Source of the DNA: Selenomonas sp.
Lineage (GTDB): Bacteria > Bacillota > Negativicutes > Selenomonadales > Selenomonadaceae
Assembly: GCA_022482925.1 (NCBI GenBank)
Contig: JAKVOG010000007.1
Location: 62,001-126,000, forward strand
Direction: 5' to 3'
DNA length: 64,000 bases
Shown here: piece by piece, positions 1-64,000 of the stretch
How the letters are laid out: each line of letters begins with the position of its first letter
Numbering within the stretch: position 1 is the first letter of the stretch
Program-made: the position numbers and the translations under genes
Notes under the pieces: model-generated
What the model was told of the DNA's origin: nothing
Database searches by the model: none
The model's input: only the letters and a program-made list of their open reading frames with translations

Positions 1-660
1 CCATCATGATGGCCTGCGTTGCCAATGGATCAGTGAACGGACAATGCAAAGTTGACACATAGGCTTCAATGGCATGCGTAAGCGCATCCATCCCCGTATG
101 AGCCGTAAGCTTAGGCGGCATGGTTTCAGCCAGTGCCGGGTCAACCAATGCGATATCCGGCGTAATATTGAAATCGGCCAGTGGATATTTTGTCCCCTTC
201 TCCGGATCCGTAATGACCGAAAACGCCGTTACCTCAGTCCCGTCCCTGATGTAGAAGGAATTGCCAGAAAACGAGCCTTCTTCCGCAGCGTTGGGAATGA
301 AAATGGCTGAATAATTGACTCGAAATCCGTATCCGGGTATTCATAGAACACCCACATCGCTTTGGCTGCATCAATAGGAGAGCCACCGCCCATCGCAATG
401 ATCCAGTCCGGCTGGAACTCACGCATCTTCGCCGCGCCCTTCATAACCGTTTCAACCGAAGGATCCGGCTCAACATTTTCGATGAGTTCCGTTTCTATTC
501 CTGCTTCTTTCAGATAAGCCAGGACTTTATCCACAAAGCCAAAACGGCGCATCGAGCCGCCACCCAAAACGAGCACTGCCTTTCGGCCATCCAACTTCTT
601 AAGCTCCTCAATAGCGCCCTCTCCCCAATAGATATCGCGCGGCAACGTAAACCTGTTCAT
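1..660 (-). CDS. Iron-containing alcohol dehydrogenase, 5' part, frameshifted
   Basis: N-terminal part of a group III (iron-dependent) alcohol dehydrogenase, a soluble NAD(P)-linked aldehyde/alcohol oxidoreductase; the 3' end lies beyond the window. The start ATG at 660 follows a strong AAAGGAGGAATTG ribosome site. The nucleotide-binding GGGSPIDAAKAM segment and the PSTSGTG segment are visible. The first frame stops near 229, but the next frame at once continues the family sequence (TEVTAFSVITDPEKG, then a metal-site stretch DALTHAIEAY), so one base, probably an A in GGGA(A)CT near 238, is missing. The continuation is clean, which favours a sequencing error or a very recent mutation over an old pseudogene. 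Confidence 0.85.
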
Positions 661-695
661 AACAATTCCTCCTTTTCGAATTTTCTTACGTTATT

Positions 696-710
696 ATTAT
701 AACACGTTAT
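696..710 (-). promoter_or_regulatory. -10 element and overlapping dyad upstream of the alcohol dehydrogenase
   Basis: On the minus strand a TATAAT hexamer (696-701) overlaps the near-palindrome ATAACACGTTAT (699-710, 10 of 12 symmetric). It lies about 40 bp before the start codon. The -35 element is poor, so an activator or repressor acting at the dyad is possible. The regulator is unknown. Confidence 0.35.
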
Positions 711-1048
711 GACAAAAATATGCGTAGTATTTCGATAAAATGATATTTTTTTCACAAATTATATTCAGACAACACAATGAAGCCCCTCTGAGAACCGTTG
801 ATGTTCTCATTGGTCCCACGTTTCCACTTCAAACACCATTATACCAACGGCCTATGTGGTAATTTTTATTTTGTGCATTATGAACTGTTGTACTTAGATT
901 GTAAATCCATCCGTCTAATATGAATTTTAAAAGGAATATAACTGGAAGTTAATAGTCACACGCTGCATTATATATAGATCATCTTTTGGAATAAAAGAAT
1001 TATCAACAAAAATTCGGAAACGAATTATAGATATTTTAAAGACAAATT
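711..1048. other. AT-rich intergenic stretch, nothing recognised
   Basis: I see no credible gene here. A GAGAAC/GTTCTC hairpin with a 7-nt loop lies near 790-808. The rest is AT-rich and probably reflects past rearrangement, because the next block is the cut end of an insertion sequence. Confidence 0.4.
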
Positions 1049-1096
1049 AACCGTTTTTTATAAGGGGTAGTCTCACATCAATTGTAAAGCTACAAA
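1049..1096 (+). mobile_element. Remnant of the right end of an IS481-family element
   Basis: About 48 bp match the right end of the complete IS481-type element at 17349-18456 (its 18408-18456), including the words TCTCACATCAATTGTAAAGC and CTACAAA, in the same orientation. The remainder of this copy is absent. Its terminal bases supply the stop codon of the reverse-transcriptase-like fragment at 1090-1425, so the insertion, or a deletion that followed it, cut that gene. Confidence 0.8.
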
Positions 1097-1425
1097 TACC
1101 ATGTTTTATAAAAGAAATGAGCTTGTATATCCCACCAGTTATCCATTAACTCCCTGCATAAGTAGTGGTATCCAAAGGGATTGGGAATTCCCATTGTTCT
1201 TGGTACGCTGTTATTTCTCATCACATCAAAACTAATCCATTTGTGCACTCCCTTTTGAAAACTAGGATTCATTTTTTTCCTTTTGCAGAATTTATAAAAT
1301 GGTTCCGATGTGAATATCGGTGGAAGTTTTTCAGTAAACATTCCATATCCTAGCAATCCTTCATATAGTTCATCTGCACTAATCTCATTCATGCATTCTA
1401 TATAGGTTTTTGGGTGCTTGTACAT
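1090..1425 (-). pseudogene. Truncated reverse-transcriptase-like protein (N-terminal fragment)
   Basis: The fragment starts at an ATG at 1425 and ends at the junction with the IS481 remnant, leaving about 111 residues. Its sequence contains SVPRTMGIPNPFGYHYLC and DNWWDIQAHF. This arrangement (basic, 'R-x-MGIP-x-P' followed by an aromatic 'NW..I' segment) resembles the extreme N-terminus of group-specific bacterial reverse transcriptases linked to phage defence (retron/DRT/Abi types). The catalytic YxDD palm is missing because the gene is cut, so the family assignment is tentative and the fragment is not expected to be active. It abuts the integrase gene, the usual place for accessory cargo. 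Confidence 0.5.
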
Positions 1426-1481
1426 ATTATTGTCATCCCTGTCTTTAATTTTTACGAATAAAACTTCCACCTTTGAACATG

Positions 1482-2693
1482 TTATTTCGTTTCCAGTCTT
1501 TTTCGTTTCTCCCCCATGTCGATAATGTTGCTGACGTCGTCTTCGAGCCAGCTGCTGACGGCGGTTTTCTGCTGTTCATCGATGTGGGTGTAGATGTCCA
1601 TGGTGATCTGGATGGTCGAGTGGCCGAGCTGTTCCTGAATGTCCTTGAAGTCGAATTTATGGGATGCTTTCATGCGGCTGGCCATGTCGTGGCGCAGCAT
1701 GTGGAAGGTGGTCTTGATGCCGAGTTTCCGGCGGATCTTGCAATACTGGGAGGAGAATACGCTGGGGTTGATGTACCGGCCGTTCTTGAAGGTGAAGACG
1801 AGGTCCGGATGCTGCCAGTCTTCGGCGCGCAGCCGCATGGCGGACTGGCGGGCTTTGTAGGCGGCCAGTTCTTTGCAGAGGGCTGGCGGGATGAAGATCT
1901 GCCGTTTGCTGGTGGCGGTCTTCGGCTCGGAGAGGAAGATGGGTTTTTCTGCCATGTCCGGCTCGCGTTTGCCGTTGGTCAGGGAGTACCGGACGCGGAG
2001 CCAGCCTTCGTCGAGGTTGATGTCGGTCCAGTGCAGGCCGAGCAGTTCGCCGCGGCGCAGGCCGGTCATGAATTCGGTGAGCAGGATCTGCCGCCAGCAG
2101 TAATAGATGGTGTCGGCCGCGAGCAGTGTCTCGCGGTCTTTTTTTGTCGGCCGGACGAAGGGTTTCCGGGGTGGCTTCCGGGGCAGTTCAAGGTCATCGG
2201 CGGGATTCTCGCGAATGAGCTTGAGGCGGACGGCACGCTGGAAGGCCATGCGGATGACGGCACGAAAGAATTGGGCCGTCCGGAAGTGGCTGCGCATCCG
2301 TGTGTTGATGAGGGTCTGAAGCTCATAGCTGGTGAGTTCGTCGAGCGGGCGCCGCCCAAGTGCGTCGATGGCGATCTGCAGCATATTGTCATAGCCGGCT
2401 GCGGTGCTGGGCCGGATCTTGGGTTTGGAGTAGGTCTCGAACCAGCGTAGAAGCCAGTCTTTGACGGTCATGTGGTCGGCGAGGACGGCGGCCTGGTTGG
2501 CGTATTTCTCGCGCAGGTCGTCAAGGGCCTGACGAGCTTCTTTCTGGGTGAGGCAGGCTCGCGTCCTTTTGATGCTGCGGCCGGTACGTCCGTCGTAGCC
2601 GACGCGGAGCTGGGCGATCCAGCGGCCACGCTTCTCGTCTTTGTAGATGGATCCGTCCCCTGCCGGACGGTGGTGTTTTGGGTTGGTTGTCAT
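1482..2693 (-). CDS. int: Tyrosine recombinase / phage-type integrase
   Basis: A 403-residue site-specific recombinase that would insert and excise the neighbouring element. An N-terminal AP2-like arm-binding region (about residues 10-60) is followed by a core-binding SAM-like domain (about 75-165) and a catalytic domain. Catalytic residues are visible: Arg in TGLRRGELLGLHW, His-x-x-Arg in FHMLRHDMAS, His in EQLGHSTIQITM and the nucleophile Tyr in DIYTHI. The length is normal for the Tn916/phage integrase group. The ATG at 2693 has a GGAGTGACAGG ribosome site. It reads away from the origin-like and repressor region, as usual in integrative elements. The attachment site it uses was not identified with certainty. 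Confidence 0.93.
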   Translation of the reverse strand: MTTNPKHHRPAGDGSIYKDEKRGRWIAQLRVGYDGRTGRSIKRTRACLTQKEARQALDDLREKYANQAAVLADHMTVKDWLLRWFETYSKPKIRPSTAAGYDNMLQIAIDALGRRPLDELTSYELQTLINTRMRSHFRTAQFFRAVIRMAFQRAVRLKLIRENPADDLELPRKPPRKPFVRPTKKDRETLLAADTIYYCWRQILLTEFMTGLRRGELLGLHWTDINLDEGWLRVRYSLTNGKREPDMAEKPIFLSEPKTATSKRQIFIPPALCKELAAYKARQSAMRLRAEDWQHPDLVFTFKNGRYINPSVFSSQYCKIRRKLGIKTTFHMLRHDMASRMKASHKFDFKDIQEQLGHSTIQITMDIYTHIDEQQKTAVSSWLEDDVSNIIDMGEKRKRLETK

Positions 2694-2793
2694 TTCCTGT
2701 CACTCCTTTATGGCCATACGGCCAATATGCTTGTGTCAGGAAAGGTGTGTTTGTGAAAGTCCTTGTTGTGGGTGATGCTGCCAGCTGGGTATC

Positions 2794-2836
2794 GTTTCAA
2801 TCCACGCACCCGATCAGGCTGCAGGGATTGAACGGC
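2794..2836. repeat. Dyad that begins like a type I-C CRISPR repeat
   Basis: The first 19 bases, GTTTCAATCCACGCACCCG, match the usual start of type I-C CRISPR repeats as I remember them, but the remainder diverges and there is only one unit. The segment ends in GGATTGAAC, so the whole is also an imperfect inverted repeat of about 9-10 bp arms. It may be a hairpin or an integrase/repressor site rather than a CRISPR relic. Confidence 0.35.
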
Positions 2837-2863
2837 CAGCGGGCGGCCGAGTGGTTCCTATCT

Positions 2864-2917
2864 TGTGGATAAGTTTGTGGATATCCTGTTCGTTTCCTGT
2901 GGATGTTGTGTGAATAA
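2864..2917 (+). other. Cluster of four DnaA-box-like 9-mers
   Basis: TGTGGATAA (2864-2872, exact complement of the consensus box TTATCCACA), TGTGGATAT (2876-2884), TGTGGATGT (2898-2906) and TGTGAATAA (2909-2917) all lie in the same orientation within 54 bp. A GC-rich iteron block follows directly. The cluster sits between integrase and repressor, so it could be an origin used by the excised element. Confidence 0.55.
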
Positions 2918-2927
2918 GTGCCCGGCT

Positions 2928-2990
2928 GGGTACAGTTGCGGGTACTTGTGCGGGTACGCTTGCGGGTACTACTGCGGGTACTACTGCGGG
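2928..2990 (+). repeat. Five tandem 12-bp iterons (GGGTACnnnTGC)
   Basis: Five consecutive 12-bp units of the form GGGTAC-NNN-TGC run from 2928 to 2987 and a sixth GGG begins the next. The variable triplets are AGT, TTG, GCT, TAC and TAC. The period is exact. The spacing of just over one helical turn and the position beside DnaA-box-like sites fit protein-binding iterons. A Cys/Gly-rich reading frame across it is a by-product of the repeat. Confidence 0.7.
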
Positions 2991-3109
2991 TCTATTGTGA
3001 CCGATGGAAGTCTCGCAGGGCTTGTGGGGCAAGGGCTGCGGGGCTCTCTAAGACGTAACCTTAATTTCGAAGATAAAGCCTTTATAATAGTAGGAAACGT
3101 TTTGACGGG

Positions 3110-3532
3110 TCATTTCCTGACCATGCTTTGCAGGACGACTTCGACGGCCTGACGCTTCTCATCGGAGAGAGCGCTGAGCTGTTCGATGATGCGGCGGTTC
3201 ACGGTGTCGGGGTTGGTGCCTAAGAGATAGTCAACGGTGACGTCAAAGAATGCGGCAATCCTTGGCAGCCGTTCGACGCTCGGAAATGAGCGTCCCTGCT
3301 CCCAGTTGGAGTAAGTGGTTGGTGGTACGCCAAGGATCTCGGCCATTTCGCTCTGGCGAATGGACAGCTCACTGCGGAGCTGCTTGAGTCTTGCCGGAAA
3401 GATGTTTTCCTGATCACGTGCGTCCTGAGCGGAGAGGGCTTCGAGCCGGTCTTTGAGATCCGGTCGAACGTTGACGATAATGGCCGGTCTGGTCTGTTCC
3501 TTGGTCTCACTGTTTGCGGATTTTCTGGTCAA
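3110..3532 (-). CDS. XRE-family transcriptional repressor
   Basis: A 140-residue DNA-binding protein. A helix-turn-helix of the Cro/C1 type spans about residues 47-105 (LKQLRSELSIRQSEMAEIL, then PPTTYSNWEQGRSFPS). A C-terminal segment (about 110-140) is helical and may dimerise. The start is TTG at 3532 behind an excellent GGAGGTAGATCTAT ribosome site. It is transcribed away from the excisionase-like gene, across an intergenic region full of dyads, like an immunity repressor facing an early operon. The target operators are inferred to be those at 3562-3586 and 3668-3725. Confidence 0.85.
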   Translation of the reverse strand: MTRKSANSETKEQTRPAIIVNVRPDLKDRLEALSAQDARDQENIFPARLKQLRSELSIRQSEMAEILGVPPTTYSNWEQGRSFPSVERLPRIAAFFDVTVDYLLGTNPDTVNRRIIEQLSALSDEKRQAVEVVLQSMVRK

Positions 3533-3561
3533 ATAGATCTACCTCCTTTCACCCCCTATTT

Positions 3562-3586
3562 TAGCATATAAAACTAAAACATGCTA
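3562..3586. promoter_or_regulatory. Operator-like dyad TAGCAT-13-ATGCTA
   Basis: Perfect 6-bp arms are separated by 13 bp, immediately upstream of the XRE gene's ribosome site. The geometry equals that of the dyad at 3699-3725, suggesting two related binding sites of a dimeric regulator, perhaps the adjacent XRE protein acting on its own gene. Confidence 0.45.
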
Positions 3587-3667
3587 GGATATAACGTAAA
3601 AATACGCATCTAGGGGTAGACAGGCAGAATTAAAACGTTTATAATAAAACTAACAGATGGGATTAAA

Positions 3668-3725
3668 TACGAACATTTTAAGTAAATAACCGTATTTTGT
3701 TCGTATGGAATGTACTAGTACGAAC
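3668..3725. promoter_or_regulatory. Three TACGAAC/GTTCGTA operator half-sites
   Basis: TACGAAC (3668-3674), GTTCGTA (3699-3705) and TACGAAC (3719-3725) occur in the divergent control region. The last two form a perfect 7-bp dyad with a 13-bp spacer. They sit just before the excisionase-like gene, so they probably control the rightward operon. Confidence 0.5.
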
Positions 3726-3763
3726 TATTTCATCTTAAATATTTGGAAAGGTGTGTCATTATT

Positions 3764-3973
3764 GTGGAAGAGTCAAGGAAGATCATGCTGTCAGTCAAGG
3801 AGTTTTCGGAACTTTCGGGACTGGGTGAAAAGTCAATCCGGCGACTGAGTCATGTGCAGGGATTCCCGGCGCTCCGGAACGGGGTGCGGATTATGATCCA
3901 CCGGCAGGCGGCGGATGCGTGGCTGGCTGATTACGCACAGCACCTGGACAGCTGCCTGCCGACGATTGGCTGA
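3764..3973 (+). CDS. Small excisionase-like HTH protein
   Basis: A 69-residue protein from GTG 3764, chosen because GGAAAGGTG lies 10 bases upstream; a longer TTG start at 3743 is possible. The core, MLSVKEFSELSGLGEKSIRRLSH followed by RIMIHRQAADAWL, has the winged-helix layout of the MerR-like/HTH_17 excisionase family: a first helix, a recognition helix, then a basic wing. Such proteins bend DNA to direct integrase towards excision. Its stop overlaps the next start (TGATG), so the two are translationally coupled. Confidence 0.7.
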   Translation: MEESRKIMLSVKEFSELSGLGEKSIRRLSHVQGFPALRNGVRIMIHRQAADAWLADYAQHLDSCLPTIG

Positions 3974-4353
3974 TGGATACGCTAGGAGGCTGGATGCAGG
4001 AGATCCGCTACTTTTACCGGCGGCAGGCTTCGTATCCGCTTTCGGTGCATGCGCAGGCGTTGTGGGCGTATCTGATGTACCGGGGCAATGAGAATTTCTG
4101 GCATTTCCCGATCCGGCTGTCGGTGTATGAGCTGGCGGGCGCGACGAAGATGTCAGCGACGATGGTGAAGCGGGCGCGGGAGGAGCTGGAGCGGCAGGGG
4201 TATCTGCTGCATGAGGTGTACGGGGGCAATAAGCCGGCAGGCTACTACATGCTGTCATGCCTGCGCCCAGGGACGCCGATGGCGCCGAAGCCTTTGAAGA
4301 TGCCCGCGCAGACGGAGCCTGCTCTTTCGGGAGCAGGGCCGCCGGTGCATTAG
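3973..4353 (+). CDS. Replisome-organiser / DnaD-like winged-helix protein
   Basis: The 126-residue protein is coupled to the preceding gene by a TGATG overlap. The central part (about 25-90) reads as a winged helix seen in phage replisome organisers and DnaD N-termini: LSVHAQALWAYLMYRGNENF, then IRLSVYELAGATKMSATMVKRAREELERQGYL. A short Pro-rich tail follows. The domain usually binds origin DNA. With the DnaA-box-like cluster 1 kb away, a role in replication of the excised element is plausible, but a simple transcription factor is possible. Confidence 0.6.
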   Translation: MDTLGGWMQEIRYFYRRQASYPLSVHAQALWAYLMYRGNENFWHFPIRLSVYELAGATKMSATMVKRAREELERQGYLLHEVYGGNKPAGYYMLSCLRPGTPMAPKPLKMPAQTEPALSGAGPPVH

Positions 4354-4483
4354 GCAGGCATAGCATTGGGGGATGCTGTGTGTTGGGGCTGCGTTTCAGA
4401 TTTTTGGAGGTATGGGGAAAGCGTATAGGAAAGGAGGATCTGCAAGGCCAAGCAAGACGATAAATTACTAGGGGGAGCTCGGA

Positions 4484-4669
4484 ATGAGCAGAGATATTGG
4501 AGATTTTTATGGAGTCAGTCCGATGGACTGCCGGGTGCTGCAGGTCTATCTGGAGGCAGGAATCCTGCCACGGGTAGATGAGGGGCTGCTGGTGGCCATG
4601 GTTGAGGATGTGCCGGTGGCGCGGGTCGCGCTGGCTGAGGATGAAGGGGGTAATGAATCATGGAGATGA
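4484..4669 (+). CDS. Small acidic protein, unknown
   Basis: The 61-residue protein begins at ATG 4484 after a GGGGGAGCTCGGA ribosome site and overlaps the next start by 10 bases, as in tightly packed element operons. It is rich in Asp, Glu and Val and shows no motif that I recognise (MSRDIGDFYGVSPMD..., ...GLLVAMVEDVPVARVALAE). The overlap and spacing support it as a real gene. No function is proposed. Confidence 0.5.
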   Translation: MSRDIGDFYGVSPMDCRVLQVYLEAGILPRVDEGLLVAMVEDVPVARVALAEDEGGNESWR

Positions 4670-5214
4670 GGATTGCGGTAAAGGTGGATGTGGTGCAGGT
4701 GCTGGAGATCACGCAGTGCCTGCATCGGCAGGATGTGGATGCACAGCTGTCGGGGTCGAGGGCGTGGCTGCAGGACCGATATCTGCCGGTTGACTGGCCC
4801 ATCCTGCTGAAATACCATCCGGAGCTGCAGAAGGGTGAGCCGCTGAGGCTCTGGGTGCCGACATGTGCCGGAGACCGCCCGCAGGGAACGCCGTCCGCGG
4901 ACTGCGATTTGACGGCGGATGAGGTGCTGGAAATCATGCAGGCGCTATGGAACTGGGACGGTCCGGCCTCAGGTGTGCCGCCTCTGGAATCTGGTGTATG
5001 CGGCGCTGTCGTGGGGGACGGCGCAGGAGCTGGCGGATCAGGGGGCGTGCATCGACCTCTCAACGATTGCCGGGCGCAAAGGGTTCATCCGCCTGATGGA
5101 AAAGCAGACGCAGCTGCACGGGGCGGCAAAACTTGCAGTCCAGGACGAGGAAGCGGCACGGGCGGAGCTGAAGGCAGCGCTTGGGGCGCGGTCCCATGGA
5201 AGAAAGCGGGTTAA
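4660..5214 (+). CDS. Element protein of unknown function, frameshifted
   Basis: The first 95 or so residues (MEMRIAVKVDVVQVLEITQC..., DEVLEIMQALWNWDG) are in the frame of 4660. Beyond about 4957 this frame becomes Gly/Ala/Arg-rich, while the next frame carries a natural-looking continuation (QVCRLWNLVYAALSWGTAQ, then IDLSTIAGRKGFIRLMEKQ). One surplus base around GGGACGGTCC is the simplest explanation. The protein resembles no family that I can name. The true end is uncertain: either near 5214 or further on in the second frame, which is open to 5503. Confidence 0.5.
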   Translation: MEMRIAVKVDVVQVLEITQCLHRQDVDAQLSGSRAWLQDRYLPVDWPILLKYHPELQKGEPLRLWVPTCAGDRPQGTPSADCDLTADEVLEIMQALWNWDGPASGVPPLESGVCGAVVGDGAGAGGSGGVHRPLNDCRAQRVHPPDGKADAAARGGKTCSPGRGSGTGGAEGSAWGAVPWKKAG

Positions 5215-5363
5215 GGGATCTGCCCATCCAGCCGGGCTGGCTGACAGCAAAAGAAAACCGGACGGCGGACAGGAAAACAGTCGGATGGATGGTCGGCAGG
5301 CCGCTGTTTCTGCCGCAACAGTCCGTGAGGACAAGGCGGGCTATGCGGTCCGGACGGTATTGA
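5196..5363 (+). CDS. Possible small basic protein
   Basis: The 55-residue frame from ATG 5196 reads MEESGLRDLPIQPGWL..., with a basic second half (GWMVGRPLFLPQQSVRTRR). Composition is natural and it overlaps the end of the preceding gene, but the ribosome site is weak and a competing frame is also open here. Its stop lies inside the TTGACTGGTCA motif at 5360-5370. Unknown function, low certainty. Confidence 0.35.
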   Translation: MEESGLRDLPIQPGWLTAKENRTADRKTVGWMVGRPLFLPQQSVRTRRAMRSGRY

Positions 5364-5492
5364 CTGGTCAGACGGCCAGCTGCGCCAGCCCTCTGCCAGA
5401 TCATGGGGATGGCGCGGTGACCATCACTGTCGCGGGGGCGGCGGTTCGTGTTGCGCTGGCAGGCGGTCCGGCGGCCTGTGTGGTGACGAGCT

Positions 5493-6137
5493 ATGCAGGG
5501 TGAGGAAAGCCGGCCGGTGGCAATGGCAGCTGGGCTCTCGCGCAAGGCGGAGCTCCTGCTGGCCGTGCTCATCCGGCGTAGCGGCGGCATAGTAGACGAG
5601 TATCTGCTGCGCGACGGAACCGGCCTCAGCCACGGCAGTATCGTCGCCGCCCGCCGAGAGCTCGTCGAGGGCGGCTGGCTGAGGCTTGGCAAGAAGGAGC
5701 GGAAGCTCGTCTACATCTTGACTGGTCAAGGCCAAACAGACGAACAGCTGCCTGCTATGTCCGCCCCTCCCCCTTCTGCTATCGCCTTGGTTCAAGCTGA
5801 TCCGTCAAATGTGACAGCAGCCGATGCCGCCGCAAGCAGCTGCGCCGTGCCATGGCCGCCCGCCAAGGCTGCAGGACCCCATTCGGCTCCCCCGTCACCG
5901 CCATCCGTGGAAGAAGATACCGGCTTTGCCCGGCTCATCGAGCCCATGGAGCATGTCACCGGACACTTTTCCAGTCTGGATGAATGGACCGACGTCCTCA
6001 TCGACACGCTGGGCGGCAACGTCGATATCACCGAATCGCTGGTCGAGGACGATGCCTACCAGATTCATTCCTATGATCACGGTTGCGACGATTGCTATCA
6101 GGTCACGGCGACCGATGACGGCATCCTCGTCGAATGA
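5493..6137 (+). CDS. Winged-helix protein with acidic C-terminal domain
   Basis: A protein of up to 214 residues; ATG 5523 (MAAGLSRKAE) is an alternative start. Residues about 12-75 look like a winged helix: ELLLAVLIRRSGGIVDEYLL, then LSHGSIVAARRELVEGGWL, then a basic wing. A Pro/Ala/Ser linker (about 85-130) leads to an acidic C-terminal domain (DEWTDVLIDTLGGNVDITES, DDAYQIHSYDHGCDDCYQV). It ends 10 bases before the amidase start, so the two are probably co-transcribed. Perhaps an element regulator or replication accessory factor; not recognised further. Confidence 0.6.
   Translation: MQGEESRPVAMAAGLSRKAELLLAVLIRRSGGIVDEYLLRDGTGLSHGSIVAARRELVEGGWLRLGKKERKLVYILTGQGQTDEQLPAMSAPPPSAIALVQADPSNVTAADAAASSCAVPWPPAKAAGPHSAPPSPPSVEEDTGFARLIEPMEHVTGHFSSLDEWTDVLIDTLGGNVDITESLVEDDAYQIHSYDHGCDDCYQVTATDDGILVE
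5718..5729 (+). repeat. TTGACTGGTCAA motif, recurrent in the element
   Basis: This near-palindromic 12-mer, or its first 11 bases, occurs at 5360-5370, 5718-5729, 8871-8882 and 9809-9819. The 8871 copy fills the spacer of a good promoter, so it may be an operator. The copies at 5360 and 5718 lie in coding sequence and the one at 9809 lies in a terminator stem. Confidence 0.5.
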
Positions 6138-6147
6138 AGGAGGGCTT

Positions 6148-6708
6148 ATGAACATATTCATCAATCCCGGGCATGCGCTGGGCGGGAATCCTGACCCCGG
6201 CTGTGTCAATACTGCCCTGGGTCTGCGCGAATGCGACCTGGCCATCACCTATGGCAGCCTTACCGCCAGCTATCTTGAAAAGGCAGGCTGCGCTGTCAAG
6301 CTCCTGCAGAGCCAGAATCTCGCGGGCGAATCACCTGGCTGGCCCTGCGTCGTTGACACAGCCAATGGCTGGCCTGCCGATGTATTCCTCAGCATCCACG
6401 TCAACGCGGGCGGCGGACGAGGCCCCGAGACCTACTGCTACCAGATCCCGAGCGAAGCCGGGACACTCGCGACCTGCGTCCAGCACCAGCTCGTCACCAG
6501 TCTGCAGGGCATCGACCACTGCTATTATGACCGAGGCGTCAAGCAGCGCCACGACCTCTGCGTCCTGCGCCAGACCACCATGCCCGCCATCCTCATCGAG
6601 ACCGGCTTCATCGACAGCGACGACGTGAACCTCCTGACCGGTCACGGGGATGACATCGCCCGGGCGATTGCCAGAGGAGTCACGGACTACTGGCAGCAGA
6701 GCTGCTGA
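6148..6708 (+). CDS. N-acetylmuramoyl-L-alanine amidase (Amidase_3)
   Basis: This 186-residue zinc amidase cleaves the bond between N-acetylmuramic acid and the stem peptide. The ATG at 6148 has a GAAGGAGGG ribosome site. The whole protein is one catalytic domain: zinc ligands His in INPGHALGG (residue 8), Glu in LRECDLAI (about 28) and His in LSIHVNAGGG, and the catalytic Glu in ILIETGFIDS. There is no signal peptide and no cell-wall-binding domain, which fits an endolysin-like or element lysis protein more than a secreted housekeeping amidase. A strong terminator follows at 6731. A holin was not found in this operon. Confidence 0.9.
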   Translation: MNIFINPGHALGGNPDPGCVNTALGLRECDLAITYGSLTASYLEKAGCAVKLLQSQNLAGESPGWPCVVDTANGWPADVFLSIHVNAGGGRGPETYCYQIPSEAGTLATCVQHQLVTSLQGIDHCYYDRGVKQRHDLCVLRQTTMPAILIETGFIDSDDVNLLTGHGDDIARAIARGVTDYWQQSC

Positions 6709-6730
6709 GACATAGAAAAAGGGATATAGA

Positions 6731-6764
6731 AAAGACCTGTCGTACGGGATACGACAGGTCTTTT
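6731..6764. terminator. Bidirectional terminator after the amidase
   Basis: Fourteen-base arms beginning AAAGACCTGTCGTA around a 5-nt loop are flanked by A- and T-runs, so it works in both directions and also ends the minus-strand gene at 6827. Confidence 0.9.
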
Positions 6765-6826
6765 CATGTCCCTTTTATCAATGAATAACTCTAAAATCAT
6801 AGACTCGGAAATTTGCATTACAATAA

Positions 6827-7894
6827 TCAACGACTAGTGGGTACCTCATAATAATGGGTGGCATTTTTTATGCAGGAATAGGCATTTCCCGTTGATCCAA
6901 AATCAACATTTGCGGCATTTGCTGCCGTAAATATACAACGCAGCCCCTCAGCTTCATGGTAGACACCATCTCCATGAGCGAGCATAGTCTTACCATGAAC
7001 AATCACTTTCGATACTGGATTTGCGGAAGAAGGATGCGTTGCGCGTAAGACACGATAGAGCTGGTCATGTATTTCACTTTCCTTATCTTTTTGGGGATCA
7101 ACGGCAATCTCATACGTAACATCGAGAATCTTCCCACCATCTGCATCATCAGATACCTTTAGATCCGCATCCGGCTCTATCTTAGCAAGACGCTCCTTTA
7201 TCTGATTTAATGAATAACGTACCCATTCCTCATACTGAGCCTGCTCATCATAAGCCTGCTGGGCCATATAGTTTTGCCATTCTTCATACTGGGCCTGTTG
7301 GTCATAGGCTTGCTGGGCGAGATAGTTCTGCCATTCCTCATACTGGGCCTGATCATCATAAGCTTTCTGGGCCATATAGTTTTGCCACTCTTCATATTGA
7401 GCTTGTTTATCATAATCTTCCTGCGTAGGCGATGAATCAGTCGGAGTATCTGGCGCAGAGGCTACTTCTGATGCAACTGGCACATTATCAGTAGGCTGGA
7501 CTTGCTCGGCAACAGTTTGCTGAGCCTGATTTGCATCCGCTTGTTCCTGCTCCTTCTTCTGTGCCATCCAGGCTTCATATTTTGCCTGCTTGTCATAGTT
7601 TTCCTGTGCCTTGCGGTCTTGATAGGCCTGTTTATCTTCCGGCGATTCCGTCACCGCGTAGCCTGACAAAGTAATAAACAGCAGAACCGCTGCAATGCCG
7701 CTGTGTTTGAGCTTAGTTTTCCAGGTATGTTTTCTTCGTATCAAAGACCACAATAAAGTGACTGCTTGATATAGAATGTAAAGAAATATAACGCATGATA
7801 TGCATTCAAAGAATTCTGCCGTTGATGCTGCTGTACTATAAGCAAACAATGTAAATGCTGCCCATGCAGCATATTTTAAATATAGCTTTTTCAT
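6827..7894 (-). CDS. Membrane protein with four 18-residue coiled repeats
   Basis: A 355-residue protein, not recognised. The N-terminus holds two or three membrane segments: about 8-28, 34-52 (CISCVIFLYILYQAVTLLW) and 65-83 (SGIAAVLLFITLSGYA). A charged, Gln/Ala-rich helical region follows, with four near-identical 18-residue units around QAQYEEWQNYMAQQAYD (54-bp DNA repeats, plus-strand about 7210-7420) and a more degenerate copy (QAKYEAWMAQKK) earlier. The C-terminal 120 residues form a compact domain with Cys residues (GLRCIFTAANAANVDFG). An ATG with a GAGGAATCGAT ribosome site supports the start. It could be an envelope spacer or stress sensor. Confidence 0.75.
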   Translation of the reverse strand: MKKLYLKYAAWAAFTLFAYSTAASTAEFFECISCVIFLYILYQAVTLLWSLIRRKHTWKTKLKHSGIAAVLLFITLSGYAVTESPEDKQAYQDRKAQENYDKQAKYEAWMAQKKEQEQADANQAQQTVAEQVQPTDNVPVASEVASAPDTPTDSSPTQEDYDKQAQYEEWQNYMAQKAYDDQAQYEEWQNYLAQQAYDQQAQYEEWQNYMAQQAYDEQAQYEEWVRYSLNQIKERLAKIEPDADLKVSDDADGGKILDVTYEIAVDPQKDKESEIHDQLYRVLRATHPSSANPVSKVIVHGKTMLAHGDGVYHEAEGLRCIFTAANAANVDFGSTGNAYSCIKNATHYYEVPTSR

Positions 7895-8053
7895 ATCGAT
7901 TCCTCTATTTTACCGTCCAAATTTAATCCCATTTTTATTTTAGCACTTGCCTTAATCCTGTCAATATTTTTACATATAAGGCAGGATTTTATATGTTAGG
8001 CTAGAAGTAAGTATCTATATGTTAGTAATATGCTATATAACGGAGGAATTTGC

Positions 8054-8500
8054 ATGAGAAAAATAAGCGTAATATTATTGACGGCATTTTCTATATGGTT
8101 AGGGGGCGGAATTATTCCATCCAATATGATGCCTCATGTCTATGCAGCAAGCAGTTATTGGAACGGTGACAGGAACTATCCGCTATTGCAGCATCTTCAA
8201 CGGAATTGGAAGGATTATTATACGTATCTGGATAGCTCTTCTGTTGTAGTTAAGAAAGATGAATCCCATGATCATCACATTGATATCATATGGGCTCAAA
8301 ACCATCTCAAAGTATCGGATAATCAGGTCAAAGAAGTCTCTACCTATTGGTTCCGTGATTATAATGGAACGATGTATGTATCTTCAAATGGTCAAAATTG
8401 GCGGCAATTTGATCCTTTTGATACTTCTGATGCGTACGGTGCTGTAGCGGCTGGTTGCCGAGAAGGCTGGAAAGTTGCGTTCGGAGTAGTATTTTCTTGA
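8054..8500 (+). CDS. Secreted protein of unknown function (paralogue of 9847-10308)
   Basis: The 148-residue protein starts at ATG 8054 behind CGGAGG, with a signal peptide (MRKISVILLTAFSIWLGGGI, cleavage probably after VYAA). The mature part opens with SSYWNGDRNYPLLQ and later has a YVSSNGQNWRQFDPFDTSDAY segment. The same order, W-x-GD-x-NYP then a Tyr-rich strand and 'S-x-x-G-x-x-W', occurs in the minus-strand protein at 9847-10308, so the two are paralogues. No enzymatic motif is seen; an envelope or periplasmic role is inferred. Confidence 0.7.
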   Translation: MRKISVILLTAFSIWLGGGIIPSNMMPHVYAASSYWNGDRNYPLLQHLQRNWKDYYTYLDSSSVVVKKDESHDHHIDIIWAQNHLKVSDNQVKEVSTYWFRDYNGTMYVSSNGQNWRQFDPFDTSDAYGAVAAGCREGWKVAFGVVFS

Positions 8501-8516
8501 ATCGATTTAGTAAATT

Positions 8517-8557
8517 AAAAACCACGAATCCTGCCCGTTGACAAAATCCGTGGTTTG
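8517..8557 (-). terminator. Terminator of the toxin transcript
   Basis: On the minus strand, arms AACCACGGAT and ATTCGTGGTT (one G-U pair) enclose a 16-nt loop and are followed by five U. It lies 124 bp downstream of the toxin stop, and the antisense promoter's -35 sits in its loop, so the two transcripts overlap fully. Confidence 0.65.
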
Positions 8558-8565
8558 GTTATAAT
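8538..8565 (+). promoter_or_regulatory. Consensus promoter of the antisense RNA
   Basis: TTGACA (8538-8543), 16-bp spacer, TATAAT (8560-8565). Both hexamers match the sigma-70/SigA consensus exactly. No protein gene follows on the plus strand; the first downstream signal is the terminator at 8639-8664. Confidence 0.8.
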
Positions 8566-8571
8566 TATAAG

Positions 8572-8664
8572 TAATAGAGCAGTTGACGTTGCAACCGTCG
8601 GCTCTCTCCAGAAATTTTGAGTTTGAAGGAAAGCCGTCCAGCCGCCGCGAAGCGGCTTTTTTTC
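8572..8664 (+). ncRNA. Predicted antisense RNA antitoxin (RatA-like)
   Basis: A transcript of about 90 nt is predicted from the perfect promoter to the hairpin AGCCGC-CGCGAA-GCGGCT followed by seven U (8639-8664). It contains no open frame and runs antisense to the 3' untranslated region of the small hydrophobic toxin at 8681-8758. This is the arrangement of TxpA/RatA type I toxin-antitoxin loci, where the RNA pairs with the toxin mRNA tail and triggers its decay. Confidence 0.7.
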
Positions 8665-8680
8665 ATGCTATCGTTAGCGT

Positions 8681-8758
8681 TTATTTACGAAACGAAAGAA
8701 TGGCGATGATCAGCATGCCGAAAGTCAGCATGAGCATCAATGACTCGTATGTAGTCAT
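8681..8758 (-). CDS. Holin-like type I toxin peptide (TxpA/Hol_Tox family)
   Basis: The 25-residue peptide begins MTTYESLMLMLTFGML and ends with a hydrophobic stretch and FRK. It matches the 'putative holin-like toxin' pattern of Firmicutes (MTTYE-x-L..., one membrane helix, basic end). A GGGAGGTGG ribosome site lies just upstream. Such peptides insert in the membrane and are silenced by an overlapping antisense RNA, here predicted at 8572-8664. A TATACT -10 is visible on the minus strand near 8820. It is probably an addiction module that stabilises the element. The main uncertainty is that the peptide is very short. Confidence 0.8.
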   Translation of the reverse strand: MTTYESLMLMLTFGMLIIAILSFRK

Positions 8759-8834
8759 AGGCGCCACCTCCCTTGCGGGAACGTGAAAAAGCCCACGCCG
8801 TCAACTGCCCTTCGATTAGTATAGCATAAATTCG

Positions 8835-8863
8835 GATGTCCGCATAGGTCGGACATCTTTTTT
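8835..8863 (+). terminator. Intrinsic terminator
   Basis: GATGTCCG / CGGACATC arms with a 7-nt loop and six T. It insulates the downstream DUF1659 promoter from read-through coming from the toxin-antitoxin locus. Confidence 0.75.
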
Positions 8864-8864
8864 G

Positions 8865-8893
8865 TTGTCTTTGACTGGTCAACTCGGTATGAT
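8865..8893 (+). promoter_or_regulatory. Promoter of the DUF1659 operon with operator-like spacer
   Basis: TTGTCT (8865-8870), 17-bp spacer, TATGAT (8888-8893). The spacer begins with TTGACTGGTCAA (8871-8882), the motif repeated elsewhere in the element, so a regulator bound there would block or remodel the promoter. Confidence 0.6.
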
Positions 8894-8899
8894 GGAACC

Positions 8900-9104
8900 A
8901 TAGAAGCATATATGCTCCTGATTCATGGAACGCAGGCACGGAATGACTGCGTCCGCTGTTCCCTGTTTACGCTGTCGGCCGCTTTCCCTGAGCGGTTGAT
9001 ATAAAGGTTGTCATTCCGCAGCAGAGCCGAACGGTATGACAGCCGTGCGGCTCTGTTGCATCTATACACATGACCATTGCCATACATTCTAAGGAGGGAT
9101 TCTT
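8900..9104 (+). ncRNA. Structured 5' leader of the DUF1659 operon
   Basis: About 205 nt lie between the predicted start of transcription and the first gene. Several hairpins can form: GGAAC...GTTCC with inner GCAG/CTGC (8924-8962), CCGCT/AGCGG (about 8980-8996) and GCAGAGCCG/CGGCTCTGT (about 9018-9058). I do not recognise a known riboswitch. A regulatory or processed leader is possible. Confidence 0.4.
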
Positions 9105-9326
9105 ATGGCAGTACGAAACAGCCAGACCAGTACACTGAAGCTGAAGCTTCAGACTGGCATGAACGCAAAGGGTGAGCCGAAGGTGGCCATCCATACGTTC
9201 AGTCACTTCAATCCAGCCATGGCCGATGACGATTATCTCGCTCTCGGCAACGCCATCGGCAAACTGCAGACCTTACCGGTTCTGTTCGTAGGCCGTACGG
9301 ATTCGGCCGACCTGACGGCAGAATAA
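9105..9326 (+). CDS. DUF1659 family protein
   Basis: A 73-residue protein from ATG 9105 behind AAGGAGGGATT. The family pattern is present: an N-terminal strand (STLKLKLQTGMNAKGEPK), a 'tf-s-h-f-n-P' turn, then a helix ending GNAIGKLQTLPV. Members are small intracellular proteins of unknown function in endospore-lineage Firmicutes and are nearly always followed by a DUF2922 gene and often YvrJ, as here (14 bp to the next start). Confidence 0.85.
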   Translation: MAVRNSQTSTLKLKLQTGMNAKGEPKVAIHTFSHFNPAMADDDYLALGNAIGKLQTLPVLFVGRTDSADLTAE

Positions 9327-9340
9327 GGAGGTAGCGCAGT

Positions 9341-9554
9341 ATGAAAACCACACTCGAAGTAATCTTCCTGCTGGAGGATGGCAAATCGACCACCTTTGAG
9401 CTGGAGAACCCACGCACAGATCTCACGAAAGCAGAGGTTGTGGCTGTGGCCAATAACATGATCGAGAAGAAGGCACTCCAGATTAGCGGTCTGAACCTTG
9501 CAGCCGTGAAGAATGCCTTTGTCCGCAAAGTGGATGAAGGTCAGCCTCGCCTAA
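9341..9554 (+). CDS. DUF2922 family protein, apparent frameshift near the end
   Basis: The ATG at 9341 follows AAGGAGGTAGC. The 66 residues that are in frame (KTTLEVIFLLEDGKSTTFEL..., SGLNLAAVKNAFVRKVDE) fit DUF2922, the usual partner of DUF1659. As read, the frame then runs on through a terminator to 9649 with a Pro/Arg-rich tail. Removing one G near 9539-9540 restores a short end, VDEVSLA-stop, at 9554, just ahead of the terminator and typical of the family. A single-base insertion in the sequence is therefore likely. Function unknown. Confidence 0.8.
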
Positions 9555-9584
9555 CCCGTTCCCCGCGTGCCCGACACGCAGAAG

Positions 9585-9613
9585 AGCCCCGGCACAGATG
9601 CCGGGGCTTTATT
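9585..9613 (+). terminator. Intrinsic terminator between DUF2922 and yvrJ
   Basis: AGCCCCGGCA / TGCCGGGGCT around CAGA, then TTTATTT. It probably attenuates expression of the downstream YvrJ gene relative to the first two. Confidence 0.85.
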
Positions 9614-9630
9614 TGTAGAAAGGACCCATC

Positions 9631-9780
9631 ATGGAACAGACTATCCTGACCGCGATCTCGGCCGTCGGCTTTCCCATCGTCGTGACCTTCTACCTGCTGA
9701 CCCGGTTCCAGAATTCCATGGACCGCTTCACCGAGCAGCTGGGCGAACTGGTGAAAGAGCTGCAGCACAGCCGGAGCTGA
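9631..9780 (+). CDS. yvrJ: YvrJ family small membrane protein
   Basis: A 49-residue peptide from ATG 9631 with a GAAAGGACC ribosome site. One membrane helix carries the family signature (AVGFPIVVTFYLLTRF) and is followed by an amphipathic helix (SMDRFTEQLGELVKELQ). YvrJ proteins accompany DUF1659/DUF2922 genes in many Firmicutes. Their role is not known; a membrane anchor or small regulator is possible. A strong terminator starts at its stop codon. Confidence 0.85.
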   Translation: MEQTILTAISAVGFPIVVTFYLLTRFQNSMDRFTEQLGELVKELQHSRS

Positions 9781-9835
9781 AAAGAGCGGAGCCGCTAGTC
9801 AGTCAAAATTGACTGGTCAGCGGCTTCGCTCTTTT
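9780..9835. terminator. Long bidirectional terminator
   Basis: An imperfect stem of more than 20 bp, with arms AAAAGAGCG and CGCTCTTTT outermost and AGCCGCT/AGCGGCT inside, serves both yvrJ (+) and the secreted-protein gene at 9847 (-). The TTGACTGGTCA motif (9809-9819) forms part of the apical stem. Confidence 0.85.
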
Positions 9836-9846
9836 GCTGCCATAAA

Positions 9847-10308
9847 TCAGATCGGCCAATGATTTCTTAATTCAACCCCAGATGCCCCTTTCACGAGACG
9901 ATAGGCGCGATCAAAATAGCCCACACTGAACAGCTTTTTGGTATCATTCCATTTTCTTCCATCAAATGAGTAATAGGTTTTACCAGTCTGCCTGTTTTCG
10001 GACAGATACATCGTCTGCTGGCCGCCCATACTTTCTGATGTATTATTTTGTCCCATATGCCGCTCAAAGCAGACATCATATGAGATAATCGCAATCTTTA
10101 TACGGTTTGCCGTATTTTCCGAAAGATAGGCGGAACTGACATCCCAGATATTGCCCGCGCCGGTTCCCCGACTCCATACAGGATAATTTATATCACCATG
10201 CCAGCATTCTACCCCATCTACTCTTGCCGTCGAAGAATATGCCTGGGCATTTACTGGGAACATACAGACAGCCAGGAGCATAAAGCTTAACAGGAACAAC
10301 TTCTTCAT
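9847..10308 (-). CDS. Secreted protein of unknown function (paralogue of 8054-8500)
   Basis: The 153-residue protein starts at ATG 10308 behind GGAGGGGATATC. Signal peptide: MKKLFLLSFMLLAVCMFP, cleavage likely after AQA. The mature protein has VECWHGDINYPVWSRG, IKIAIISYDVCFERHMG and TMYLSENRQTGKTYYSFDGR, in the same order as the paralogue at 8054. Two Cys residues could form a disulfide. Its promoter (10349-10377) is back to back with the start of the large RNA at 10399. Function unknown; envelope or surface role inferred. Confidence 0.75.
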   Translation of the reverse strand: MKKLFLLSFMLLAVCMFPVNAQAYSSTARVDGVECWHGDINYPVWSRGTGAGNIWDVSSAYLSENTANRIKIAIISYDVCFERHMGQNNTSESMGGQQTMYLSENRQTGKTYYSFDGRKWNDTKKLFSVGYFDRAYRLVKGASGVELRNHWPI

Positions 10309-10348
10309 GATATCCCCTCCATATATCGTCATTGATTCCATCTTTTTA

Positions 10349-10377
10349 ATTATAGCAGACTGCCAGACTGCTGTCAT
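10349..10377 (-). promoter_or_regulatory. Promoter of the secreted-protein gene
   Basis: Minus strand: ATGACA (10372-10377), 17-bp spacer, TATAAT (10349-10354), about 40 bp before the start codon. It diverges from the large RNA. Confidence 0.7.
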
Positions 10378-10398
10378 AGGGATTAACGGAGGTGTGGT

Positions 10399-11826
10399 GG
10401 CGAGCTGGATGCGAGCCCGTTCCGGCCATGTGATGTGGCGGTGTCGGTAACGACGTGGAGACCGGAGGCGGGCGAAGACTGCCGGAGGTGTCCACCAAAG
10501 GAACGGACACCCGGGCCTGTGACGTGGATTGCGTGGGGAGAGTCTGACGGCGGACTGGAGCATGTCCGAATGGATGGAGGGCTCCTACCAGTGGGGAAAG
10601 AGGGCGAAGACCTGAGCCCCCGCGCTGGCAGGAGACTGGAATCCTGAGCGGCGGTCGGAGGGCAGCCGTCAGTCTCTCCCCACTGATCGGCGATGCTGTC
10701 TGATCTCGCCGCACTCTCGGCGTCGTCTGCGACGTGGGCCCTTCGGGTCCACTCAAGCAGCTGGACGCTGGCGAACTGGTGCTCTTTCGCATCATGGCCA
10801 TTGTTCGGCGGCGGCTCAGCCGCCCGCTGCCGGACCTGCGCGGAGTGACGGGAGACTCCCGCCCCATGGACGGGGCGGTGCGGGCGCGGGCTGGACGTAA
10901 GCCGGATGCGCCATGGAATAGTTCCGATAATGCTAGCGACTGTATATCGGATGAAGGGGGGCGAAGCATCCGGTGGATGCTTCGCGGCTGACAGGTTTAT
11001 CGAGTTGTCGGATGAGCATTCCCTATCGAGTTTGCAAGGACCAGTCCCGGACAAGGGAGAAGTGCCAGCCCGGACAGATTGCTGCCGGGGGCTGGTACTG
11101 GCTGGCGGCCTTATCCAGCCTATCGGATGAGCCCTACCAGGCAGGGCGGCTGGCCGGTCTTATCGCTCCAGCGGATGTGCGCACTTCCCTTGCTTTCCTC
11201 GAACGTTCCCATACAAGACGGCCCTCCAGCCGTTAGGGGCCCCACTTTCCGATATGCCGCGGGTTATCGGAACTATTCCCGCAGGTTTGGGCGCCACGGA
11301 TGAGCGAGAAGCTGGGACTTGCTTTTATGACCATAAAGGCGAGTACGTGGCGGTCCTGACGACGTGGATGGTGCGGACCGCGCGGGTCAGGCAGAGCCAG
11401 CCGCAGGCGGGCTGGCCCGCACGGGCTGCGCTGTCCACCAAAGGAAGGAGCTGCCTCGTGCCAGGGACGGGATGCCAAGTCCTGGCGGTCACGCTTTGAG
11501 CCGGGCTTCCTGCTCTCCGGCGTACTCCTGCGACGTGGACGGCCCGGAGCTGGCGGCGCTGACGGTATGGACGGGCGGGAATGCCTTGGGCTATGGTGAT
11601 CATGCGCTGCGGGTATGAATCCCACCTGCGCGGCCAGTGGAGAGCGGTCCACCAAAGCTGTGGTACGCAAAGGCCCCAAGCAGAGGTGGGCAGTCTATGG
11701 AAGCGGAGCGGAGCCTGCCGGTCGCAGGTCGGTGGCAGAGCCCCGCTGGAAGACGAGCTGCTCACGTCTGCGCCGGATGCAGAAATACAAAAGCAGAAAA
11801 TCATTGAGCTGTGATTTTCCGCTTTC
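10399..11826 (+). ncRNA. Very large structured RNA, copy A (undescribed family?)
   Basis: About 1.4 kb of GC-rich sequence has no credible gene but many helices. It is homologous to the minus-strand segment 15072-16515. Shared blocks include GGCGAGCTGGATGCGAGCCC (10399-10418), the GTCG-GTAA-CGAC hairpin (10443-10454), the GGTGTCC/GGACACC hairpin (10487-10511), a 60-nt block 56/60 identical (10576-10635), a 27/28 block at 11531-11558 and a 22-nt identical block (11647-11668). The words CGACGTGG (10451, 10730, 11360, 11531) and GTCCACCAAAG (10490, 11433, 11647) recur. The middle (about 10760-11340) is variable. The 3' hairpin at 11790-11825 plus U-run is the likely terminator. I cannot match it to GOLLD, ROOL, OLE or HEARO from memory; it is longer than all of them. 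Confidence 0.7.
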
Positions 11827-11845
11827 TTGTGATTCTTATTTTTTT
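11790..11845 (+). terminator. Terminal hairpin of RNA copy A
   Basis: Fourteen-base arms (AAAGCAGAAAATCA / TGATTTTCCGCTTT, one G-U) with an 8-nt loop are followed shortly by a run of nine or more T (about 11840). The convergent protein gene ends at 11836. Confidence 0.7.
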
Positions 11846-12066
11846 TTGACTTCCAACAGTTTATGATTGTACCGATCTACGAATGCCTTATTTGTCTGGT
11901 AGAATTTCTTTACATCATTGACTAATCCTTCACCAATAGAATCCGGAATTAACTGTGTCGTTCGCTTGGCTTCTGGTACAGCCGAAAAATCATCATGTTT
12001 CCAAGATCCGCTATAATCTTCATCTGTATCTTGTGATAGATAGGTCATGGAGTTGCTTATCATATT
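11836..12066 (-). pseudogene. C-terminal part of the IS4-split secreted protein gene
   Basis: This is the 3' part of the gene whose 5' part is 13654-14310. Deleting the IS4-family element and one copy of the 6-bp duplication joins the halves in frame (...ICKLKYNM + ISNSMTYLSQDTDED...). This segment contains QLIPDSIGEGLVNDVKKFY, equivalent to FIVPDSIEERIFNAAVILC at the end of the homologous gene 14382-15065. It is out of reach of its own start codon now. Confidence 0.85.
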
Positions 12067-13653
12067 ACTCAAACTTCGCAGTTGTGAAACGGTCCATTAA
12101 TTCTTAAATCAACTTTTTCAAAATAAAATAGCATAAGTCATCTCCGCTTTGTATAATGAAAGTGACAAAAATCCATAACACAAACGGAGGGCTTATGCCA
12201 TGAATATTGTAGCACATCATCATCGTTCCAGTGAACTCCTTTCTTCAAAAATCTCGCATTTTCTTGAAGAATTCCATGTCAGCAAGATTCTCAGATCTTG
12301 TAATGCATATAAAGTACGCGGATTTTCAGCAAAAACGGTATTTCAGGTTGCCTTTGAAAATGCATTCAGCAACAAATCGTTTTTTCAGAAGGAGAAAGAG
12401 ACTTTGCCCTCTCTCCCCTTTGCCAAAGATACGTTTTACCGTTTCATGAACTCCTGCAGTGTCAACTGGCGTAAGTTTACGCTTCAGCTGGGCTTTGCTG
12501 TTATCCATAAAATTGCTCCGCTTACGGATGAGAGTCGTCGCAATGTGCTCATAATCGATGATTCTCTTTTCAGCAGATCTCGTTCCAAGAAGGTTGAGCT
12601 GCTGGCAAAGGTCTATGACCATGTGGAGCACAAATATACCAAAGGTTTCCGCATGCTGACGCTTGGATGGAGTGATGGTAATTCATTCCTTCCGCTCAGT
12701 CATTGCCTGCTTTCCTCTGCCAACCGTGAAAACCGTCTGCAGGAAGCGTCCGTTGGCGTTGATGCCAGGAGTAATGGCGGTAAGCAACGTAAGCTGGCAC
12801 AGACTAAAGCAACCAGCGTACTCCAGACGCTTCTGAAAGAGGCGAAAGCAGTCGAAATTCCAGCTAAGTATGTTCTCTTTGACACCTGGTTCTGTTCGCC
12901 GATTTCGCTGATTCAAATCAAGGAAATCGGCTACGACGTTATTGCCATGGTCAAGAAATCGGAGACCATCCATTTCCGTTACAATGGCCGAATGCAAAGC
13001 GCGCCAGCTATCTTCCGTGCTGCTACGAAACGTCGTGGGCGTGCCAAGTTCCTGCTTTCTGTAGAAGTTGAAGCAGTAAAAGACTCAATGTCAACACCGG
13101 TGAAATTAGTCTTCGTAAGGAACAAGAATAACCGTCAGGAGTATCTCATCCTAGCTTCGACTGATGTCAATCTGTCAGAAGAAGAAATCATTCAGACTTA
13201 TGGTAAGCGCTGGAATATTGAAGTCTTTTTCAAGATGTGCAAATCGTTCCTGAAGCTGGGGAAAGAAAACCGGACAATGTCTTATGATGCCATGACGGCT
13301 CATGTCTCCATTGTCTTTGCTCGTTACACGATGTTGTCGCTGGAGCAGCGCCGAAATGCAGATAAACGCAGCATTGGTGATCTGTTTTTTGCCTCGTATG
13401 ATGAGCTGCAAGATTTACGTTATATGGACGCGTTGCTATTGATTTTGAAAAAATTCATTGACAGGATAAAGGAACGAATGCTTTTCATGGAAAAAGAACT
13501 GGATGAGATGCTTAATTCTTTCTTAGAAAAACTGCCATTCTTATGGCACAACTGTTTGAAACACTGTGCATGATGTTGGCATTTAAGGAGTCACATTCCC
13601 TTGCTATGCATTATTGCAGGCTTGTTTGGGATGTGCGAAGTTTGAGTCATATT
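12061..13653 (+). mobile_element. IS4-family insertion sequence with target duplication
   Basis: The element spans 12067-13647 (1581 bp). The terminal inverted repeats share ACTCAAACTTCGCA exactly and further partial identity inside. It is flanked by a 6-bp direct repeat, CATATT (12061-12066 and 13648-13653). It carries one transposase gene. The intact ends, the exact duplication and the restorable target frame all indicate a recent insertion. Confidence 0.92.
12200..13573 (+). CDS. IS4-family transposase
   Basis: This 457-residue DDE transposase moves the element at 12067-13647. Catalytic residues: Asp in VLIIDDSLFSR (about 117), Asp in YVLFDTWFCSP (about 226) and Glu in the IS4 signature Y-x2-R-x3-E-x6-K (YGKRWNIEVFFKMCK, about 335-349), all present and in frame. 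The N-terminal 90 residues form a DNA-binding region. The ATG at 12200 follows GGAGGGCTTATGCC; the protein is full length and the copy may be active. Confidence 0.93.
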   Translation: MNIVAHHHRSSELLSSKISHFLEEFHVSKILRSCNAYKVRGFSAKTVFQVAFENAFSNKSFFQKEKETLPSLPFAKDTFYRFMNSCSVNWRKFTLQLGFAVIHKIAPLTDESRRNVLIIDDSLFSRSRSKKVELLAKVYDHVEHKYTKGFRMLTLGWSDGNSFLPLSHCLLSSANRENRLQEASVGVDARSNGGKQRKLAQTKATSVLQTLLKEAKAVEIPAKYVLFDTWFCSPISLIQIKEIGYDVIAMVKKSETIHFRYNGRMQSAPAIFRAATKRRGRAKFLLSVEVEAVKDSMSTPVKLVFVRNKNNRQEYLILASTDVNLSEEEIIQTYGKRWNIEVFFKMCKSFLKLGKENRTMSYDAMTAHVSIVFARYTMLSLEQRRNADKRSIGDLFFASYDELQDLRYMDALLLILKKFIDRIKERMLFMEKELDEMLNSFLEKLPFLWHNCLKHCA

Positions 13654-14310
13654 ATATTTCAGTTTACATATCTCCGCTTTTTGAATTTCATCATTACTGT
13701 TATAATGATATATCGTATATGTAAAATAAATGTCATCACCGTCTGATTTTATTGAGTTTGTCGAAATATAAAATTTATTCATACCTGTAATTCTTTTAGT
13801 ACCATAATGGATATGATAACTTTTGCCATGATTATATACAGCATACTCATGATTCTCCGTTAAATGCTCAATTGTGTAATACATAATTGGTTGGTAAAAA
13901 TCTTGCTTTTCTACATTTGTCTCATAGACCTTCATGTATTGCGTTAGCAATGTACCGTCTTTCATATAAAAACCTGTAAAATTTCGTTGAACGTCTCCCG
14001 TCCAAAAATATAATCTTAATCGGTATATCCCATAGCCGTCCTGTAATTTTTCAGGCTTCACATAGGTATTGTCATAACTATCAAGTTCAGTCTTAGCCCC
14101 CTTGTAGGAATACTTGACCATCATCCATACATCTGCATAATCCGCATTATCCCCATACACATAATGTGGACTTATTGTCTGCGTATCCAAGAAAAATCCA
14201 TAGTAATCATTCGATTCAATCCATTGCCACTGATGCTGCAGTGCCTGGCTCACATTGCTGAACTGAAGGAGCAGCAACAAGCAAATACAGATACTTTTTA
14301 TAAGTCTCAT
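13654..14310 (-). pseudogene. N-terminal part of a secreted Adhesin_E-like protein, split by IS4
   Basis: ATG 14310 (GGGAGGGGATTGG ribosome site) opens a signal peptide (MRLIKSICICLLLLLQFS, cleavage after SQA). Two units of about 110 residues follow, each opening with a Trp-rich strand and a 'Y..F.DTQTI' or 'I.TNSI' motif (QWQWIESNDYYGFFLDTQTI), which resembles surface-adhesin E-like domains of Negativicutes. Without the IS the protein would be about 295 residues. It is the counterpart of the divergent gene 14382-15065 and is convergent with RNA copy A. The as-read frame continues into the IS and stops at 13591. Confidence 0.75.
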
Positions 14311-14329
14311 CCAATCCCCTCCCACTTGA

Positions 14330-14358
14330 TTGACATTCTATTTTCATTATATCATAAT
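14330..14358 (+). promoter_or_regulatory. Promoter for the gene at 14382
   Basis: TTGACA (14330-14335), 17-bp spacer, CATAAT (14353-14358). It lies in the 71-bp region between the two divergent secreted-protein genes. Confidence 0.65.
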
Positions 14359-14381
14359 ATGTTTTAAGAGGGGGCATATTC

Positions 14382-15065
14382 ATGAAACAGATCATTAGTG
14401 CATCACTATTGCTCATAACACTGATGCTGCCAAGTAACTTTTCTTTTGCATCAGCGCGTTGGGTCAATGCAGAATCTACACCAGATTGCAATACCTATGT
14501 TGATTCACAAACAGTATCGTATAATAAAGACGACAATAATATCACGTATTGGATAAAGAGAACTAGTCCTCCAGCTTATGGCTATACATTCATGGAACAG
14601 CATAGCTGTAACTTGACAGAGAAAAAGATCGACATCTTGAAATCCATAACTTATAAACAGGAAATCCTACAAAGATCTACCAATACCCCACATTCATATG
14701 TTATTCGCATTACTCCGGATTCCCCTGCAGAGCATGAGGTCAATACTGCTTGCAGTACCATCGGTTTAGCTCCTGTTCTTGGCGTATCGACACATCGATG
14801 GAAATGGATCCATTCTACAGACAAGACTTCCTACTCCATCTGTGTAGATCAGAAAGAGTACAATCCGGCAACCGGCAGAGCACTGATCTATATAAAGAAG
14901 ACTTATTTGAACGGAAGACATTGGACACAGGCTTATGTTTGTAATTTAAAAGAAAACACGCTAACGACATCACTTGATGAATCGAACAATGATCAAAAGT
15001 TTATTGTCCCTGACAGTATTGAAGAACGGATATTTAATGCAGCGGTTATCCTATGCAAGCAATAG
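14382..15065 (+). CDS. Secreted Adhesin_E-like protein (two repeated domains)
   Basis: A 227-residue exported protein; ATG 14382 follows AGAGGGGGCATATTC. Signal peptide MKQIISASLLLITLMLP, cleaved about residue 27. Two domains start with RWVNAESTPDCNTYVDSQTV and WKWIHSTDKTSYSICVDQKE, each about 100 residues and each holding Cys pairs that could form disulfides. The C-terminus, FIVPDSIEERIFNAAVILC, matches the end of the IS-split gene at 11836-14310. Its stop lies 6 bp from the shared terminator that ends RNA copy B. The role is unknown; an envelope location is inferred from the signal peptide. Confidence 0.75.
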   Translation: MKQIISASLLLITLMLPSNFSFASARWVNAESTPDCNTYVDSQTVSYNKDDNNITYWIKRTSPPAYGYTFMEQHSCNLTEKKIDILKSITYKQEILQRSTNTPHSYVIRITPDSPAEHEVNTACSTIGLAPVLGVSTHRWKWIHSTDKTSYSICVDQKEYNPATGRALIYIKKTYLNGRHWTQAYVCNLKENTLTTSLDESNNDQKFIVPDSIEERIFNAAVILCKQ

Positions 15066-15070
15066 TTTAT

Positions 15071-15102
15071 AAAAGCTCCGTCGGTTATCGGCGGAGCCTT
15101 TT
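15071..15102. terminator. Bidirectional terminator shared by 14382 gene and RNA copy B
   Basis: AAAAGCTCCGTCGG / CGGCGGAGCCTTTT arms with a short loop are flanked by A and T runs on both sides. Confidence 0.9.
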
Positions 15103-16515
15103 ACTATCCCGAGAAATGCCTCGCGTACCACAGCTTTGGTGGACAGCCCTCCTCAGGCCGCGCTGGCGAGCTTTCTCTCCGCAATGCATGCGCTTCTCTT
15201 ATAGCCCAGTCCATTCCCGCCTGTCAGGGCGTTTCCTGCGCCGCCTGCTCCGGGCCGTCCACGTCGCAGTCGTACGCCGTGGGCGCAGCTCAGGGGCTCC
15301 TGCCTTGAGATCCTTTCTCTGAATGCTGCTACAGGCACGGGCGTCCTTCCTTGGGTGGACAGGGACACTGTGAGTCAGCAAGCCCCCGTCAGGAATTAGC
15401 CCACTCGGCAGATGATGGGCTTCCTGCCAGCAGAAGATAGGAAAACGTCAGGCACAGCCCACCATCATAGCGCAAAGCCCCACGCCTGCCCGCACAGCGT
15501 ACCCGTCCACTTCGTCCGGACACCATCCGGCGGATGGCTGCGCCCCGCCTTGCTATACGCCGCCCCCGCGGGATGGGGCGGCTTTTTGCGCTCTGGGGCT
15601 CGTGGGCAAAGCTCGCTCCGGACCGCATCCTCCTCGCCAGTCGCGCTCACCTTGGGTGGTCTTTGCGCCCTGGCTGGTGATTTTTCCGCGAGCGCCCTGG
15701 CAGCAGCCTGCCGGTTTCGCGCTTTCCCTGCCTGCGGGGGCGCGGTCCTCCGCTCAAGGAAAGCCGCCTTGCATGCATTCCGATAACTGCCTTTCGCCTA
15801 TCGCCAGCGAGCACCCTGCGGGCGGCCCCTCACGCCATCGATAGGCACAGTTATCGAAACGCATACGCGGACTGCAGCTCTTCATGGTGGCCGCATCCAG
15901 CTCCTGCATCGGCCGCATCCCTGCGTCCGCCCACCAGCCGCCCGGCGGGCCGACACGCCGACCTCATCAGCTGGAGGCCGCTTTCCCGTGAGCAGGGAAG
16001 CGGCCGGATCAGGACACGGGACACTCAGCTGCTGCGCTCCGGACCGGAAGCAGCGTCCGTTGCCCAGCCCTGCAAGAAATCCTGACCGCATATTAGGGAA
16101 TGGACATATCAGCCCGCCCAGCAGGGTTCGCGTCATCCATGGCTTTGGTGGACAGGTTCCTGTCCACGTCGCCAGCGATGACCGGGGGCGCAGCTCATCA
16201 TACCAGCAGCCCAGCTCATCAGGGACGGACTGCCAGCCTGGCGCCGCCTCGGCGTTCGGACCTGCGATCTCCTGCCAGTGCGGGGGCTCAGGTCTTCGCC
16301 CTCCTTCCGCACCGGTAGGAGCCCTCCGGCCACTCAGCCGCAGCTCTGCCAGTCAGGCAGACCGTCCCTGTGCATGCTCGTCACCGGCACGGGTGTCCTT
16401 TGCCTTTGGTGGACACCCTCCGGTCGGCTGCCGCCCACCTCCAGGCATCCACGTCGGCAACGACACCGCTCCATCCGGGAGCCGGGGGACCGGGCTCGCA
16501 TCCAGCTCGCCTTAA
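15072..16515 (-). ncRNA. Very large structured RNA, copy B (undescribed family?)
   Basis: The minus-strand counterpart of copy A. Read from 16511 it starts with the same 20 bases, then the GTCG-TTGC-CGAC hairpin with a changed loop, the GGGTGTCC/GGACACCC hairpin (16391-16418), the 60-nt block (16268-16327), a hairpin GTGGACAGG-AA-CCTGTCCAC flanked by CGAC and CAAAG (16143-16170), the 28-nt block (15239-15266) and the 22-nt block (15123-15144). In the 60-nt block the stem CCAGTG/CGCTGG of copy A is CCGGTG/CACTGG here, so pairing is kept by compensating changes. Another helix, about CGATAACTG with CAGTTATCG (15779-15856), is specific to this copy. No frame is conserved between copies. Confidence 0.7.
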
Positions 16516-16566
16516 GTAAAACCATCTCCTCATTTCAAAAACGCACTTTTCTTTCACCAAAATATG

Positions 16567-17259
16567 TCAAATATTATGAAACTGACCTTTAAATAAATCA
16601 TGAGAATATCGTGAAACAGTAGTTTCCTTTTCAATATTACCTCTCGTTGTCTCTATATCTAAAACCGCTTTGAATGACACATCATTTTCTATATGTGGAC
16701 AACCTGGGAAAAACACAAATCCTTCCACCACTTCATAAGCCCGCATATTAATTACAGGCTTTAAAAAATTATCTTTCAGAAGTATTACATCATGCTTAGT
16801 ACCATCATAAGGTTCCATATCATAACTATCCGCAGGCCTTGCATTTGCCTGGCTGGAATTCAAGACTGCTTTATTAGGCATCACTAATTTAAATTGTGCA
16901 ATTCCGATTGGGAGTTGTGATCGATTTTCAATGCGAAGATAAATAAGTAACCGATTATCTGCAGTAAAATGGTCACTCCTATCATAGGGAAAATAAATTG
17001 GTGACGGAAGAATTTCTACATGTAAATTCCATCGCTCCTTATGCTCATTAAACAAATAGTTTGCAATAGCAGCAAAACTACCTGCTGAAAATGGAAATAC
17101 CAGTAACGATACTACCTTATCAGGAATAGCCGGAACAAAATACATTACACTTCCGGCTGCAACAAAGATGCTACCGATACAACCTCCAATCAAAAATTTA
17201 TAAGGGTGTCTATGAATCTTACTATCAATTGACTTTGCCATTCTATTTACGTAGTTCAT
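16567..17259 (-). CDS. Inner-membrane protein, unknown
   Basis: A 230-residue protein with a basic N-terminus (KSIDSKIHRHPYKF), two membrane helices (about 22-44 and 48-68: LIGGCIGSIFVAAGSVMYF, VVSLLVFPFSAGSFAAIA) and a soluble C-terminal domain of about 160 residues, rich in beta strands (RLLIYLRIENRSQLPIGI, NMRAYEVVEGFVFFPG). It lies upstream of RNA copy B in the same orientation, with about 50 bp between its stop and the start of homology. I do not recognise a family. Low GC compared with flanking core genes suggests acquisition with the island. Confidence 0.65.
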   Translation of the reverse strand: MNYVNRMAKSIDSKIHRHPYKFLIGGCIGSIFVAAGSVMYFVPAIPDKVVSLLVFPFSAGSFAAIANYLFNEHKERWNLHVEILPSPIYFPYDRSDHFTADNRLLIYLRIENRSQLPIGIAQFKLVMPNKAVLNSSQANARPADSYDMEPYDGTKHDVILLKDNFLKPVINMRAYEVVEGFVFFPGCPHIENDVSFKAVLDIETTRGNIEKETTVSRYSHDLFKGQFHNI

Positions 17260-17348
17260 AAACTCAACATACTCCTTCTTCTACATACATATAATATATT
17301 TATTATACACTCTACCCAAAGTTACACTCCTATTTATTTCTATTACGC

Positions 17349-18456
17349 TTTGTAGATTTGTCAATGATGTGAGACCTAAAAAATGACAAAATCCTAGAGA
17401 AAATTCAAGTGGTCTACACCAGCTGCTTTCGCTTTTGAATTGGAGAAAGCCAATTCAGTGATTGCATGGGGATCTGATTGGCTCTGCGGCGATAACGGGC
17501 CATCTGTAGATTCAAGTCATCAAAGGAGTAGAACTTCAGATGGTTATAGAAACGCTCTTGATCGCTCCTATGGCTGCGTTCGACTTTACCGTTATGTCTA
17601 GGCGTCCGAGGCCGGATGCGCTTGTGGTTTATGCCTAACTTCTGGCAAAGGACATCCAGCGGATGAGTTCGGTCCGTTTTGGCAATATGAGTAAACTCTG
17701 CCCCATTGTCCGTTTGCAGAATTTGGGGCTGGTAACCGAAATAACGGATGGCACGCTGGAGAAAATCTACTGTTGAAAAGCTGGTCTGTTCAAGGTATGG
17801 ATAGAGGAATCTCTCCCTCGAAGCTTCATCAATCACGGTATATTGGTAGAATTTCTGAGGCATATCGCCTGTATAACAAGCGGTAGGGACATATTTGACG
17901 TCCATCTGCCATTTAACACCAATCTGATCAGGGGTATCATAGGGCTTCGGCACATAAGCCTTCTTGGTAGAAGAGGCCTTGGATGAGTATCTAAGCTGGC
18001 GGAAGACACGGTATAGGGAGAGCGGATGGCGGGAATAACCTTTCTGGGACTTGAGCTTGCCGAACATCTCCAATAAGGATATATGAGGATTCCTGCGATG
18101 CAGATCATGAATCCATTTAAGTTCCTGCTCGGTATGTGAGTTTGGGTGAGGAGAATGCGGTCGATGTGAATGATCCAGCAAAGATTCCCGCGTCTCATCG
18201 AAGCGTTTATTCCAGCGCATCAGAGAAGCTTTAGAGATATGGTAGCGACGACAGACGAACTTGACGCCGACGCCAGAGCGGTAGAGCTTGACGGCATAGA
18301 ATCGAGTAGAAACTTCATGTGGCAAATAACGATTGGAATGTGGTATACTAGTCAAAACGGTTAACATCCTTTCTGAATTTGGTGTGCAAATTAAATTCTA
18401 CAGGATTTAACCGTTTTTTTATAGGGGTGGTCTCACATCAATTGTAAAGCTACAAA
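17349..18456 (-). mobile_element. IS481-family insertion sequence
   Basis: The ends are imperfect inverted repeats of 28 bp (23 matches), starting TTTGTAG and including TGATGTGAGACC, at 17349-17376 and 18429-18456. One transposase gene lies inside. No clear target duplication is seen, so the insertion is old or has recombined. The right end recurs at 1049-1096, marking the far side of the accessory region. Confidence 0.9.
17414..18367 (-). CDS. IS481-family transposase
   Basis: A 317-residue DDE transposase encoded in a single frame, as is typical for IS481. An N-terminal helix-turn-helix (VCRRYHISKASLMRWNKRF, about 38-58) recognises the ends. The rve integrase core has Asp in KWQMDVKYV, Asp in ILQTDNGAEF and Glu in RHNGKVERSHRSDQERF. 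All three are intact, so the enzyme may be functional. The ATG at 18367 is preceded by AGAAAGG. Confidence 0.92.
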   Translation of the reverse strand: MLTVLTSIPHSNRYLPHEVSTRFYAVKLYRSGVGVKFVCRRYHISKASLMRWNKRFDETRESLLDHSHRPHSPHPNSHTEQELKWIHDLHRRNPHISLLEMFGKLKSQKGYSRHPLSLYRVFRQLRYSSKASSTKKAYVPKPYDTPDQIGVKWQMDVKYVPTACYTGDMPQKFYQYTVIDEASRERFLYPYLEQTSFSTVDFLQRAIRYFGYQPQILQTDNGAEFTHIAKTDRTHPLDVLCQKLGINHKRIRPRTPRHNGKVERSHRSDQERFYNHLKFYSFDDLNLQMARYRRRANQIPMQSLNWLSPIQKRKQLV

Positions 18457-18484
18457 CATCATTATGCAATATTAACGCTTTTCC

Positions 18485-18514
18485 TTTACAAGTTAGGCCA
18501 CCTTGTGCTATAAT
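18485..18514 (+). promoter_or_regulatory. tRNA-Ser promoter
   Basis: TTTACA (18485-18490), 18-bp spacer, TATAAT (18509-18514), 20 bp before the tRNA. Confidence 0.7.
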
Positions 18515-18534
18515 ATTTCTGTTCGCGAGAACAC

Positions 18535-18623
18535 GGAGAGGTGTCCGAGTGGTCGAAGGTGCCGCACTCGAAATGCGGTAGGGTTAATAGCCCTCGTGGG
18601 TTCGAATCCCACCCTCTCTGCCA
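18535..18623 (+). tRNA. tRNA-Ser (anticodon CGA)
   Basis: The cloverleaf is complete: acceptor GGAGAGG pairs with CCTCTCT (first pair G-U), the anticodon stem CCGCA/TGCGG encloses loop CTCGAAA (anticodon CGA, reads UCG), there is a long serine-type variable arm (AGGG/CCCT), the T arm has GTTCGAATC, discriminator G and an encoded CCA. Confidence 0.95.
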
Positions 18624-19079
18624 TTATGAAATTAAGCCCTGCAGCTGATGCGGGGCTTTTTTTTGCACAAAATCGACAAACAAAAAACCGGCCAGCTGCC
18701 TGACCGGTCAATCCACAAATAAAACACACCTTTTCCTGACGATAAAACTTCTTCTGTCCTCATCCTATGGACACAGTAAACTCCTGAAGATCTCCCTCCG
18801 TTCCCTTCTTCGTCCACACAATTCCGCCTAAAACCTGCGGGCTGACTGCGGGTTTCCGTAAAGAAATCCCATGCCAGCTCATACCCCGAAAAATCATCAA
18901 ACAACCAGCTTTACAAAGCAACATCCCGCAATCCCAATAAAATCAAGGTCTCCCGAGCCCGCGCCAGTCCTCGGTTCATGGACATTCTCGAACTTGACCC
19001 GTCAAAAGTCAAAAGGATGACTCGAAATCAAGTGTGGTGAATAGCCACCGTGGGTTCGAATCCCACCCTCTCTGCCATT
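18595..19079 (+). repeat. Direct repeat of the tRNA-Ser 3' end (putative att sites)
   Basis: The last 31 bp of the tRNA region (18595-18625) recur exactly at 19049-19079. Similarity extends back to the anticodon loop (ACTCGAAAT near 19019), although the variable arm differs by compensating changes. A second, beheaded tRNA-Ser, or the att scar of a lost integrative element, would look like this. The 420 bp between contain a terminator (18634-18664) and no credible gene. Confidence 0.6.
18634..18664 (+). terminator. Terminator of tRNA-Ser
   Basis: AAGCCC / GGGGCTT with a loop of about 12 nt and a run of eight T. Confidence 0.75.
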
Positions 19080-19087
19080 GAAAGCGT

Positions 19088-19120
19088 AACTCCCATGACA
19101 GTTTTGTCATGGGAGTTTTT
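19088..19120 (+). terminator. Terminator after the tRNA-Ser 3' copy
   Basis: Perfect 13-bp arms AACTCCCATGACA / TGTCATGGGAGTT with a GTTT loop, then T-rich. Its presence suggests the truncated tRNA copy was once a transcribed gene. Confidence 0.85.
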
Positions 19121-19200
19121 GTGTTTTCTTCTACAATTCAATTCATTATTAACAAATCTAAAGAATTTCACCATATTTTTATAATAATTTATTAATCTTA

Positions 19201-19229
19201 TTGTCAAAACGAAAGCCTTACCTTATAAT
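19201..19229 (+). promoter_or_regulatory. Promoter of the small gene at 19279
   Basis: TTGTCA (19201-19206), 17-bp spacer, TATAAT (19224-19229). The short leader can form CGGTC-CTGCA-GACCG. Confidence 0.75.
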
Positions 19230-19278
19230 TAACCTTGCGGTCCTGCAGACCGACTATATAAATGGGAGGTTGAAGGCT

Positions 19279-19476
19279 TTGGATAAAGTCAGATCCGACC
19301 AGTCCGCTAACAGCTTTGCACTGCTGGATGAAGATTTCTTTCTTCTGCAGACCAAAGCTGAAGATGTCCTCCTGGACACCGTAGGACTAGGTAGAAAAAT
19401 GCAGGAAGCGTTTGAGCGCCACGGTGAAGGGATGAGCTCGTCAGTGTTGTGGAAGGCACTACAGCCCAAGAGATGA
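19279..19476 (+). CDS. Small protein, unknown
   Basis: The 65-residue protein probably starts at TTG 19279, 9 bases after GGGAGG and downstream of a strong promoter. A longer reading from 19201 would start inside the promoter and is rejected. The sequence is helical and charged (NSFALLDEDFFLLQTKAEDV, GLGRKMQEAFERHGEGM). A dedicated promoter and terminator (19489-19523) support a monocistronic gene. No family recognised. Confidence 0.6.
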   Translation: MDKVRSDQSANSFALLDEDFFLLQTKAEDVLLDTVGLGRKMQEAFERHGEGMSSSVLWKALQPKR

Positions 19477-19488
19477 TACCCTGACGCG

Positions 19489-19523
19489 AAAAGCCCCACA
19501 GCTTCAATGAAGCTGTGGGGCTT
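19489..19523. terminator. Bidirectional terminator
   Basis: AAAAGCCCCACAGCTTC / GAAGCTGTGGGGCTTT arms form a near-perfect stem serving the small gene (+) and the TRAP permease gene (-). Confidence 0.9.
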
Positions 19524-19552
19524 TCTCTATACATACATTAGGAGTTTCAGGA

Positions 19553-21475
19553 TCATACCGCCTGTTTACGGCGTTTAAGCTGCAATGCCAGGATCACCGC
19601 AAAGATGACCACACCAATGACATCGGTGATCCAGCCCGGTTTGATCAGCATCAGACCGCCGACTGCAAGCAGCAGACGCTCTGCCAGGATGCATTTGTCG
19701 GCCAGGAAGCCAATGAGTGCCGAGCTCAAAGCAACCATGCCCAGCAACGCTGTAATTGTTGCCAGCAGCAGGTCGATCATCGTACCGCTGACCATCAGCA
19801 GTACCGGTGACAGAACGAACATATATGGGATGATAAACGCGGCAATAGCCAGTTTCGACGCATTGACTCCCGTCTTCAACGGGTCACCTCCACTGATACC
19901 TGCACCGGCATATGCAGCCAGTGCCACTGGTGGTGTAATATCGGCGATAATGCCAAAGTAGAAAACAAACATATGCGCAGCCAGGATTGGTACCCCCATC
20001 TGAACCAGTGCCGGAGCGGCAATAGTCGAGGTGATGACATAGTTCGCAGTCGTCGGCACACCCATCCCCAGGATAATAGCCGTAATCATCGTGAAGAACA
20101 TTGTTGGCAGCAGCAGACCACCAGACAGGTCCAGAAGCCCCGAAGCCAACTTCAAGCCAACACCAGTCTTCGTAACAACGCCAATGATGATACCAGCCGA
20201 TGCGCATGCCACCAATACGCCCAGTACATTACGCGCACCATTCTCCAGTCCGCGGACAATCTCAATGGGTTTCATACGCGTAGATTTTCTGAGTGCCGAG
20301 CAAAGGATTGCCAATACGATAGCCACCAATGCCGCCCGCATCGGCGTATAGCCAGATACCAGCAGGTAAACGATGACGACCAGCGGCAAAGCCAGATGTC
20401 CCCGTTCCGTAAGCAGCCTGCCCATTTTCGGCAGCTGATCACGTGGAATCCCCTTGAGGTTATTCCGCTTCGCTTCAAAATGCACACCAAGCCAAATACC
20501 GGCAAAATACAGCAACGCCGGTACCACTGCTGCCTTGACTATCTCGATATAAGGAACACCGACGAACTCCGCCATAAGGAAGGCTGCAGCCCCCATGACC
20601 GGCGGCATCAGCTGCCCACCAGTCGAGGCTGCTGCCTCAACTGCGCCAGCAAAATCTTTATGATAGCCCAGCTTCTTCATCATCGGGATTGTCAGTGATC
20701 CTGTACCGACTACATTAGCCACAGAACTGCCCGACACAGTCCCCATCAAACCAGATGACAATACAGCCACCTTTGCCGGACCACCACTGGCCCAGCCCGC
20801 AATCGAATTGGCCAGGTCTATAAAGAATTTGCCCAATCCAGTCGATTCCAGATAGGCTCCGAACAGGATGAACAGAAAGATAAAGGTCGAAGATACCCCC
20901 AGTGGAATACCGAAGATGCCCTCTGTCGTGAAATACAGATGACCAACCAACTGCGGCAATGTCAGCCCACGATGTGCCAGAATCCCCGGCATATATGGCC
21001 CAGCAAAGGCATAAGCCAGGAAGGCCAGCACTACACAGACCATCGGAATGCCGACCACGCGGCGCGTAGCCTCGATAACCAACAAAATGCCAATCACACC
21101 GACTATCAGATCAACACTTGATACCGTCCCCGCTCTCAAGACCAGATGCTGATACTCATAGATGATATACGCCGGAGCCGCTGCTCCCAGGACAGCCAGG
21201 ATAAGATCCAATGGATGAATCTTATTTCTGGACCATGAACGACACGTCGGATAAAGCAGGAAGGCCAGCGCCAGACCGAACCCCAAATGGACTCCACGCT
21301 GCAGCTGAGCATCCAATACCCCGAAGGTCGCCGTATAAAGCTGAAATACAGAAAACGCAATCGCAATTGCTGAAACGATTTTAGCCATGAAGCCCGTATA
21401 CTCCATCGTATCGGATTCCCTGTCATATTGTTTCAGGACGTCTTCCGCTAATTTTGCCTCGGACTTTTCTTTCAT
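19553..21475 (-). CDS. TRAP transporter, fused 4TM/12TM permease (TAXI type)
   Basis: A 640-residue inner-membrane permease in which the small (DctQ) and large (DctM) subunits are fused, as is usual for TAXI-type TRAP systems. The N-terminal four helices (about 30-130) are followed by the large subunit with the family loop GSVSGSSVANVVGTGSLTIP and the conserved PPVMGAAAFLMAEFVGVPY; a second pseudo-symmetric half contains MGVPTTANYVITSTIAAPAL and ADITPPVALAAYAGAGISG. It imports an organic acid or amino acid with Na+ or H+. The start overlaps the DUF1850 stop by 4 bases, so the two are coupled. The substrate cannot be read from sequence. Confidence 0.93.
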   Translation of the reverse strand: MKEKSEAKLAEDVLKQYDRESDTMEYTGFMAKIVSAIAIAFSVFQLYTATFGVLDAQLQRGVHLGFGLALAFLLYPTCRSWSRNKIHPLDLILAVLGAAAPAYIIYEYQHLVLRAGTVSSVDLIVGVIGILLVIEATRRVVGIPMVCVVLAFLAYAFAGPYMPGILAHRGLTLPQLVGHLYFTTEGIFGIPLGVSSTFIFLFILFGAYLESTGLGKFFIDLANSIAGWASGGPAKVAVLSSGLMGTVSGSSVANVVGTGSLTIPMMKKLGYHKDFAGAVEAAASTGGQLMPPVMGAAAFLMAEFVGVPYIEIVKAAVVPALLYFAGIWLGVHFEAKRNNLKGIPRDQLPKMGRLLTERGHLALPLVVIVYLLVSGYTPMRAALVAIVLAILCSALRKSTRMKPIEIVRGLENGARNVLGVLVACASAGIIIGVVTKTGVGLKLASGLLDLSGGLLLPTMFFTMITAIILGMGVPTTANYVITSTIAAPALVQMGVPILAAHMFVFYFGIIADITPPVALAAYAGAGISGGDPLKTGVNASKLAIAAFIIPYMFVLSPVLLMVSGTMIDLLLATITALLGMVALSSALIGFLADKCILAERLLLAVGGLMLIKPGWITDVIGVVIFAVILALQLKRRKQAV

Positions 21476-21969
21476 CGTAACATCCCTTTCCCTAACGAAT
21501 CGACAAATAGATCAACCGGAGTCCCCGGTGGATAGGTTTCAAACAGGCGATAGGTCCGCCCGCCAAGGTATAGTGTCAACTGCGTACCAACGCCTGTACG
21601 CAGGGTAAGCTGAGGAAAATGGCGTTCCATCCCGTCAAGGATATAATAATCCCCCTCCTGATAGAAATGTCCTTCTTCCGCCAGGAACGGCAGGCCTACG
21701 CCAAAAGACTGATACTTCGTCGAATGCAGGATAAAACTATGCCCATCCACATCAACAGCCAGATTCTCCAATACCGGTGTCTTCTGTACCGAATGAATGA
21801 AATGGATGGAAAATGGGGTACCAGGCTGTGCGGGTACGATAGCTACGGTAGTATCACCGGCAGCCCGGACAAACAGGCAGGGCTGCAACAGGATATCCAC
21901 TGCTCCCAGCAGGATACCAAGCACACAAAGCCATACAATTGGACGATTTACGCTCAACAAGACCACCAC
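21472..21969 (-). CDS. DUF1850 domain protein of the TAXI-TRAP operon
   Basis: A 165-residue protein with one N-terminal hydrophobic helix (IVWLCVLGILLGAVDILL) and an exported beta-rich domain: FSIHFIHSVQKTPVLENLAV, YQSFGVGLPFLAEEGHF. DUF1850 genes sit between TAXI solute receptor and permease genes in many bacteria, as here, and an accessory role in transport is presumed. Its 3' end overlaps the permease start. A hairpin between it and the receptor gene may lower its expression. Confidence 0.85.
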   Translation of the reverse strand: MVVLLSVNRPIVWLCVLGILLGAVDILLQPCLFVRAAGDTTVAIVPAQPGTPFSIHFIHSVQKTPVLENLAVDVDGHSFILHSTKYQSFGVGLPFLAEEGHFYQEGDYYILDGMERHFPQLTLRTGVGTQLTLYLGGRTYRLFETYPPGTPVDLFVDSLGKGMLR

Positions 21970-21983
21970 TTCCCAATACTAGC

Positions 21984-22009
21984 AAAAGCCTCCAGAACTG
22001 GAGGCTTTT
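21984..22009. terminator. Intercistronic hairpin between TAXI receptor and DUF1850
   Basis: AAAAGCCTCCAG / CTGGAGGCTTTT with a 2-nt loop. In the operon direction it would end part of the transcripts, so more receptor than permease would be made. Confidence 0.8.
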
Positions 22010-22035
22010 GCTTAATACTTTATCCAGCAAGCAAC

Positions 22036-22995
22036 TTATTCTTTGAAGAACTTCTCGGCACCAGCATTCATTGGCAAGGACATTCCCTTCAGAGCGCCCT
22101 CTTTCGTGATCAGCTTACCGACAGAATGCGCTGCCTGCAGACGATCAAGGTTCGAGAACAATGCTTTAGCAATATCATAACCTAACTTATCATCTACCTT
22201 ATCCGTAGCAACCAGCATAGCCATGACGGATACGGTCTGCACATCCTGGTCAAAGCCAGCATAAGTACCAGCCGGGATTGTTGTCTTCGTATAGAACGGA
22301 TACTTTGCAATCAACGCATCCGCCTTATCCGCATCAACGGCCAGCAGACGGATCTTATTCTGTGAGCAGATATCCTGTACCGATGCAGTCGGATAGCCAG
22401 CCGTCAGGAAGGCTGCATCAACGTTGCCATCCTTCAGTGCACTGGCACCTTCAGCAAAGGAAAGATACTGTACATCGATATCATTATAGGTAATACCATA
22501 AGCTTCAAGAATCTGACGCGCATTGGCCTCAGCACCGGAGCCGGCTGCACCAACGGCCACACGCTTCCCTTTCAGGTCTGCAACGGTCTTGATATTGGCA
22601 CTGTCCAGCGTAACGAACTGACAGGTCTCAGGATAAAGGGTCGCGATGCCACGAATATTGTCTACCTTCTTATCAGTAAACATCTCGGTTCCGTTGACCG
22701 CATAATAGGTAATATCATTCTGAACGATAGCCAGATCCACCGAGCCATCCTTCAGCATATTGATATTGGCCACTGTAGCACCGGTACTCTGAGCACTGGC
22801 ATTCATCCCCTTGATGTCCTTGTTCAGGATCTCTGCCATAGCTCCGCCGATTGGGTAATAGGTTCCGGCCGTACCACCGGTTGCGATATTCAGGAATTTC
22901 TTTTCTGAGCTGCCACCACAGCCCGTAATCAGGGCTGCCGTAAACACAGCAGCCAATCCGACTGCCAATAGTTTCTTGAATTTGTCAAATTTCAT
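22036..22995 (-). CDS. TAXI-family TRAP solute-binding lipoprotein
   Basis: A 319-residue receptor. The signal peptide ends in a lipobox, LITGC, so it is lipid-anchored in the periplasm. The TAXI signature IATGGTAGTYYPIGGAMAEI lies at about 37-56, followed by VDLAIVQNDI and GKRVAVGAAGSGAEANAR, the ligand-contacting loops of the family. It hands its ligand to the fused permease at 19553-21475. As first gene of the operon it is likely the most highly expressed. The ligand is unknown; characterised TAXI receptors bind small acids such as glutamate or 2-oxoglutarate. Confidence 0.93.
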   Translation of the reverse strand: MKFDKFKKLLAVGLAAVFTAALITGCGGSSEKKFLNIATGGTAGTYYPIGGAMAEILNKDIKGMNASAQSTGATVANINMLKDGSVDLAIVQNDITYYAVNGTEMFTDKKVDNIRGIATLYPETCQFVTLDSANIKTVADLKGKRVAVGAAGSGAEANARQILEAYGITYNDIDVQYLSFAEGASALKDGNVDAAFLTAGYPTASVQDICSQNKIRLLAVDADKADALIAKYPFYTKTTIPAGTYAGFDQDVQTVSVMAMLVATDKVDDKLGYDIAKALFSNLDRLQAAHSVGKLITKEGALKGMSLPMNAGAEKFFKE

Positions 22996-23174
22996 TACAA
23001 ACGCCTCCCATATGTCCCTTTAATGACCTATTCTTTATACTATATATAAAACTATAACATACTTCATGTATACTTTCAAGATAATAAGCATAAATAAGCT
23101 ACACATTGTAATGTATGTCTGTATACATAATACCTCAGCGATACGATGATTTTTGTCAGATAGTTTGCACGAAA

Positions 23175-23208
23175 AAAGACTATCATACCAAATCGTACGA
23201 TAGTCTTT
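23175..23208. terminator. Terminator downstream of ridA
   Basis: AAAGACTATC / GATAGTCTTT arms around a 14-nt loop, A-rich and T-rich flanks. Confidence 0.75.
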
Positions 23209-23245
23209 CCCAGTATTAACTAAAACCAGATCTGCAGCTTTCCTA

Positions 23246-23617
23246 TCAAAGTTCAGCGACAGCTTCTACCTCACAGAGTGCTCCGGCCGGCAGGGCTTTC
23301 ACGGCCACACAGCTGCGGGCCGGCTTACTGATGAAATGTTTGGCATAGACTTCGTTAAATGCCTTAAAATCGGCTATATCGGCCAGGAAGCAGGTTGTCT
23401 TGAGGACATGGCTCATATCCGTACCAGCTGCAGCCAGCACTTCCTCTATATTACAGCAGCACTGCTCAGCCTGGGCTTCAATAGTTGTAGCAACAATCCT
23501 GCCTTCAGCCGGGTTGATGGCAATCTGTCCGGATAGGTACAGGGTATTTCCCGCTGCGATGGCCTGACTGTATGGACCTACAGCAGCCGGGGCTTTATCA
23601 GTATGGATGATCTTCAT
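23246..23617 (-). CDS. ridA: RidA family reactive intermediate deaminase
   Basis: A 123-residue protein of the YjgF/YER057c/UK114 family, which hydrolyses reactive enamines and imines released by pyridoxal-phosphate enzymes. Family features: GPYSQAIAAGNTLYLSGQIA near the start, a conserved active-site Arg in KPARSCVAVKALPAGALCEV and a Glu near the end (EVEAVAEL). It forms a trimer in the cytosol. It is monocistronic, with ATG 23617 after AGGAGGAATCATCCC. Confidence 0.93.
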   Translation of the reverse strand: MKIIHTDKAPAAVGPYSQAIAAGNTLYLSGQIAINPAEGRIVATTIEAQAEQCCCNIEEVLAAAGTDMSHVLKTTCFLADIADFKAFNEVYAKHFISKPARSCVAVKALPAGALCEVEAVAEL

Positions 23618-23800
23618 GGGATGATTCCTCCTTCAATATTATCTTCTTATTGTACAACAGTCCGCTTTATGTTACAAGTTTACACATCATTATCTATGTT
23701 TTTATCCCCCGCTTCCTTCTACCACACTGCAAAACTTCATTGACAGCTGGATACAGCTTTGTTACGATTATATCAATGCAACAAGAAAGGAGCCGCTGCT

Positions 23801-24505
23801 ATGACCGATGAGACCAAGGATGCTTCTCAAGTCCTTCACGAAGGACAGCCGGTTCACATCACCACGGACGACGAGTCTATTGACTATCAGGGAACCATCC
23901 TCGAATTGGCGGAGCGCTATCTGGCCGTCAACCTCGACATAGACACGAGAGCTTTTCTGGATGCCCCGTCAGTTGGCCGCCTCATCCAATGCGCAGTCAC
24001 CGGAGATGGCTGTGTATTCCGTTTCCAGGCGGGCTTCCGCAGCAGCTCGGCATTACCGGCAATGATCTGGTATTTGGAGAAACCAGTAACCGTTCGCCGC
24101 GTCCAGATGCGTCGCTTTGTCCGGGTTCCCATGGCTTTGCCTCTGACTGTCAGACTCCCCGGAGAACATGGGGGCCTGCACAATGCGGCCGAAGCCACAC
24201 TCGTAGATATCAGCGGCGGCGGCCTCTGCTTTGCTCACACAGATGAAGTTCCGCTCAAAGCGCGGATTGCCGTTGATATTCCCAACCTGCCTCTTTTCGG
24301 CACGCTCAGAACATTTGCCCAGGTGGAACGCTGTACCGCCATCGAGGTATTCAATGGCAAAATATACCACATTGGTGCCTCTTTGGAAAACAGCCTGAGT
24401 AAAAAGGAACAGGAACAGCTCATCCAATGCATCTTTGAGCTCCAACGAAAATATCTGCGAAAAGGGCTGCGCATGCCCAATATCGATCACACGAAAAAAA
24501 CATAA
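23801..24505 (+). CDS. PilZ-domain c-di-GMP effector (YcgR-like)
   Basis: A 234-residue protein from ATG 23801 (AAAGGAGCCGCT). An N-terminal YcgR-like domain (about 10-100) precedes a PilZ domain with both c-di-GMP motifs: R-x-x-x-R in QMRRFVRVP (about 107) and D-x-S-x-x-G in VDISGGGLCF (about 146). It would bind cyclic di-GMP and slow flagellar rotation or adjust exopolysaccharide output. Flagellar genes (33-37 kb) and an EAL phosphodiesterase (45.6 kb) are in the same window. A strong terminator follows. Confidence 0.88.
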   Translation: MTDETKDASQVLHEGQPVHITTDDESIDYQGTILELAERYLAVNLDIDTRAFLDAPSVGRLIQCAVTGDGCVFRFQAGFRSSSALPAMIWYLEKPVTVRRVQMRRFVRVPMALPLTVRLPGEHGGLHNAAEATLVDISGGGLCFAHTDEVPLKARIAVDIPNLPLFGTLRTFAQVERCTAIEVFNGKIYHIGASLENSLSKKEQEQLIQCIFELQRKYLRKGLRMPNIDHTKKT

Positions 24506-24560
24506 AAACGCCCCCTTGGATAGGCAGGATTTGTTCTTCTGCCTATCCAAGGGGGCGTTT
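24506..24560. terminator. Bidirectional terminator between pilZ gene and cstA
   Basis: An arm starting AAACGCCCCCTTGGATAGGC pairs with GCCTATCCAAGGGGGCGTTT, more than 20 bp. It ends both convergent genes. Confidence 0.92.
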
Positions 24561-24572
24561 GGATTTATTTCG

Positions 24573-26255
24573 TTATTCTGCCGGTTCCGGAACGTCCTTC
24601 TTTTGACCAAGGAGTTCTTTCCCGCAGTGCTTCACAACCAGGATAGCAAGTGTCATGAGCGCCAGTGCCAGGATAAGCTGCAGACCGTCCACCATGAAAA
24701 CGAAACTGCCCGCCGAAAGCTTCGTGACAATACCATAAACGCTCATGACCAGGGCTGTCATCGTGACAAAGAACATGAACGTCATCGGCACATAGAGCAT
24801 CCAGCCTTTACGGCCAGTCGTCCGCAGGAATACCGCCAGCGAAATCAGCACCAGAGCCGACAGCAGCTGATTTGCAGCGCCAAATAGCGGCCAGATATTC
24901 ATATAACCTGCCAGACAGAGGAAATAAGCCAGGAACAAGGTGATAACCGTCGAGAAATATTTATTCATACAAAGACTGGCAACCGATCCCGGCTCCTCGC
25001 CCTCGCTCGGCGTGAACAATTCCTGGAACGACATGCGGCCGATACGCGCCACGGAGTCGATAGTCGTCATAGCCAGTGCCGATACACACATTGTGATTAC
25101 GCAGGCAGATACCCCTGCCGGCAGTCCGAACATCTTGAAGAACCCACCGATCGAGCCGGCAAAGATCTGGAACGGCGTGCCTTTCGGCATAACACCATTC
25201 GAGGCAGCAGCGCAGGCAATGACCAGTGCCACTACACCAAGCATCGACTCTACCAGCATAGCACCATAGCCAACCGGCAGCATATCTGTCTCATTCGCAA
25301 CCGCCTTGGACGAAGTCCCTGACGAGACCAGACTGTGAAAACCAGATACAGCTCCACAGGCAATAGTGATAAAGAGGATTGGGAACAGTGACTGCCCGTT
25401 GACGGTAAAACCAACAAAAGCCGGCATATTGATAGTCGGATTTGCTACGACAACACCGACCACACCGCCAAAGACCATCCCCAACAGCAGGAACGCACTC
25501 AAATAATCACGTGGTTCCATCAGCAGCCACATCGGCAGTACCGATGCGATAAAGCAGTAACCAAAGGTCACATACCGCCAGGTCTGTGCATCGAAGAACA
25601 ACGGGAACTGCATACCGACAGCAAACATCGCAATAACGAGAACAACCGCTACCAGGAACTTCACGACACCGGACGGATTGAACCGACGGATGTACTCACC
25701 AAATCCCATGGCAACAAAAATGTACAGCATGGAGATAGAAGCAGCCTGTGCCCCCGGAACATTCAAGGCCCCGTCTTTAGTCATGCCATTAAACGTATTG
25801 GCAATAATATCCGCAAATGCTGCCAGGACCAGCAGCGTAAACAGCCAGCAGAACAGCAGGAACAAGCGGCGACCCGTCTTACCTACATACTGTTCGATAA
25901 GCATGCCCATCGATTTGCCCTGGTTCTTTACCGAGGCATAAAGTGCTGTAAAATCCTGAACCGCACCAAAGAACACGCCGCCGATCAGCAGCCAGAGCAG
26001 CGCCGGAGCCCAACCGAACATGGCAGCAATAATTGGTCCAGTAACAGGGCCTGCGCCAGTAATCGACGAAAACTGATGCGAAAATACCGTAAATCGGGAA
26101 GCCGGCGCGTAATCCTGTCCGTCCTCGAGCGCTACTGCTGGTGTTTTGGCCTTTGGATCAATTCCCCAGGTCTTCACCAGCCAGCGGCCATAACCGAGAT
26201 AAGCGGCCACAAATACGACGATGGCCAGCCCTACAAGCATCAAACCATTCATCAT
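24573..26255 (-). CDS. cstA: CstA family carbon starvation / pyruvate-peptide transporter
   Basis: A 560-residue polytopic membrane protein with the CstA signature near the N-terminus: RFTVFSHQFSSITGAGPVTG and PIIAAMFGWAPALLWLLIGG, followed by about 13-15 hydrophobic segments. Family members import pyruvate or peptides when carbon is scarce. The length fits the short CstA form of Firmicutes. The gene has its own promoter (26408-26436) and a leader that contains a terminator-like hairpin (26292-26326), so transcription attenuation is possible. Confidence 0.92.
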   Translation of the reverse strand: MMNGLMLVGLAIVVFVAAYLGYGRWLVKTWGIDPKAKTPAVALEDGQDYAPASRFTVFSHQFSSITGAGPVTGPIIAAMFGWAPALLWLLIGGVFFGAVQDFTALYASVKNQGKSMGMLIEQYVGKTGRRLFLLFCWLFTLLVLAAFADIIANTFNGMTKDGALNVPGAQAASISMLYIFVAMGFGEYIRRFNPSGVVKFLVAVVLVIAMFAVGMQFPLFFDAQTWRYVTFGYCFIASVLPMWLLMEPRDYLSAFLLLGMVFGGVVGVVVANPTINMPAFVGFTVNGQSLFPILFITIACGAVSGFHSLVSSGTSSKAVANETDMLPVGYGAMLVESMLGVVALVIACAAASNGVMPKGTPFQIFAGSIGGFFKMFGLPAGVSACVITMCVSALAMTTIDSVARIGRMSFQELFTPSEGEEPGSVASLCMNKYFSTVITLFLAYFLCLAGYMNIWPLFGAANQLLSALVLISLAVFLRTTGRKGWMLYVPMTFMFFVTMTALVMSVYGIVTKLSAGSFVFMVDGLQLILALALMTLAILVVKHCGKELLGQKKDVPEPAE

Positions 26256-26291
26256 GAATCCTTCTTTCTATGATTATAAATAATTACAGAT

Positions 26292-26326
26292 AAAAAACAC
26301 GCCCGCATCGCAGTGCGCAGGGCGTG
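26292..26326 (-). terminator. Terminator hairpin in the cstA leader
   Basis: Minus strand: CACGCCC, 15-nt loop, GGGCGTG, then six T. It lies about 80 nt after the predicted transcription start and 37 bp before cstA, so it can act as an attenuator, or as the terminator of the upstream oxidoreductase gene. Confidence 0.8.
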
Positions 26327-26407
26327 ATACATTCCACTTTAGACCATGTACATTTCTACAGTTCATGTACACCGCGCCGTTGCGATTGGACATTTCTTAT
26401 GAACTGT

Positions 26408-26436
26408 ATCTTATCACCATGTAGACTATGTGTCAA
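26408..26436 (-). promoter_or_regulatory. Predicted cstA promoter
   Basis: Minus strand TTGACA (26431-26436), 17-bp spacer, TAAGAT (26408-26413). A 9-bp inverted repeat (ATGAACTGT at 26399-26407 with ACAGTTCAT near 26357-26365) begins at the -10 region and may be an operator rather than an RNA stem. Confidence 0.65.
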
Positions 26437-26482
26437 CTTGTAAACATAAAAGAAGTAATCTTCAGAATAGTTACTGCTCCTG

Positions 26483-27583
26483 TCAGGCTTCTGTCGTCCG
26501 GGCTGCCTTCTGCCGCGCTTTCTCAGCTTTCCAGGCCCAGACGCAGCGTATTCCCGGATGCATATGCGGAAGAACGAAACAGCGGCTGCAGGAGACACAG
26601 ACCGATGGTTCACCACCGGACAGCTGCTTCACTACAAAATCCGGCTCAGCAATCAAGGCCCGCCCCAGTGAGACCGCATCCAGTCCAGCGCCCAGGACGT
26701 TGTCCATATCGTCCAGCGAACGGACACCGCCTACCAGGCTCATCGGCTGCTCCGGCACGGCTGCCTTGAGTATTTTCGCCTCGTCCAGATAATAGAGCGT
26801 ATCCGTCCGCGGCTGATTGATGAAATCTACACCGGACAGTTCCACCAGCTCGACACCTAATGCCCGGCAACGCTGAAGGATCCAGACCATATCCTCATGA
26901 TAGCTGGCATGATCCTCTGCCTTGGTATCAAGATTGATCTTAATCAATACAGGGAATGTCTCTCCACAAGCTTCTTTTATCCCACAGATGATCCGTTCCG
27001 TCATGCGGAAACGATTTTCGACACAGCCACCATAGATGTCCGTCCGCTGGTTGAAGGTCGGATCGATGAAACGGGATAACAGATACGAGTGCGCAGCATG
27101 AAGCTGGACACCATCCACGCCGGTTGCCTGCAGACGTACAGCCGCCGCAATGAATCGCTGCTCGATGGCCTGGATCTCCTCCAAAGTCAGCATACGAGCC
27201 TCCCGGTCCTTTTTCAACGGTCTGGCCACGACATCTGCGAGATCATCCTGATCGATGGCTCGCGGGCCGGCATGCGATAACTGAGGAATAAACCGCACAT
27301 CAGCCGCATGTGCGATTGCCGCCGCCCGGCGGAACTGTTCCGCGAACGAATCCTCATAGATATTGACCTGCTCCGGATTCGCCCGGCCCCGCGGATCTAC
27401 ACAGCAATGCCCCGTAATGATCGTCCCGACACCATTCTTTGCCAGTGTCTCATACATCTGATACTCGGCTTCTGTCATATAGCCGTCTTTATCGGCCAGG
27501 AAACTGTGGACCGCAGAGCGGATTACCCGGTTCTTCAATGTGATATGAGCAAGTTCAAGCGGAACTTCAATCTTGTTACTCAT
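26483..27583 (-). CDS. NADH:flavin oxidoreductase (old yellow enzyme family)
   Basis: A 366-residue FMN-binding TIM barrel that would reduce activated alkenes or similar substrates with NAD(P)H. Seen: the N-terminal ITLKNRVIRSAVHSFLADKD, FIPQLSHAGP, the catalytic region VDGVQLHAAHSYLLSRFIDP with NQRTDIYGGCVENRFRMTERI, and the phosphate-binding end AVSLGRALIAEPDFV. The C-terminus has CVSCSRCF, but there is no second, Fe-S/FAD half as in 2,4-dienoyl-CoA reductase, so it is the short form. Start ATG 27583 is chosen over the adjacent ATG because of spacing to GGGAGG. A TTGACA promoter for cstA follows it. Confidence 0.9.
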   Translation of the reverse strand: MSNKIEVPLELAHITLKNRVIRSAVHSFLADKDGYMTEAEYQMYETLAKNGVGTIITGHCCVDPRGRANPEQVNIYEDSFAEQFRRAAAIAHAADVRFIPQLSHAGPRAIDQDDLADVVARPLKKDREARMLTLEEIQAIEQRFIAAAVRLQATGVDGVQLHAAHSYLLSRFIDPTFNQRTDIYGGCVENRFRMTERIICGIKEACGETFPVLIKINLDTKAEDHASYHEDMVWILQRCRALGVELVELSGVDFINQPRTDTLYYLDEAKILKAAVPEQPMSLVGGVRSLDDMDNVLGAGLDAVSLGRALIAEPDFVVKQLSGGEPSVCVSCSRCFVLPHMHPGIRCVWAWKAEKARQKAARTTEA

Positions 27584-27641
27584 CATTACCTCCCAAAAGA
27601 ATACCTACGTTATTTTCGTAACGTATCCCTATACATAAAAA

Positions 27642-27671
27642 TAGTGCTGGGTAGTTACACCCAACACTATA
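27642..27671. terminator. Terminator between the oxidoreductase and murA
   Basis: ATAGTGCTGGGT / ACCCAACACTAT around six bases; it lies downstream of murA on the minus strand. Confidence 0.75.
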
Positions 27672-27690
27672 CATTCACAAATGGAAAAGA

Positions 27691-28956
27691 TTACTGGTCT
27701 ACCCGGCAGATATCTGCCCCTAAAGCCACCAGCTTGACCACCAGGTTGTCATAGCCACGATCGATATGATGGATATACCCTACCTGTGTCTCACCATCAG
27801 CAACCAGGCCGGCCAATACCATAGCGGCACCTGCGCGCAGATCTGTTGCCTTGACCTGACAGCCCATCAGGGTATCCACCCCTTCGACTACAGACGTACG
27901 TCCATCAATCTTGATGTTTGCCCCCATGCGCTTGAGTTCATCGACATGCATGAAGCGGTTCTCGAAAACCGTCTCAGTTACCAGGCCTGTGCCCTCTGAG
28001 ACCGCCAGCATTGCCATAAACTGCGCCTGCATATCCGTCGGGAATCCTGGATAAGGCATCGTCTTGACATCAACTGCCTGCGTTCTCTTGTCACAGGACA
28101 CCCGGATACCATTGACATCTTCTTCGATCGTCACGCCAGCTTCTTTAAGCTTGGCAATGACCGGCTTCAGATGCTCGCTGATCGCATTCTCGATATAGAC
28201 ATTGCCACGCGTCATAGCAGCAGCTACCATGTAGGTACCAGCCTCGATGCGGTCAGGAATGATCGTATAATCGCGACCGACCAGTTTCTGCACACCCTCA
28301 ATCTTGATGACATTCGTACCGGCACCACGAATCTTTGCGCCCATGACATTGAGATAGTTCGCCAGATCGACAATTTCCGGTTCCTGGGCAGGATTCTCAA
28401 GCACCGTCTGGCCCTCTGCCATCGACGCTGCCATGATGATATTTTCCGTAGCACCAACACTTGGGAAATCCAGATAGATACGGGTTCCCTTCAAACCATT
28501 TGGTGCCGTTGCTTCAATGAAACCATGACCAATCTTGATCTCAGCACCCAAAGCCTCGAATCCCTTAAGATGCAGATCGATTGGCCGCGTACCGATGGCG
28601 CAGCCGCCCGGCAGCGAGATCTTGGCCTGACCGCAACGGGCCAGCAACGGACCCATGATCAGGAAAGAAGCACGCATCTTACGCACCAGATCATACGGAG
28701 CTTCGCAGCTGCCAATTATCGTGCTGTCCACATGCAGTTGATGCTTCGCCTCATCAAATTCTGCCTTGACGCCGAGCTTCTTGAGCACTTCTGTGATCGT
28801 ATGTACATCTTCCAATGCTGGCACTTCATCCAGCAGGCTCGAAGCATCCTGACCCAAAAGCGTCGCAGCAATGATTGGCAGCACTGCATTCTTGGCACCG
28901 CTGATTTTCACCCGGCCCTCCAGCCGGCGTCCCCCATGTATAATCAACTTTTCCAT
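27691..28956 (-). CDS. murA: UDP-N-acetylglucosamine 1-carboxyvinyltransferase
   Basis: The 421-residue first committed enzyme of peptidoglycan synthesis transfers enolpyruvate from PEP to UDP-GlcNAc in the cytosol. It contains [18 protein letters not shown] with the conserved Lys-Asn, the fosfomycin-target loop [17 protein letters not shown] (catalytic Cys), and the closing segments [13 protein letters not shown] and GTSVVEGVD. Start ATG 28956 ([14 protein letters not shown]) matches the family; the upstream in-frame extension has no ribosome site. Length is normal. Confidence 0.96.
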
Positions 28957-29045
28957 TAAGTTTGTTATCCTCCTATAGTTGCGCCTCTTCAAAAAGCACT
29001 AACCAATAGTTTATCATCATCTCCGCTTCATGACAATAGGGTCCC

Positions 29046-31103
29046 TTACTTTCTCTCAATCTGCAAAGCGGAATGTATCACATTATCGATGATGTAGTTC
29101 GTTTCAAATTTTGTTTCGCCGGCTTTGGGTTTTGCAGCTTTGCTGTCCAGCAGGGTAATCTCCCTTGGCGCATCACTGCCCTGTGCCTCGGCCGCTTCGC
29201 GCATCAGTTTACGCTGCTCATGTGCCGACAGTTGCTTCTGAACCGGTCCCGGTGCAATGATGATCTCATTGTTACGGCCATTCTCCTGCAGTTTCTTCAG
29301 CTTATCCGCCGTCGTCTGCTTTGCATCATTCTCATTCGTCACATCAACACCCGACTGCTGCAGCAGCATCAGTGCCGTAGCGGGGACCAGACCGCCACCA
29401 CGGATATCCAGATTCAAAGTGCCTTCTGGCTGATTCTCCGGAACCGTGAATGGGATAATCATCGTTTCCTTGGCCCGCCGATAAGGCTTGAGCGTCGTCG
29501 TGAACTTGACCGTTTCACCTGGTTTTACCTTTTTCTTATCCGGTACAGCAGATACCAGGGATGCGGTCTTGCGATCATTATCGACCGTTATATCGACCTG
29601 GACATCAATGATATCTGACTCTTTTTCGGTATTCTGACAAATGATGCTCATAGCCTGCATCAGCTCTGCCATGGAGATCTGCCCGACATCTGCCGTATTA
29701 TAGAACATATTACTGCGCGACACAACGCCATCCTTGACGGCATTCGTCCGGATTCTGAACCCGACCTTCGCTGTACTGCCGCTAAGATCATCGGCGGTCT
29801 TGCTCAGAGCAGCATAGGCGATTCCACCGCTGAGCTGCGCCAGAAAATCTTCATCATAGGCAATACGTGCACCATAGTTATCGGTACGGCCTAAAGAATT
29901 ATCCTGCACCCGAACCTTCACCGGAACAACCGAAGGGAATGTCCCCAGCGTCCCCGCGATACCAGTTGCACGATCCTGACTGATCCGGCCGATGATATTT
30001 CCGATATTCGCGATTTTCATGCCGTTACTCTGACCGCTGATTGTACCAACGACTTTAGCGTCGGTCATGAAATAATTGACATTGCCACGATGCAGGAACG
30101 GATGCCCAAATGCCAGGATATTCTTACCATCCACAGCAGTAACAGTCCCGGTCGCACCTACCGCGAAATCACCATAAGTGACTGCAACACCGACAGCCGA
30201 ACCAGGTACCAGCTTCGCGTTGTAATCGGTCTGCTGCATGTCAGCCAGGCTTGGTGCTCCCATCGGCATGAACTGCATGATTCCCTTCGGGTCAATCTGC
30301 TGTTTCAGGAAATTCAATCCTGCCTGATTGAACCCTGAAAAATACATAACCGACTTAGGTACCGCCTTGCCCGAAGCCTCAGCCGGTTTAGCAGCAGCTG
30401 ATGCCGCTGCCTCAGCAGTCGTCGCTGCTGTTTTTTTATCCGCTGATGCTTTATCGTCCTTAGCCGATGACGCATTCTTGGCTGCATCCGCCTTGGCAGT
30501 ATCATCTGCTTTAGCTGCATCTGATTTCAAAGCTGCTTTGGCCCGTTCCAGGAGCGTCGCTCCATGGACTTTGCCGTCATTGCTCTTGGCTGCCTGCTCC
30601 GCATCTTTCTTTTCCTTATTTTCCTGATTCGCCTGCGATTCCGCGGCCCGCTTCAGGTTGATTGTATGGATATGCGTCCGGTTTTTCAGATCCGGCATCT
30701 TCCAAAGCGGTATCATGGCATCAATCGGTGTGATAAAGAACGTGTATGGTGACATCTCCTTGATCCCGGCAGCCACGGCACCGATAAGATAGCCATCGAC
30801 ATAAACCGGACTGCCACTCATCCCCTGCAATATGCCGCCAGTCTGCTGGATAACCGGTCCGGATGCACGCGCCATGATCATAGGCTCTGATCCCTTGCCA
30901 TTGTCCAGATTACCGACAACATCCACCTGAAAATCCTTCAGCTCGCCTGAGCTGTCTACCACGGTATATGCTGTTCCTGTCATGCCTTCTTTAACCTGGT
31001 CATGAGGCAGGATCGGGTCCATCGCCATTGCAGGAACCGACTGTACGGACAAGAACATTACTGCCATCCCTGCAGCTGCCAGCCGTTTTATATAATTACG
31101 CAA
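29046..31103 (-). CDS. SpoIVB-type S55 peptidase domain protein
   Basis: A large exported protein of about 685 residues. The best start is TTG 31103, six bases after GAGGTG; it opens a signal peptide (RNYIKRLAAAGMAVMFLSV, cleaved after AMA). An S55 peptidase domain follows, with the nucleophile Ser in ILQGMSGSPVYVDGYLIG and a His in AFGHPFLHRGNVNYFMTD. Between these lies a low-complexity Ala/Lys/Asp linker of about 90 residues. The C-terminal part (after about 480) is beta-rich. SpoIVB proper is a sporulation protease; in non-sporulating Negativicutes related proteins are envelope proteins of unknown role. It is adjacent to the phosphodiester glycosidase-like gene. Confidence 0.82.
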   Translation of the reverse strand: MRNYIKRLAAAGMAVMFLSVQSVPAMAMDPILPHDQVKEGMTGTAYTVVDSSGELKDFQVDVVGNLDNGKGSEPMIMARASGPVIQQTGGILQGMSGSPVYVDGYLIGAVAAGIKEMSPYTFFITPIDAMIPLWKMPDLKNRTHIHTINLKRAAESQANQENKEKKDAEQAAKSNDGKVHGATLLERAKAALKSDAAKADDTAKADAAKNASSAKDDKASADKKTAATTAEAAASAAAKPAEASGKAVPKSVMYFSGFNQAGLNFLKQQIDPKGIMQFMPMGAPSLADMQQTDYNAKLVPGSAVGVAVTYGDFAVGATGTVTAVDGKNILAFGHPFLHRGNVNYFMTDAKVVGTISGQSNGMKIANIGNIIGRISQDRATGIAGTLGTFPSVVPVKVRVQDNSLGRTDNYGARIAYDEDFLAQLSGGIAYAALSKTADDLSGSTAKVGFRIRTNAVKDGVVSRSNMFYNTADVGQISMAELMQAMSIICQNTEKESDIIDVQVDITVDNDRKTASLVSAVPDKKKVKPGETVKFTTTLKPYRRAKETMIIPFTVPENQPEGTLNLDIRGGGLVPATALMLLQQSGVDVTNENDAKQTTADKLKKLQENGRNNEIIIAPGPVQKQLSAHEQRKLMREAAEAQGSDAPREITLLDSKAAKPKAGETKFETNYIIDNVIHSALQIERK

Positions 31104-31216
31104 AAATTTCACCTCATTATGTATAGTATCATGCCCGTTACCCCGTCCAACGGGTGCACAAACACCTATTACGCTTTCATTATAACATAAACCAACAATA
31201 AAAGTAGTTGTTACTG

Positions 31217-32695
31217 TCACTTTTTCACGACAATTAACGCGCTCCCCACGTAACGTTCTGTACCATCCGAAGGAGAGTTTTGTACCTGCCCGCCAACCAC
31301 GAGATCACTGGAACCACCACCATCCAGATTCATCGCTTCCTGCGCACCGACTTTCTTCAGCAGCACCGCCCACTCGGTCAGCGTCAAACCATGACTGCAC
31401 TCCTGACGTCCATCAACTACTGCAAACAGGTAATTGCCATTCCTGAGCACGGCAACCGCACTGCGTGGAGCCCGGCCATAACGGATATCGCTGGGAAATT
31501 CTTCATCAGCCGCCGTCACACTGATCTGTCCATTATGAACCAGGCATGGACCAGCGCCCATGATGTCTACCGCTTCATTCCATGGTGATCCGATATCCTG
31601 CTGGACATTGGCCCGGTCTCCTACCTTGATGCCAGAATACGCATCGGCTGCCGTACCATGTACGGAAATGACACAGCCATCTGCCGGAATATCGGAATTA
31701 CCGGTATTGATTGCCGTAACCCGGCCATTACGCACAACATATTCCATACCATACTCATTCGTACGAGTACGACTTCCATACCATTTATTATAGATGACCA
31801 GACTATTCTCTCCGCGCTCACAATCCACACCGCCTACAGGCTGGCTGACACTGCCAAGCGTCACCGTACCACTATAGGACACCCGTCCAAATATCGGACG
31901 TCCATCCGGCATAATGCCAAAGGCCGTGCGATTATAATACGTAGTACCAGCCATCTGCCCGTCGATCTTTACCATACCGATCATATCTCCGCCGCCCGCA
32001 AAGTACGTCGCATTAATAGCGGCAACCGCATCATTGGCATCAGACATGCCGCTGGTCGTCTGCAGACCCGGTACATGATTTTGGGCCAGAACAGGCTTTA
32101 CCTTATAAAGATTTTTATCCGCTTCAAGAAAATACGCCGTGACCTTGCCATCATCATCCCAATAAACATACGTCCGCTTGGCAATTCCTGGTGCCGCCAT
32201 CTCTGTATACATCCCATCCAGATTCAGCGCCATAACACTGCCAGTACCAGCCGAAACCGTCTGCGTGGATTGAACCGACTGATTAGCATTTGATGATTCT
32301 ACAGCTTCCTTTGGCAATATATCCACAAAGACGCGTGCCGGACCATTCAGCTTATTCACCCGATAAGTCAGCCCCGCCTTCAACCGCAGCGTCACGATCA
32401 TATGATCCTTATCCTGTGAATATTTGACCGACTCAATGCGGCTGCTATGGAACGGAGTACGTTTAAAAGTCCCCCCTGCTACATCCTGAAAATCAACAAT
32501 AAGGTCCTTCCCATCATCAGAAGTTCTGATGCTATAGTCAGGCATAGCCGATAAATCGAACACCACCCGGTCATGTTCGCTGCCGCTATGATAGCGGACA
32601 GCATCCAGATTTGCACTTGCAGCAAACGTCACAGACTGCAACGCCAGTAAAATTCCCAGAGCCAATGGCAATGATTTGCGGATAAAATGATTCAT
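31217..32695 (-). CDS. Secreted phosphodiester glycosidase-like protein with AMIN domain
   Basis: A 492-residue exported protein; ATG 32695 follows GGGAGGTAGTTCC, and the signal peptide (IRKSLPLALGILLALQSV) is cleaved after FAA. An N-terminal AMIN-like domain (about 30-130, RYHSGSEHDRVVFDLS...) that usually binds cell wall is followed by a NAGPA-type catalytic domain (about 200-490) with AAINATYFAGGGDMIGMV, RAPRSAVAV and the closing signature LLKKVGAQEAMNLDGGGSS. It probably trims phosphodiester-linked sugars or acts on envelope polymers. It sits between a protease-like envelope gene and the flagellar operon. Confidence 0.87.
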   Translation of the reverse strand: MNHFIRKSLPLALGILLALQSVTFAASANLDAVRYHSGSEHDRVVFDLSAMPDYSIRTSDDGKDLIVDFQDVAGGTFKRTPFHSSRIESVKYSQDKDHMIVTLRLKAGLTYRVNKLNGPARVFVDILPKEAVESSNANQSVQSTQTVSAGTGSVMALNLDGMYTEMAAPGIAKRTYVYWDDDGKVTAYFLEADKNLYKVKPVLAQNHVPGLQTTSGMSDANDAVAAINATYFAGGGDMIGMVKIDGQMAGTTYYNRTAFGIMPDGRPIFGRVSYSGTVTLGSVSQPVGGVDCERGENSLVIYNKWYGSRTRTNEYGMEYVVRNGRVTAINTGNSDIPADGCVISVHGTAADAYSGIKVGDRANVQQDIGSPWNEAVDIMGAGPCLVHNGQISVTAADEEFPSDIRYGRAPRSAVAVLRNGNYLFAVVDGRQECSHGLTLTEWAVLLKKVGAQEAMNLDGGGSSDLVVGGQVQNSPSDGTERYVGSALIVVKK

Positions 32696-32721
32696 ATTGG
32701 AACTACCTCCCGATACGCAAA

Positions 32722-32757
32722 GAAATGCTTCCACCCTTTCAGGGGAAGCATTCCCTA
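32722..32757 (-). terminator. Hairpin downstream of flgJ
   Basis: GGAATGCTTCCCC / GGTGGAAGCATTTC arms with a short loop on the minus strand, followed by TTT. It likely ends the flagellar operon. Confidence 0.65.
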
Positions 32758-32775
32758 AAGTCTACGATTGATTCC

Positions 32776-33249
32776 CTATTTCTTGATTCTGGCAGCAGCC
32801 TGCTGCGCCTTGAGCGCCCCCAGTTCGACTGCTTTCTCCTGTGCCGTCACCTGCGGCGACAACTGCCGATACATCATATCAGCCAGACCGACACCACCAG
32901 AATCTGCCACATTCTTCATCAGCTCAGTGTCCTGCATATCCTGAAATATCTTCTGACCATTTGACTCACCAAACAGCTTGTCTTCCGGGACAGTAGCCCG
33001 CATTTCCTTATACATCATGGACAAGAACATCGCCTCAAACCCCTTGCAGGCTTCCTTCAGTTCCTTATCTTTCTTCTCCACACCAGCCTCCACACTGCTG
33101 GATTTTTCTGCTGCTGCCGTCTTATCGGTCAGTGCTTTCAGCTTCTGTTTGAACTGTACCGAATCCGCTGCTGTCTGCGCCGAATCATAGGTTGTATTGT
33201 GCGAGATCTGATTGTTCATTGTCATCGCGGTCAAAGGAGCAATCTGCAT
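32776..33249 (-). CDS. flgJ: Rod-binding protein FlgJ, N-terminal domain only
   Basis: A 157-residue protein. The Rod-binding domain is visible at about 60-110: LKEACKGFEAMFLSMMYKEM, then FQDMQDTELMKNVADSGGVGLADMMY. The C-terminal muramidase domain found in enterobacterial FlgJ is absent, as is usual in Firmicutes and many other groups, so another enzyme must open the wall. It is the last gene of the flgF-flgG-flgA-flgH-flgI-flgJ series and helps to cap rod assembly in the periplasm. Confidence 0.9.
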   Translation of the reverse strand: MQIAPLTAMTMNNQISHNTTYDSAQTAADSVQFKQKLKALTDKTAAAEKSSSVEAGVEKKDKELKEACKGFEAMFLSMMYKEMRATVPEDKLFGESNGQKIFQDMQDTELMKNVADSGGVGLADMMYRQLSPQVTAQEKAVELGALKAQQAAARIKK

Positions 33250-33267
33250 TCTGCATCCCTCCTGTTA

Positions 33268-34380
33268 TCAGATAATCTGCAGTTCTGCATGAAGCGCTCC
33301 GGAAGCTTTCATTGCCTGCAGGATTGAAATCGTATCACGCGGCGTCGCGCCAACAGCATTCAGTGCACCAACAATGTCACTGACATTTGCTGTAGCCGGC
33401 AGAACAATACTGCTGGCCTTGTCTTCGTTCACTTTGACATTCGTGTTCTTCGTGACAATAGTCGTTCCATAGCTGAATGGATCCGGCTGATTGGCATTGG
33501 CATTCTTCTGTACTGTGATTGACAGACCTCCCTGCGTAATTGCGATCTCATCAACCGACACATCACCGCCCATAACAATGGTGCCAGTGCGTTCATTGAC
33601 CACAATACGGGCAACATTATCCGGCATTACCGGCAGTTCCTCAATAGAGGATACGAAACCAACCACATTATTCCGATAATAAGCGGGAACACTGATGTCA
33701 ATGCGGCCAGGATTCGAAGCCTGTGCAATCCCGCCATACTGGGCATTAATCGCCGAAGCGATCCGGGAAGCTGTCGTGAAATCCGGCTGTGACAGCGACA
33801 AAGATAACTTGCCATCGGTCCCCAGGCCCCCCTCCACGCTGCGTTCTACGATAGCACCGTTTGGAGTCGTACCAACCGTTGGGAAGTTCTTCTGCGCGGT
33901 ATTTCCTCCGCGGCCAGCCGTGAATCCACCAGTCGATACCGCCCCCTGCGCCACCGCATAGACCGTACCATTACCAGCCTGAAGCGGTGTCTGCAGCAAT
34001 GTGCCACCCTGAATGCTCTTGGCATCACTGATTGAAGATACCGTAACATCGATGTTATCGCCTTCACGCGTAAACGGCGGCAATGTAGCCGTGACCATGA
34101 CAGCAGCCACATTCTTTGGCTTCAGCGAACCCTGAGCCACCGATACGCCAAAATTTTTGAGCATATTTGCCACCGACTGCAGCGTATCGATTGACTGTGT
34201 CGAGTCACCAGTACCATTGAGGCCAACCACCAGTCCATAACCAATCAGCTGATTGGAACGGACCCCCTGAACTTTCGATATATCCTTGATCCGGGTTACT
34301 GCTGAATCAGCCGAGGCAATACCAGGTACCAGACTCAGCGCGAATACACCGGTCATCAATAACGTTAGTAATCGTTTCAT
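33268..34380 (-). CDS. flgI: Flagellar P-ring protein
   Basis: A 370-residue periplasmic protein that forms the P ring around the rod in the peptidoglycan. Start ATG 34380 (GGGGAGGAAAGC). Signal peptide MKRLLTLLMTGVFALSLVP, cleaved after ASA. Family segments: RIKDISKVQGVRSNQLIGYG, GLVVGLNGTGDS, MLKNFGV, and the C-terminal DIVGALNAVGATPRDTISIL. A P ring implies a Gram-negative style envelope. It overlaps no neighbour; 42 bp separate it from flgH. Confidence 0.95.
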   Translation of the reverse strand: MKRLLTLLMTGVFALSLVPGIASADSAVTRIKDISKVQGVRSNQLIGYGLVVGLNGTGDSTQSIDTLQSVANMLKNFGVSVAQGSLKPKNVAAVMVTATLPPFTREGDNIDVTVSSISDAKSIQGGTLLQTPLQAGNGTVYAVAQGAVSTGGFTAGRGGNTAQKNFPTVGTTPNGAIVERSVEGGLGTDGKLSLSLSQPDFTTASRIASAINAQYGGIAQASNPGRIDISVPAYYRNNVVGFVSSIEELPVMPDNVARIVVNERTGTIVMGGDVSVDEIAITQGGLSITVQKNANANQPDPFSYGTTIVTKNTNVKVNEDKASSIVLPATANVSDIVGALNAVGATPRDTISILQAMKASGALHAELQII

Positions 34381-34422
34381 TGCTTTCCTCCCCGAGAGTT
34401 TCCGTTCCACTCCCGACTAGTA

Positions 34423-35019
34423 TCAGAACAGGAAATTGAATACCTGTGTCAGGATTCCCTGACGCTGCTTCGCATTGAGTGGTCCCTTGCCATCAAATTT
34501 CACAGTTGCATCCGCAATCTTGGTCGAAGGAATTGTATTTGAGCTGGTCACGTCATCCTGGCGACAAACTCCGCGGAACGTAATCTTATGCTCATCGCGA
34601 TTCTGCCAGATGGACTGCGTACCTTCCACCGTCATATTGCCATTTGGCTGAACATCCACGACCGTGACCGTAACATTACCCGTTACTTTATTGGTATCCG
34701 CCGATGCTCCTTTTGCCGAGAAAGAGTCCGAGCCGCTGGCCGAAGCTGCCTTCAGGAAATCAAAGATTCCAACGCCAGCCGCCAATGTATTACTGCCGCT
34801 CTTGCTGTTCGAATTGCTTTTCGAAATCGACGTTGTCGTTGTCTCGCTGATGACAATCGTCAGGATATCACCAACTTCACGGGCCTTGCGGTCAGCAAAA
34901 ATATTATGGGCATGGCCAGCATCAGACCACAGCGATTCCGCTGCTGCAAAAGGAGCCATACCAGCAGATAATGCCAGCGACAACGCCAATGCGGCTGACA
35001 GTTTCTTATAACGTTTCAT
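34423..35019 (-). CDS. flgH: Flagellar L-ring protein
   Basis: A 198-residue outer-membrane ring protein. Signal peptide (YKKLSAALALSLALSAGMAP) without a clear lipobox Cys, unlike enterobacterial FlgH, so lipid anchoring is doubtful here. Conserved segments: DRKAREVGDILTIVISETTT, GNVTVTVVDVQPNGNMTVEG and ITFRGVCRQDD followed by NTIPSTKIADATV. The L ring confirms that this organism has an outer membrane. Confidence 0.93.
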   Translation of the reverse strand: MKRYKKLSAALALSLALSAGMAPFAAAESLWSDAGHAHNIFADRKAREVGDILTIVISETTTTSISKSNSNSKSGSNTLAAGVGIFDFLKAASASGSDSFSAKGASADTNKVTGNVTVTVVDVQPNGNMTVEGTQSIWQNRDEHKITFRGVCRQDDVTSSNTIPSTKIADATVKFDGKGPLNAKQRQGILTQVFNFLF

Positions 35020-35061
35020 ACTTTACACCTGCTTTCCTTTCAGGCAATCCTGTAAGTGCAA

Positions 35062-35838
35062 TCAATCTTCGCCCGCAACCTCTACCGTAGAAGCATCCCG
35101 GACCATACCAATCAGTACCTTAGAGGACTTCGCATTGCGAACCCGGATACGTTTCCCGACACGCCCACGCTGCATTGCAATGCCTTCAGTCTTCACCTGG
35201 ACCCCCCGATAATTCGTAACAATCGTCACGGGCATCCCCACCTCAAGCACCAGCGGATTCTGCAGCATTTCTTTGGTAATCGGCTGTCCCGTACGGATGA
35301 TCCGTGATGGTACTTTGCCCTCAATATCCGCGACCCGGTTCAGATAAAAGCTAGCATTCTCCCTGACCTCATGCTCTTCACTGCGCACGTCTGCCGCCGA
35401 AAGGCTTTTCTCCAGCATTAAATCATGGACAGCTACCAGTACCGACTGATAGACCTTCAACTGACAGTAGCAGATCCCGCGGCGATAAAACGTACCATTC
35501 AGATAAACGGAAACATAAACCGGCATAACCCCGCCATAACGCAGCTGCTGTGGCAAATCAACCTCACAGATCACATTGCCAGCTGGCAGCCGCATATTTG
35601 GTGCCGACCGCGTGGTTCTGACCTCACAGCGACGCGTCTCGCCGGTCTTTTTCAGCTCATCCCGGATCCGGGCCTCTGCCAGTTCCGCAAAACGAGCCGA
35701 AGATATCAGCTGAGGAAATTTCTGTGCCTGAGTATTGCCGACATAAGCTTCCGCTGACGGCAGCCAAAAAAGACAGAAGAAGCCACTCCATAAGAAACAC
35801 AGAATGGCTAAAGAACTCTTCTTCAATTTCATAATCAA
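35062..35838 (-). CDS. flgA: Flagellar P-ring assembly chaperone FlgA
   Basis: The 258-residue periplasmic chaperone is needed for P-ring assembly. Signal peptide around KSSLAILCFLWSGFFCLFWL. The C-terminal SAF/ChapFlgA domain (about 150-255) shows LEKSLSAADVRSEEHEV, GKVPSRIIRTGQPITKEML and VVTNYRGVQVKTEGIAMQ-like strands. Its start overlaps the flgG stop by 4 bases, indicating coupling. Confidence 0.9.
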   Translation of the reverse strand: MIMKLKKSSLAILCFLWSGFFCLFWLPSAEAYVGNTQAQKFPQLISSARFAELAEARIRDELKKTGETRRCEVRTTRSAPNMRLPAGNVICEVDLPQQLRYGGVMPVYVSVYLNGTFYRRGICYCQLKVYQSVLVAVHDLMLEKSLSAADVRSEEHEVRENASFYLNRVADIEGKVPSRIIRTGQPITKEMLQNPLVLEVGMPVTIVTNYRGVQVKTEGIAMQRGRVGKRIRVRNAKSSKVLIGMVRDASTVEVAGED

Positions 35839-36626
35839 CGCTTGAGCCCGTTCGCAATCTCGAGCATCGAATCCGATGTCGTGATCGCCTTGGAATTTGA
35901 CTCATAGGCGCGCTGGGAAATAATCATATTGACCATTTCCTCTACGATCTGCACATTGCTCATTTCAAGCGTGCTCTGCGTCAGTGAGCCCGCTCCTTCA
36001 GAATTTGGGTTGCTCTCAATAGCATCACCGGAGGCTGCCGATACAACATACAAATTCTTGCCCACAGCGGTAAGTCCTGCGGGATTGACAAACCGGGCCA
36101 ACGTAATCTGCCCAACCTGCTGCTGTGACGCTCCCTGCGGAGTACAGGAAACCGTGCCGTCAGGTGCAATGACGATAGAATCACTCGGTGCCGTCGCATC
36201 AATCGTGATTCCATCCGCCAGCGGATAGCCATCCGTCGTCACAAGCCGGCGGTTGGAATCCAGCTTAAACGAACCATCACGCGTATAGCCCGTCGTGCCA
36301 TCCGGCATCGTGATGCGGAAGAATCCCTCGCCCTGGATGCCGACATCCGTCGGATTATCCGTCGTCTGCAACGATCCCTGTGTCATGACACGATTGGTTG
36401 CCGCAACTTTCGTGCCCAGGCCGATCTGTAAGCCAGTCGGATACTGTGAATCCTGACCGCTCTGAGCGCCAGCATCACGCAGCGTCTGATAGACCAGATC
36501 CTGGAACTCAGCCCGGACCTTCTTTCCACCATAGGTATTTACATTTGCGATATTATTCGCAATCACATCCATATTCGTCTGCTGGCCCTTCATGCCTGAA
36601 GCTGCGGACCAAAGTGCTCTCATCAT
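35835..36626 (-). CDS. flgG: Flagellar distal rod protein FlgG
   Basis: A 263-residue distal rod subunit. N-terminal rod signature MRALWSAASGMKGQQTNMDV with IANNIANVNTYGGKK; central strands GEGFFRITMPDGTTGYTRDG; C-terminal helix LEMSNVQIVEEMVNMIISQR and AYESNSKAITTSDSMLEIAN. Its length is the family norm (about 260), and it differs from the upstream paralogue flgF in lacking the FlgF-specific insertion pattern. Confidence 0.94.
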   Translation of the reverse strand: MMRALWSAASGMKGQQTNMDVIANNIANVNTYGGKKVRAEFQDLVYQTLRDAGAQSGQDSQYPTGLQIGLGTKVAATNRVMTQGSLQTTDNPTDVGIQGEGFFRITMPDGTTGYTRDGSFKLDSNRRLVTTDGYPLADGITIDATAPSDSIVIAPDGTVSCTPQGASQQQVGQITLARFVNPAGLTAVGKNLYVVSAASGDAIESNPNSEGAGSLTQSTLEMSNVQIVEEMVNMIISQRAYESNSKAITTSDSMLEIANGLKR

Positions 36627-36728
36627 AGCTCGGATTCCTCCCTCATTCTAAAGATATAGAGGCGTATATCTCATTATCCATTTATGTATATCGGCTAAAA
36701 TCACATTTTACTTAAATTTTTCTTTCGA

Positions 36729-37529
36729 TCAAAGCTTACCGACCTCATTGACAGACTTGTCCAGCATCGTATCCTGCGTGGTCACAGCCTTGGATCCCGC
36801 CTCATAAATGCGATAATTATTGATGAGCTCGACCATTTCCGATACGACATTCGTATTGGAATTTTCCAGCATCCCCTGCTGGATTGCGCCTGTTGCCGCC
36901 TGTGGCTGTGCGCCAGCCTGCGGATAATAGAGGCTGTTGCCCTGCTTGAGCAGTGCCCGGCGATTGGGACCGAACTGGACGAACTGCAGCGTAGCAATCG
37001 TCTGGTTATCCGCCTGAATCTGCCCTTTCTCATCAACGGAAATCCGGGTCGCACCAGCGGGGATCGTGATTGGCCGTCCCTGATTATCCAGCACAGCCTG
37101 ACCATTTACCGTCTGCAACTGTCCGGCAGCCGATTTATAGAAATTGCCATCACGGGTATAACGCACGCCTTGCGGTGTCTGTACCGCAAAATACCCATCA
37201 CCGGAAATCGCCAGATCAAGCGGATTCCCCGTAGTCTGGAATCCCCCTTGCGTATGATCCGTTGCGATCTCATCGATATATGAACCAAGCCCCAACGTAC
37301 CAACGACCGGTGCCACGCCGCCAAGCGAAAATCCCTTGATAGACGTCACGTCATTCTGCATCTTGCCATCGTTAATGCGCCGGATGAGCATCGGAGCAAA
37401 TTCCCGATTGATCGCATCATCCCGTTTATAGCCCGATGTATTGGCATTTGCCAGATTATTGGCAATGGTATCCGTACGCTTGGTCTCTGTGATCATACCT
37501 GCGCCCGCCGTGTAAAGTCCACGCCACAT
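36729..37529 (-). CDS. flgF: Flagellar proximal rod protein FlgF (FlgG-like)
   Basis: A 266-residue basal-body rod protein, first flagellar gene of this operon. Rod signature WRGLYTAGAGMITETKRTDT with IANNLANANTSGYK; central SGDGYFAVQTPQGVRYTRDG; C-terminal LENSNTNVVSEMVELINNYR. It could also be called a second FlgG (FlhO/FlhP pairs in Firmicutes); position and partner gene favour flgF. It follows mreB by about 125 bp. Confidence 0.88.
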   Translation of the reverse strand: MWRGLYTAGAGMITETKRTDTIANNLANANTSGYKRDDAINREFAPMLIRRINDGKMQNDVTSIKGFSLGGVAPVVGTLGLGSYIDEIATDHTQGGFQTTGNPLDLAISGDGYFAVQTPQGVRYTRDGNFYKSAAGQLQTVNGQAVLDNQGRPITIPAGATRISVDEKGQIQADNQTIATLQFVQFGPNRRALLKQGNSLYYPQAGAQPQAATGAIQQGMLENSNTNVVSEMVELINNYRIYEAGSKAVTTQDTMLDKSVNEVGKL

Positions 37530-37653
37530 GCCGTTTCACTCCCTTGTCTTACCGTTTCATTCCCGCTTTGGATGCCTCTTGCCCCAAAACGCCTTACTTC
37601 TTTATTTCGCGATAAAAAGCGAAACTCCTTGCTGTTCCGCTTTTTTATCGAAA

Positions 37654-38675
<1,022 letters not shown>

Positions 38676-39027
38676 TTTTGTTCGTTTTCCCCTTCCAATA
38701 CCAAAAGACCGGTTACCACCTAGTCTATATTATACAGATTGCACTGAAAACTCCATGGAATCATTCAAGAAACTCCCACAAAGTTACAACTTATAATATA
38801 TAATAAAAAACAGTGAAACACAACAATTATAATGGAAAAATCATCATGTCAGCGCTATCGTGAAAGAATTAACTCATTTTCACGTCATTTTCGACATTTT
38901 CTATAATTTTGTGAAAAATATCGCTTTTATTTCTTTAAGGTTCTGCATTGACACCACTCACTCGGAGTGCTACGATTAACTCGACTTAGGGATATTTTTC
39001 ACATTACTAACAGGGGGTTTTTACAAC
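38676..39027. other. AT-rich intergenic region before the hydroxyacid dehydrogenase
   Basis: About 350 bp hold no gene. The divergent promoters for mreB and the dehydrogenase must lie here; only the latter (38948-38976) is clear. Confidence 0.6.
38948..38976 (+). promoter_or_regulatory. Strong promoter of the hydroxyacid dehydrogenase
   Basis: TTGACA (38948-38953), 17-bp spacer containing the dyad CACTCACTCGGAGTG, TACGAT (38971-38976). The dyad in the spacer may bind a regulator. Confidence 0.75.
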
Positions 39028-39984
39028 ATGAACAACAGAAGAAAAATCGTCGTTATTGGTGCCAGCAACGTTGGTTCCGCAGTCGCTAACAAGATCGCGG
39101 ACTTCCAGCTTGCTACGGAAGTTGCTCTCATCGATCTGAATGAGGACAAAGCCTGGGGTGAAGCCAAAGACTCCAGCCATGCTACTTCCTGCGTTTACAG
39201 CACGAACATCAAGTTCCATCTCGGCGACTATGATGACTGCAAAGATGCTAACATCATCGTTATCACGGCTGGCCCGTCCATCCGCCCGGGTGAGACGCCG
39301 GACCGCCTGAAACTGGCTGGCACGAACGCCAAGATCATGAGCTCTGTCATGAGCGAGATCGTAAAGCGCACGAAGGAAGCCATGATCATCATGATCACGA
39401 ATCCGCTCGACGTTGCTACCTATGTTGTTTCTACCCAGTTCGATTATCCGCGCAACCTCATCCTTGGCACTGGTACGATGCTCGAGACGTATCGTTTCCG
39501 TCGTATCCTGGCTGACAAGTACCAGGTGGACCCGAAGAACATCAGCGGTTATGTTCTCGGTGAGCACGGCAACTCTGCATTCGTTGCCTGGTCCACGACT
39601 GGCTGCGCTGGATTCCCGATCGATGACCTCGATGAATATTTCCACCGCACGGACAAACTGAGCCACAAGGCTATTGAAGACGAGCTCGTACAGGTTGCTT
39701 ACGATGTAATCAACAAGAAGGGCTGCACCAACACTGGTATCGCCATGGCTGCCTGCCGTTACATCAAATCGGTCCTGTATGATGAGCACACGATTCTCCC
39801 GTGCTCCGCAGTTCTCGATGGCGAGTATGGCATCAAAGACGTTGCCCTCTCCATTCCGCGCATGGTCTGCGCTGATGGTATCATGCGTTCCTTTGAAGTT
39901 CATCTTACGGATGATGAGCTCGAGAAGATGCATGCAGCAGCTCAGAGCGTTCGTAGTGCTCTTGATGGCGCTGGCATCAAATAA
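39028..39984 (+). CDS. L-2-hydroxyacid dehydrogenase (lactate/malate dehydrogenase family)
   Basis: A 318-residue NAD-dependent cytosolic enzyme that would reduce a 2-oxo acid, probably in fermentation. NAD fold: KIVVIGASNVGSAVANKI; substrate loop GPSIRPGETPDRLK; MITNPLDVATYVV; catalytic His in GYVLGEHGNSAFVAWS. Two oddities: the specificity position that is Gln in lactate and Arg in malate dehydrogenases aligns with Ile, and the Asp that pairs with the catalytic His (GT-L-D-x-x-R) is Glu (GTMLETYRFRRI). Both recall L-2-hydroxyisocaproate dehydrogenases as much as LDH. Codon choice is highly biased (GTT, CTC, CGT, AAC), a sign of high expression, and promoter and terminator are strong. Confidence 0.88.
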   Translation: MNNRRKIVVIGASNVGSAVANKIADFQLATEVALIDLNEDKAWGEAKDSSHATSCVYSTNIKFHLGDYDDCKDANIIVITAGPSIRPGETPDRLKLAGTNAKIMSSVMSEIVKRTKEAMIIMITNPLDVATYVVSTQFDYPRNLILGTGTMLETYRFRRILADKYQVDPKNISGYVLGEHGNSAFVAWSTTGCAGFPIDDLDEYFHRTDKLSHKAIEDELVQVAYDVINKKGCTNTGIAMAACRYIKSVLYDEHTILPCSAVLDGEYGIKDVALSIPRMVCADGIMRSFEVHLTDDELEKMHAAAQSVRSALDGAGIK

Positions 39985-40003
39985 TCAGATCAATTCAGAA
40001 TGC

Positions 40004-40035
40004 AAAAAGGACTTCTTTCGGGAAGTCCTTTTTTT
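40004..40035 (+). terminator. Terminator of the hydroxyacid dehydrogenase
   Basis: AAAAAGGACTTC / GAAGTCCTTTTTTT arms with a TTTCG loop. Confidence 0.92.
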
Positions 40036-40056
40036 GCGCGCTTTTTTGTACACTCG

Positions 40057-40087
40057 AAAAGAGCCTCTCGTGCGAGAGGCTCTTCTT
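40057..40087. terminator. Terminator of the sucC-sucD operon
   Basis: AAAAGAGCCTCTCG / CGAGAGGCTCTT with a 2-nt loop, between the convergent genes. Confidence 0.88.
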
Positions 40088-40131
40088 GTTATTCAATATA
40101 CCTATGACTTAAGGACTTAGGGGGTAAGAAC

Positions 40132-41037
40132 TCAACAGGTATGGCACTCGTCGTAGATACCGGCTTTCTTCAGTGTCTTGACGACGGTCTCACCGATATG
40201 AGCAACCGTATCAGCAACCTCGATGCCAACACCATTGAGCGCTTTGATCTTGTCTGCTGCCGTGCCTTTGCCACCAGAGATGATAGCACCAGCATGGCCC
40301 ATGCGTTTGCCCGGAGGCGCCTGACGGCCAGAGATGAAGGCTGCTACCGGTTTTTCCGGCATGTTCGCTTTGATCCAGGCTGCAGCATCTTCCTCAGCGT
40401 TGCCGCCGATCTCGCCGATCATCAGGACAGCTTTCGTATCCGGATCGTTCTTGAAGAGTTCCAGGGCATCGATAAAGTCCGTACCCTTGACCGGGTCACC
40501 GCCAATGCCGATAGCCGTCGTCTGGCCAATGCCAGCAGCAGACAGCTGGAATGTAGCCTCATACGTCAGTGTACCGGAGCGGGAAATGACACCGACATGA
40601 CCTTTCTTGTGGATATAGCCCGGAATGATACCGAGTTTGCATTCATCCGTCGTGAGGATGCCCGGGCAGTTTGGTCCGATCAGGCGGGTCTTTTTGCCCT
40701 CCATGTAACGACGGACCTTGACCATATCCTGTACCGGGATATGCTCCGTGATGCAGACCACGAGGTCCAGACCAGCGTCTACGCCTTCCATAATGGAGTC
40801 AGCTGCGAAGCGGGCCGGCACATAAACGACTGATGCCGTAGCCCCGGTTGCGTCAACTGCGTCCTGGACCGTATTGAATACTGGTACACCTTCTACCATC
40901 TGGCCGGCTTTGCCCGGCGTAACACCAGCTACGATTTTCGTACCGTAGTCCAGCATCTGTTTCGTATGGAACGTTGCAGCCTTGCCCGTAATGCCCTGGA
41001 CAATGACTTTTGTATCTTTATTGACTAAAATTCCCAT
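40132..41037 (-). CDS. sucD: Succinyl-CoA synthetase alpha subunit
   Basis: A 301-residue subunit that carries the phosphohistidine and CoA site of the ADP/GDP-forming ligase interconverting succinyl-CoA and succinate. CoA-binding fold [35 protein letters not shown]; the phosphorylated His in [20 protein letters not shown]. In succinate/propionate-forming Negativicutes this enzyme operates at the branch towards propionate. It follows sucC by 22 bp; the two form one complex. Confidence 0.95.
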
Positions 41038-41059
41038 GATTCAGGCCTCCTTAGGCAGA

Positions 41060-42253
41060 TTACGCATTCTCCAATTCTTTGACGCGTTTCACGATATCCT
41101 CAGCGCCACCCTCCATGGTCGGAGCCATGAAGACGTTCTTGATCGGCGTATTCTTGAGGATCTCGCGGCCACGTTCAACGTTGGTGCCTTCAAGACGTAC
41201 CACAACCGGAACCGGCAGGGATTTGCCGTCTTTGGAGATGATCTTTGCTGCATCGACGATGCCCTGAGCAACCAGGTCACATTTGTTGATGCCACCGAAG
41301 ATGTTGACGAAAATACCTTTCGCCTGGCCGCCATCCAGCATGATGTCGAATGCTTCGGCAATCTTCTCCGGCGTGGAATCACCACCGACATCCAGGAAGT
41401 TTGCCGGCTCACCGCCGAAGTATTTGATGATATCGACCGTAGCCATTGCCAGACCAGCACCATTGACCATACAGGCAACGTCGCCGCCAAGGTTTACATA
41501 GTTGAGGCCAGCTTTGGAAGCCGTACGCTCTTTCGGATCTTCTTCGCTCTCATCGCGCAGCGCCTCAACATCCGGATGACGGAACAGTGCACTGTCATCG
41601 AAGTTCAGCTTGGCATCCAGTGCAATGACATCATCATCAACCGTCACAACCAGCGGATTGATCTCAGCCAGCGAGCAGTCCTTACCGACAAAGGCATTAT
41701 AGAGGCAGCCCATGAGTTTCGTTACCTTGCGGATAGCTGGCTGCGGGAAATGCATCGCATAAGCCATACGGCTTGCCTGGAACGGAGCCAGACCAACCGC
41801 CGGATCGATGTACTCTTTGACGATCTTGTCCGGCATCTCGGCAGCGACCTTCTCAATCTCCATGCCGCCTTCTTCCGAACCCATCATAACGACGCGAGCC
41901 GTCTGACGATCGATAACGAAGGAAAGGTAATATTCCTTCTTGATATTTGAACCTTCCTCAATGAGCAGACGGTTGACTTTTTTGCCAGCCGGGCCGGTCT
42001 GTTTCGTTACCAGCGTCTTGCCGAGGATCTCTGTTGCATACTTCTTTACTTCATCGATGTTCTTGGCGAGCTTGACACCACCAGCCTTACCACGGCCGCC
42101 GGCATGAATCTGTGCCTTGACTACGACGACAGGGGAACCGATTTCCTTCGCGTTTTTTACAGCTTCATCAACGCTGAAGGCCGGCAGTCCGTTTGGTACG
42201 TTTACACCGTAGGATTTCAGGATTGCCTTACTTTGATACTCATGAATGTTCAT
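41060..42253 (-). CDS. sucC: Succinyl-CoA synthetase beta subunit
   Basis: A 397-residue nucleotide-binding subunit. An ATP-grasp domain occupies the first 240 residues ([60 protein letters not shown]), followed by a flavodoxin-like ligase domain with [28 protein letters not shown] and [15 protein letters not shown]. Length and order are standard. First gene of the sucCD operon. Confidence 0.96.
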
Positions 42254-42440
42254 GGTCTTGCCTCCCTATTTGGTATGAATCGTTGGGAATACTATCATTT
42301 GTACTTGTTTGTTCCCGTTCAACAAGTACATTGTATACTGTTTTCGGTTTTTTGTCTACTATTTTCGATTGATATTATTATTGTCATAAATTATCACAAA
42401 TTAGGCAAAATCAGGCAAATATCGGCCCTTTCAGCTGAAA

Positions 42441-42484
42441 TAAATAATCCGTATTTATCAAATCGATAAATGCGGATTATTTTC
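42441..42484. terminator. Terminator of the alcohol dehydrogenase at 42526
   Basis: AAATAATCCG ... CGGATTATTTT with an inner ATTTATC/GATAAAT helix. Confidence 0.85.
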
Positions 42485-42525
42485 TATCTTTTTCAGTAAA
42501 CCGTTAAACTATTTTCTGCCTCAAA

Positions 42526-43605
42526 TTATTTTTTTACATAGGCTTCCAACTCGTCAGCAGCCTTGTGAAGCATATCCTGCGTAATCTTATATGGCATGAT
42601 CCGGACATCCTGATGTTTCTCAGTCGCCTGGAACACCCGATGGATCTCGTTCTCACTGGCGCCGGTCTCTTTGCGGGTAGTTGGCAGACCAATCTTCCGG
42701 CAGAATTCATAGTAACGCTTGAACTCTTCCTTCTGCCCGTCACATAACAGCAGCAGCAAAGTACCATAAGCGACCAGACCGCTATGCTGCTGGCACTGCT
42801 CGCCGGCAGAAAGATTATTGAGCTCTGTGAAGAGCGTATGCGCCATATGCCCGTTGTATTTCGGTGCAGCCAGATTCGACACCATGCCACTGGTCATGAC
42901 AACCGCCAGTACGGCTTCCTCAAATGCCTCACTGGCAACATGGTTGCGATTATCTTCCACAGCCTGTACACCATAAGCATAAAGCGGCTCTGAACACATA
43001 CGCGAAAGTGCGATGCCCAGCCCGTCCCGATGACAGAGTTTCTTGCCCCGGGAAGCAATCTGCGCCTCATAGTATTTTGCCATCGTATCACCAATGCCGC
43101 GCAGCAGGAACTCCACTGGTGCCTGCGCCAGCATACGCGTGCAAAGGAACACATGGATTGGTGGCACATCCGAGTATGCGTACTCCTGGAACGTCCCGTC
43201 CTGATGATAGATCGTAGCGATACTGGCCGTACCAGCACAGCTGCCAGCCACAGTAGGGAAGGTAAAGAGGGGCTTCCGCAGGGTATGTGCTACCTGTTTC
43301 GCCGTATCGATTACCTTGCCGCCGCCTACGGCAAAAACCATATCCGCTTCTTCAACCGCACGATCCCGGCTGATCTTGGCAATGTTCTCATAGGATGACT
43401 CACCACCAGCCAGCAGGAACCCGGTGAACTCGAGACCAACACCCTCGACGGCTTTCGTCATCTTCTCCTGTGCAGCCTCAATGCCACGGCGGCCGCCGAT
43501 TACTACTACGGTCTTGCCGTAGCGCGGACAGACCTCGCGGATCTTCTCGTATGCTTCCACCCCGACCGTATAGTCAGGGAACGTCATTGTATATCTACCT
43601 TCCAC
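42526..43605 (-). CDS. Iron-containing alcohol / glycerol dehydrogenase family protein
   Basis: A 359-residue group III dehydrogenase of the glycerol-dehydrogenase-like branch. NAD-binding TVVVIGGRRGIEAA and FAVGGGKVIDTAKQVAH; FPTVAGSCAGTASIATIYHQ; possible metal ligands in HVASEAFEEAVLAVVM and NGHMAHTLFTELNNL. GTG 43605 is the preferred start, eight bases after AAGGAGG; ATG 43587 is an alternative. The substrate cannot be deduced. It follows galM by 13 bp and may be co-transcribed, suggesting a link to sugar metabolism. Confidence 0.87.
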   Translation of the reverse strand: MEGRYTMTFPDYTVGVEAYEKIREVCPRYGKTVVVIGGRRGIEAAQEKMTKAVEGVGLEFTGFLLAGGESSYENIAKISRDRAVEEADMVFAVGGGKVIDTAKQVAHTLRKPLFTFPTVAGSCAGTASIATIYHQDGTFQEYAYSDVPPIHVFLCTRMLAQAPVEFLLRGIGDTMAKYYEAQIASRGKKLCHRDGLGIALSRMCSEPLYAYGVQAVEDNRNHVASEAFEEAVLAVVMTSGMVSNLAAPKYNGHMAHTLFTELNNLSAGEQCQQHSGLVAYGTLLLLLCDGQKEEFKRYYEFCRKIGLPTTRKETGASENEIHRVFQATEKHQDVRIMPYKITQDMLHKAADELEAYVKK

Positions 43606-43618
43606 TTGGGCTGCCTCC

Positions 43619-44750
43619 TTAGTCTTTCGGCCACAAAACATAAACCGTCTGTGATTTCCAGGTCTCACCCTTCTTCAATATCGGCTGCGGGAACTCCGAA
43701 TGCGCCAAAGCATTCGGATAGTACTGCGTCTCAAGGCAGAATCCCGTGCGACGCTGGAACTCCACGACCATCCTTGCCTTTGATGCCGCCACACAGGAAA
43801 TTGCCCGTGTAGAACTGCACGCCCGGCTGAGTCGTATAGCAGGACAGCGTCAGGCCACTCTCCTCAGACTCTGCATAGGCCGCCTTCTTCAGGACCCCCT
43901 TGAGATAATCGATTGGGCAATGTGGATCATAGCCAAACATACCCTTTTTCACTCTCGATATGGACCGGCTCGTCACGGATGATCCAGTTATGGTCATAGC
44001 CCTGACCCATCTGCAGTTCATCGAAATCATCATCGATATGGTCCCCGATTCGCGTCAGCTTCCGCAGATCCATCGGCGTTCCTTCAACCGGCAGGATACG
44101 GCCATCCGGCAACGGACTCCGCATCCGCCCAGGTATACTGATCCGCAAGGATCTGTACCTTCTGGTCCAGAACCGGTGCCGCCTTGAACCCATCCAGGTT
44201 GAAATAAGGTATGGTTTGTCAGATTGCAGATCGTATCCTGATCACTGACTGCTTCATACCGAATGGACAGCTCATTGTCATTGGACAGCGAGTACAGCAC
44301 AGACACGGTCATGTTGCCTGGATAGCCGCCTTCGCCATCTTTGCTATGATAGGTAAGCTTGACGCCCTCATATGTCTCCTCAGCCGTCCACAACTGATCA
44401 TGGAAGCCATGGAAGCCGCCATGGATATGATTCTGCATCTTCGATCCCGTATTGAGATCCAGCTGATATTCCTTGCCATTGATGACAGCCTTGCCGCCCT
44501 CGATCCGATTGGCATGACGTCCGACAACGCCACCCATGCTCGTATCATCTTTCTCATATGCTGCTGCATCCGCATAGCCGAGCACGACATCTACGAATTT
44601 CGCGTCTTTACCCATGATGCGCCAGCTGGTCAGTCGCGCCCCATAGGTCGTGATCTTCGCCTCGGTACCTTTCGTGTTACGGAGCGTATACAGCTCCACG
44701 CTGCGGCCATCGCTGAGCGTTCCAAATGCTTCTTTTCTGATAATAGCCAT
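43619..44750 (-). pseudogene. galM: Aldose 1-epimerase, multiple frameshifts
   Basis: The gene interconverts alpha and beta anomers of aldoses. Start ATG 44750 (GGAGGGATATTTC). The first frame covers about 185 residues, including IHGGFHGFHDQLW, and stops being plausible at NLTNHT, where the family expects NLTNHTYFNLDG; removing one T near 44207 restores it. Further single-base shifts are needed near 44105 (extra G), 43945 (AAAAA run) and 43762. Between them the sequence stays family-like (ILPVEGTPMDLRK, YTTQPGVQFYTGNFLCG, then TGFCLETQYYPNALAHSEFP). Four shifts could mean a true pseudogene, but the good conservation between them and the same pattern in essential genes suggest sequencing errors. 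Confidence 0.82.
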
Positions 44751-44938
44751 GAAATATCCCTCCAAGGATTTCAATTTGGAATTGATGCTGATTTCAAACA
44801 ATTCTATACAGCTTCACTTTACTCTATCCAGTTTTGTTTGTCAACCGATTTCTATTTTCTATGGGATTTTCTATCCAAGCCAGCAAAAGCACCGATAAAC
44901 ACAAAAAGGAATCAGCTGCACGCCGATCCCTCTCCTGC

Positions 44939-45613
44939 TCATAATTCGGTTACATCGATCTCGCCGATTCGATCAACTACCCGGTCCGCCAACGACAAAT
45001 CCTGCTGCCCGGAGTTCGGATTGCGGAACGCAATACAGTACATACCCGCATTCTTTGCTGCCAGAATGCCATTCTTCGTATCCTCCAGCACCATGCACTG
45101 TCCTGGCTCTACCCCCAACCGTTCGGCCGAGATCCGGTAGATAGCCGGATCCGGCTTGCCGGCCGGAAGTTCACCGCCGGAAAGCACCGACTGGAAACAA
45201 TCACGGATTCCGAACTGCTCCAGCACGGTGCGCATAACAACCGGCCAGGAAGACGTCGCCAATGCCAATGGAATTCCCTCAGCCTGCAACGCATGAATAA
45301 GCTCGACCGCCCCGGCGACTGGCCCGATTGTGCCGCTTCTCAGCACGTCCAGATAATGATCGTGCTTATACTGCACCATATCAGCCGGACAGATATCCGT
45401 TCGCTGCTCCTTGGCCAGTACTTCGCCAAATATCGCCTCACTGGTCCGCCCCATATAGTTCACCAGATCCGCTTCATTGAACGACAATCCGAAATGATGG
45501 AATGTATCCATCTTGACTCGCGAATGGATTGGCTCACTGTCAATGATAACCCCATCCATATCAAAAATAAATGCTCCAGCCTTATGTCTCAAGCCTGCCT
45601 GCTCCTTTTCCAT
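44939..45613 (-). CDS. HAD-family phosphatase / beta-phosphoglucomutase-like
   Basis: A 224-residue cytosolic HAD hydrolase. Motif I FIFDMDGVIIDSEPIH (nucleophile and acid-base Asp), motif II LALATSS, motif III Lys in AGKPDPAIYRISAERLGV, motif IV VLEDTKNGILAAKNAGM. A helical cap of class C1 lies at about 25-95. The family includes beta-phosphoglucomutase and sugar-phosphate phosphatases; the galM neighbour makes a sugar substrate plausible. The start at 45613 follows GAGGCTTTCG. Confidence 0.88.
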   Translation of the reverse strand: MEKEQAGLRHKAGAFIFDMDGVIIDSEPIHSRVKMDTFHHFGLSFNEADLVNYMGRTSEAIFGEVLAKEQRTDICPADMVQYKHDHYLDVLRSGTIGPVAGAVELIHALQAEGIPLALATSSWPVVMRTVLEQFGIRDCFQSVLSGGELPAGKPDPAIYRISAERLGVEPGQCMVLEDTKNGILAAKNAGMYCIAFRNPNSGQQDLSLADRVVDRIGEIDVTEL

Positions 45614-45647
45614 ACGAAAGCCTCCCCTTCAGCCAGGGAAGGCTTTA

Positions 45648-47366
45648 TCATTCCTCACTCTTTGTCCGCTGCTGATCACGGACCAGCAGTCCATCAAATT
45701 CTTTCTCTGGCAGTGGCCGGGAGAAATAATAGCCCTGAATCTTCTCACAGCCAATGCTGCCCAGGAAATCCACCTGCGGTTTCGTTTCTACGCCTTCTAC
45801 GACGATGCCCATATCCAGGTTCTGAGCCATGCTCACAATCGAGCGGATAATTGCACTGGCACGGCCAGAACGCTCAATTTCCCTCACAAAACCCATATCG
45901 ATCTTCAGCACATCCACCGGCAGATCCTTCAGCATATTCAACGAAGAATAACCGCTGCCAAAATCATCCATCAAAACCGGGAATCCATGCAGACGCAGCT
46001 CGCGTACTACCATCATAAGCTGATGCGGATTATCCGTGTAGGCACTCTCGGTAACCTCCAGCTTGAGCATCCACGTCTCCAGCTCATACTTCTTCACCAG
46101 CTGCATCAGGTATTCGATCAAATCCAGATTATAGAAATTCAGCCGGGATACATTCACAGAAACCGGAATCACCTTATCGCCCCGGTCCTTCTGTGCCCGC
46201 AGGAACCGGCAGGCCTCTTCCCAGACGAAGCGATCCAGCCGTACAATAAAGCCATTGCGCTCGAATACCGGAATGAATTTACCTGGCGAGATTGTCCCGT
46301 TCGTCGGATGATTCCAGCGCACCAGCGCCTCTGCACTTACAATCCGGTTCGTGCGCAGATTATAGACCGGCTGCATATAGATGCAGAACTGCCCCTCCTG
46401 CAGGGCAAATTCCATATCTCGGACGATCATCTGCTCCTCAAGCATCTGATCGCGCATGCTCTTATCATAATAGGCATAGCGGGTCATATAGTTTCCCTTG
46501 ACACGGTTCAGGGCCATATGTGCACGGTCGCACATCTGATCAACCGGCAGGAAGGCGTTATCTACCGGATAGATTCCCGCATAGAACAGGATATTATGGC
46601 TGATGCCCAATGACTGAACCGTATTATCCAGTCCGGCCAGTAATTTGTCGATGTTAAGCTGTGATGCTGGCAGGCAAAGTGCAAAATGATCTGCCTCGAT
46701 ACGGGCACAAAGCCCCTTTTCCCCCATGATTACCTTGAAATAATAGGCGGCGGTCTTCAGGATCAGGTTGCCCATCTCAATGCGGAACAGGTCATTGATT
46801 GCCTTGAAACAGCTGATATCCAGATAGACGATATCATAAGCCGTATCAGCATTTAACTGCATAAGCTCCGCTGATTTCCGATAGAAGGTCTCCCGAGTAT
46901 AGATATTCGTCAGCGGATCTTTCTCGATATACCGATGCATCTCTACCAGCTGCCGATCCTTGGCCAGCTGTTCTACTTTACGCCACTCATTCTCCAGACG
47001 CGCCATGACATTCTTCACACGACAGCGCACGATTGTCGGATTATACGGCTTCGTGATGAAATCCGCCGCTCCCATCTCCATTGCCCGAGCCTCACTGTCA
47101 GCATCACTGCGCGCCGTCATGACAATGACCGGAATCCCTGCATACTGGTCCTTCCGCTTCATGATGCCCAGGAGTTCATACCCGTCCATCACAGGCATGA
47201 CCAAATCAGCCAGCACGATGCCCACGTGCTGGTTCTCGATGACCTTCAAAGCCTCTTGTCCGTTCACGGCCTCAACGATCGTATATTCATCCTGGAAGAA
47301 CTGGGTCAGAACTGCCCGGTTGATCTCCACATCGTCGACTATCAGCATCACAGTTTTTTCATCCAT
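45648..47366 (-). CDS. Response regulator with degenerate GGDEF and active-looking EAL domain
   Basis: A 572-residue signalling protein. The receiver domain (about 1-120) has the acidic pair in LIVDDVEIN, the phosphoacceptor Asp in VLADLVMPVMDGYE and Lys in ITKPYNP. The GGDEF domain (about 155-310) has RIEADHFA in place of R-x-GGDEF-A, so it should not make c-di-GMP. The EAL domain (about 320-565) keeps EALVRW, NVSRLNF, LEVTESAY, DDFGSGYSSL, LKIDMGFV, VEGVET and QGYYFSRP, all metal- and substrate-binding residues, so phosphodiesterase activity is likely. Start ATG 47366 follows AAGAAGGCG. No histidine kinase is adjacent. It would lower c-di-GMP sensed by the PilZ protein at 23801. Confidence 0.92.
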   Translation of the reverse strand: MDEKTVMLIVDDVEINRAVLTQFFQDEYTIVEAVNGQEALKVIENQHVGIVLADLVMPVMDGYELLGIMKRKDQYAGIPVIVMTARSDADSEARAMEMGAADFITKPYNPTIVRCRVKNVMARLENEWRKVEQLAKDRQLVEMHRYIEKDPLTNIYTRETFYRKSAELMQLNADTAYDIVYLDISCFKAINDLFRIEMGNLILKTAAYYFKVIMGEKGLCARIEADHFALCLPASQLNIDKLLAGLDNTVQSLGISHNILFYAGIYPVDNAFLPVDQMCDRAHMALNRVKGNYMTRYAYYDKSMRDQMLEEQMIVRDMEFALQEGQFCIYMQPVYNLRTNRIVSAEALVRWNHPTNGTISPGKFIPVFERNGFIVRLDRFVWEEACRFLRAQKDRGDKVIPVSVNVSRLNFYNLDLIEYLMQLVKKYELETWMLKLEVTESAYTDNPHQLMMVVRELRLHGFPVLMDDFGSGYSSLNMLKDLPVDVLKIDMGFVREIERSGRASAIIRSIVSMAQNLDMGIVVEGVETKPQVDFLGSIGCEKIQGYYFSRPLPEKEFDGLLVRDQQRTKSEE

Positions 47367-47469
47367 AATATCGCCTTCTTTACTTAGAGGATGCACACAG
47401 CTATATAATATCTATTATACGACAAAGACGGCAAAAAATCCTCTAATTCATACCCGCAAAAATAAATAG

Positions 47470-47513
47470 TAATGACCCTGACTGATCTTGTAGGAAATCA
47501 GCCAGGGTCATTA
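47470..47513. terminator. Terminator of the NCS2 permease gene
   Basis: AATGACCCTGACTGAT / ATCAGCCAGGGTCATT arms around 10 nt; A/T-rich flanks. Confidence 0.8.
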
Positions 47514-47556
47514 CTAAAAAAAGCTTTATGTGAATTCTATACGCCGATTGGCGCAC

Positions 47557-48837
47557 TCAGAACCTTGCCTGGAAAACAAGATTCAAGAGGAAAAGAAAGC
47601 CTATCCCATACCCCAGCGCATGGACTTCACGGACGCGCCCATTCATGAGTTTCAGCAGGGGATATGCTGTGAACCCGAACGCGAGACCCGTAGAGATGCT
47701 GCCCGACCAAGGGATCAGCACTACGACCAGAAAGGCGGGGAACCATTCCGAAAAGTCGTTGAAATCCATGTACTGAAGCTGCTGCATCATCATCGCGCCG
47801 GTAATGATGATAACCGGTGCGATGGCAGCCTGGGGTACAAAAGAAAGAAGAGGGATAAAGAAAAGAGAGAGGGCAAACAGCACAGCTGCCACCAGAGCCA
47901 TAAGCCCTGTGCGGCCGCCGCTCGCGATACCAGCTGCACTTTCAGCAGCTGCTACCGTCGGGCTGGTGCCCAGCAAACCCGAGAACATGGTCGTAATGGC
48001 CGAGCCCTCGAAGGTTTTCTTAAATCGCCGCTGGTCAGGAAGAATTCCCTCCAGCAGTCCCATCGTCTCGAAAATCATGATCATAGACATCGAGAACACC
48101 GACAGGAGAAATGGGATACTCAACATATGGGAAAAGTCCGCCTGGAACATAAGCTCCGGATACAGACTCAGATTACTGAGATTCAGATCAAGCGGCACCG
48201 CGTCGCGAACGCCAACAAAATACCCGACCAGACTGGTCACGATAATGGCAATAAAGAAGCTGCCTACCACGCCACGCAGATAAAGTCCCAGGCTCAGCAG
48301 CAAGCCGAAGAGTGCCAGCAAGGCCACCGGATTCGTCAAAGAGCCAAGCTCAATCATGGAGCTGGTTCCCTTCTGGATCAGCTGGGCTTTCTCAAGACCA
48401 ATCTCAACCAGATACAAACCAATACCGGCTGTAATCGCACACTTCAATGAAGAAGGCACGGCCTGACTCAATCGGATACACCAATGCGTACAGGCAACAA
48501 ACGCAAAGATCAGGCCCGAAACCAGTGAAATTGCGATAGCCTCATGCCAGTGCAGCCCCATATGAACACAGATCGTATAAGTGAAGAACGCATTGATGCC
48601 CATCCCCGGCGTCAGCACGATTGGTGCATCAGCCACAAAGGCCATCAGCAGGCAACCGATTATCGACGAGAATATCGTCGCAAAAACTGACAACTCAGCC
48701 GGAATACCAGCATCTGCCAGGATCAACGGATTGACGATAATGATGTACGAGATGGCGAAAAATGCTGTAACACCCGCAATCAATTCCCGCTGCCAGACTT
48801 TGCGGTCTTTAAGCGCACCGCCAAATAAAGTTTTCAT
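47557..48837 (-). CDS. NCS2-family purine/xanthine permease (AzgA-like)
   Basis: A 426-residue inner-membrane nucleobase:proton symporter with about 12-14 helices. Family segments: FFAISYIIIVNPLILADAG at the N-terminus, TPGMGINAFFTYTICVHMG in the third helix region, GLLGTSPTVAAAESAAGIAS (re-entrant substrate loop) and SGRTGLMALVAAVLFALSLF. The pattern matches the AzgA (guanine/hypoxanthine) branch. The ATG at 48837 has a GAAGGGAGAACGCAG site. Confidence 0.9.
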   Translation of the reverse strand: MKTLFGGALKDRKVWQRELIAGVTAFFAISYIIIVNPLILADAGIPAELSVFATIFSSIIGCLLMAFVADAPIVLTPGMGINAFFTYTICVHMGLHWHEAIAISLVSGLIFAFVACTHWCIRLSQAVPSSLKCAITAGIGLYLVEIGLEKAQLIQKGTSSMIELGSLTNPVALLALFGLLLSLGLYLRGVVGSFFIAIIVTSLVGYFVGVRDAVPLDLNLSNLSLYPELMFQADFSHMLSIPFLLSVFSMSMIMIFETMGLLEGILPDQRRFKKTFEGSAITTMFSGLLGTSPTVAAAESAAGIASGGRTGLMALVAAVLFALSLFFIPLLSFVPQAAIAPVIIITGAMMMQQLQYMDFNDFSEWFPAFLVVVLIPWSGSISTGLAFGFTAYPLLKLMNGRVREVHALGYGIGFLFLLNLVFQARF

Positions 48838-49075
48838 GAACTGCGTTCTCCCTTCTTTCTGCTCATTCCGTATTGCATAACCTAGTTTACACGCTTGTGC
48901 GTTCTAAAAAAAGGACATCTGTCTATAATGTCCTAATTTTCCTCAGTTATTTTTATTCTGAATCTTCTTTTTATCCGATTGCATTTTCGCTTACAATCGG
49001 GGTTTCACTATCTGCAGGAAATATTATATAATAGAAACAACTATCATGTCAGATGGCATCAGAAAGGATATCGAT

Positions 49076-49732
49076 ATGAAACTAGATTATATGCTGGCTC
49101 ATATGCCTGAAGAAATCAAACGCCAGACCACCCACCGGTTTTTTCTGCCAGGTGAATCCGTCGTCCGCAAGGGCGAGCGGGCAGATCACGTCTTCCTGAT
49201 CCTAAAAGGCAGCACCCGTGTCAGCAACGAATTTGCCAGTGGCCAGCGCTTCACCTTCGGTTCATTGGAAGTTCCCGACCTGATTGGCGACCTGGAGGTT
49301 CTGGCCGGCCAGCCGGCCTTCTCTGCTTCCAACGAAGCCGTCACTACCTGTGACGTGCTGACGATGAGCGCTGCTACCTTCCTGCAATGGATGCGGGCCG
49401 ACAACGACTTCGCACTGGCTGTAGCCCAGCTCCTGGCAGCCAAGATGTATCCGACCTCCAACGAAGCCGGCCGCGTTAAGTTTCTGCCCAGCCTGGAACG
49501 GCTGCACACCTATCTTGTCAAACGCCTGGGCGATATCCAGACCGATCTTTTTATCCTGCATACCAGTCGTCAGCAGATTGCCGACGACATCGGCACCAGC
49601 GTCAAAACAGTCAACCGCGGAGTCACCAAGCTAAAAGAAGCCGGACTGATCAGCCTGCATCACGGCAAGATCACCATCAATCCGGAGCAGCAGCGGGCAT
49701 TACGCGAAACAATGCCGATTACCGACGACTAA
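49076..49732 (+). CDS. Crp/Fnr family transcriptional regulator
   Basis: A 218-residue regulator. A cyclic-nucleotide-binding-type beta barrel (about 20-125: FFLPGESVVRKGERADHVFL, GDLEVLAGQPAFSASNE) precedes a C-terminal winged helix (about 150-215: TSRQQIADDIGTSVKTVNRG, VTKLKEAGLISLHHGKI). There are no Fnr-type N-terminal Cys residues, so it is not an Fe-S oxygen sensor. Start ATG 49076 is chosen for AAAGGA eight bases upstream. A membrane-anchored protein follows 20 bp later. Its effector is unknown. Confidence 0.88.
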   Translation: MKLDYMLAHMPEEIKRQTTHRFFLPGESVVRKGERADHVFLILKGSTRVSNEFASGQRFTFGSLEVPDLIGDLEVLAGQPAFSASNEAVTTCDVLTMSAATFLQWMRADNDFALAVAQLLAAKMYPTSNEAGRVKFLPSLERLHTYLVKRLGDIQTDLFILHTSRQQIADDIGTSVKTVNRGVTKLKEAGLISLHHGKITINPEQQRALRETMPITDD

Positions 49733-49752
49733 CCATAATGAAAGGAATACTC

Positions 49753-50245
49753 ATGCATTACACCTGGAAAAAATCAATTCTGCTCATCGGACTTGCCCTG
49801 ATGCTGGTCGGTATATTTGGGCTCTCCTATACCTGGCATATCGATCACCGCAATGCCGAAAACCTGTCGGCTTACTGCCGCATCGACTTCCAGAGTTCCC
49901 ATAATGAAGCCGGTGCCCTTGAGGGTGCGGTACTGACGCTTTGGGATTGGCGCTATGATAACGCCAGGCTGAAACCGGAAGCCATCCTCTACACCGATGG
50001 CGCTGCCTGGGAAATGAAAGCAGCTGTCAAACAGACAGCCCCGCCCCAGGACAGCAAAAACGCATAAATATCAGAACGAGAACAAACTCTTTGTCGAGCT
50101 GCCTCATTCCAGCCTCGCGGCAATAAAAAAAGCGGACAGCGTACGCTTCCGCTTCTATTATGATAATGGACAGACCATCGACCTGCCGCTCAATGATCCC
50201 GATCTGGAATACTGGAAACGGCAGGTCGAATATTATTTCTTATAA
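49753..50245 (+). CDS. Single-pass membrane protein, unknown, one frameshift
   Basis: ATG 49753 follows AAAGGAATACTC. One N-terminal helix (SILLIGLALMLVGIFGLSY) leads to an extracytoplasmic domain (AYCRIDFQSSHNEAGALEGA...). The frame as read stops at 50067, but the next frame continues with a natural domain (YQNENKLFVELPHSSLAAIK, SVRFRFYYDNGQTIDLP, YWKRQVEYYFL) and stops at 50245; one surplus A in an AAAAA run near 50055 explains this. The corrected protein has about 163 residues. Its end overlaps the convergent alr gene. Probably in an operon with the Crp/Fnr gene. Confidence 0.65.
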
Positions 50246-51342
50246 ATACGCGGCACCCTCGGAGCAATCAGGCAGGGAATCTCATAGTTGATCGTTCCCA
50301 GCCAGTCGGCGGCTTCGTCGATGGTCAGCGTCTCACTGCCAAACAGTGTAGCGGTATCGCCAATGCTGACCTCGGGGATATCGGTCACATCGATCATGAC
50401 CTGATCCATGCAGACCCGGCCCGCAATCGGTGCGCGGCGGCCATGGATCTCGACGCAGCCTTTCTCCGCATAAGCGCGGATGTATCCATCAGCATAACCG
50501 ATTGGCAAGGTCGCAATGCGGCATTCCTTTTCGGCTATGAACTTACGGCCATAGCCGATGCTTTCGCCCGGGTGCAGCGTCTTCAGCCATACGACCCTGG
50601 CCTGCAGCTTCATGAGCGGACACAGCTCAATCGGATGTGATACCTCATCGGACGGCCACATGCCATACTGGATAACCCCTGCCCGTACCATATTAAAGTG
50701 AGCCTCAGGAATCTCAAGGATAGCCGCCGACTCGGCAATATGGCAGAGAGGCAGCGCAATCCCCTGCTCTTTTACTGCAGCAATCGCCTGCTGAAACTTA
50801 GCCAGCTGCATCCGTGTATAGGCCTTGTCCCGGCAGTCTGCCATCGCAAAATGGGAGAACATTCCTTCGATCTCGATTCCGGGCAGTGCCGCAACCTTCG
50901 CCGCGAGCGCACCAATCTCTTCAGGCCGAACACCAATGCGTCCCATGCCCGTGTCCACTTTCAGATGGACACGCACCGTCTTATGCTGGGCGACTGCCGC
51001 TGCCGACAGCGCCCGTGGCAAGGCGTCATCGCAGACAACCTGCGTGATCTCATAGGCAACGACATCGGCAGCCTCTTCTGGCAAAACCAGCCCCAGCAGC
51101 AGAATTGGTGTTGTAAACCCTGCCTGACGCAGCTCGATGCCTTCCGACAGCGTAGCTACGGCCAGATAAGCAGCACCGGCTTCCACAGCAGCTCTCGCTA
51201 CCGGGATTGCCCCATGCCCATAGGCGTTGGCTTTCACTACGGCACAAAGTTTCACAGCCGGATTCAACTGTTTCCTGATTTCCTGATAATTATGGTTTAA
51301 AGCGCCAAGGTCGATTTCTGCCCAGGCTGCACGAATTGACAT
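50233..51342 (-). CDS. alr: Alanine racemase
   Basis: A 369-residue PLP enzyme that makes D-alanine for peptidoglycan. The PLP Lys lies in AVVKANAYGHGAIPVARAAV near the N-terminus; the TIM barrel has VHLKVDTGMGRIGVRPEE and MFSHFAMADCRDKAYTRMQL; the C-terminal beta domain has IGYGRKFIAEKECRIATLPI and RVCMDQVMIDVTDIPEVSIG with the catalytic Tyr in GYGRKF. Start ATG 51342 (AAGGAGTGCGACC). The C-terminal stop overlaps the gene on the opposite strand by 13 bp. Confidence 0.95.
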   Translation of the reverse strand: MSIRAAWAEIDLGALNHNYQEIRKQLNPAVKLCAVVKANAYGHGAIPVARAAVEAGAAYLAVATLSEGIELRQAGFTTPILLLGLVLPEEAADVVAYEITQVVCDDALPRALSAAAVAQHKTVRVHLKVDTGMGRIGVRPEEIGALAAKVAALPGIEIEGMFSHFAMADCRDKAYTRMQLAKFQQAIAAVKEQGIALPLCHIAESAAILEIPEAHFNMVRAGVIQYGMWPSDEVSHPIELCPLMKLQARVVWLKTLHPGESIGYGRKFIAEKECRIATLPIGYADGYIRAYAEKGCVEIHGRRAPIAGRVCMDQVMIDVTDIPEVSIGDTATLFGSETLTIDEAADWLGTINYEIPCLIAPRVPRIYKK

Positions 51343-51429
51343 CGTTCGGTCGCACTCCTTCTCTATACAAGGCTTATCCTCGAGATTTAAGTATAGCAAA
51401 AGTATCGGACAAAGTCCATAAAGGTAACT

Positions 51430-51825
51430 ATGATGAAAATGCTGAAAAAAGCGGATATCCTGCTTATCCTCACGTTGCTGGTCCTGTCCATGGCTCCACT
51501 GGTCAGCCTGGCCGATCAAAGACCAGACAATCTCTACGCCGATATCACCGTTGACGGTAAGCTGGAACGCCGCATCCCCCTCTCGGCCCATCAGGGTCGG
51601 GACACCTTCACGATCCAAACAAATGAAGGCTACAATACAATCTGCGTAGAGGATGCCTCGATCGCCGTCATTGCTGCCGACTGCGCCGACACCGTCTGTA
51701 TCAACACCGGCAAGGCCACGCGGACAGGCGATATCATCGCCTGTCTCCCGCACCACCTGGTTATTGAAGTAAAAGGCAGGACTGCCAGCCAGGATGCCGA
51801 TGAGGAGTTGATCCATACACGATGA
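51430..51825 (+). CDS. NusG domain II-containing exported protein
   Basis: A 131-residue protein: one N-terminal membrane helix (ADILLILTLLVLSMAPLVSL), then a NusG_II-type domain (DITVDGKLERRIPLSAHQGR, TFTIQTNEGYNTICVED) with the typical paired Cys (ADCADTVCINTG), and the closing GDIIACLPHHLVIEVKG. In Firmicutes this family lies next to Gx transporter genes and FAD:protein FMN transferase-type functions. Its stop overlaps the next start by 4 bases, so the two form an operon. Confidence 0.85.
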   Translation: MMKMLKKADILLILTLLVLSMAPLVSLADQRPDNLYADITVDGKLERRIPLSAHQGRDTFTIQTNEGYNTICVEDASIAVIAADCADTVCINTGKATRTGDIIACLPHHLVIEVKGRTASQDADEELIHTR

Positions 51826-52331
51826 CAAAAACCTTCAAAACCGTTTACCTGGCGCTGCTGATTGCCCAGTCACTGGCGCTGTTCCTCTTCGAAGGAATGC
51901 TTCCTCTGCCTTTTCTGGCACCGGGAGCCAAACTGGGGCTCGCAAACCTGATTACCCTGCTGGCCCTCTACACACTCCCCCGTTGGCAGGATGCCCTGCT
52001 GGTCATCCTGGTCCGCATCGCACTTGCTACAATGTTCGGTGGCGGTCCAACCATCCTGATGTACAGCCTGGCCGGCGGACTGCTGAGCTTTGCCGTTATG
52101 CTGATGCTGCGACACAGTGGACGCTTCTCCATTCTCGGAGTCAGCGCTGCCGGCGGCTTTGCCCACAACCTTGGTCAGCTCCTGATTGCCAGCCTCGTGA
52201 TTGGCAATCCTGACCTGCTGCTCTATCTGCCCATCCTTGGCCCCTGCGGCATCCTCACCGGACTGCTGCTCGGCACCTGCGCCGGACTGGTACTGAAAAA
52301 ACTTCCCCCGGATTATTTCCCCAGAGTTTAA
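51822..52331 (+). CDS. Gx transporter family protein (HepPP synthase component I-like)
   Basis: A 169-residue inner-membrane protein with five or six helices. Family pattern: LALFLFEGMLPLPFLAPGAK with LGLANLITLLALYTL, MFGGGPTILMYSLAGGLLSF and SAAGGFAHNLGQLLIASLVI. It is often annotated 'heptaprenyl diphosphate synthase component I', but it has no prenyltransferase motif and is an ECF-S-like membrane protein. It is translationally coupled to the NusG-II protein. Confidence 0.85.
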   Translation: MTKTFKTVYLALLIAQSLALFLFEGMLPLPFLAPGAKLGLANLITLLALYTLPRWQDALLVILVRIALATMFGGGPTILMYSLAGGLLSFAVMLMLRHSGRFSILGVSAAGGFAHNLGQLLIASLVIGNPDLLLYLPILGPCGILTGLLLGTCAGLVLKKLPPDYFPRV

Positions 52332-52365
52332 AAAAAGACCTCCGCATTTGCGGAGGTCTTTTGTA
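52332..52365. terminator. Bidirectional terminator between Gx transporter and ompM-1
   Basis: AAAAAAGACCTCCGCA / TGCGGAGGTCTTTT arms with a short loop. Confidence 0.92.
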
Positions 52366-52391
52366 GTCTTATTCTGTTTCCGATGGTTAAA

Positions 52392-53649
52392 TCAGAAGAA
52401 GAAGTTGACACGACCGAAGATGTTGGATACCTTGTTGTCAGTAGCCAGATCCTTGCCGTTGCCATAACGAACCTGAGCAACAACGTTCTTGAACGGAGCG
52501 TAGTTAGCACCGATCTCCCAAGCCTTCTGGCCTTCCTTTACAACATCGAACGTGTTGAAGAAGTCAGCGTTCTGGCCGAGGTGACGGTAAGCAACCCACG
52601 CACCCCAGGTGCCCTTGTTCTCAGCCTGTGCGCCCTTGTAGGAAACCTGAGCGCTGCCAGCCTTCTCATAAGCTGTCAGCATCATGGTTCTCAGCATAGA
52701 AGCCATTCATAGCAACATTCTTGCTGAACGTGTAAGCGCCCTTCAGGAGCCAGATGTTAGCTTCATCCGTCGTGCCATTCTTGTAAGTCGTGGCATCACC
52801 ATAGCTCTTAACATCCATGCTGTTCAGATGATGGTAGTCAGCACCAACAGACAGCTTGCCGAACGTGTGAGCCAGGCCAGCATACTGATAGTTAGCTACA
52901 TCTGCAGCATCCGTATTAGCATTGTTCAAACGGCCAGCACCCAGCGTCAGCTTCGTAGCGCTGCCGAAGGAAGCCTCAGCACCGGAGAACGTCGTATCGA
53001 AGATGCTGTCATCATCGATCTGTGCAAACTTACCGAACTTCAGCTGGAAGTTCTTGTAGTCGCCCTGTGCCCATACACGCTTAAGCTGAACATTGCTGGT
53101 TTCATCTTTATTGCCGCCCTTATCTCCAGCAAGATCGGAGTTTGCATCGAGACGAGCCTTTACATGCCAGTTGCTGTTTACTTCAGCAGACGGCTCGAGA
53201 CGGAACAGTACGTTGTTCGTATGTACATCTTTGGCATCGGACTGTTTTTCCATGCGATTGCGGGCAATCGTGTACTCGGCAGTGCCGTTCCATTTAACCA
53301 TGTCAGCGTTGCGCTCCAGATTGGCTACGCGAACACCCAGGTTGTTCAGCTCATCAGCGAACTCAGCAGCGAGTTTGTCGATGAGAGCTTTGTCGTTGCC
53401 GCCGACATTGGTCTTAGCCATAGCCTTAGCAACCATCTGTGCCATCTCATAACGGGTGATGTTCTTGTCGCCCTTGAAGGTCGTGTCGCCATAACCATCG
53501 ATAACGCCATCAGCAGCCAGCTGCGTTACAGCGTCATAAGCCCAATGGTCAGCCGGAACATCGGAGAACGGGTTTGCAGCAGCGAAAGTCGTGCTGGCAG
53601 CGCCAACAACCAGAGCGGCCGTCAGAGCAGATACGAGAGTCTTTTTCAT
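52392..53649 (-). CDS. ompM: SLH-domain outer-membrane porin OmpM, paralogue 1, frameshifted
   Basis: An outer-membrane protein that ties the membrane to peptidoglycan. Signal peptide MKKTLVSALTAALVVGAAST, cleaved after TFA. One SLH domain (about 24-80: NPFSDVPADHWAYDAVTQLA, RYEMAQMVAKAM), a short coiled coil (about 85-115, LIDKLAAEFADELNNLGVRV), then a beta-barrel of about 300 residues ending in Phe (GRVNFFF). The frame breaks at GFYAENHDAD; removing one A near 52690 joins it to AYEKAGSAQVSYKGAQ, matching the paralogues. Start 53649 is fixed by the signal peptide. Last gene of a five-paralogue tandem array; each has its own leader and terminator. Confidence 0.9.
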
Positions 53650-53712
53650 GAAGAACTCCTCCTTAATAAAACGATAAATTAACTTTTCGTCCGGAGAATC
53701 AACTAAAAGTTC

Positions 53713-53739
53713 CTCATGAGTGTCCATGTTTCCTCAGTC
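53713..53739 (-). promoter_or_regulatory. Conserved ompM leader motif, copy 1
   Basis: Minus strand reads GACTGAGGAAACATGG then ACTCATGAG, 64-90 nt before the ompM-1 start. The same element occurs before all five paralogues (see 55338, 56923, 58490, 60147). Confidence 0.7.
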
Positions 53740-53852
53740 TCACTTCTAATCCCTTCTCAAGACAAGGTTAATGCTATCATAAAAAAATCGAAAAATCAAG
53801 CCGTTACTGATAGCATTTATCAAATAACCCATTAAAGTTTGATTAAGGCAAC

Positions 53853-53883
53853 AAAAGTCCCCTCACTTTCGTGAGGAGACTTT
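53853..53883 (-). terminator. Terminator of ompM-2
   Basis: AAAGTCTCCTCAC / GTGAGGGGACTTTT around GAAA on the minus strand. Confidence 0.9.
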
Positions 53884-53908
53884 AATGTTCTTATTCGTAT
53901 TCAGGAGA

Positions 53909-55264
53909 TCAGAACAGGAAGTTTACGCGGCCAAAGAGATTCTTGACGTTCTTGTCGGTAGCAAGGTCCTTGCCATCGCCGTAGCGCAGCGTAAGAATCG
54001 TGTTCTTGAACATTGCATAGTTGCCGCCGATTTCCCAGCCTTTTTCACCATGGTTGTCGATATTGATGACATCCCATGGGCTGGCAACAAATGCATTGCG
54101 GCCAAAGTGACGATAGGCAACCCACAGGCCATAGGAACCCTGGTTCTCAGCCTGTGCACCTTTATAATCGAGCTCTGCGCTGCCGGCTTTGTTGTAGTAG
54201 TCAGCATCGTGGTTCTGTGCATAGAAGCCCTTGAATGCTACATTCTTAGTGAACGTATAGCCGCCCTTGAGCAGCCAGATGTTAGCTTCATCCGTCTTGC
54301 TGTCGGAGTAAGAATTCTTGGTGGTCGTATTATTGAACCCATTCGCATTCAGATGATGCCAGCGGGCTGCGCCCCAGATCTTGCTCTTCTGGAAACCAGC
54401 GCCGATATACTGATAGTTGGCCGTAGCATCATTTTCAGTAGTCCCACTAGCAGTAGTTGTCGTATCACTAGAATTATTCGCATAGGAACCATCCGATTTC
54501 AGCGTAGACTCATGCATCAATGCAGCCGGGCTATTAACACGACCAGCACCAACAACAAAGTTCAGTCCGCTTGCAGGATTGTAGCTGGCCTCGGCACCAG
54601 AGAACGGCGTATCGGTGATGGTATCATCATCCGGCGCACCGAATTTACCAACTTTATAGTTCCAGGCACCATAGGCACCCTCAGCCCATACACGTTTCAG
54701 AGCAACGTTGCCGCTGTCTTCAGCATTCTTGCTGCTGTCTTCATCAAGGAACGTATTGGCATCAAGACGAGCTCTTACATGCCAGTGATTGTTGATCTCC
54801 GCATTCGGCTGCAGACGGATCAACAGGTTGTTGCGGCTGTCCTTGGAATCAACGGCATTGCCTTCCGTCATGTAGTGCTGGAAGGTGTACTCAGCCGTGC
54901 CATGCCAGGCAACCTTATCCGCATTGCGCTCCAGGTTGGAAACACGAACGCCCAGGTTGTTCAGTTCATCAGCGAACTCAGCAGCGAGTTTGTCGATGAG
55001 TGCTTTGTCGTTGCCACCGACGTTCGTCTTAGCCATAGCCTTGGCGACCATCTGTGCCATCTCATAACGCGTGATGTTCTTGTCACCCTTGAAGGACGTA
55101 TCCCCATAGCCTTCAATGACACCATCATTAGCCAGCTGCGTTACCGCATCATAGGCCCAATGATCAGCCGGAACATCGCTGAACGGATTTGCAGCAGCAA
55201 ACGTCGTGGAAGCAGCGCCTACCACCAGTGCAGCCGTCAGTGCAGATACAAGAGTCTTTTTCAT
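53909..55264 (-). CDS. ompM: SLH-domain outer-membrane porin OmpM, paralogue 2
   Basis: A 451-residue protein: signal peptide (start 55264), SLH domain (DHWAYDAVTQLANDGVIEGY, about 30-50), coiled coil to about 115, then the longest barrel of the five, owing to a Ser/Thr-rich insertion (NNSSDTTTTASGTTENDAT), probably a surface loop. It ends GRVNFLF. Barrel loops differ strongly from the other copies while strands and the SLH are kept, the pattern expected under selection on surface loops. It has its own promoter (55396-55424). Confidence 0.92.
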   Translation of the reverse strand: MKKTLVSALTAALVVGAASTTFAAANPFSDVPADHWAYDAVTQLANDGVIEGYGDTSFKGDKNITRYEMAQMVAKAMAKTNVGGNDKALIDKLAAEFADELNNLGVRVSNLERNADKVAWHGTAEYTFQHYMTEGNAVDSKDSRNNLLIRLQPNAEINNHWHVRARLDANTFLDEDSSKNAEDSGNVALKRVWAEGAYGAWNYKVGKFGAPDDDTITDTPFSGAEASYNPASGLNFVVGAGRVNSPAALMHESTLKSDGSYANNSSDTTTTASGTTENDATANYQYIGAGFQKSKIWGAARWHHLNANGFNNTTTKNSYSDSKTDEANIWLLKGGYTFTKNVAFKGFYAQNHDADYYNKAGSAELDYKGAQAENQGSYGLWVAYRHFGRNAFVASPWDVINIDNHGEKGWEIGGNYAMFKNTILTLRYGDGKDLATDKNVKNLFGRVNFLF

Positions 55265-55337
55265 AGTCTTTATCCCCCTATAAATAAAAGTATGAACTCT
55301 ACGTTCAGCTGACAAGTTACACAAGGAATCAATTCCA

Positions 55338-55360
55338 CACGAGTTACCTTGTTTCCTCGG
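55338..55360 (-). promoter_or_regulatory. Conserved ompM leader motif, copy 2
   Basis: Minus strand CCGAGGAAACAAGGTAACTC, the most divergent copy but with GAGGAAACA and ACTCGTG kept. Confidence 0.6.
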
Positions 55361-55395
55361 CAGATTCTCATGCTCCCCTCTGCTGAACAATTCTT

Positions 55396-55424
55396 ATCAT
55401 ACCATAAGTTCCGGCAATTGACAA
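55396..55424 (-). promoter_or_regulatory. Promoter of ompM-2
   Basis: Minus strand TTGTCA, 17-bp spacer, TATGAT; predicted leader of about 125 nt. Confidence 0.75.
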
Positions 55425-55484
55425 CGGTTCCACATAATTTTTTCTCGATTTTTCCTGTTTTTTCCAGTTTCATGCACAAATATA

Positions 55485-55522
55485 AGGCTGCCCCGATGAA
55501 AATCAATTCATCGGGGCAGCCC
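55485..55522. terminator. Terminator of ompM-3
   Basis: AGGCTGCCCCGATGAA / TTCATCGGGGCAGCC arms with a 6-nt loop. Confidence 0.88.
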
Positions 55523-55554
55523 ATTTATGAAAATTTAGTTACTTGCCAATTGGA

Positions 55555-56844
55555 TCAGAACTGGAACTCTACCCGGCCAAAGAGCTTCGAAGCATCTTTA
55601 CCATTGTCGAGTTTTTCACCGTTGAAATACTTCAGGCTGGCAATCGTGTTCTTGGCTACCGTATAGTTCGTGCCAATCTCCCAGCCTTTCGTACCAGCCC
55701 ATGCACCATCATAAGACGGATCGAAGGCTACGTTCTGGCCAAGATGACGATATGCCGTGTAGACACCCCAGGAACCGCGGTTAGCAGCCTGTGCACCCTT
55801 ATAGTCCAGCTCTACCGTACCAGCCTTCTTATAGTTGTCGGCTTTGGCATTCTCAGCATATTTGCCCTTCAGCGTTACATTATTGTCGAAGCTGTAGCCG
55901 AGGTTTGCACTCCAGATATCCGCATCATCGCTGGCATTACCGTTGCGATAGTTCGAGATCGTCTGCAGATTACCGATGGCATCGCTGTTGAGATGATGGT
56001 ATGCAGCACCAACACTCAGCTTATTCTTACCATACTGCAGGCCTACACTCTGCATGTTGGCTGCATCATCAGCGGTCGTCTTATTGATGCTCTCATTGTT
56101 CGTATCGCCGTTCATATCCCAGCGGCCAGCCTGCAGCGTAAGCTTCAGGTCTTTACCAGTGGTAATGGATGCACCCGAGATCTCATCATCGAAGAGCAGG
56201 TCGCTATCGATCTGCATCGGGAGCTTACCAAGTTTGATGTTGGTATTGCCATACTGGCCATCGGCCCAGATGCGCTTCAGAGAAACATTGCTGTCTTCAC
56301 TCGTAGTTGAGTCAGTGCCGTCCTTCGACATGTTCGTCGAAGCATCCAGGCGGGCATTCACATGCCAGTTGTTGTTGACTTCAGCGCTCGGCTCGAGACG
56401 GAACAGCAGCTCATCGTCGTTCTTCTTTTCCTTCGTTGCACTCTCGTCACGTTTGCTCGTATACGTATAACGAGCCTCGCCGTTCCATTTTACCTGATCC
56501 GCATTGCGCTCGAGGTTGGATACGCGGACACCCAGTGTATTCAGTTCATCAGCGAACTCAGCTGACAGTTTGTCGATGAGGGCCTTATCTGTGCCGCTGA
56601 CATTCGTCTTGGCCATAGCCTTAGCAACCATCTGTGCCATCTCATAACGCGTGATGTTCTTGTCACCCTTGAAGGTGCTGTCGCCATAACCATCGATAAC
56701 GCCATCAGCAGCCAGCTGAGATACTGCATCATAAGCCCAATGATCAGAAGGAACATCGCTGAACGGGTTGGTAGCAGCGAACGTAGTGGAAGCAGCACCT
56801 ACAACCAGTGCCGTCGTCAATGCAGATACAATAGTCTTTTTCAT
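55555..56844 (-). CDS. ompM: SLH-domain outer-membrane porin OmpM, paralogue 3
   Basis: A 429-residue protein with the same plan: signal peptide (MKKTIVSALTTALVVGAAST; start 56844), SLH (NPFSDVPSDHWAYDAVSQLA), coiled coil (LIDKLSAEFADELNTLGVRV) and barrel ending GRVEFQF. Barrel strands WHVNARLDASTNM and KLGKLPMQIDSDLLFDDEIS correspond to those of other copies. Its promoter is at 56987-57015. Confidence 0.92.
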   Translation of the reverse strand: MKKTIVSALTTALVVGAASTTFAATNPFSDVPSDHWAYDAVSQLAADGVIDGYGDSTFKGDKNITRYEMAQMVAKAMAKTNVSGTDKALIDKLSAEFADELNTLGVRVSNLERNADQVKWNGEARYTYTSKRDESATKEKKNDDELLFRLEPSAEVNNNWHVNARLDASTNMSKDGTDSTTSEDSNVSLKRIWADGQYGNTNIKLGKLPMQIDSDLLFDDEISGASITTGKDLKLTLQAGRWDMNGDTNNESINKTTADDAANMQSVGLQYGKNKLSVGAAYHHLNSDAIGNLQTISNYRNGNASDDADIWSANLGYSFDNNVTLKGKYAENAKADNYKKAGTVELDYKGAQAANRGSWGVYTAYRHLGQNVAFDPSYDGAWAGTKGWEIGTNYTVAKNTIASLKYFNGEKLDNGKDASKLFGRVEFQF

Positions 56845-56922
56845 GATAATCTCCTCCATTTCGTATGGTACGAAATAAAAAATAAAACATATTACTGTTC
56901 CGTCGAACTTCACCGGTGGAGA

Positions 56923-56949
56923 TTCATGAGTTGCCTTGTTTCCTCAGTG
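56923..56949 (-). promoter_or_regulatory. Conserved ompM leader motif, copy 3
   Basis: Minus strand CACTGAGGAAACAAGG then ACTCATGAA, about 80-105 nt before the start codon. Confidence 0.7.
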
Positions 56950-56986
56950 CCTCACTGCCGGTCCCTCGCTCCCTTGGAACATCTTC

Positions 56987-57015
56987 ATTGTATTACTTGA
57001 CCTAATCAATTACAA
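56987..57015 (-). promoter_or_regulatory. Promoter of ompM-3
   Basis: Minus strand TTGTAA, 17-bp spacer, TACAAT; leader of about 135 nt. Confidence 0.7.
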
Positions 57016-57084
57016 TAAAAGGAGCATTATTCTTACGTTAAGTTTTGATTAAATACTTTTCTAAGTCAACTATAATAAAATAAA

Positions 57085-57111
57085 GGAACCCCCGTATGAT
57101 ACGGGGGTTCC
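57085..57111. terminator. Terminator of ompM-4
   Basis: GGAACCCCCGTAT / ATACGGGGGTTCC perfect arms. Confidence 0.92.
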
Positions 57112-57146
57112 CAGTAAAATTCGTACGATATACGATTAGTTGTGGA

Positions 57147-58427
57147 TTAGAAGAAGAACTCAACGCGACCGAAGATCTTCGACGCATCTTTGTCGTTAGC
57201 CAGCTGTTTTCCCTTGAAATAGATCGCTTTCGCCTGTACATTCTTGAACAGCGTGTACTGCGTGCCGATCTCCCAGCCCTTGGTATTATTCTGAACACCA
57301 TCCGTGTTCGGATCGATGGATGCATACTTACCGATATGACGATAAGCAACATAAGCGCCCCAGGAACCTACATTCGCTTTGCTTGCGCCCTTATAGTCCA
57401 ACTGAACCATGCCGGATTTGTTATAGGCATCGGCCTTGTTGTTATCAATATAAGCGCCGCCAAGTGCTACATTCTTGCTGAAACGATAGTTACCAGCTAC
57501 TTCCCATGCTCCAAACGTATCTTCCGCTGCATTCTTGCTATAATCTGCCGTAGTCTTAAAATTAGCAGTGTTCATATGATAATATGCTGCCGTACCGGTA
57601 GCTTTGCCAAGATTATAGGTCAAAGCAAGACTCTGCAGATTAGCTGCGTCATCATCACCGTTTGCCGCAATACCCAGGCCGGTATCTTTTGTAATATCAA
57701 TACGGCCAGCCATCACCGTTGCCTGCAGCTTATTACCAAAGGTCACGGCTGCACCGGACATCTGATCGTTGAGCATGAGTGCCTTATCATAGTTCGTTAC
57801 ATCCGGGAATTTACCGAGCTGAACGCTGAAGTTCTTATAATCGCCCTGCGCCCAGATACGCTGCAACTTCACCTGATCCGAATCGTCAAAACCAGTATCC
57901 TTTGCCATGTTCGTGCCAGCATCCAGACGAGCTTTTACATGCCAGTTGCTGTTGACCTCAGCTGTTGGCTCAAGACGGAGCAGCATCTCATCTTTATTCG
58001 TCTTAGCCGTCTTTCCAGTCGTATCTTCGAGGCGTCCGCTGGTATACGTGTAACGAGCCTCGCCGTTCCATTTCACCATATCAGCATTGCGCTCAAGGTT
58101 GGATACACGGACACCCAGATTGTTCAGCTCATCAGCAAACTCAGCAGCGAGTTTGTCGATCAGGGCTTTATCGTTGCCGCCGACATTGGTCTTAGCCATA
58201 GCCTTAGCAACCATCTGTGCCATCTCATAACGCGTGATGTTCTTGTCGCCCTTGAAGGTCGTGTCGCCATAGCCCTCGATGACACCATCAGCAGCCAGCT
58301 GGCTGACTGCATCATATGCCCAATGGTCAGACGGAACATCAGAGAACGGATTTGCTGCTGCAAACGTCGTGCTGGCAGCGCCAACAACCAGTGCAGCCGT
58401 CAGAGCAGATACAAGAGTCTTTTTCAT
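57147..58427 (-). CDS. ompM: SLH-domain outer-membrane porin OmpM, paralogue 4
   Basis: A 426-residue paralogue starting at 58427: signal peptide, SLH (PSDHWAYDAVSQLAADGVIE), coiled coil and barrel (RIWAQGDYKNFSVQLGKFPD; AGTNMAKDTGFDDSDQVKLQ) ending GRVEFFF. Its SLH-coiled-coil DNA is nearly identical to that of the other copies, which suggests gene conversion in the array and could also confuse assembly. Confidence 0.92.
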   Translation of the reverse strand: MKKTLVSALTAALVVGAASTTFAAANPFSDVPSDHWAYDAVSQLAADGVIEGYGDTTFKGDKNITRYEMAQMVAKAMAKTNVGGNDKALIDKLAAEFADELNNLGVRVSNLERNADMVKWNGEARYTYTSGRLEDTTGKTAKTNKDEMLLRLEPTAEVNSNWHVKARLDAGTNMAKDTGFDDSDQVKLQRIWAQGDYKNFSVQLGKFPDVTNYDKALMLNDQMSGAAVTFGNKLQATVMAGRIDITKDTGLGIAANGDDDAANLQSLALTYNLGKATGTAAYYHMNTANFKTTADYSKNAAEDTFGAWEVAGNYRFSKNVALGGAYIDNNKADAYNKSGMVQLDYKGASKANVGSWGAYVAYRHIGKYASIDPNTDGVQNNTKGWEIGTQYTLFKNVQAKAIYFKGKQLANDKDASKIFGRVEFFF

Positions 58428-58489
58428 GATAAACTCCTCCTTAAAAAATAAAACCTGTTATTTTCTCGGAGGTACTATAATATGGATTC

Positions 58490-58516
58490 CTCATGAGTGG
58501 CCATGTTTCCTCAGTC
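58490..58516 (-). promoter_or_regulatory. Conserved ompM leader motif, copy 4
   Basis: Minus strand GACTGAGGAAACATGG then ACTCATGAG, almost identical to copy 1. Confidence 0.7.
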
Positions 58517-58547
58517 TCATCCCTATCAAGTCCCCTCGATTGCCTCC

Positions 58548-58576
58548 ATCTTAACACGTTTATTTGACGCTCGCAA
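58548..58576 (-). promoter_or_regulatory. Promoter of ompM-4
   Basis: Minus strand TTGCGA, 17-bp spacer, TAAGAT; leader of about 115 nt. Confidence 0.7.
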
Positions 58577-58730
58577 GCATATTTTAACACTTTCATAAAA
58601 GTATTTTTAGTTATATCTAATATATGTAAAGTGTCTGAAAGCTTATATTCATGCGGTATTAACCGGTTACATCAATATTCTTTAAAATTATTTCCTTCTA
58701 TTATATCCTATTGTTAAAATTCGGTTAAAT

Positions 58731-58762
58731 AAAAAGAGCCTCCTCAAAATTGAGAAGGCTCC
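58731..58762 (-). terminator. Terminator of ompM-5
   Basis: GAGCCTTCTC / GAGGAGGCTC around AATTTT then five T on the minus strand. Confidence 0.88.
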
Positions 58763-58799
58763 CCATATGCTTGTTATCTGATTTTCGATCCAGATTCAA

Positions 58800-60083
58800 T
58801 CAGAAGAAGAAGCTTACACGAGCATAAAGCGTCTCAGCATCTTTGTCCGTAGCCAGATCCTTACCAGTGAAATAGCCAAGAGTAGTCAATACATTCGTAT
58901 AAGGAATGTAGCTGGCACCAAAATCCCAGCCTTTTTCGTTGTTTGCACTGCGAATCGTATCATAGGTCGGCATCAAAGATACATTGGATCCAAGATGACG
59001 ATAGGCAACAAATGCTCCCCAGGATCCCTTGTTGGCTTTATTTGCGTCCTTATAGTCTACTTCTACGTTGCCAGACTTCTTATAGGCATCTGCTTTGGTA
59101 TTTTCTGCATAGGCTCCAGCCAAAGCAACATTTTTGCTAAACGAATATCTGCCGCCAACAGACCAGATATTCGCGTCATCCGTCTTGCCATCATAACCAA
59201 TAGCAGTCTTGAATACATCACTATTGAAGTGACGATATGCTGCTCCCATAGTCATCTTGCCAAGCGTATAGCCGAGATCAATGCCCTGATAGTTAGCTGC
59301 GTCTCTTACTGCGCCTTTCGTAACAGTCTCGTTTCCATAGTCATTGATATTCCAACGACCAGCTTCCAATGCAGCCTTCAGTTTATTACCGAAAGTTACC
59401 TGTGCACCAGAGAAATAGTCATCCGTAACCATACCTTCATCTGCTGCAGAATAAAGATTCTGTCTGCCAAGCTTTACTTCGAAGTTCTTATACTTGCCAT
59501 CAGCATAGATATAAGTCAGCTTCATATTACCATCATCTCGGCTCGTATCCTTATCCTTCGAAAGCTCCGTCTTCCCTGTCAAACGAGCATTAACGTGCCA
59601 GTTATCATTAATCTCGGCAGTTGGAAAGATACGATACTGCAGAGAATCTACATTAGCTTTCTTTTTGCTGCCGTCAGCCTGCTCATCACGATAGCTCCAA
59701 TAGCGATAACGAGCCTCGCCCGTCCACTTCACCTTATCGGCATTACGCTCGAGCTTTGCTACGCGAACGCCGAGATTGTTGAGCTCATCCGCGAACTCAG
59801 CCGACAGTTTGTCGAGCAATGCTTTATCATTGCCACCAACATTGGTCTTAGCCATTGCTTTGGCAACCATCTGTGCCATCTCATAACGCGTGATGTTCTT
59901 ATCGCCCTTGAAATTCGCATCGCCATAGCCTTCGATGACACCATCAGCAGCCAGCGTGGATACTGCATCATAAGCCCAATGGTCAGCCGGAACATCCGAG
60001 AACGGGTTTGCCGCTGCAAACGTCGTAGAAGCTGCACCAACAACAAGAGCTGCCGTCAGAGCAGATACAAGAGTCTTTTTCAT
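58800..60083 (-). CDS. ompM: SLH-domain outer-membrane porin OmpM, paralogue 5
   Basis: A 427-residue first (upstream-most) copy, start 60083. Signal peptide, SLH (PADHWAYDAVSTLAADGVIE), coiled coil (LLDKLSAEFADELNNLGVRV) and barrel ending ARVSFFF. The barrel is the most divergent in sequence (RYRYWSYRDEQADGSKKKAN; LGRQNLYSAADEGMVTDDYF). The 5' leader lacks part of the conserved motif's 3' half. The C-terminal Phe is the usual outer-membrane insertion signal. Confidence 0.92.
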   Translation of the reverse strand: MKKTLVSALTAALVVGAASTTFAAANPFSDVPADHWAYDAVSTLAADGVIEGYGDANFKGDKNITRYEMAQMVAKAMAKTNVGGNDKALLDKLSAEFADELNNLGVRVAKLERNADKVKWTGEARYRYWSYRDEQADGSKKKANVDSLQYRIFPTAEINDNWHVNARLTGKTELSKDKDTSRDDGNMKLTYIYADGKYKNFEVKLGRQNLYSAADEGMVTDDYFSGAQVTFGNKLKAALEAGRWNINDYGNETVTKGAVRDAANYQGIDLGYTLGKMTMGAAYRHFNSDVFKTAIGYDGKTDDANIWSVGGRYSFSKNVALAGAYAENTKADAYKKSGNVEVDYKDANKANKGSWGAFVAYRHLGSNVSLMPTYDTIRSANNEKGWDFGASYIPYTNVLTTLGYFTGKDLATDKDAETLYARVSFFF

Positions 60084-60146
60084 AGTGGAATCTCCCTCCA
60101 AAAATAGAACAGTAATAGTTTACTATTCGCCTTCGGTAGACAAACG

Positions 60147-60170
60147 CAACGAGTTTCCATGTTTCCTCCG
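60147..60170 (-). promoter_or_regulatory. Conserved ompM leader motif, copy 5
   Basis: Minus strand CGGAGGAAACATGG then AACTCGTTG. Confidence 0.6.
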
Positions 60171-60201
60171 CTTCTGTCCATCCTTTACGAACATGTTTCT
60201 A

Positions 60202-60230
60202 ATCATAACATAATGTTTACAGGTTGACAA
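60202..60230 (-). promoter_or_regulatory. Promoter of ompM-5
   Basis: Minus strand TTGTCA, 17-bp spacer, TATGAT; leader of about 112 nt. Confidence 0.75.
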
Positions 60231-60275
60231 GTGTTTATATGAATTTATTCTGTATACATGCCCAGACAGGCATGT

Positions 60276-60309
60276 AAAAAGCCCTCCATTTTCCCGTGGA
60301 GGGCTTTTT
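60276..60309. terminator. Terminator of the DUF951 gene
   Basis: AAAAAGCCCTCCA / TGGAGGGCTTTTT arms, loop of 8 nt. Confidence 0.9.
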
Positions 60310-60331
60310 ATGGTATAATTTTAGATAACAC

Positions 60332-60535
60332 TTACGATTCGTCGCCAGTCGGCCGGATGACTGCCCGGACCATTTTCTCGAATTTCGCCCGTGGCAGCAT
60401 GACCAGATGACCGCAGCCCTGACATTTCAGGCGAAAATCCATGCCAACGCGCAGGATTTCCCATTCACTGCTGCCGCAGGGATGTGCTTTCTTCATCCGG
60501 ACGATATCGCCAAGATTATATTGTTGTTTCTCCAT
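60332..60535 (-). CDS. DUF951 family zinc-ribbon-like small protein
   Basis: A 67-residue protein. The family pattern is clear: YNLGDIVRMKKAHPCGSSEW, then VGMDFRLKCQGCGHLVMLPR. Three Cys and one His could hold zinc. DUF951 genes commonly lie next to ychF or parB-type genes in Firmicutes, and ychF is 0.9 kb away here. The function is unknown, probably nucleic-acid or ribosome related. Confidence 0.88.
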   Translation of the reverse strand: MEKQQYNLGDIVRMKKAHPCGSSEWEILRVGMDFRLKCQGCGHLVMLPRAKFEKMVRAVIRPTGDES

Positions 60536-60584
60536 GTCACTACTCCTCTCTCTATACAGACTGAGATTTCGAGGTGCTTATATT

Positions 60585-61382
60585 ATGAAAGTCGCCGTCT
60601 TACAGATGAATATCGCTTTTGGTGAACCAGAGCGGAATATCGCCACCCTGTACCGGATGGTCATGGAAGCCATGGAACAAAGACCGGATGTGCTGCTCCT
60701 GCCGGAGCTCTGGCATCTTGGCTTCTATCCCAAGCCAATCCTCGACTATGCCGATGACGATGGTGAACAGACCCGCAAGATACTGGCCGATATCGCCAAA
60801 CGCTACCAGGTCAACATCGTCGGCGGCACCGTAGCCAATGCCATCGGCACGCAGGTATTCAATACCTGTTACGTCTTCGACCGCACCGGCCGGCTGCTGA
60901 CAACCTACCACAAGACCCACCTGTTCTCGCCCAGCGGCGAGGCAGCGGACTTCACCCCCGGCGACAGCGTCGTAACGTTCCAGTTGGATGGTGTCTGCTG
61001 CGGCCTCGCCGTCTGCTACGATCTCCGGTTCCCGGAGCTCACCAGACGGCTGGCCCTGGAAGATATCAGCGTCTTATTCGTGCCGGCCGCCTGGCCGCTG
61101 AGCCGTCTGATTCACTGGCAGACGCTCATCCGCGCCCGCGCCATCGAGAACCAGATCTTCGTCGTTGCCTGCAATGAGTCCGGTATTACCGATAACGACG
61201 AGCAGATGGCCGGACATTCCGCCATCATCGATCCCTGGGGGGAGCTGCTGGCCAAAGCCGGTGAAGGCGAGGAAATCCTGCAGGGAAATCTTCGCCTCAT
61301 CATCCGCAGCCAGATCAAGGACAGCATGGATGTATTCGCCGACCGCCGCGAAAAGCTCTACCTGCTCAAAAAGAAAAAATAA
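60585..61382 (+). CDS. Carbon-nitrogen hydrolase, omega-amidase-like
   Basis: A 265-residue nitrilase-superfamily amidase. Catalytic triad: Glu in DVLLLPELWHLGFYP (about 43), Lys in TTYHKTHLFSPSGE (about 112) and Cys in LAVCYDLRFPEL (about 149). The short single-domain form and the sequence around the Cys match Nit2/YafV omega-amidases, which hydrolyse 2-oxoglutaramate and 2-oxosuccinamate from transamination. ATG 60585 follows GAGGTGCTTATATT. Confidence 0.9.
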   Translation: MKVAVLQMNIAFGEPERNIATLYRMVMEAMEQRPDVLLLPELWHLGFYPKPILDYADDDGEQTRKILADIAKRYQVNIVGGTVANAIGTQVFNTCYVFDRTGRLLTTYHKTHLFSPSGEAADFTPGDSVVTFQLDGVCCGLAVCYDLRFPELTRRLALEDISVLFVPAAWPLSRLIHWQTLIRARAIENQIFVVACNESGITDNDEQMAGHSAIIDPWGELLAKAGEGEEILQGNLRLIIRSQIKDSMDVFADRREKLYLLKKKK

Positions 61383-61390
61383 GTCAACAC

Positions 61391-61422
61391 AGGCCTGCCC
61401 CTTTACGGGGCAGGCCTTTTTT
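61391..61422. terminator. Terminator between the amidase and ychF
   Basis: AGGCCTGCCCC / CGGGGCAGGCCT with TTTA loop, then six T. Confidence 0.92.
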
Positions 61423-61427
61423 ATTGC

Positions 61428-62534
61428 TTAAACGTTGAAGCGGAAATTAACGACATCGCCATCCTGCATGACATAGTCCTTGCCTTCGACACGGACCTGT
61501 CCTTTTTCGCGGGCAGCCGCAATGCTGCCATTCGCAACCAGATCATCATAGTTGACGATCTCCGCACGGATAAAGCCACGCTCAAAATCCGTATGGATCT
61601 TGCCGGCAGCTTTCGGTGCCGTCGTGCCCTTGACGATGGTCCAGGCGCGGCATTCATCCGGGCCAGCCGTCAGGAACGTCTGCAGCCCCAGGAGATCGAA
61701 AGCCCCCTTGATCAGGCGGTCCAGGCCGCTCTCGGTCTCGCCAAGATCTTCCAGGAAGGCTTTGGCCTCGTCCGCATCAAGCTCAGCAATCTCCGACTCG
61801 ACACGGGCCGAGATCGCAACGACCTCAGCGCCCTCTTTCGCCGCGAATTCCTTGACCTTCTGCACATAGGGATTCTCGTCAAAAGCGGTAGCGATCTCAT
61901 CCTCGGCTACGTTGGCGACATAAAGAGTCGGCTTAAGCGTCAGCAGGTTCATCTCTTTGATCAGCTCGAGCTCATCATCCGTCAGTTCGACCTGGCGGGC
62001 CGGCTTGCCCTCATCCAGCGAAGCCTTGATGCGGCGCAGGACCTCATCTTCGACACGGGCTTCCTTGCTGCCCGATTTCGCGATCTTGGCCAGCTTCATG
62101 ATGCGCTTCTCGAGGACCTCAAGGTCCGCAAGGCACAGCTCGGTCTGAATGATATCGATATCGCGCAACGGGTCGATACCGCCCTCGACATGCGTGATAT
62201 TCTCATCGACGAAGCAGCGGACCACATGGGCCACCGCATCAACCTGACGAATATGTTCCAGGAATTTATTGCCCAGGCCCTCGCCCTTGGAAGCGCCTTT
62301 GACCAGTCCGGCAATATCAACGAAACGCACCGAAGCCGGCGTCGTCTTCTTGGAACTATACATCTCGTGCAGCACATTCAATCGCGCGTCCGGAACGGCT
62401 ACGACACCGACATTCGGCTCAATCGTACAGAACGGGAAATTTGCTGCCTCTGCACCAGCCTTGGTGATGGCATTGAACAAGGTACTTTTGCCGACATTCG
62501 GCAGACCGACAATACCTACTTCTAAGTTACTCAA
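61428..62534 (-). CDS. ychF: Redox/ribosome-associated ATPase YchF (Obg family)
   Basis: A 368-residue P-loop protein. G1 [16 protein letters not shown]3 [20 protein letters not shown], and [18 protein letters not shown] in place of the NKxD of true GTPases, which gives ATP preference. A coiled-coil insertion (about 130-200) is followed by a C-terminal TGS domain ([20 protein letters not shown], end VNFRFNV). It binds the ribosome. It lies upstream of no partner; upp follows on the other side, 24 bp before its start. Confidence 0.95.
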
Positions 62535-62558
62535 GAGAATCTTCCTTCCAAATCTTAA

Positions 62559-63196
<638 letters not shown>

Positions 63197-63242
63197 TTTC
63201 CTTCTCCTTATTCGTACAATGGATATTTTTTGCAGAGCACCG

Positions 63243-64000
63243 CTACACGGCGTCTGGCTTCTCTTTTACTTTCTCGTCTTCCGGGCTGTTCAGGGCCAGA
63301 GCGATGATATTGCCAACCTCGACCATATCTTCCTCTTTGAACCCGCGGGTCGTCAGCGCCGGCGATCCCAGACGCAGACCGCTCGTAACGAACGGAGACA
63401 GCGGCTCAAACGGAATCGTATTACGGTTGGCCGTGATATTGACCTCGTCGAGGACATTCTGAGCGATCTTGCCTGTGATGCCCTTTGCTCGTAAGATCAA
63501 CCAGCATCAGATGATTATCCGTACCACCGGAAACGATGCGGAAACCGTCCTTCATCAGCGTATCAGCCAAAGCTGCCGCATTCTTCTTGACCTGCTTGGC
63601 ATAGTCCTTGAACTCCGGCTTGAGCGCTTCGCCAAGCGCCACAGCCTTGCCGGCAATGACATGCATGAGCGGACCGCCCTGGATGCCAGGGAATACGGCC
63701 TTGTTGAACTGCTTGCCAAACTCGGCGTCCTTGCAGAGGATCATGCCGCCGCGCGGACCGCGCAGGGTCTTATGCGTCGTCGTCGTAACGACATCTGCAT
63801 ATGGTACCGGGCTTGGATGCTCACCAGCAGCCACCAGACCAGCAATATGGGCAATATCAACCATGAGATAGGCTCCTACGCCATGCGCGATCTCGGCCAG
63901 GCGCGGGAAATCGATGATGCGGGCATACGCCGAAGCACCAGCAACGATCAGTTTCGGCTGGCACTCCTGTGCCTTTTTCTCCAGCGCATCATAGTCGATG
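63243..64000 (-). CDS. glyA: Serine hydroxymethyltransferase, 3' part, one frameshift
   Basis: The PLP enzyme interconverts serine and glycine with tetrahydrofolate; the 5' end lies outside the window. Visible: [20 protein letters not shown], the PLP Lys in [18 protein letters not shown], and, in a second frame, [20 protein letters not shown] and [15 protein letters not shown]. An extra A in GATCTT(A)CGAGC near 63497 causes the shift. The gene would join upp downstream as in many Firmicutes. Confidence 0.93.

Follow-up and report, generated by a model that had tools for sequence, protein, structure and literature searches.

In the available part of PMC12286853, GOLLD RNAs are described as ornate and noncoding, carried by phages and prophages and often located near tRNAs; many members exceed 800 nt, and one forms a 14-mer cage. 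The same part of that source presents ROOL as an RNA of phages and prophages whose solved representative, 659 nt long and from cow rumen, forms a nanocage, and OLE as an RNA that has partner proteins and forms dimers. Noncoding transcripts are also described for PLE satellites, which produce an abundant one with antisense homology to their own leaders, and for ICP1, the PLE helper phage, which has a long noncoding RNA of about 800 nt (PMC7567579, available part). Here we describe two loci, A and B, in a 64,000-nucleotide stretch of Selenomonas DNA (the window) that, judged from sequence, are almost certainly genes of a real class of noncoding structured RNA.

On opposite strands, A and B represent the same RNA gene in two diverged versions (Table 1). 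Their local alignment score is 217, against a mean of 26.6 and a maximum of 34 in 100 dinucleotide shuffles of A, and they share four blocks in identical order: 21/21 identical at A 10399 and B 16511, 56/60 at A 10576 and B 16327, 31/32 at A 11528 and B 15269, and 21/21 at A 11647 and B 15144, which bears out the original observation of two diverged copies with ordered blocks. When A (10399–11750) is searched by BLAST against the source genome, it recovers itself along with B in two segments (E 1.1e-41 and 3.8e-25). Full copies measure about 1.0–1.4 kb. The GC content of A and B is 63–68%, with surroundings at about 33–56%, and they lie in a phage-like integrative element, so the GC-richness and mobile-element linkage by which known giant RNAs had been set apart from this one do not separate them.

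Table 1. Features of the window, with RNA components scored by two models: R1 (core; built from 15 sequences, A and B included) and R2 (module; built from 21 sequences).
Feature	Coordinates	Strand	Support
Tyrosine integrase	1482..2693	-	PF00589; phrog_1
CI-like repressor	3110..3532	-	HTH_3; phrog_8/4/3
Excisionase-like HTH protein	3743..3973	+	HTH_17 below cut-off; L033 counterpart matches phrog_66 excisionase
DnaD/replication-initiator-like HTH protein	3973..4353	+	phrog_186, weak; counterpart in L033
Small conserved element protein, 61 aa	4484..4669	+	tblastn map; no Pfam/PHROG family
Conserved element protein, 214 aa	5493..6137	+	tblastn map; no named family
ORF with endolysin, Amidase_3 at residues 111-287	5824..6708	+	PF01520; phrog_435
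DUF1659 protein	9105..9326	+	PF07872
DUF2922 protein	9341..9649	+	PF11148
YvrJ protein, holin-like	9631..9780	+	PF12841; phrog_4898 holin, E 4.7e-5
RNA copy A, conserved part	10399..11668	+	BLAST, core model, covariation, blocks
Core 5' domain of A	10440..10688	+	R1 188.5 bits
Module 1 of A	10440..10513	+	R2 40.5 bits; CGAC-GTGG...CCAC-CAAAG inside outer stem
Most conserved hairpin block in A	10568..10635	+	90% complementary to 16268-16335; helices 7 and 8
Module 2 of A	10719..10771	+	R2 38.4 bits; loop CGAC/TCAAG, read from sequence
Domain 3 of A	10915..11279	+	Closing arms 10915-10930 / 11264-11279, complementary 16/16
Module 3 of A, expanded arm	11349..11457	+	R2 23.6 bits, E 0.0024
Module 4 of A, long arm	11518..11668	+	By eye, from CGACGTGG at 11531 to CCACCAAAG at 11649; blocks common with B; no R2 report
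IS transposase between the two RNA genes	12200..13573	+	PF13546; inverted repeats 12058-12080 / 13634-13656
Cargo gene between RNAs, no family	13591..14325	-	Profile searches
Cargo gene between RNAs, no family	14382..15065	+	Profile searches
RNA copy B, conserved part	15123..16511	-	BLAST, core model, covariation, blocks
Module 4 of B, long arm	15123..15269	-	By eye; blocks common with A; no R2 report
Probable module 3 of B, long arm	15336..15525	-	By eye, CGAA...CCAAG, motif offsets 953 and 1109; no R2 report
Domain 3 of B	15770..15866	-	CGATAACTG..CCTATCG / CGATAGG..CAGTTATCG; kept in second genus
Module 2 of B	16129..16182	-	R2 52.4 bits (in R2 training set)
Core 5' domain of B	16214..16467	-	R1 171.7 bits
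Most conserved hairpin block in B	16268..16335	-	Helices 7 and 8 of core
Module 1 of B	16390..16467	-	R2 50 bits
tRNA-Ser(CGA)	18535..18623	+	Gene kind serving as attachment site for L032/L033 element

Each of the six reading frames contains at least two stops in all 19 aligned copies, A and B included, in agreement with the earlier observation that the two copies have no frame in common. The promoter scan gave no plus-strand promoter-like site just upstream of A; the site before B matches 9/12. Both copies had been said to end in strong terminators. Hairpins do exist at 11789–11826 and 15075–15097, and the transcripts of A and B could extend to near 11826 and 15075, respectively, but a consensus scan places the T-runs on the strand opposite the RNA, and the terminators are not as strong as claimed. 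Terminator-like sites in 10200–16700 number 10, compared with 6.2 (s.d. 2.4) in shuffles.

The covariation of the core 5' domain is strong: 24 of its 42 pairs have changed on both sides (13.4 in shuffled alignments), 95.2% of 625 cells are paired (81.5% shuffled) and the covariation score is 0.407 (0.152 shuffled), with none of 500 shuffles matching any of five measures and slid structures scoring at most 0.08. Helix 7, which shows double-sided change in 12 of 16 pairs, contains the compensating difference first seen between the two copies (CCAGTG/CGCTGG in A, CCGGTG/CACTGG in B). The signal also holds across two genera. In six sequences of domain 3 from both, 98.0% of cells are paired (85.9% shuffled) and the score is 0.392 (0.133 shuffled), values reached by none of 500 shuffles; on two of the five measures, 10 and 79 of 500 shuffles are as high, which is not decisive. 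The full-length alignment of type-2 copies (11 copies) shows double change in 54 of 271 predicted pairs. The module taken alone scores 0.076 (0.051 shuffled), a level that 22 of 500 shuffles attain and that lies below the 0.111 obtained when its structure is slid by -3; its pairs covary little because the module is nearly invariant.

In each of three alignments the sense strand gives the better fold, and the folding z-scores are -7.0 for sense and -4.3 for antisense in A, and -9.6 and -3.4 in B (15 shuffles each). The sense core contains 24 G-U cells versus 4 A-C cells, a comparison that leans toward whichever strand was folded, since RNAalifold favours G-U; in the antisense structures, too, G-U cells outnumber A-C. 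We infer that A and B are transcribed and act as RNA.

The architecture of the RNA is modular. One hairpin module recurs about four times in each full copy, and the 29 stretches searched yielded 62 module rows, with the loop pairs CGAC/CAAAG (30), CGAA/CCGAG (16), CGAC/CCAAG (12) and others (4). The hairpin between CGAC and CAA(A)G, originally noticed for keeping its position with differing arms, is real and is one of these approximately four module copies.

The module model finds homologues in 18 of 380 genomes of the class, comprising 16 of 22 Selenomonas genomes and one other genus of the family; in the phylum sample it matches 4 of 398 genomes, all four Selenomonas. Across 31 contigs, all 14 pairs of neighbouring copies are inverted and none shares a strand. 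In a tree in which 7 of the 26 inner branches have good support, the copies within an element do not regularly group as sisters, nor do they regularly fall into two lineages, which lends a two-subunit design no clear support. Deletion has reduced several short copies to remnants. Three relatives have an integrase match without an RNA match (G149, G159 and G163). The G149 locus looks decayed, because just the integrase, the repressor and half an amidase remain of ten element proteins searched; the G163 contig is 5 kb long and without a module match.

Several candidates elsewhere were set aside. Matches of 27–28 nt found by BLAST in G118 and G119 are taken as chance, with no R1 match in L037 or L038, and a weak R1 match in G002 is unsupported by R2. 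A 17-nt exact pattern occurs in four loci of the viral contigs (L021–L024), where R1 gives 10.9 bits (E 0.86) at the pattern in L021, 10.7 bits (E 0.96) away from it in L023 and nothing in L022 or L024; three longer patterns occur in 0, 0 and 0 loci. One module-pattern match in a viral contig (L104; 20 bits with R2, 12 bits with R1) falls inside a 206-aa ORF without a Pfam match on a phage-like contig and is also taken as chance. A blastn search of phage and plasmid collections with A returned no match.

Most copies sit in phage-like integrative elements with integrase, repressor, endolysin and holin-like genes. Two elements are bounded, at 13.6 and 15.6 kb, by attachment repeats that are the ends of tRNA-Ser and tRNA-Leu genes and not of a tRNA array; in the window, the expected attachment repeat beside the integrase was not found. 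No capsid or terminase gene (PHROG structural families) was detected among the ORFs scanned, which were all 19 of those picked in the L033 element, 10 of 24 in the L031 element and 19 in the window; ORFs of at least 48 aa were picked longest first, and some antisense ORFs displaced the small holin-type genes. Integrase, repressor and tRNA attachment repeats, with no capsid or terminase among the ORFs scanned, are features of phage satellites, and one element has restriction-modification-like cargo. The YvrJ operon is missing from L079 and L080. In L072 (genome G147), a copy truncated to about 0.65 kb lies beside argininosuccinate-lyase-like and methylase-remnant genes; its 19 kb contain none of the ten element proteins, so this copy is not in an element.

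With a length of at least about 0.6 kb, a covarying conserved structure and no conserved protein frame, the RNA has the sequence properties of a giant structured bacterial noncoding RNA. Rfam holds HEARO and the group I and II introns, and neither these nor GOLLD, ROOL or OLE has a covariance model that matched. Positions 10000–17000 gave chance-level matches only, up to E 10; a type-2 copy gave no GOLLD or ROOL match up to E 5; and at gathering scores six loci gave no giant-RNA family, tRNA and 6S alone scoring, elsewhere. A literature search, mainly of open-access papers with few preprints, yielded no account of this RNA in the matches listed. By model search, the class is new and unrelated to known families. 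The original proposal of a new or unassigned giant RNA class is thereby supported: neither a conserved translated frame, nor a clear Rfam match, nor a lack of covariation in a wider alignment, the outcomes named as speaking against it, appeared.

The Selenomonas RNA resembles GOLLD in size class, noncoding nature, phage-like context and attachment repeats at tRNA ends, but differs in its four-module plan, its inverted pairs and an element without detected structural genes. With ROOL it shares a phage-like host element and a rumen origin, whereas its full copies are about 1.5 to 2 times longer, and paired. OLE is likewise a large ornate noncoding RNA. Compared by description, the PLE inter-inverted-repeat transcript and the ICP1 RNA are similar in being noncoding and coming from satellite and helper; the available part of PMC7567579 describes no conserved giant fold for them. 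The elements resemble phage satellites in their integrase, repressor, excisionase-like and replication-like genes and tRNA attachment sites, but encode an endolysin, holin-like proteins and two giant RNAs. Such satellites are called PICI-like.

Other explanations account for part of these data. A regulatory or decoy RNA that titrates a protein or helper-phage factor, or that base-pairs with transcripts of the element or a phage, would suit satellite-like elements, one of them with restriction-modification-like cargo, and would have a precedent in the noncoding transcript of PLE (PMC7567579, available part); we consider it unlikely, as the size of the RNA and the depth of its conserved structure seem beyond what an antisense or a sponge needs. 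A far-diverged GOLLD or ROOL member, beyond recognition by the Rfam models, would explain the shared size class, phage-like elements, tRNA-associated sites and, for the solved ROOL, the rumen source (PMC12286853, available part), but is improbable given the absence of both families from the Rfam searches above. Equally improbable is a feature acting at the DNA level, in which the inverted pair, perhaps folded as single-stranded DNA, would take part in recombination, in replication or in packaging. The invariable inversion would fit, as would the one copy in each of the L032/L033 and L031 elements whose end lies no more than about 0.5 kb from the attachment repeat and the G164 pair that encloses a tyrosine recombinase gene (L069:7463-8386, PF00589); the sense-strand preference in folding energy and G-U use speaks against it.

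A leader or attenuator acting in cis on an adjacent operon would be in keeping with the small operons that the RNA adjoins. It is nevertheless very improbable: neighbouring genes vary between elements, copies face both directions, and more than 1 kb is long for a cis-regulatory leader. The remnant of an intron or mobile ribozyme (group I, group II or HEARO-like) would also be a large structured RNA in mobile DNA, yet the Rfam matches include no such family and A and B interrupt no recognised gene of the window, which leaves it the faintest of chances. As to a degenerate protein gene, A has an antisense open stretch of 255 codons and B one of 242, both beyond the 95% point of 238 codons (from mononucleotide shuffles of one shorter copy, L031p); this reading is refuted by the stops in every frame of all 19 copies, and covariation likewise argues against it.

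We therefore return to a new giant RNA class of satellite-like elements, whose role is probably, by a narrow preference, in scaffolding or assembly like that of GOLLD and ROOL. Its function is very likely tied to the life cycle of the element. No known family matches, no protein is encoded and an elaborate fold is kept; the RNA is therefore probably a machine or scaffold, as the few other giant RNAs of bacteria are. A 3-by-4-nt purine-rich internal loop joins the repeated modules, many of which have a short loop as their cap; the modules would offer equivalent docking points, so that the RNA is proposed to fold into a large rigid body. This body may assemble with its own copies or with the RNA of the partner gene, although multimer formation is argued from module repetition and analogy, and a scaffold or multimer mechanism is put forward tentatively. 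The RNA would be made upon induction of the element, which has integrase, repressor and lysis genes, and, as has been proposed for GOLLD and ROOL, would retain or sequester some component of the host or a phage. It is improbable that the two paralogous RNAs of an element co-assemble into an RNA-only particle, in which an RNA container or scaffold would replace protein during the mobile phase of an element without detected capsid genes.

Only a small number of giant structured RNAs have been recognised in bacteria. If this interpretation is true, the Selenomonas RNA adds a further class, modular, near the top of the size range, arranged in inverted pairs and carried by compact elements of culturable rumen bacteria. 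With many carrier strains and the two bounded elements only 13.6 and 15.6 kb long, the function of phage-linked giant RNAs would become directly testable.

The two segments of the window, A (10399–11668, plus strand) and B (16511–15123, minus strand), share four blocks in the same order with identities of 21/21, 56/60, 31/32 and 21/21, and their local alignment scores 217, where the highest of 100 dinucleotide shuffles reaches 34; this bears out the original prediction of diverged copies with ordered shared blocks. Within its own genome A matches only itself and stretches of B; GC content is 63–68% inside both copies and about 33–56% in their surroundings. At positions 11611–11636, A agrees in 77% of 26 letters with tRNA-Ser at its T-arm end, a likeness listed for A only and probably due to chance. 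The prediction that no reading frame is common to both copies also holds: in all 19 aligned copies, every one of the six frames carries at least two stops. On the antisense strand, A has an open stretch of 255 codons and B one of 242, both slightly above the 95% point of 238 codons derived from mononucleotide shuffles of one shorter copy (the plus-strand copy of locus L031); those of the remaining 17 copies fall below it. At gathering score, Rfam returned only one tRNA in the window, and two tRNAs and one 6S RNA in six related loci, leaving A and B without a match to any catalogued family, as had been proposed; the Rfam models of GOLLD, ROOL, OLE, HEARO and the intron families gave no support for membership. 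Matches up to E 10 in 10000–17000 (three snoRNAs and one sRNA), and up to E 5 in one type-2 copy of the RNA (a microRNA, two sRNAs and RAGATH-32), all lie far below gathering scores.

Covariation in a wider alignment agrees with a structured RNA. The 5′ core, described by a covariance model (R1) of 230 positions and 42 pairs built from 15 copies, has standard pairs in 95.2% of 625 cells (81.5% when shuffled), double changes at 24 of 42 pairs (13.4) and a covariation score of 0.407 (0.152); none of 500 shuffles, which ignore the kinship of the sequences, attains any of five measures. Sliding the partner by 1–3 columns, a control that allows for relatedness, reduces the score to at most 0.08, the core structure itself being derived from the same sequences. 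The consensus fold of 11 full-length type-2 copies contains 271 pairs, 54 of them with a double change. Domain 3, a two-helix arm kept across two genera (six sequences), is paired at 98.0% against 85.9% and scores 0.392 against 0.133, with 0/500 shuffles as high in either measure; five of its pairs show double changes (10/500 shuffles as high), and there are nine further pair types (79/500). Structure is stronger on the sense strand: fold z-scores from 15 shuffles each are −7.0 (A) and −9.6 (B) in sense and −4.3 and −3.4 in antisense, alignment energies are −51.2/−42.0, −333.5/−289.1 and −141.4/−113.1 (sense/antisense) for alignments A1, A2 (full-length type-2) and A3, and core cells hold 24 G-U and 4 A-C. 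About 300 columns of A2 (columns ~480–790) form a middle arm, rich in runs of C and of G, that hardly varies among 10 of the 11 type-2 RNAs; the exception (L034p) is without much of it. A similar arm can be seen in three A3 copies (L027m, L028m, L030m) but not in A and B.

The hairpin originally noted between CGAC and CAAAG proved to be a recurring part of the RNA, a 55-nt module usually located near 11, 255–311, 725–920 and 850–1200 from the core start. The two sides of its internal loop are matched in several versions; among 62 rows tallied with fixed motifs CGAC/CAAAG occurs 30 times, CGAA/CCGAG 16, CGAC/CCAAG 12 and others 4, CGAA being paired solely with CCGAG. Read by eye, two copies in the window fall outside these motifs, with CGAC/TCAAG in module 2 of A and CGAA/CCAAG in what is probably module 3 of B. 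This loop may resemble tandem G-A motifs such as kink-turns. The stem is almost invariant and its covariation evidence is weak (0.076 against 0.051 shuffled, with 0.111 for a slide of −3). Because the core model matches again in the 3′ half of several type-2 RNAs (for example L031 19057–19263, 126 bits), the RNA seems to consist of two halves related to each other.

Matches to the RNA were found by blastn in 11 of 189 genomes of the taxonomic family, those in G118 and G119 (27–28 nt each) being taken as chance, and by R1 in 18 of 189, the identical 18 being recovered among 380 class genomes; one of them, G002, received no support from R2, the module model built from 21 sequences. R2 itself found 18 of the 380, namely 16 of 22 from the window's genus plus G164 and G168, both from a single further genus; six of the 22 gave no RNA match. 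A phylum-wide sample yielded 4 of 398 genomes by R2, all within the window's genus, and a degenerate pattern run on 84,980 species, each represented by one genome, gave 13 matches (10 Selenomonas ruminantium, 3 Selenomonas sp.). The G164 copies can be aligned with each other and have in common with Selenomonas the core hairpin, a module (minus-strand copies) and domain 3.

Most of the RNA genes lie in phage-like integrative elements. Across 13 sequences (12 loci and the window), several of which stop at contig or fetch limits, tblastn found YvrJ in 13, the amidase in 10 and the integrase in 8; 12 further loci gave YvrJ in 9 and integrase in 3. The fullest order runs from integrase, CI-like repressor, excisionase-like HTH, DnaD/replication-like HTH and two unnamed proteins to an Amidase_3 endolysin, cargo genes and, with the RNAs, a DUF1659/DUF2922/YvrJ group that PHROG marks as holin-like and that often lacks DUF1659. 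PHROG matches among element ORFs comprise integrase, regulator, excisionase, replication, repair, endolysin, holin and transposase; capsid, terminase or tail matches were absent from all 19 picked ORFs of L033, 10 of 24 of L031 (three more were scanned with Pfam) and 19 of the window. Two elements are bounded by tRNA-end repeats, and the methylase and nuclease genes between the L031 RNAs suggest restriction–modification cargo (Table).

Table: Elements, cargo and short solo RNA copies, each in the coordinates of its own locus
Feature	Coordinates	Description
L033 element	2795 and 16378, 13.6 kb	perfect 63-bp repeat including tRNA-Ser 3′ end
L031 element	4081 and 19678, 15.6 kb	22-bp repeat of tRNA-Leu 3′ end
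L031 inter-RNA stretch	10598–13861	C5 methylase, HNH nuclease, Vsr-like nuclease
L077 solo copy	9550–9668	short, internally deleted; module 1 runs directly into module 4 end
L079 solo copy	9135–9255	short; second-half fragment alone
L078 solo copy	9322–9467	short; model match only
L080 solo copy	9977–10146	short; model match only

On the 31 contigs with matches, all 14 pairs of neighbouring copies less than 10 kb apart are inverted (9 divergent, 5 convergent, none same-strand), counted after same-strand matches less than 1 kb apart had been fused. These are not 14 independent events, since some are related by descent (G150/G151; two G164 elements). In a tree of 29 cores, 7 of whose 26 inner branches have good support, both copies from an element may be sisters, as in L032, or may group with the same position of another element, as in G164. 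In G164 the inverted pair encloses a tyrosine recombinase gene (PF00589; L069 7463–8386) rather than cargo.

Shortened copies also occur. That of G147 (L072 9550–10199, about 0.65 kb, minus strand from 10199) adjoins the remnant of a C5 methylase and a gene that we read as argininosuccinate-lyase-like, and none of ten element proteins was found in the 19 kb of this locus. A locus of G149 (L108 318–2216) holds a related integrase and repressor and half an amidase, with no RNA, and looks like a decayed element. In the window, an IS with an rve transposase (17414–18367) has inverted ends at 17349–17376 and 18429–18456, and one of these ends recurs at 1070–1096 (region 1047–1096); IS ends therefore seem to flank the element, which may have been moved or rearranged. 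The tRNA-Ser 3′ end at 18602–18623 is repeated 454 bp downstream (19056–19077), much as in the L033 attachment repeat, but the interval is almost empty and may be a scar left by an element since lost.

The data show an RNA gene that is conserved, structured and noncoding, has a sense-strand preference, is mostly paired and travels with phage-like elements. Giant structured RNAs are already known from the mobile DNA of bacteria. Our searches of the open-access literature listed no earlier description of this family, nor could we find its module plan or inverted pairing among the giant RNAs described there. A role at the DNA level is the less likely explanation because of the strand preference; the strongest rival is a regulatory or decoy role for the RNA. 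GOLLD and ROOL form RNA-only cages of unknown purpose (PMC12286853). From its size, modular repetition and context, we infer that the present RNA acts as a structural RNA, as proposed for GOLLD and ROOL, and would be produced while the element is active.
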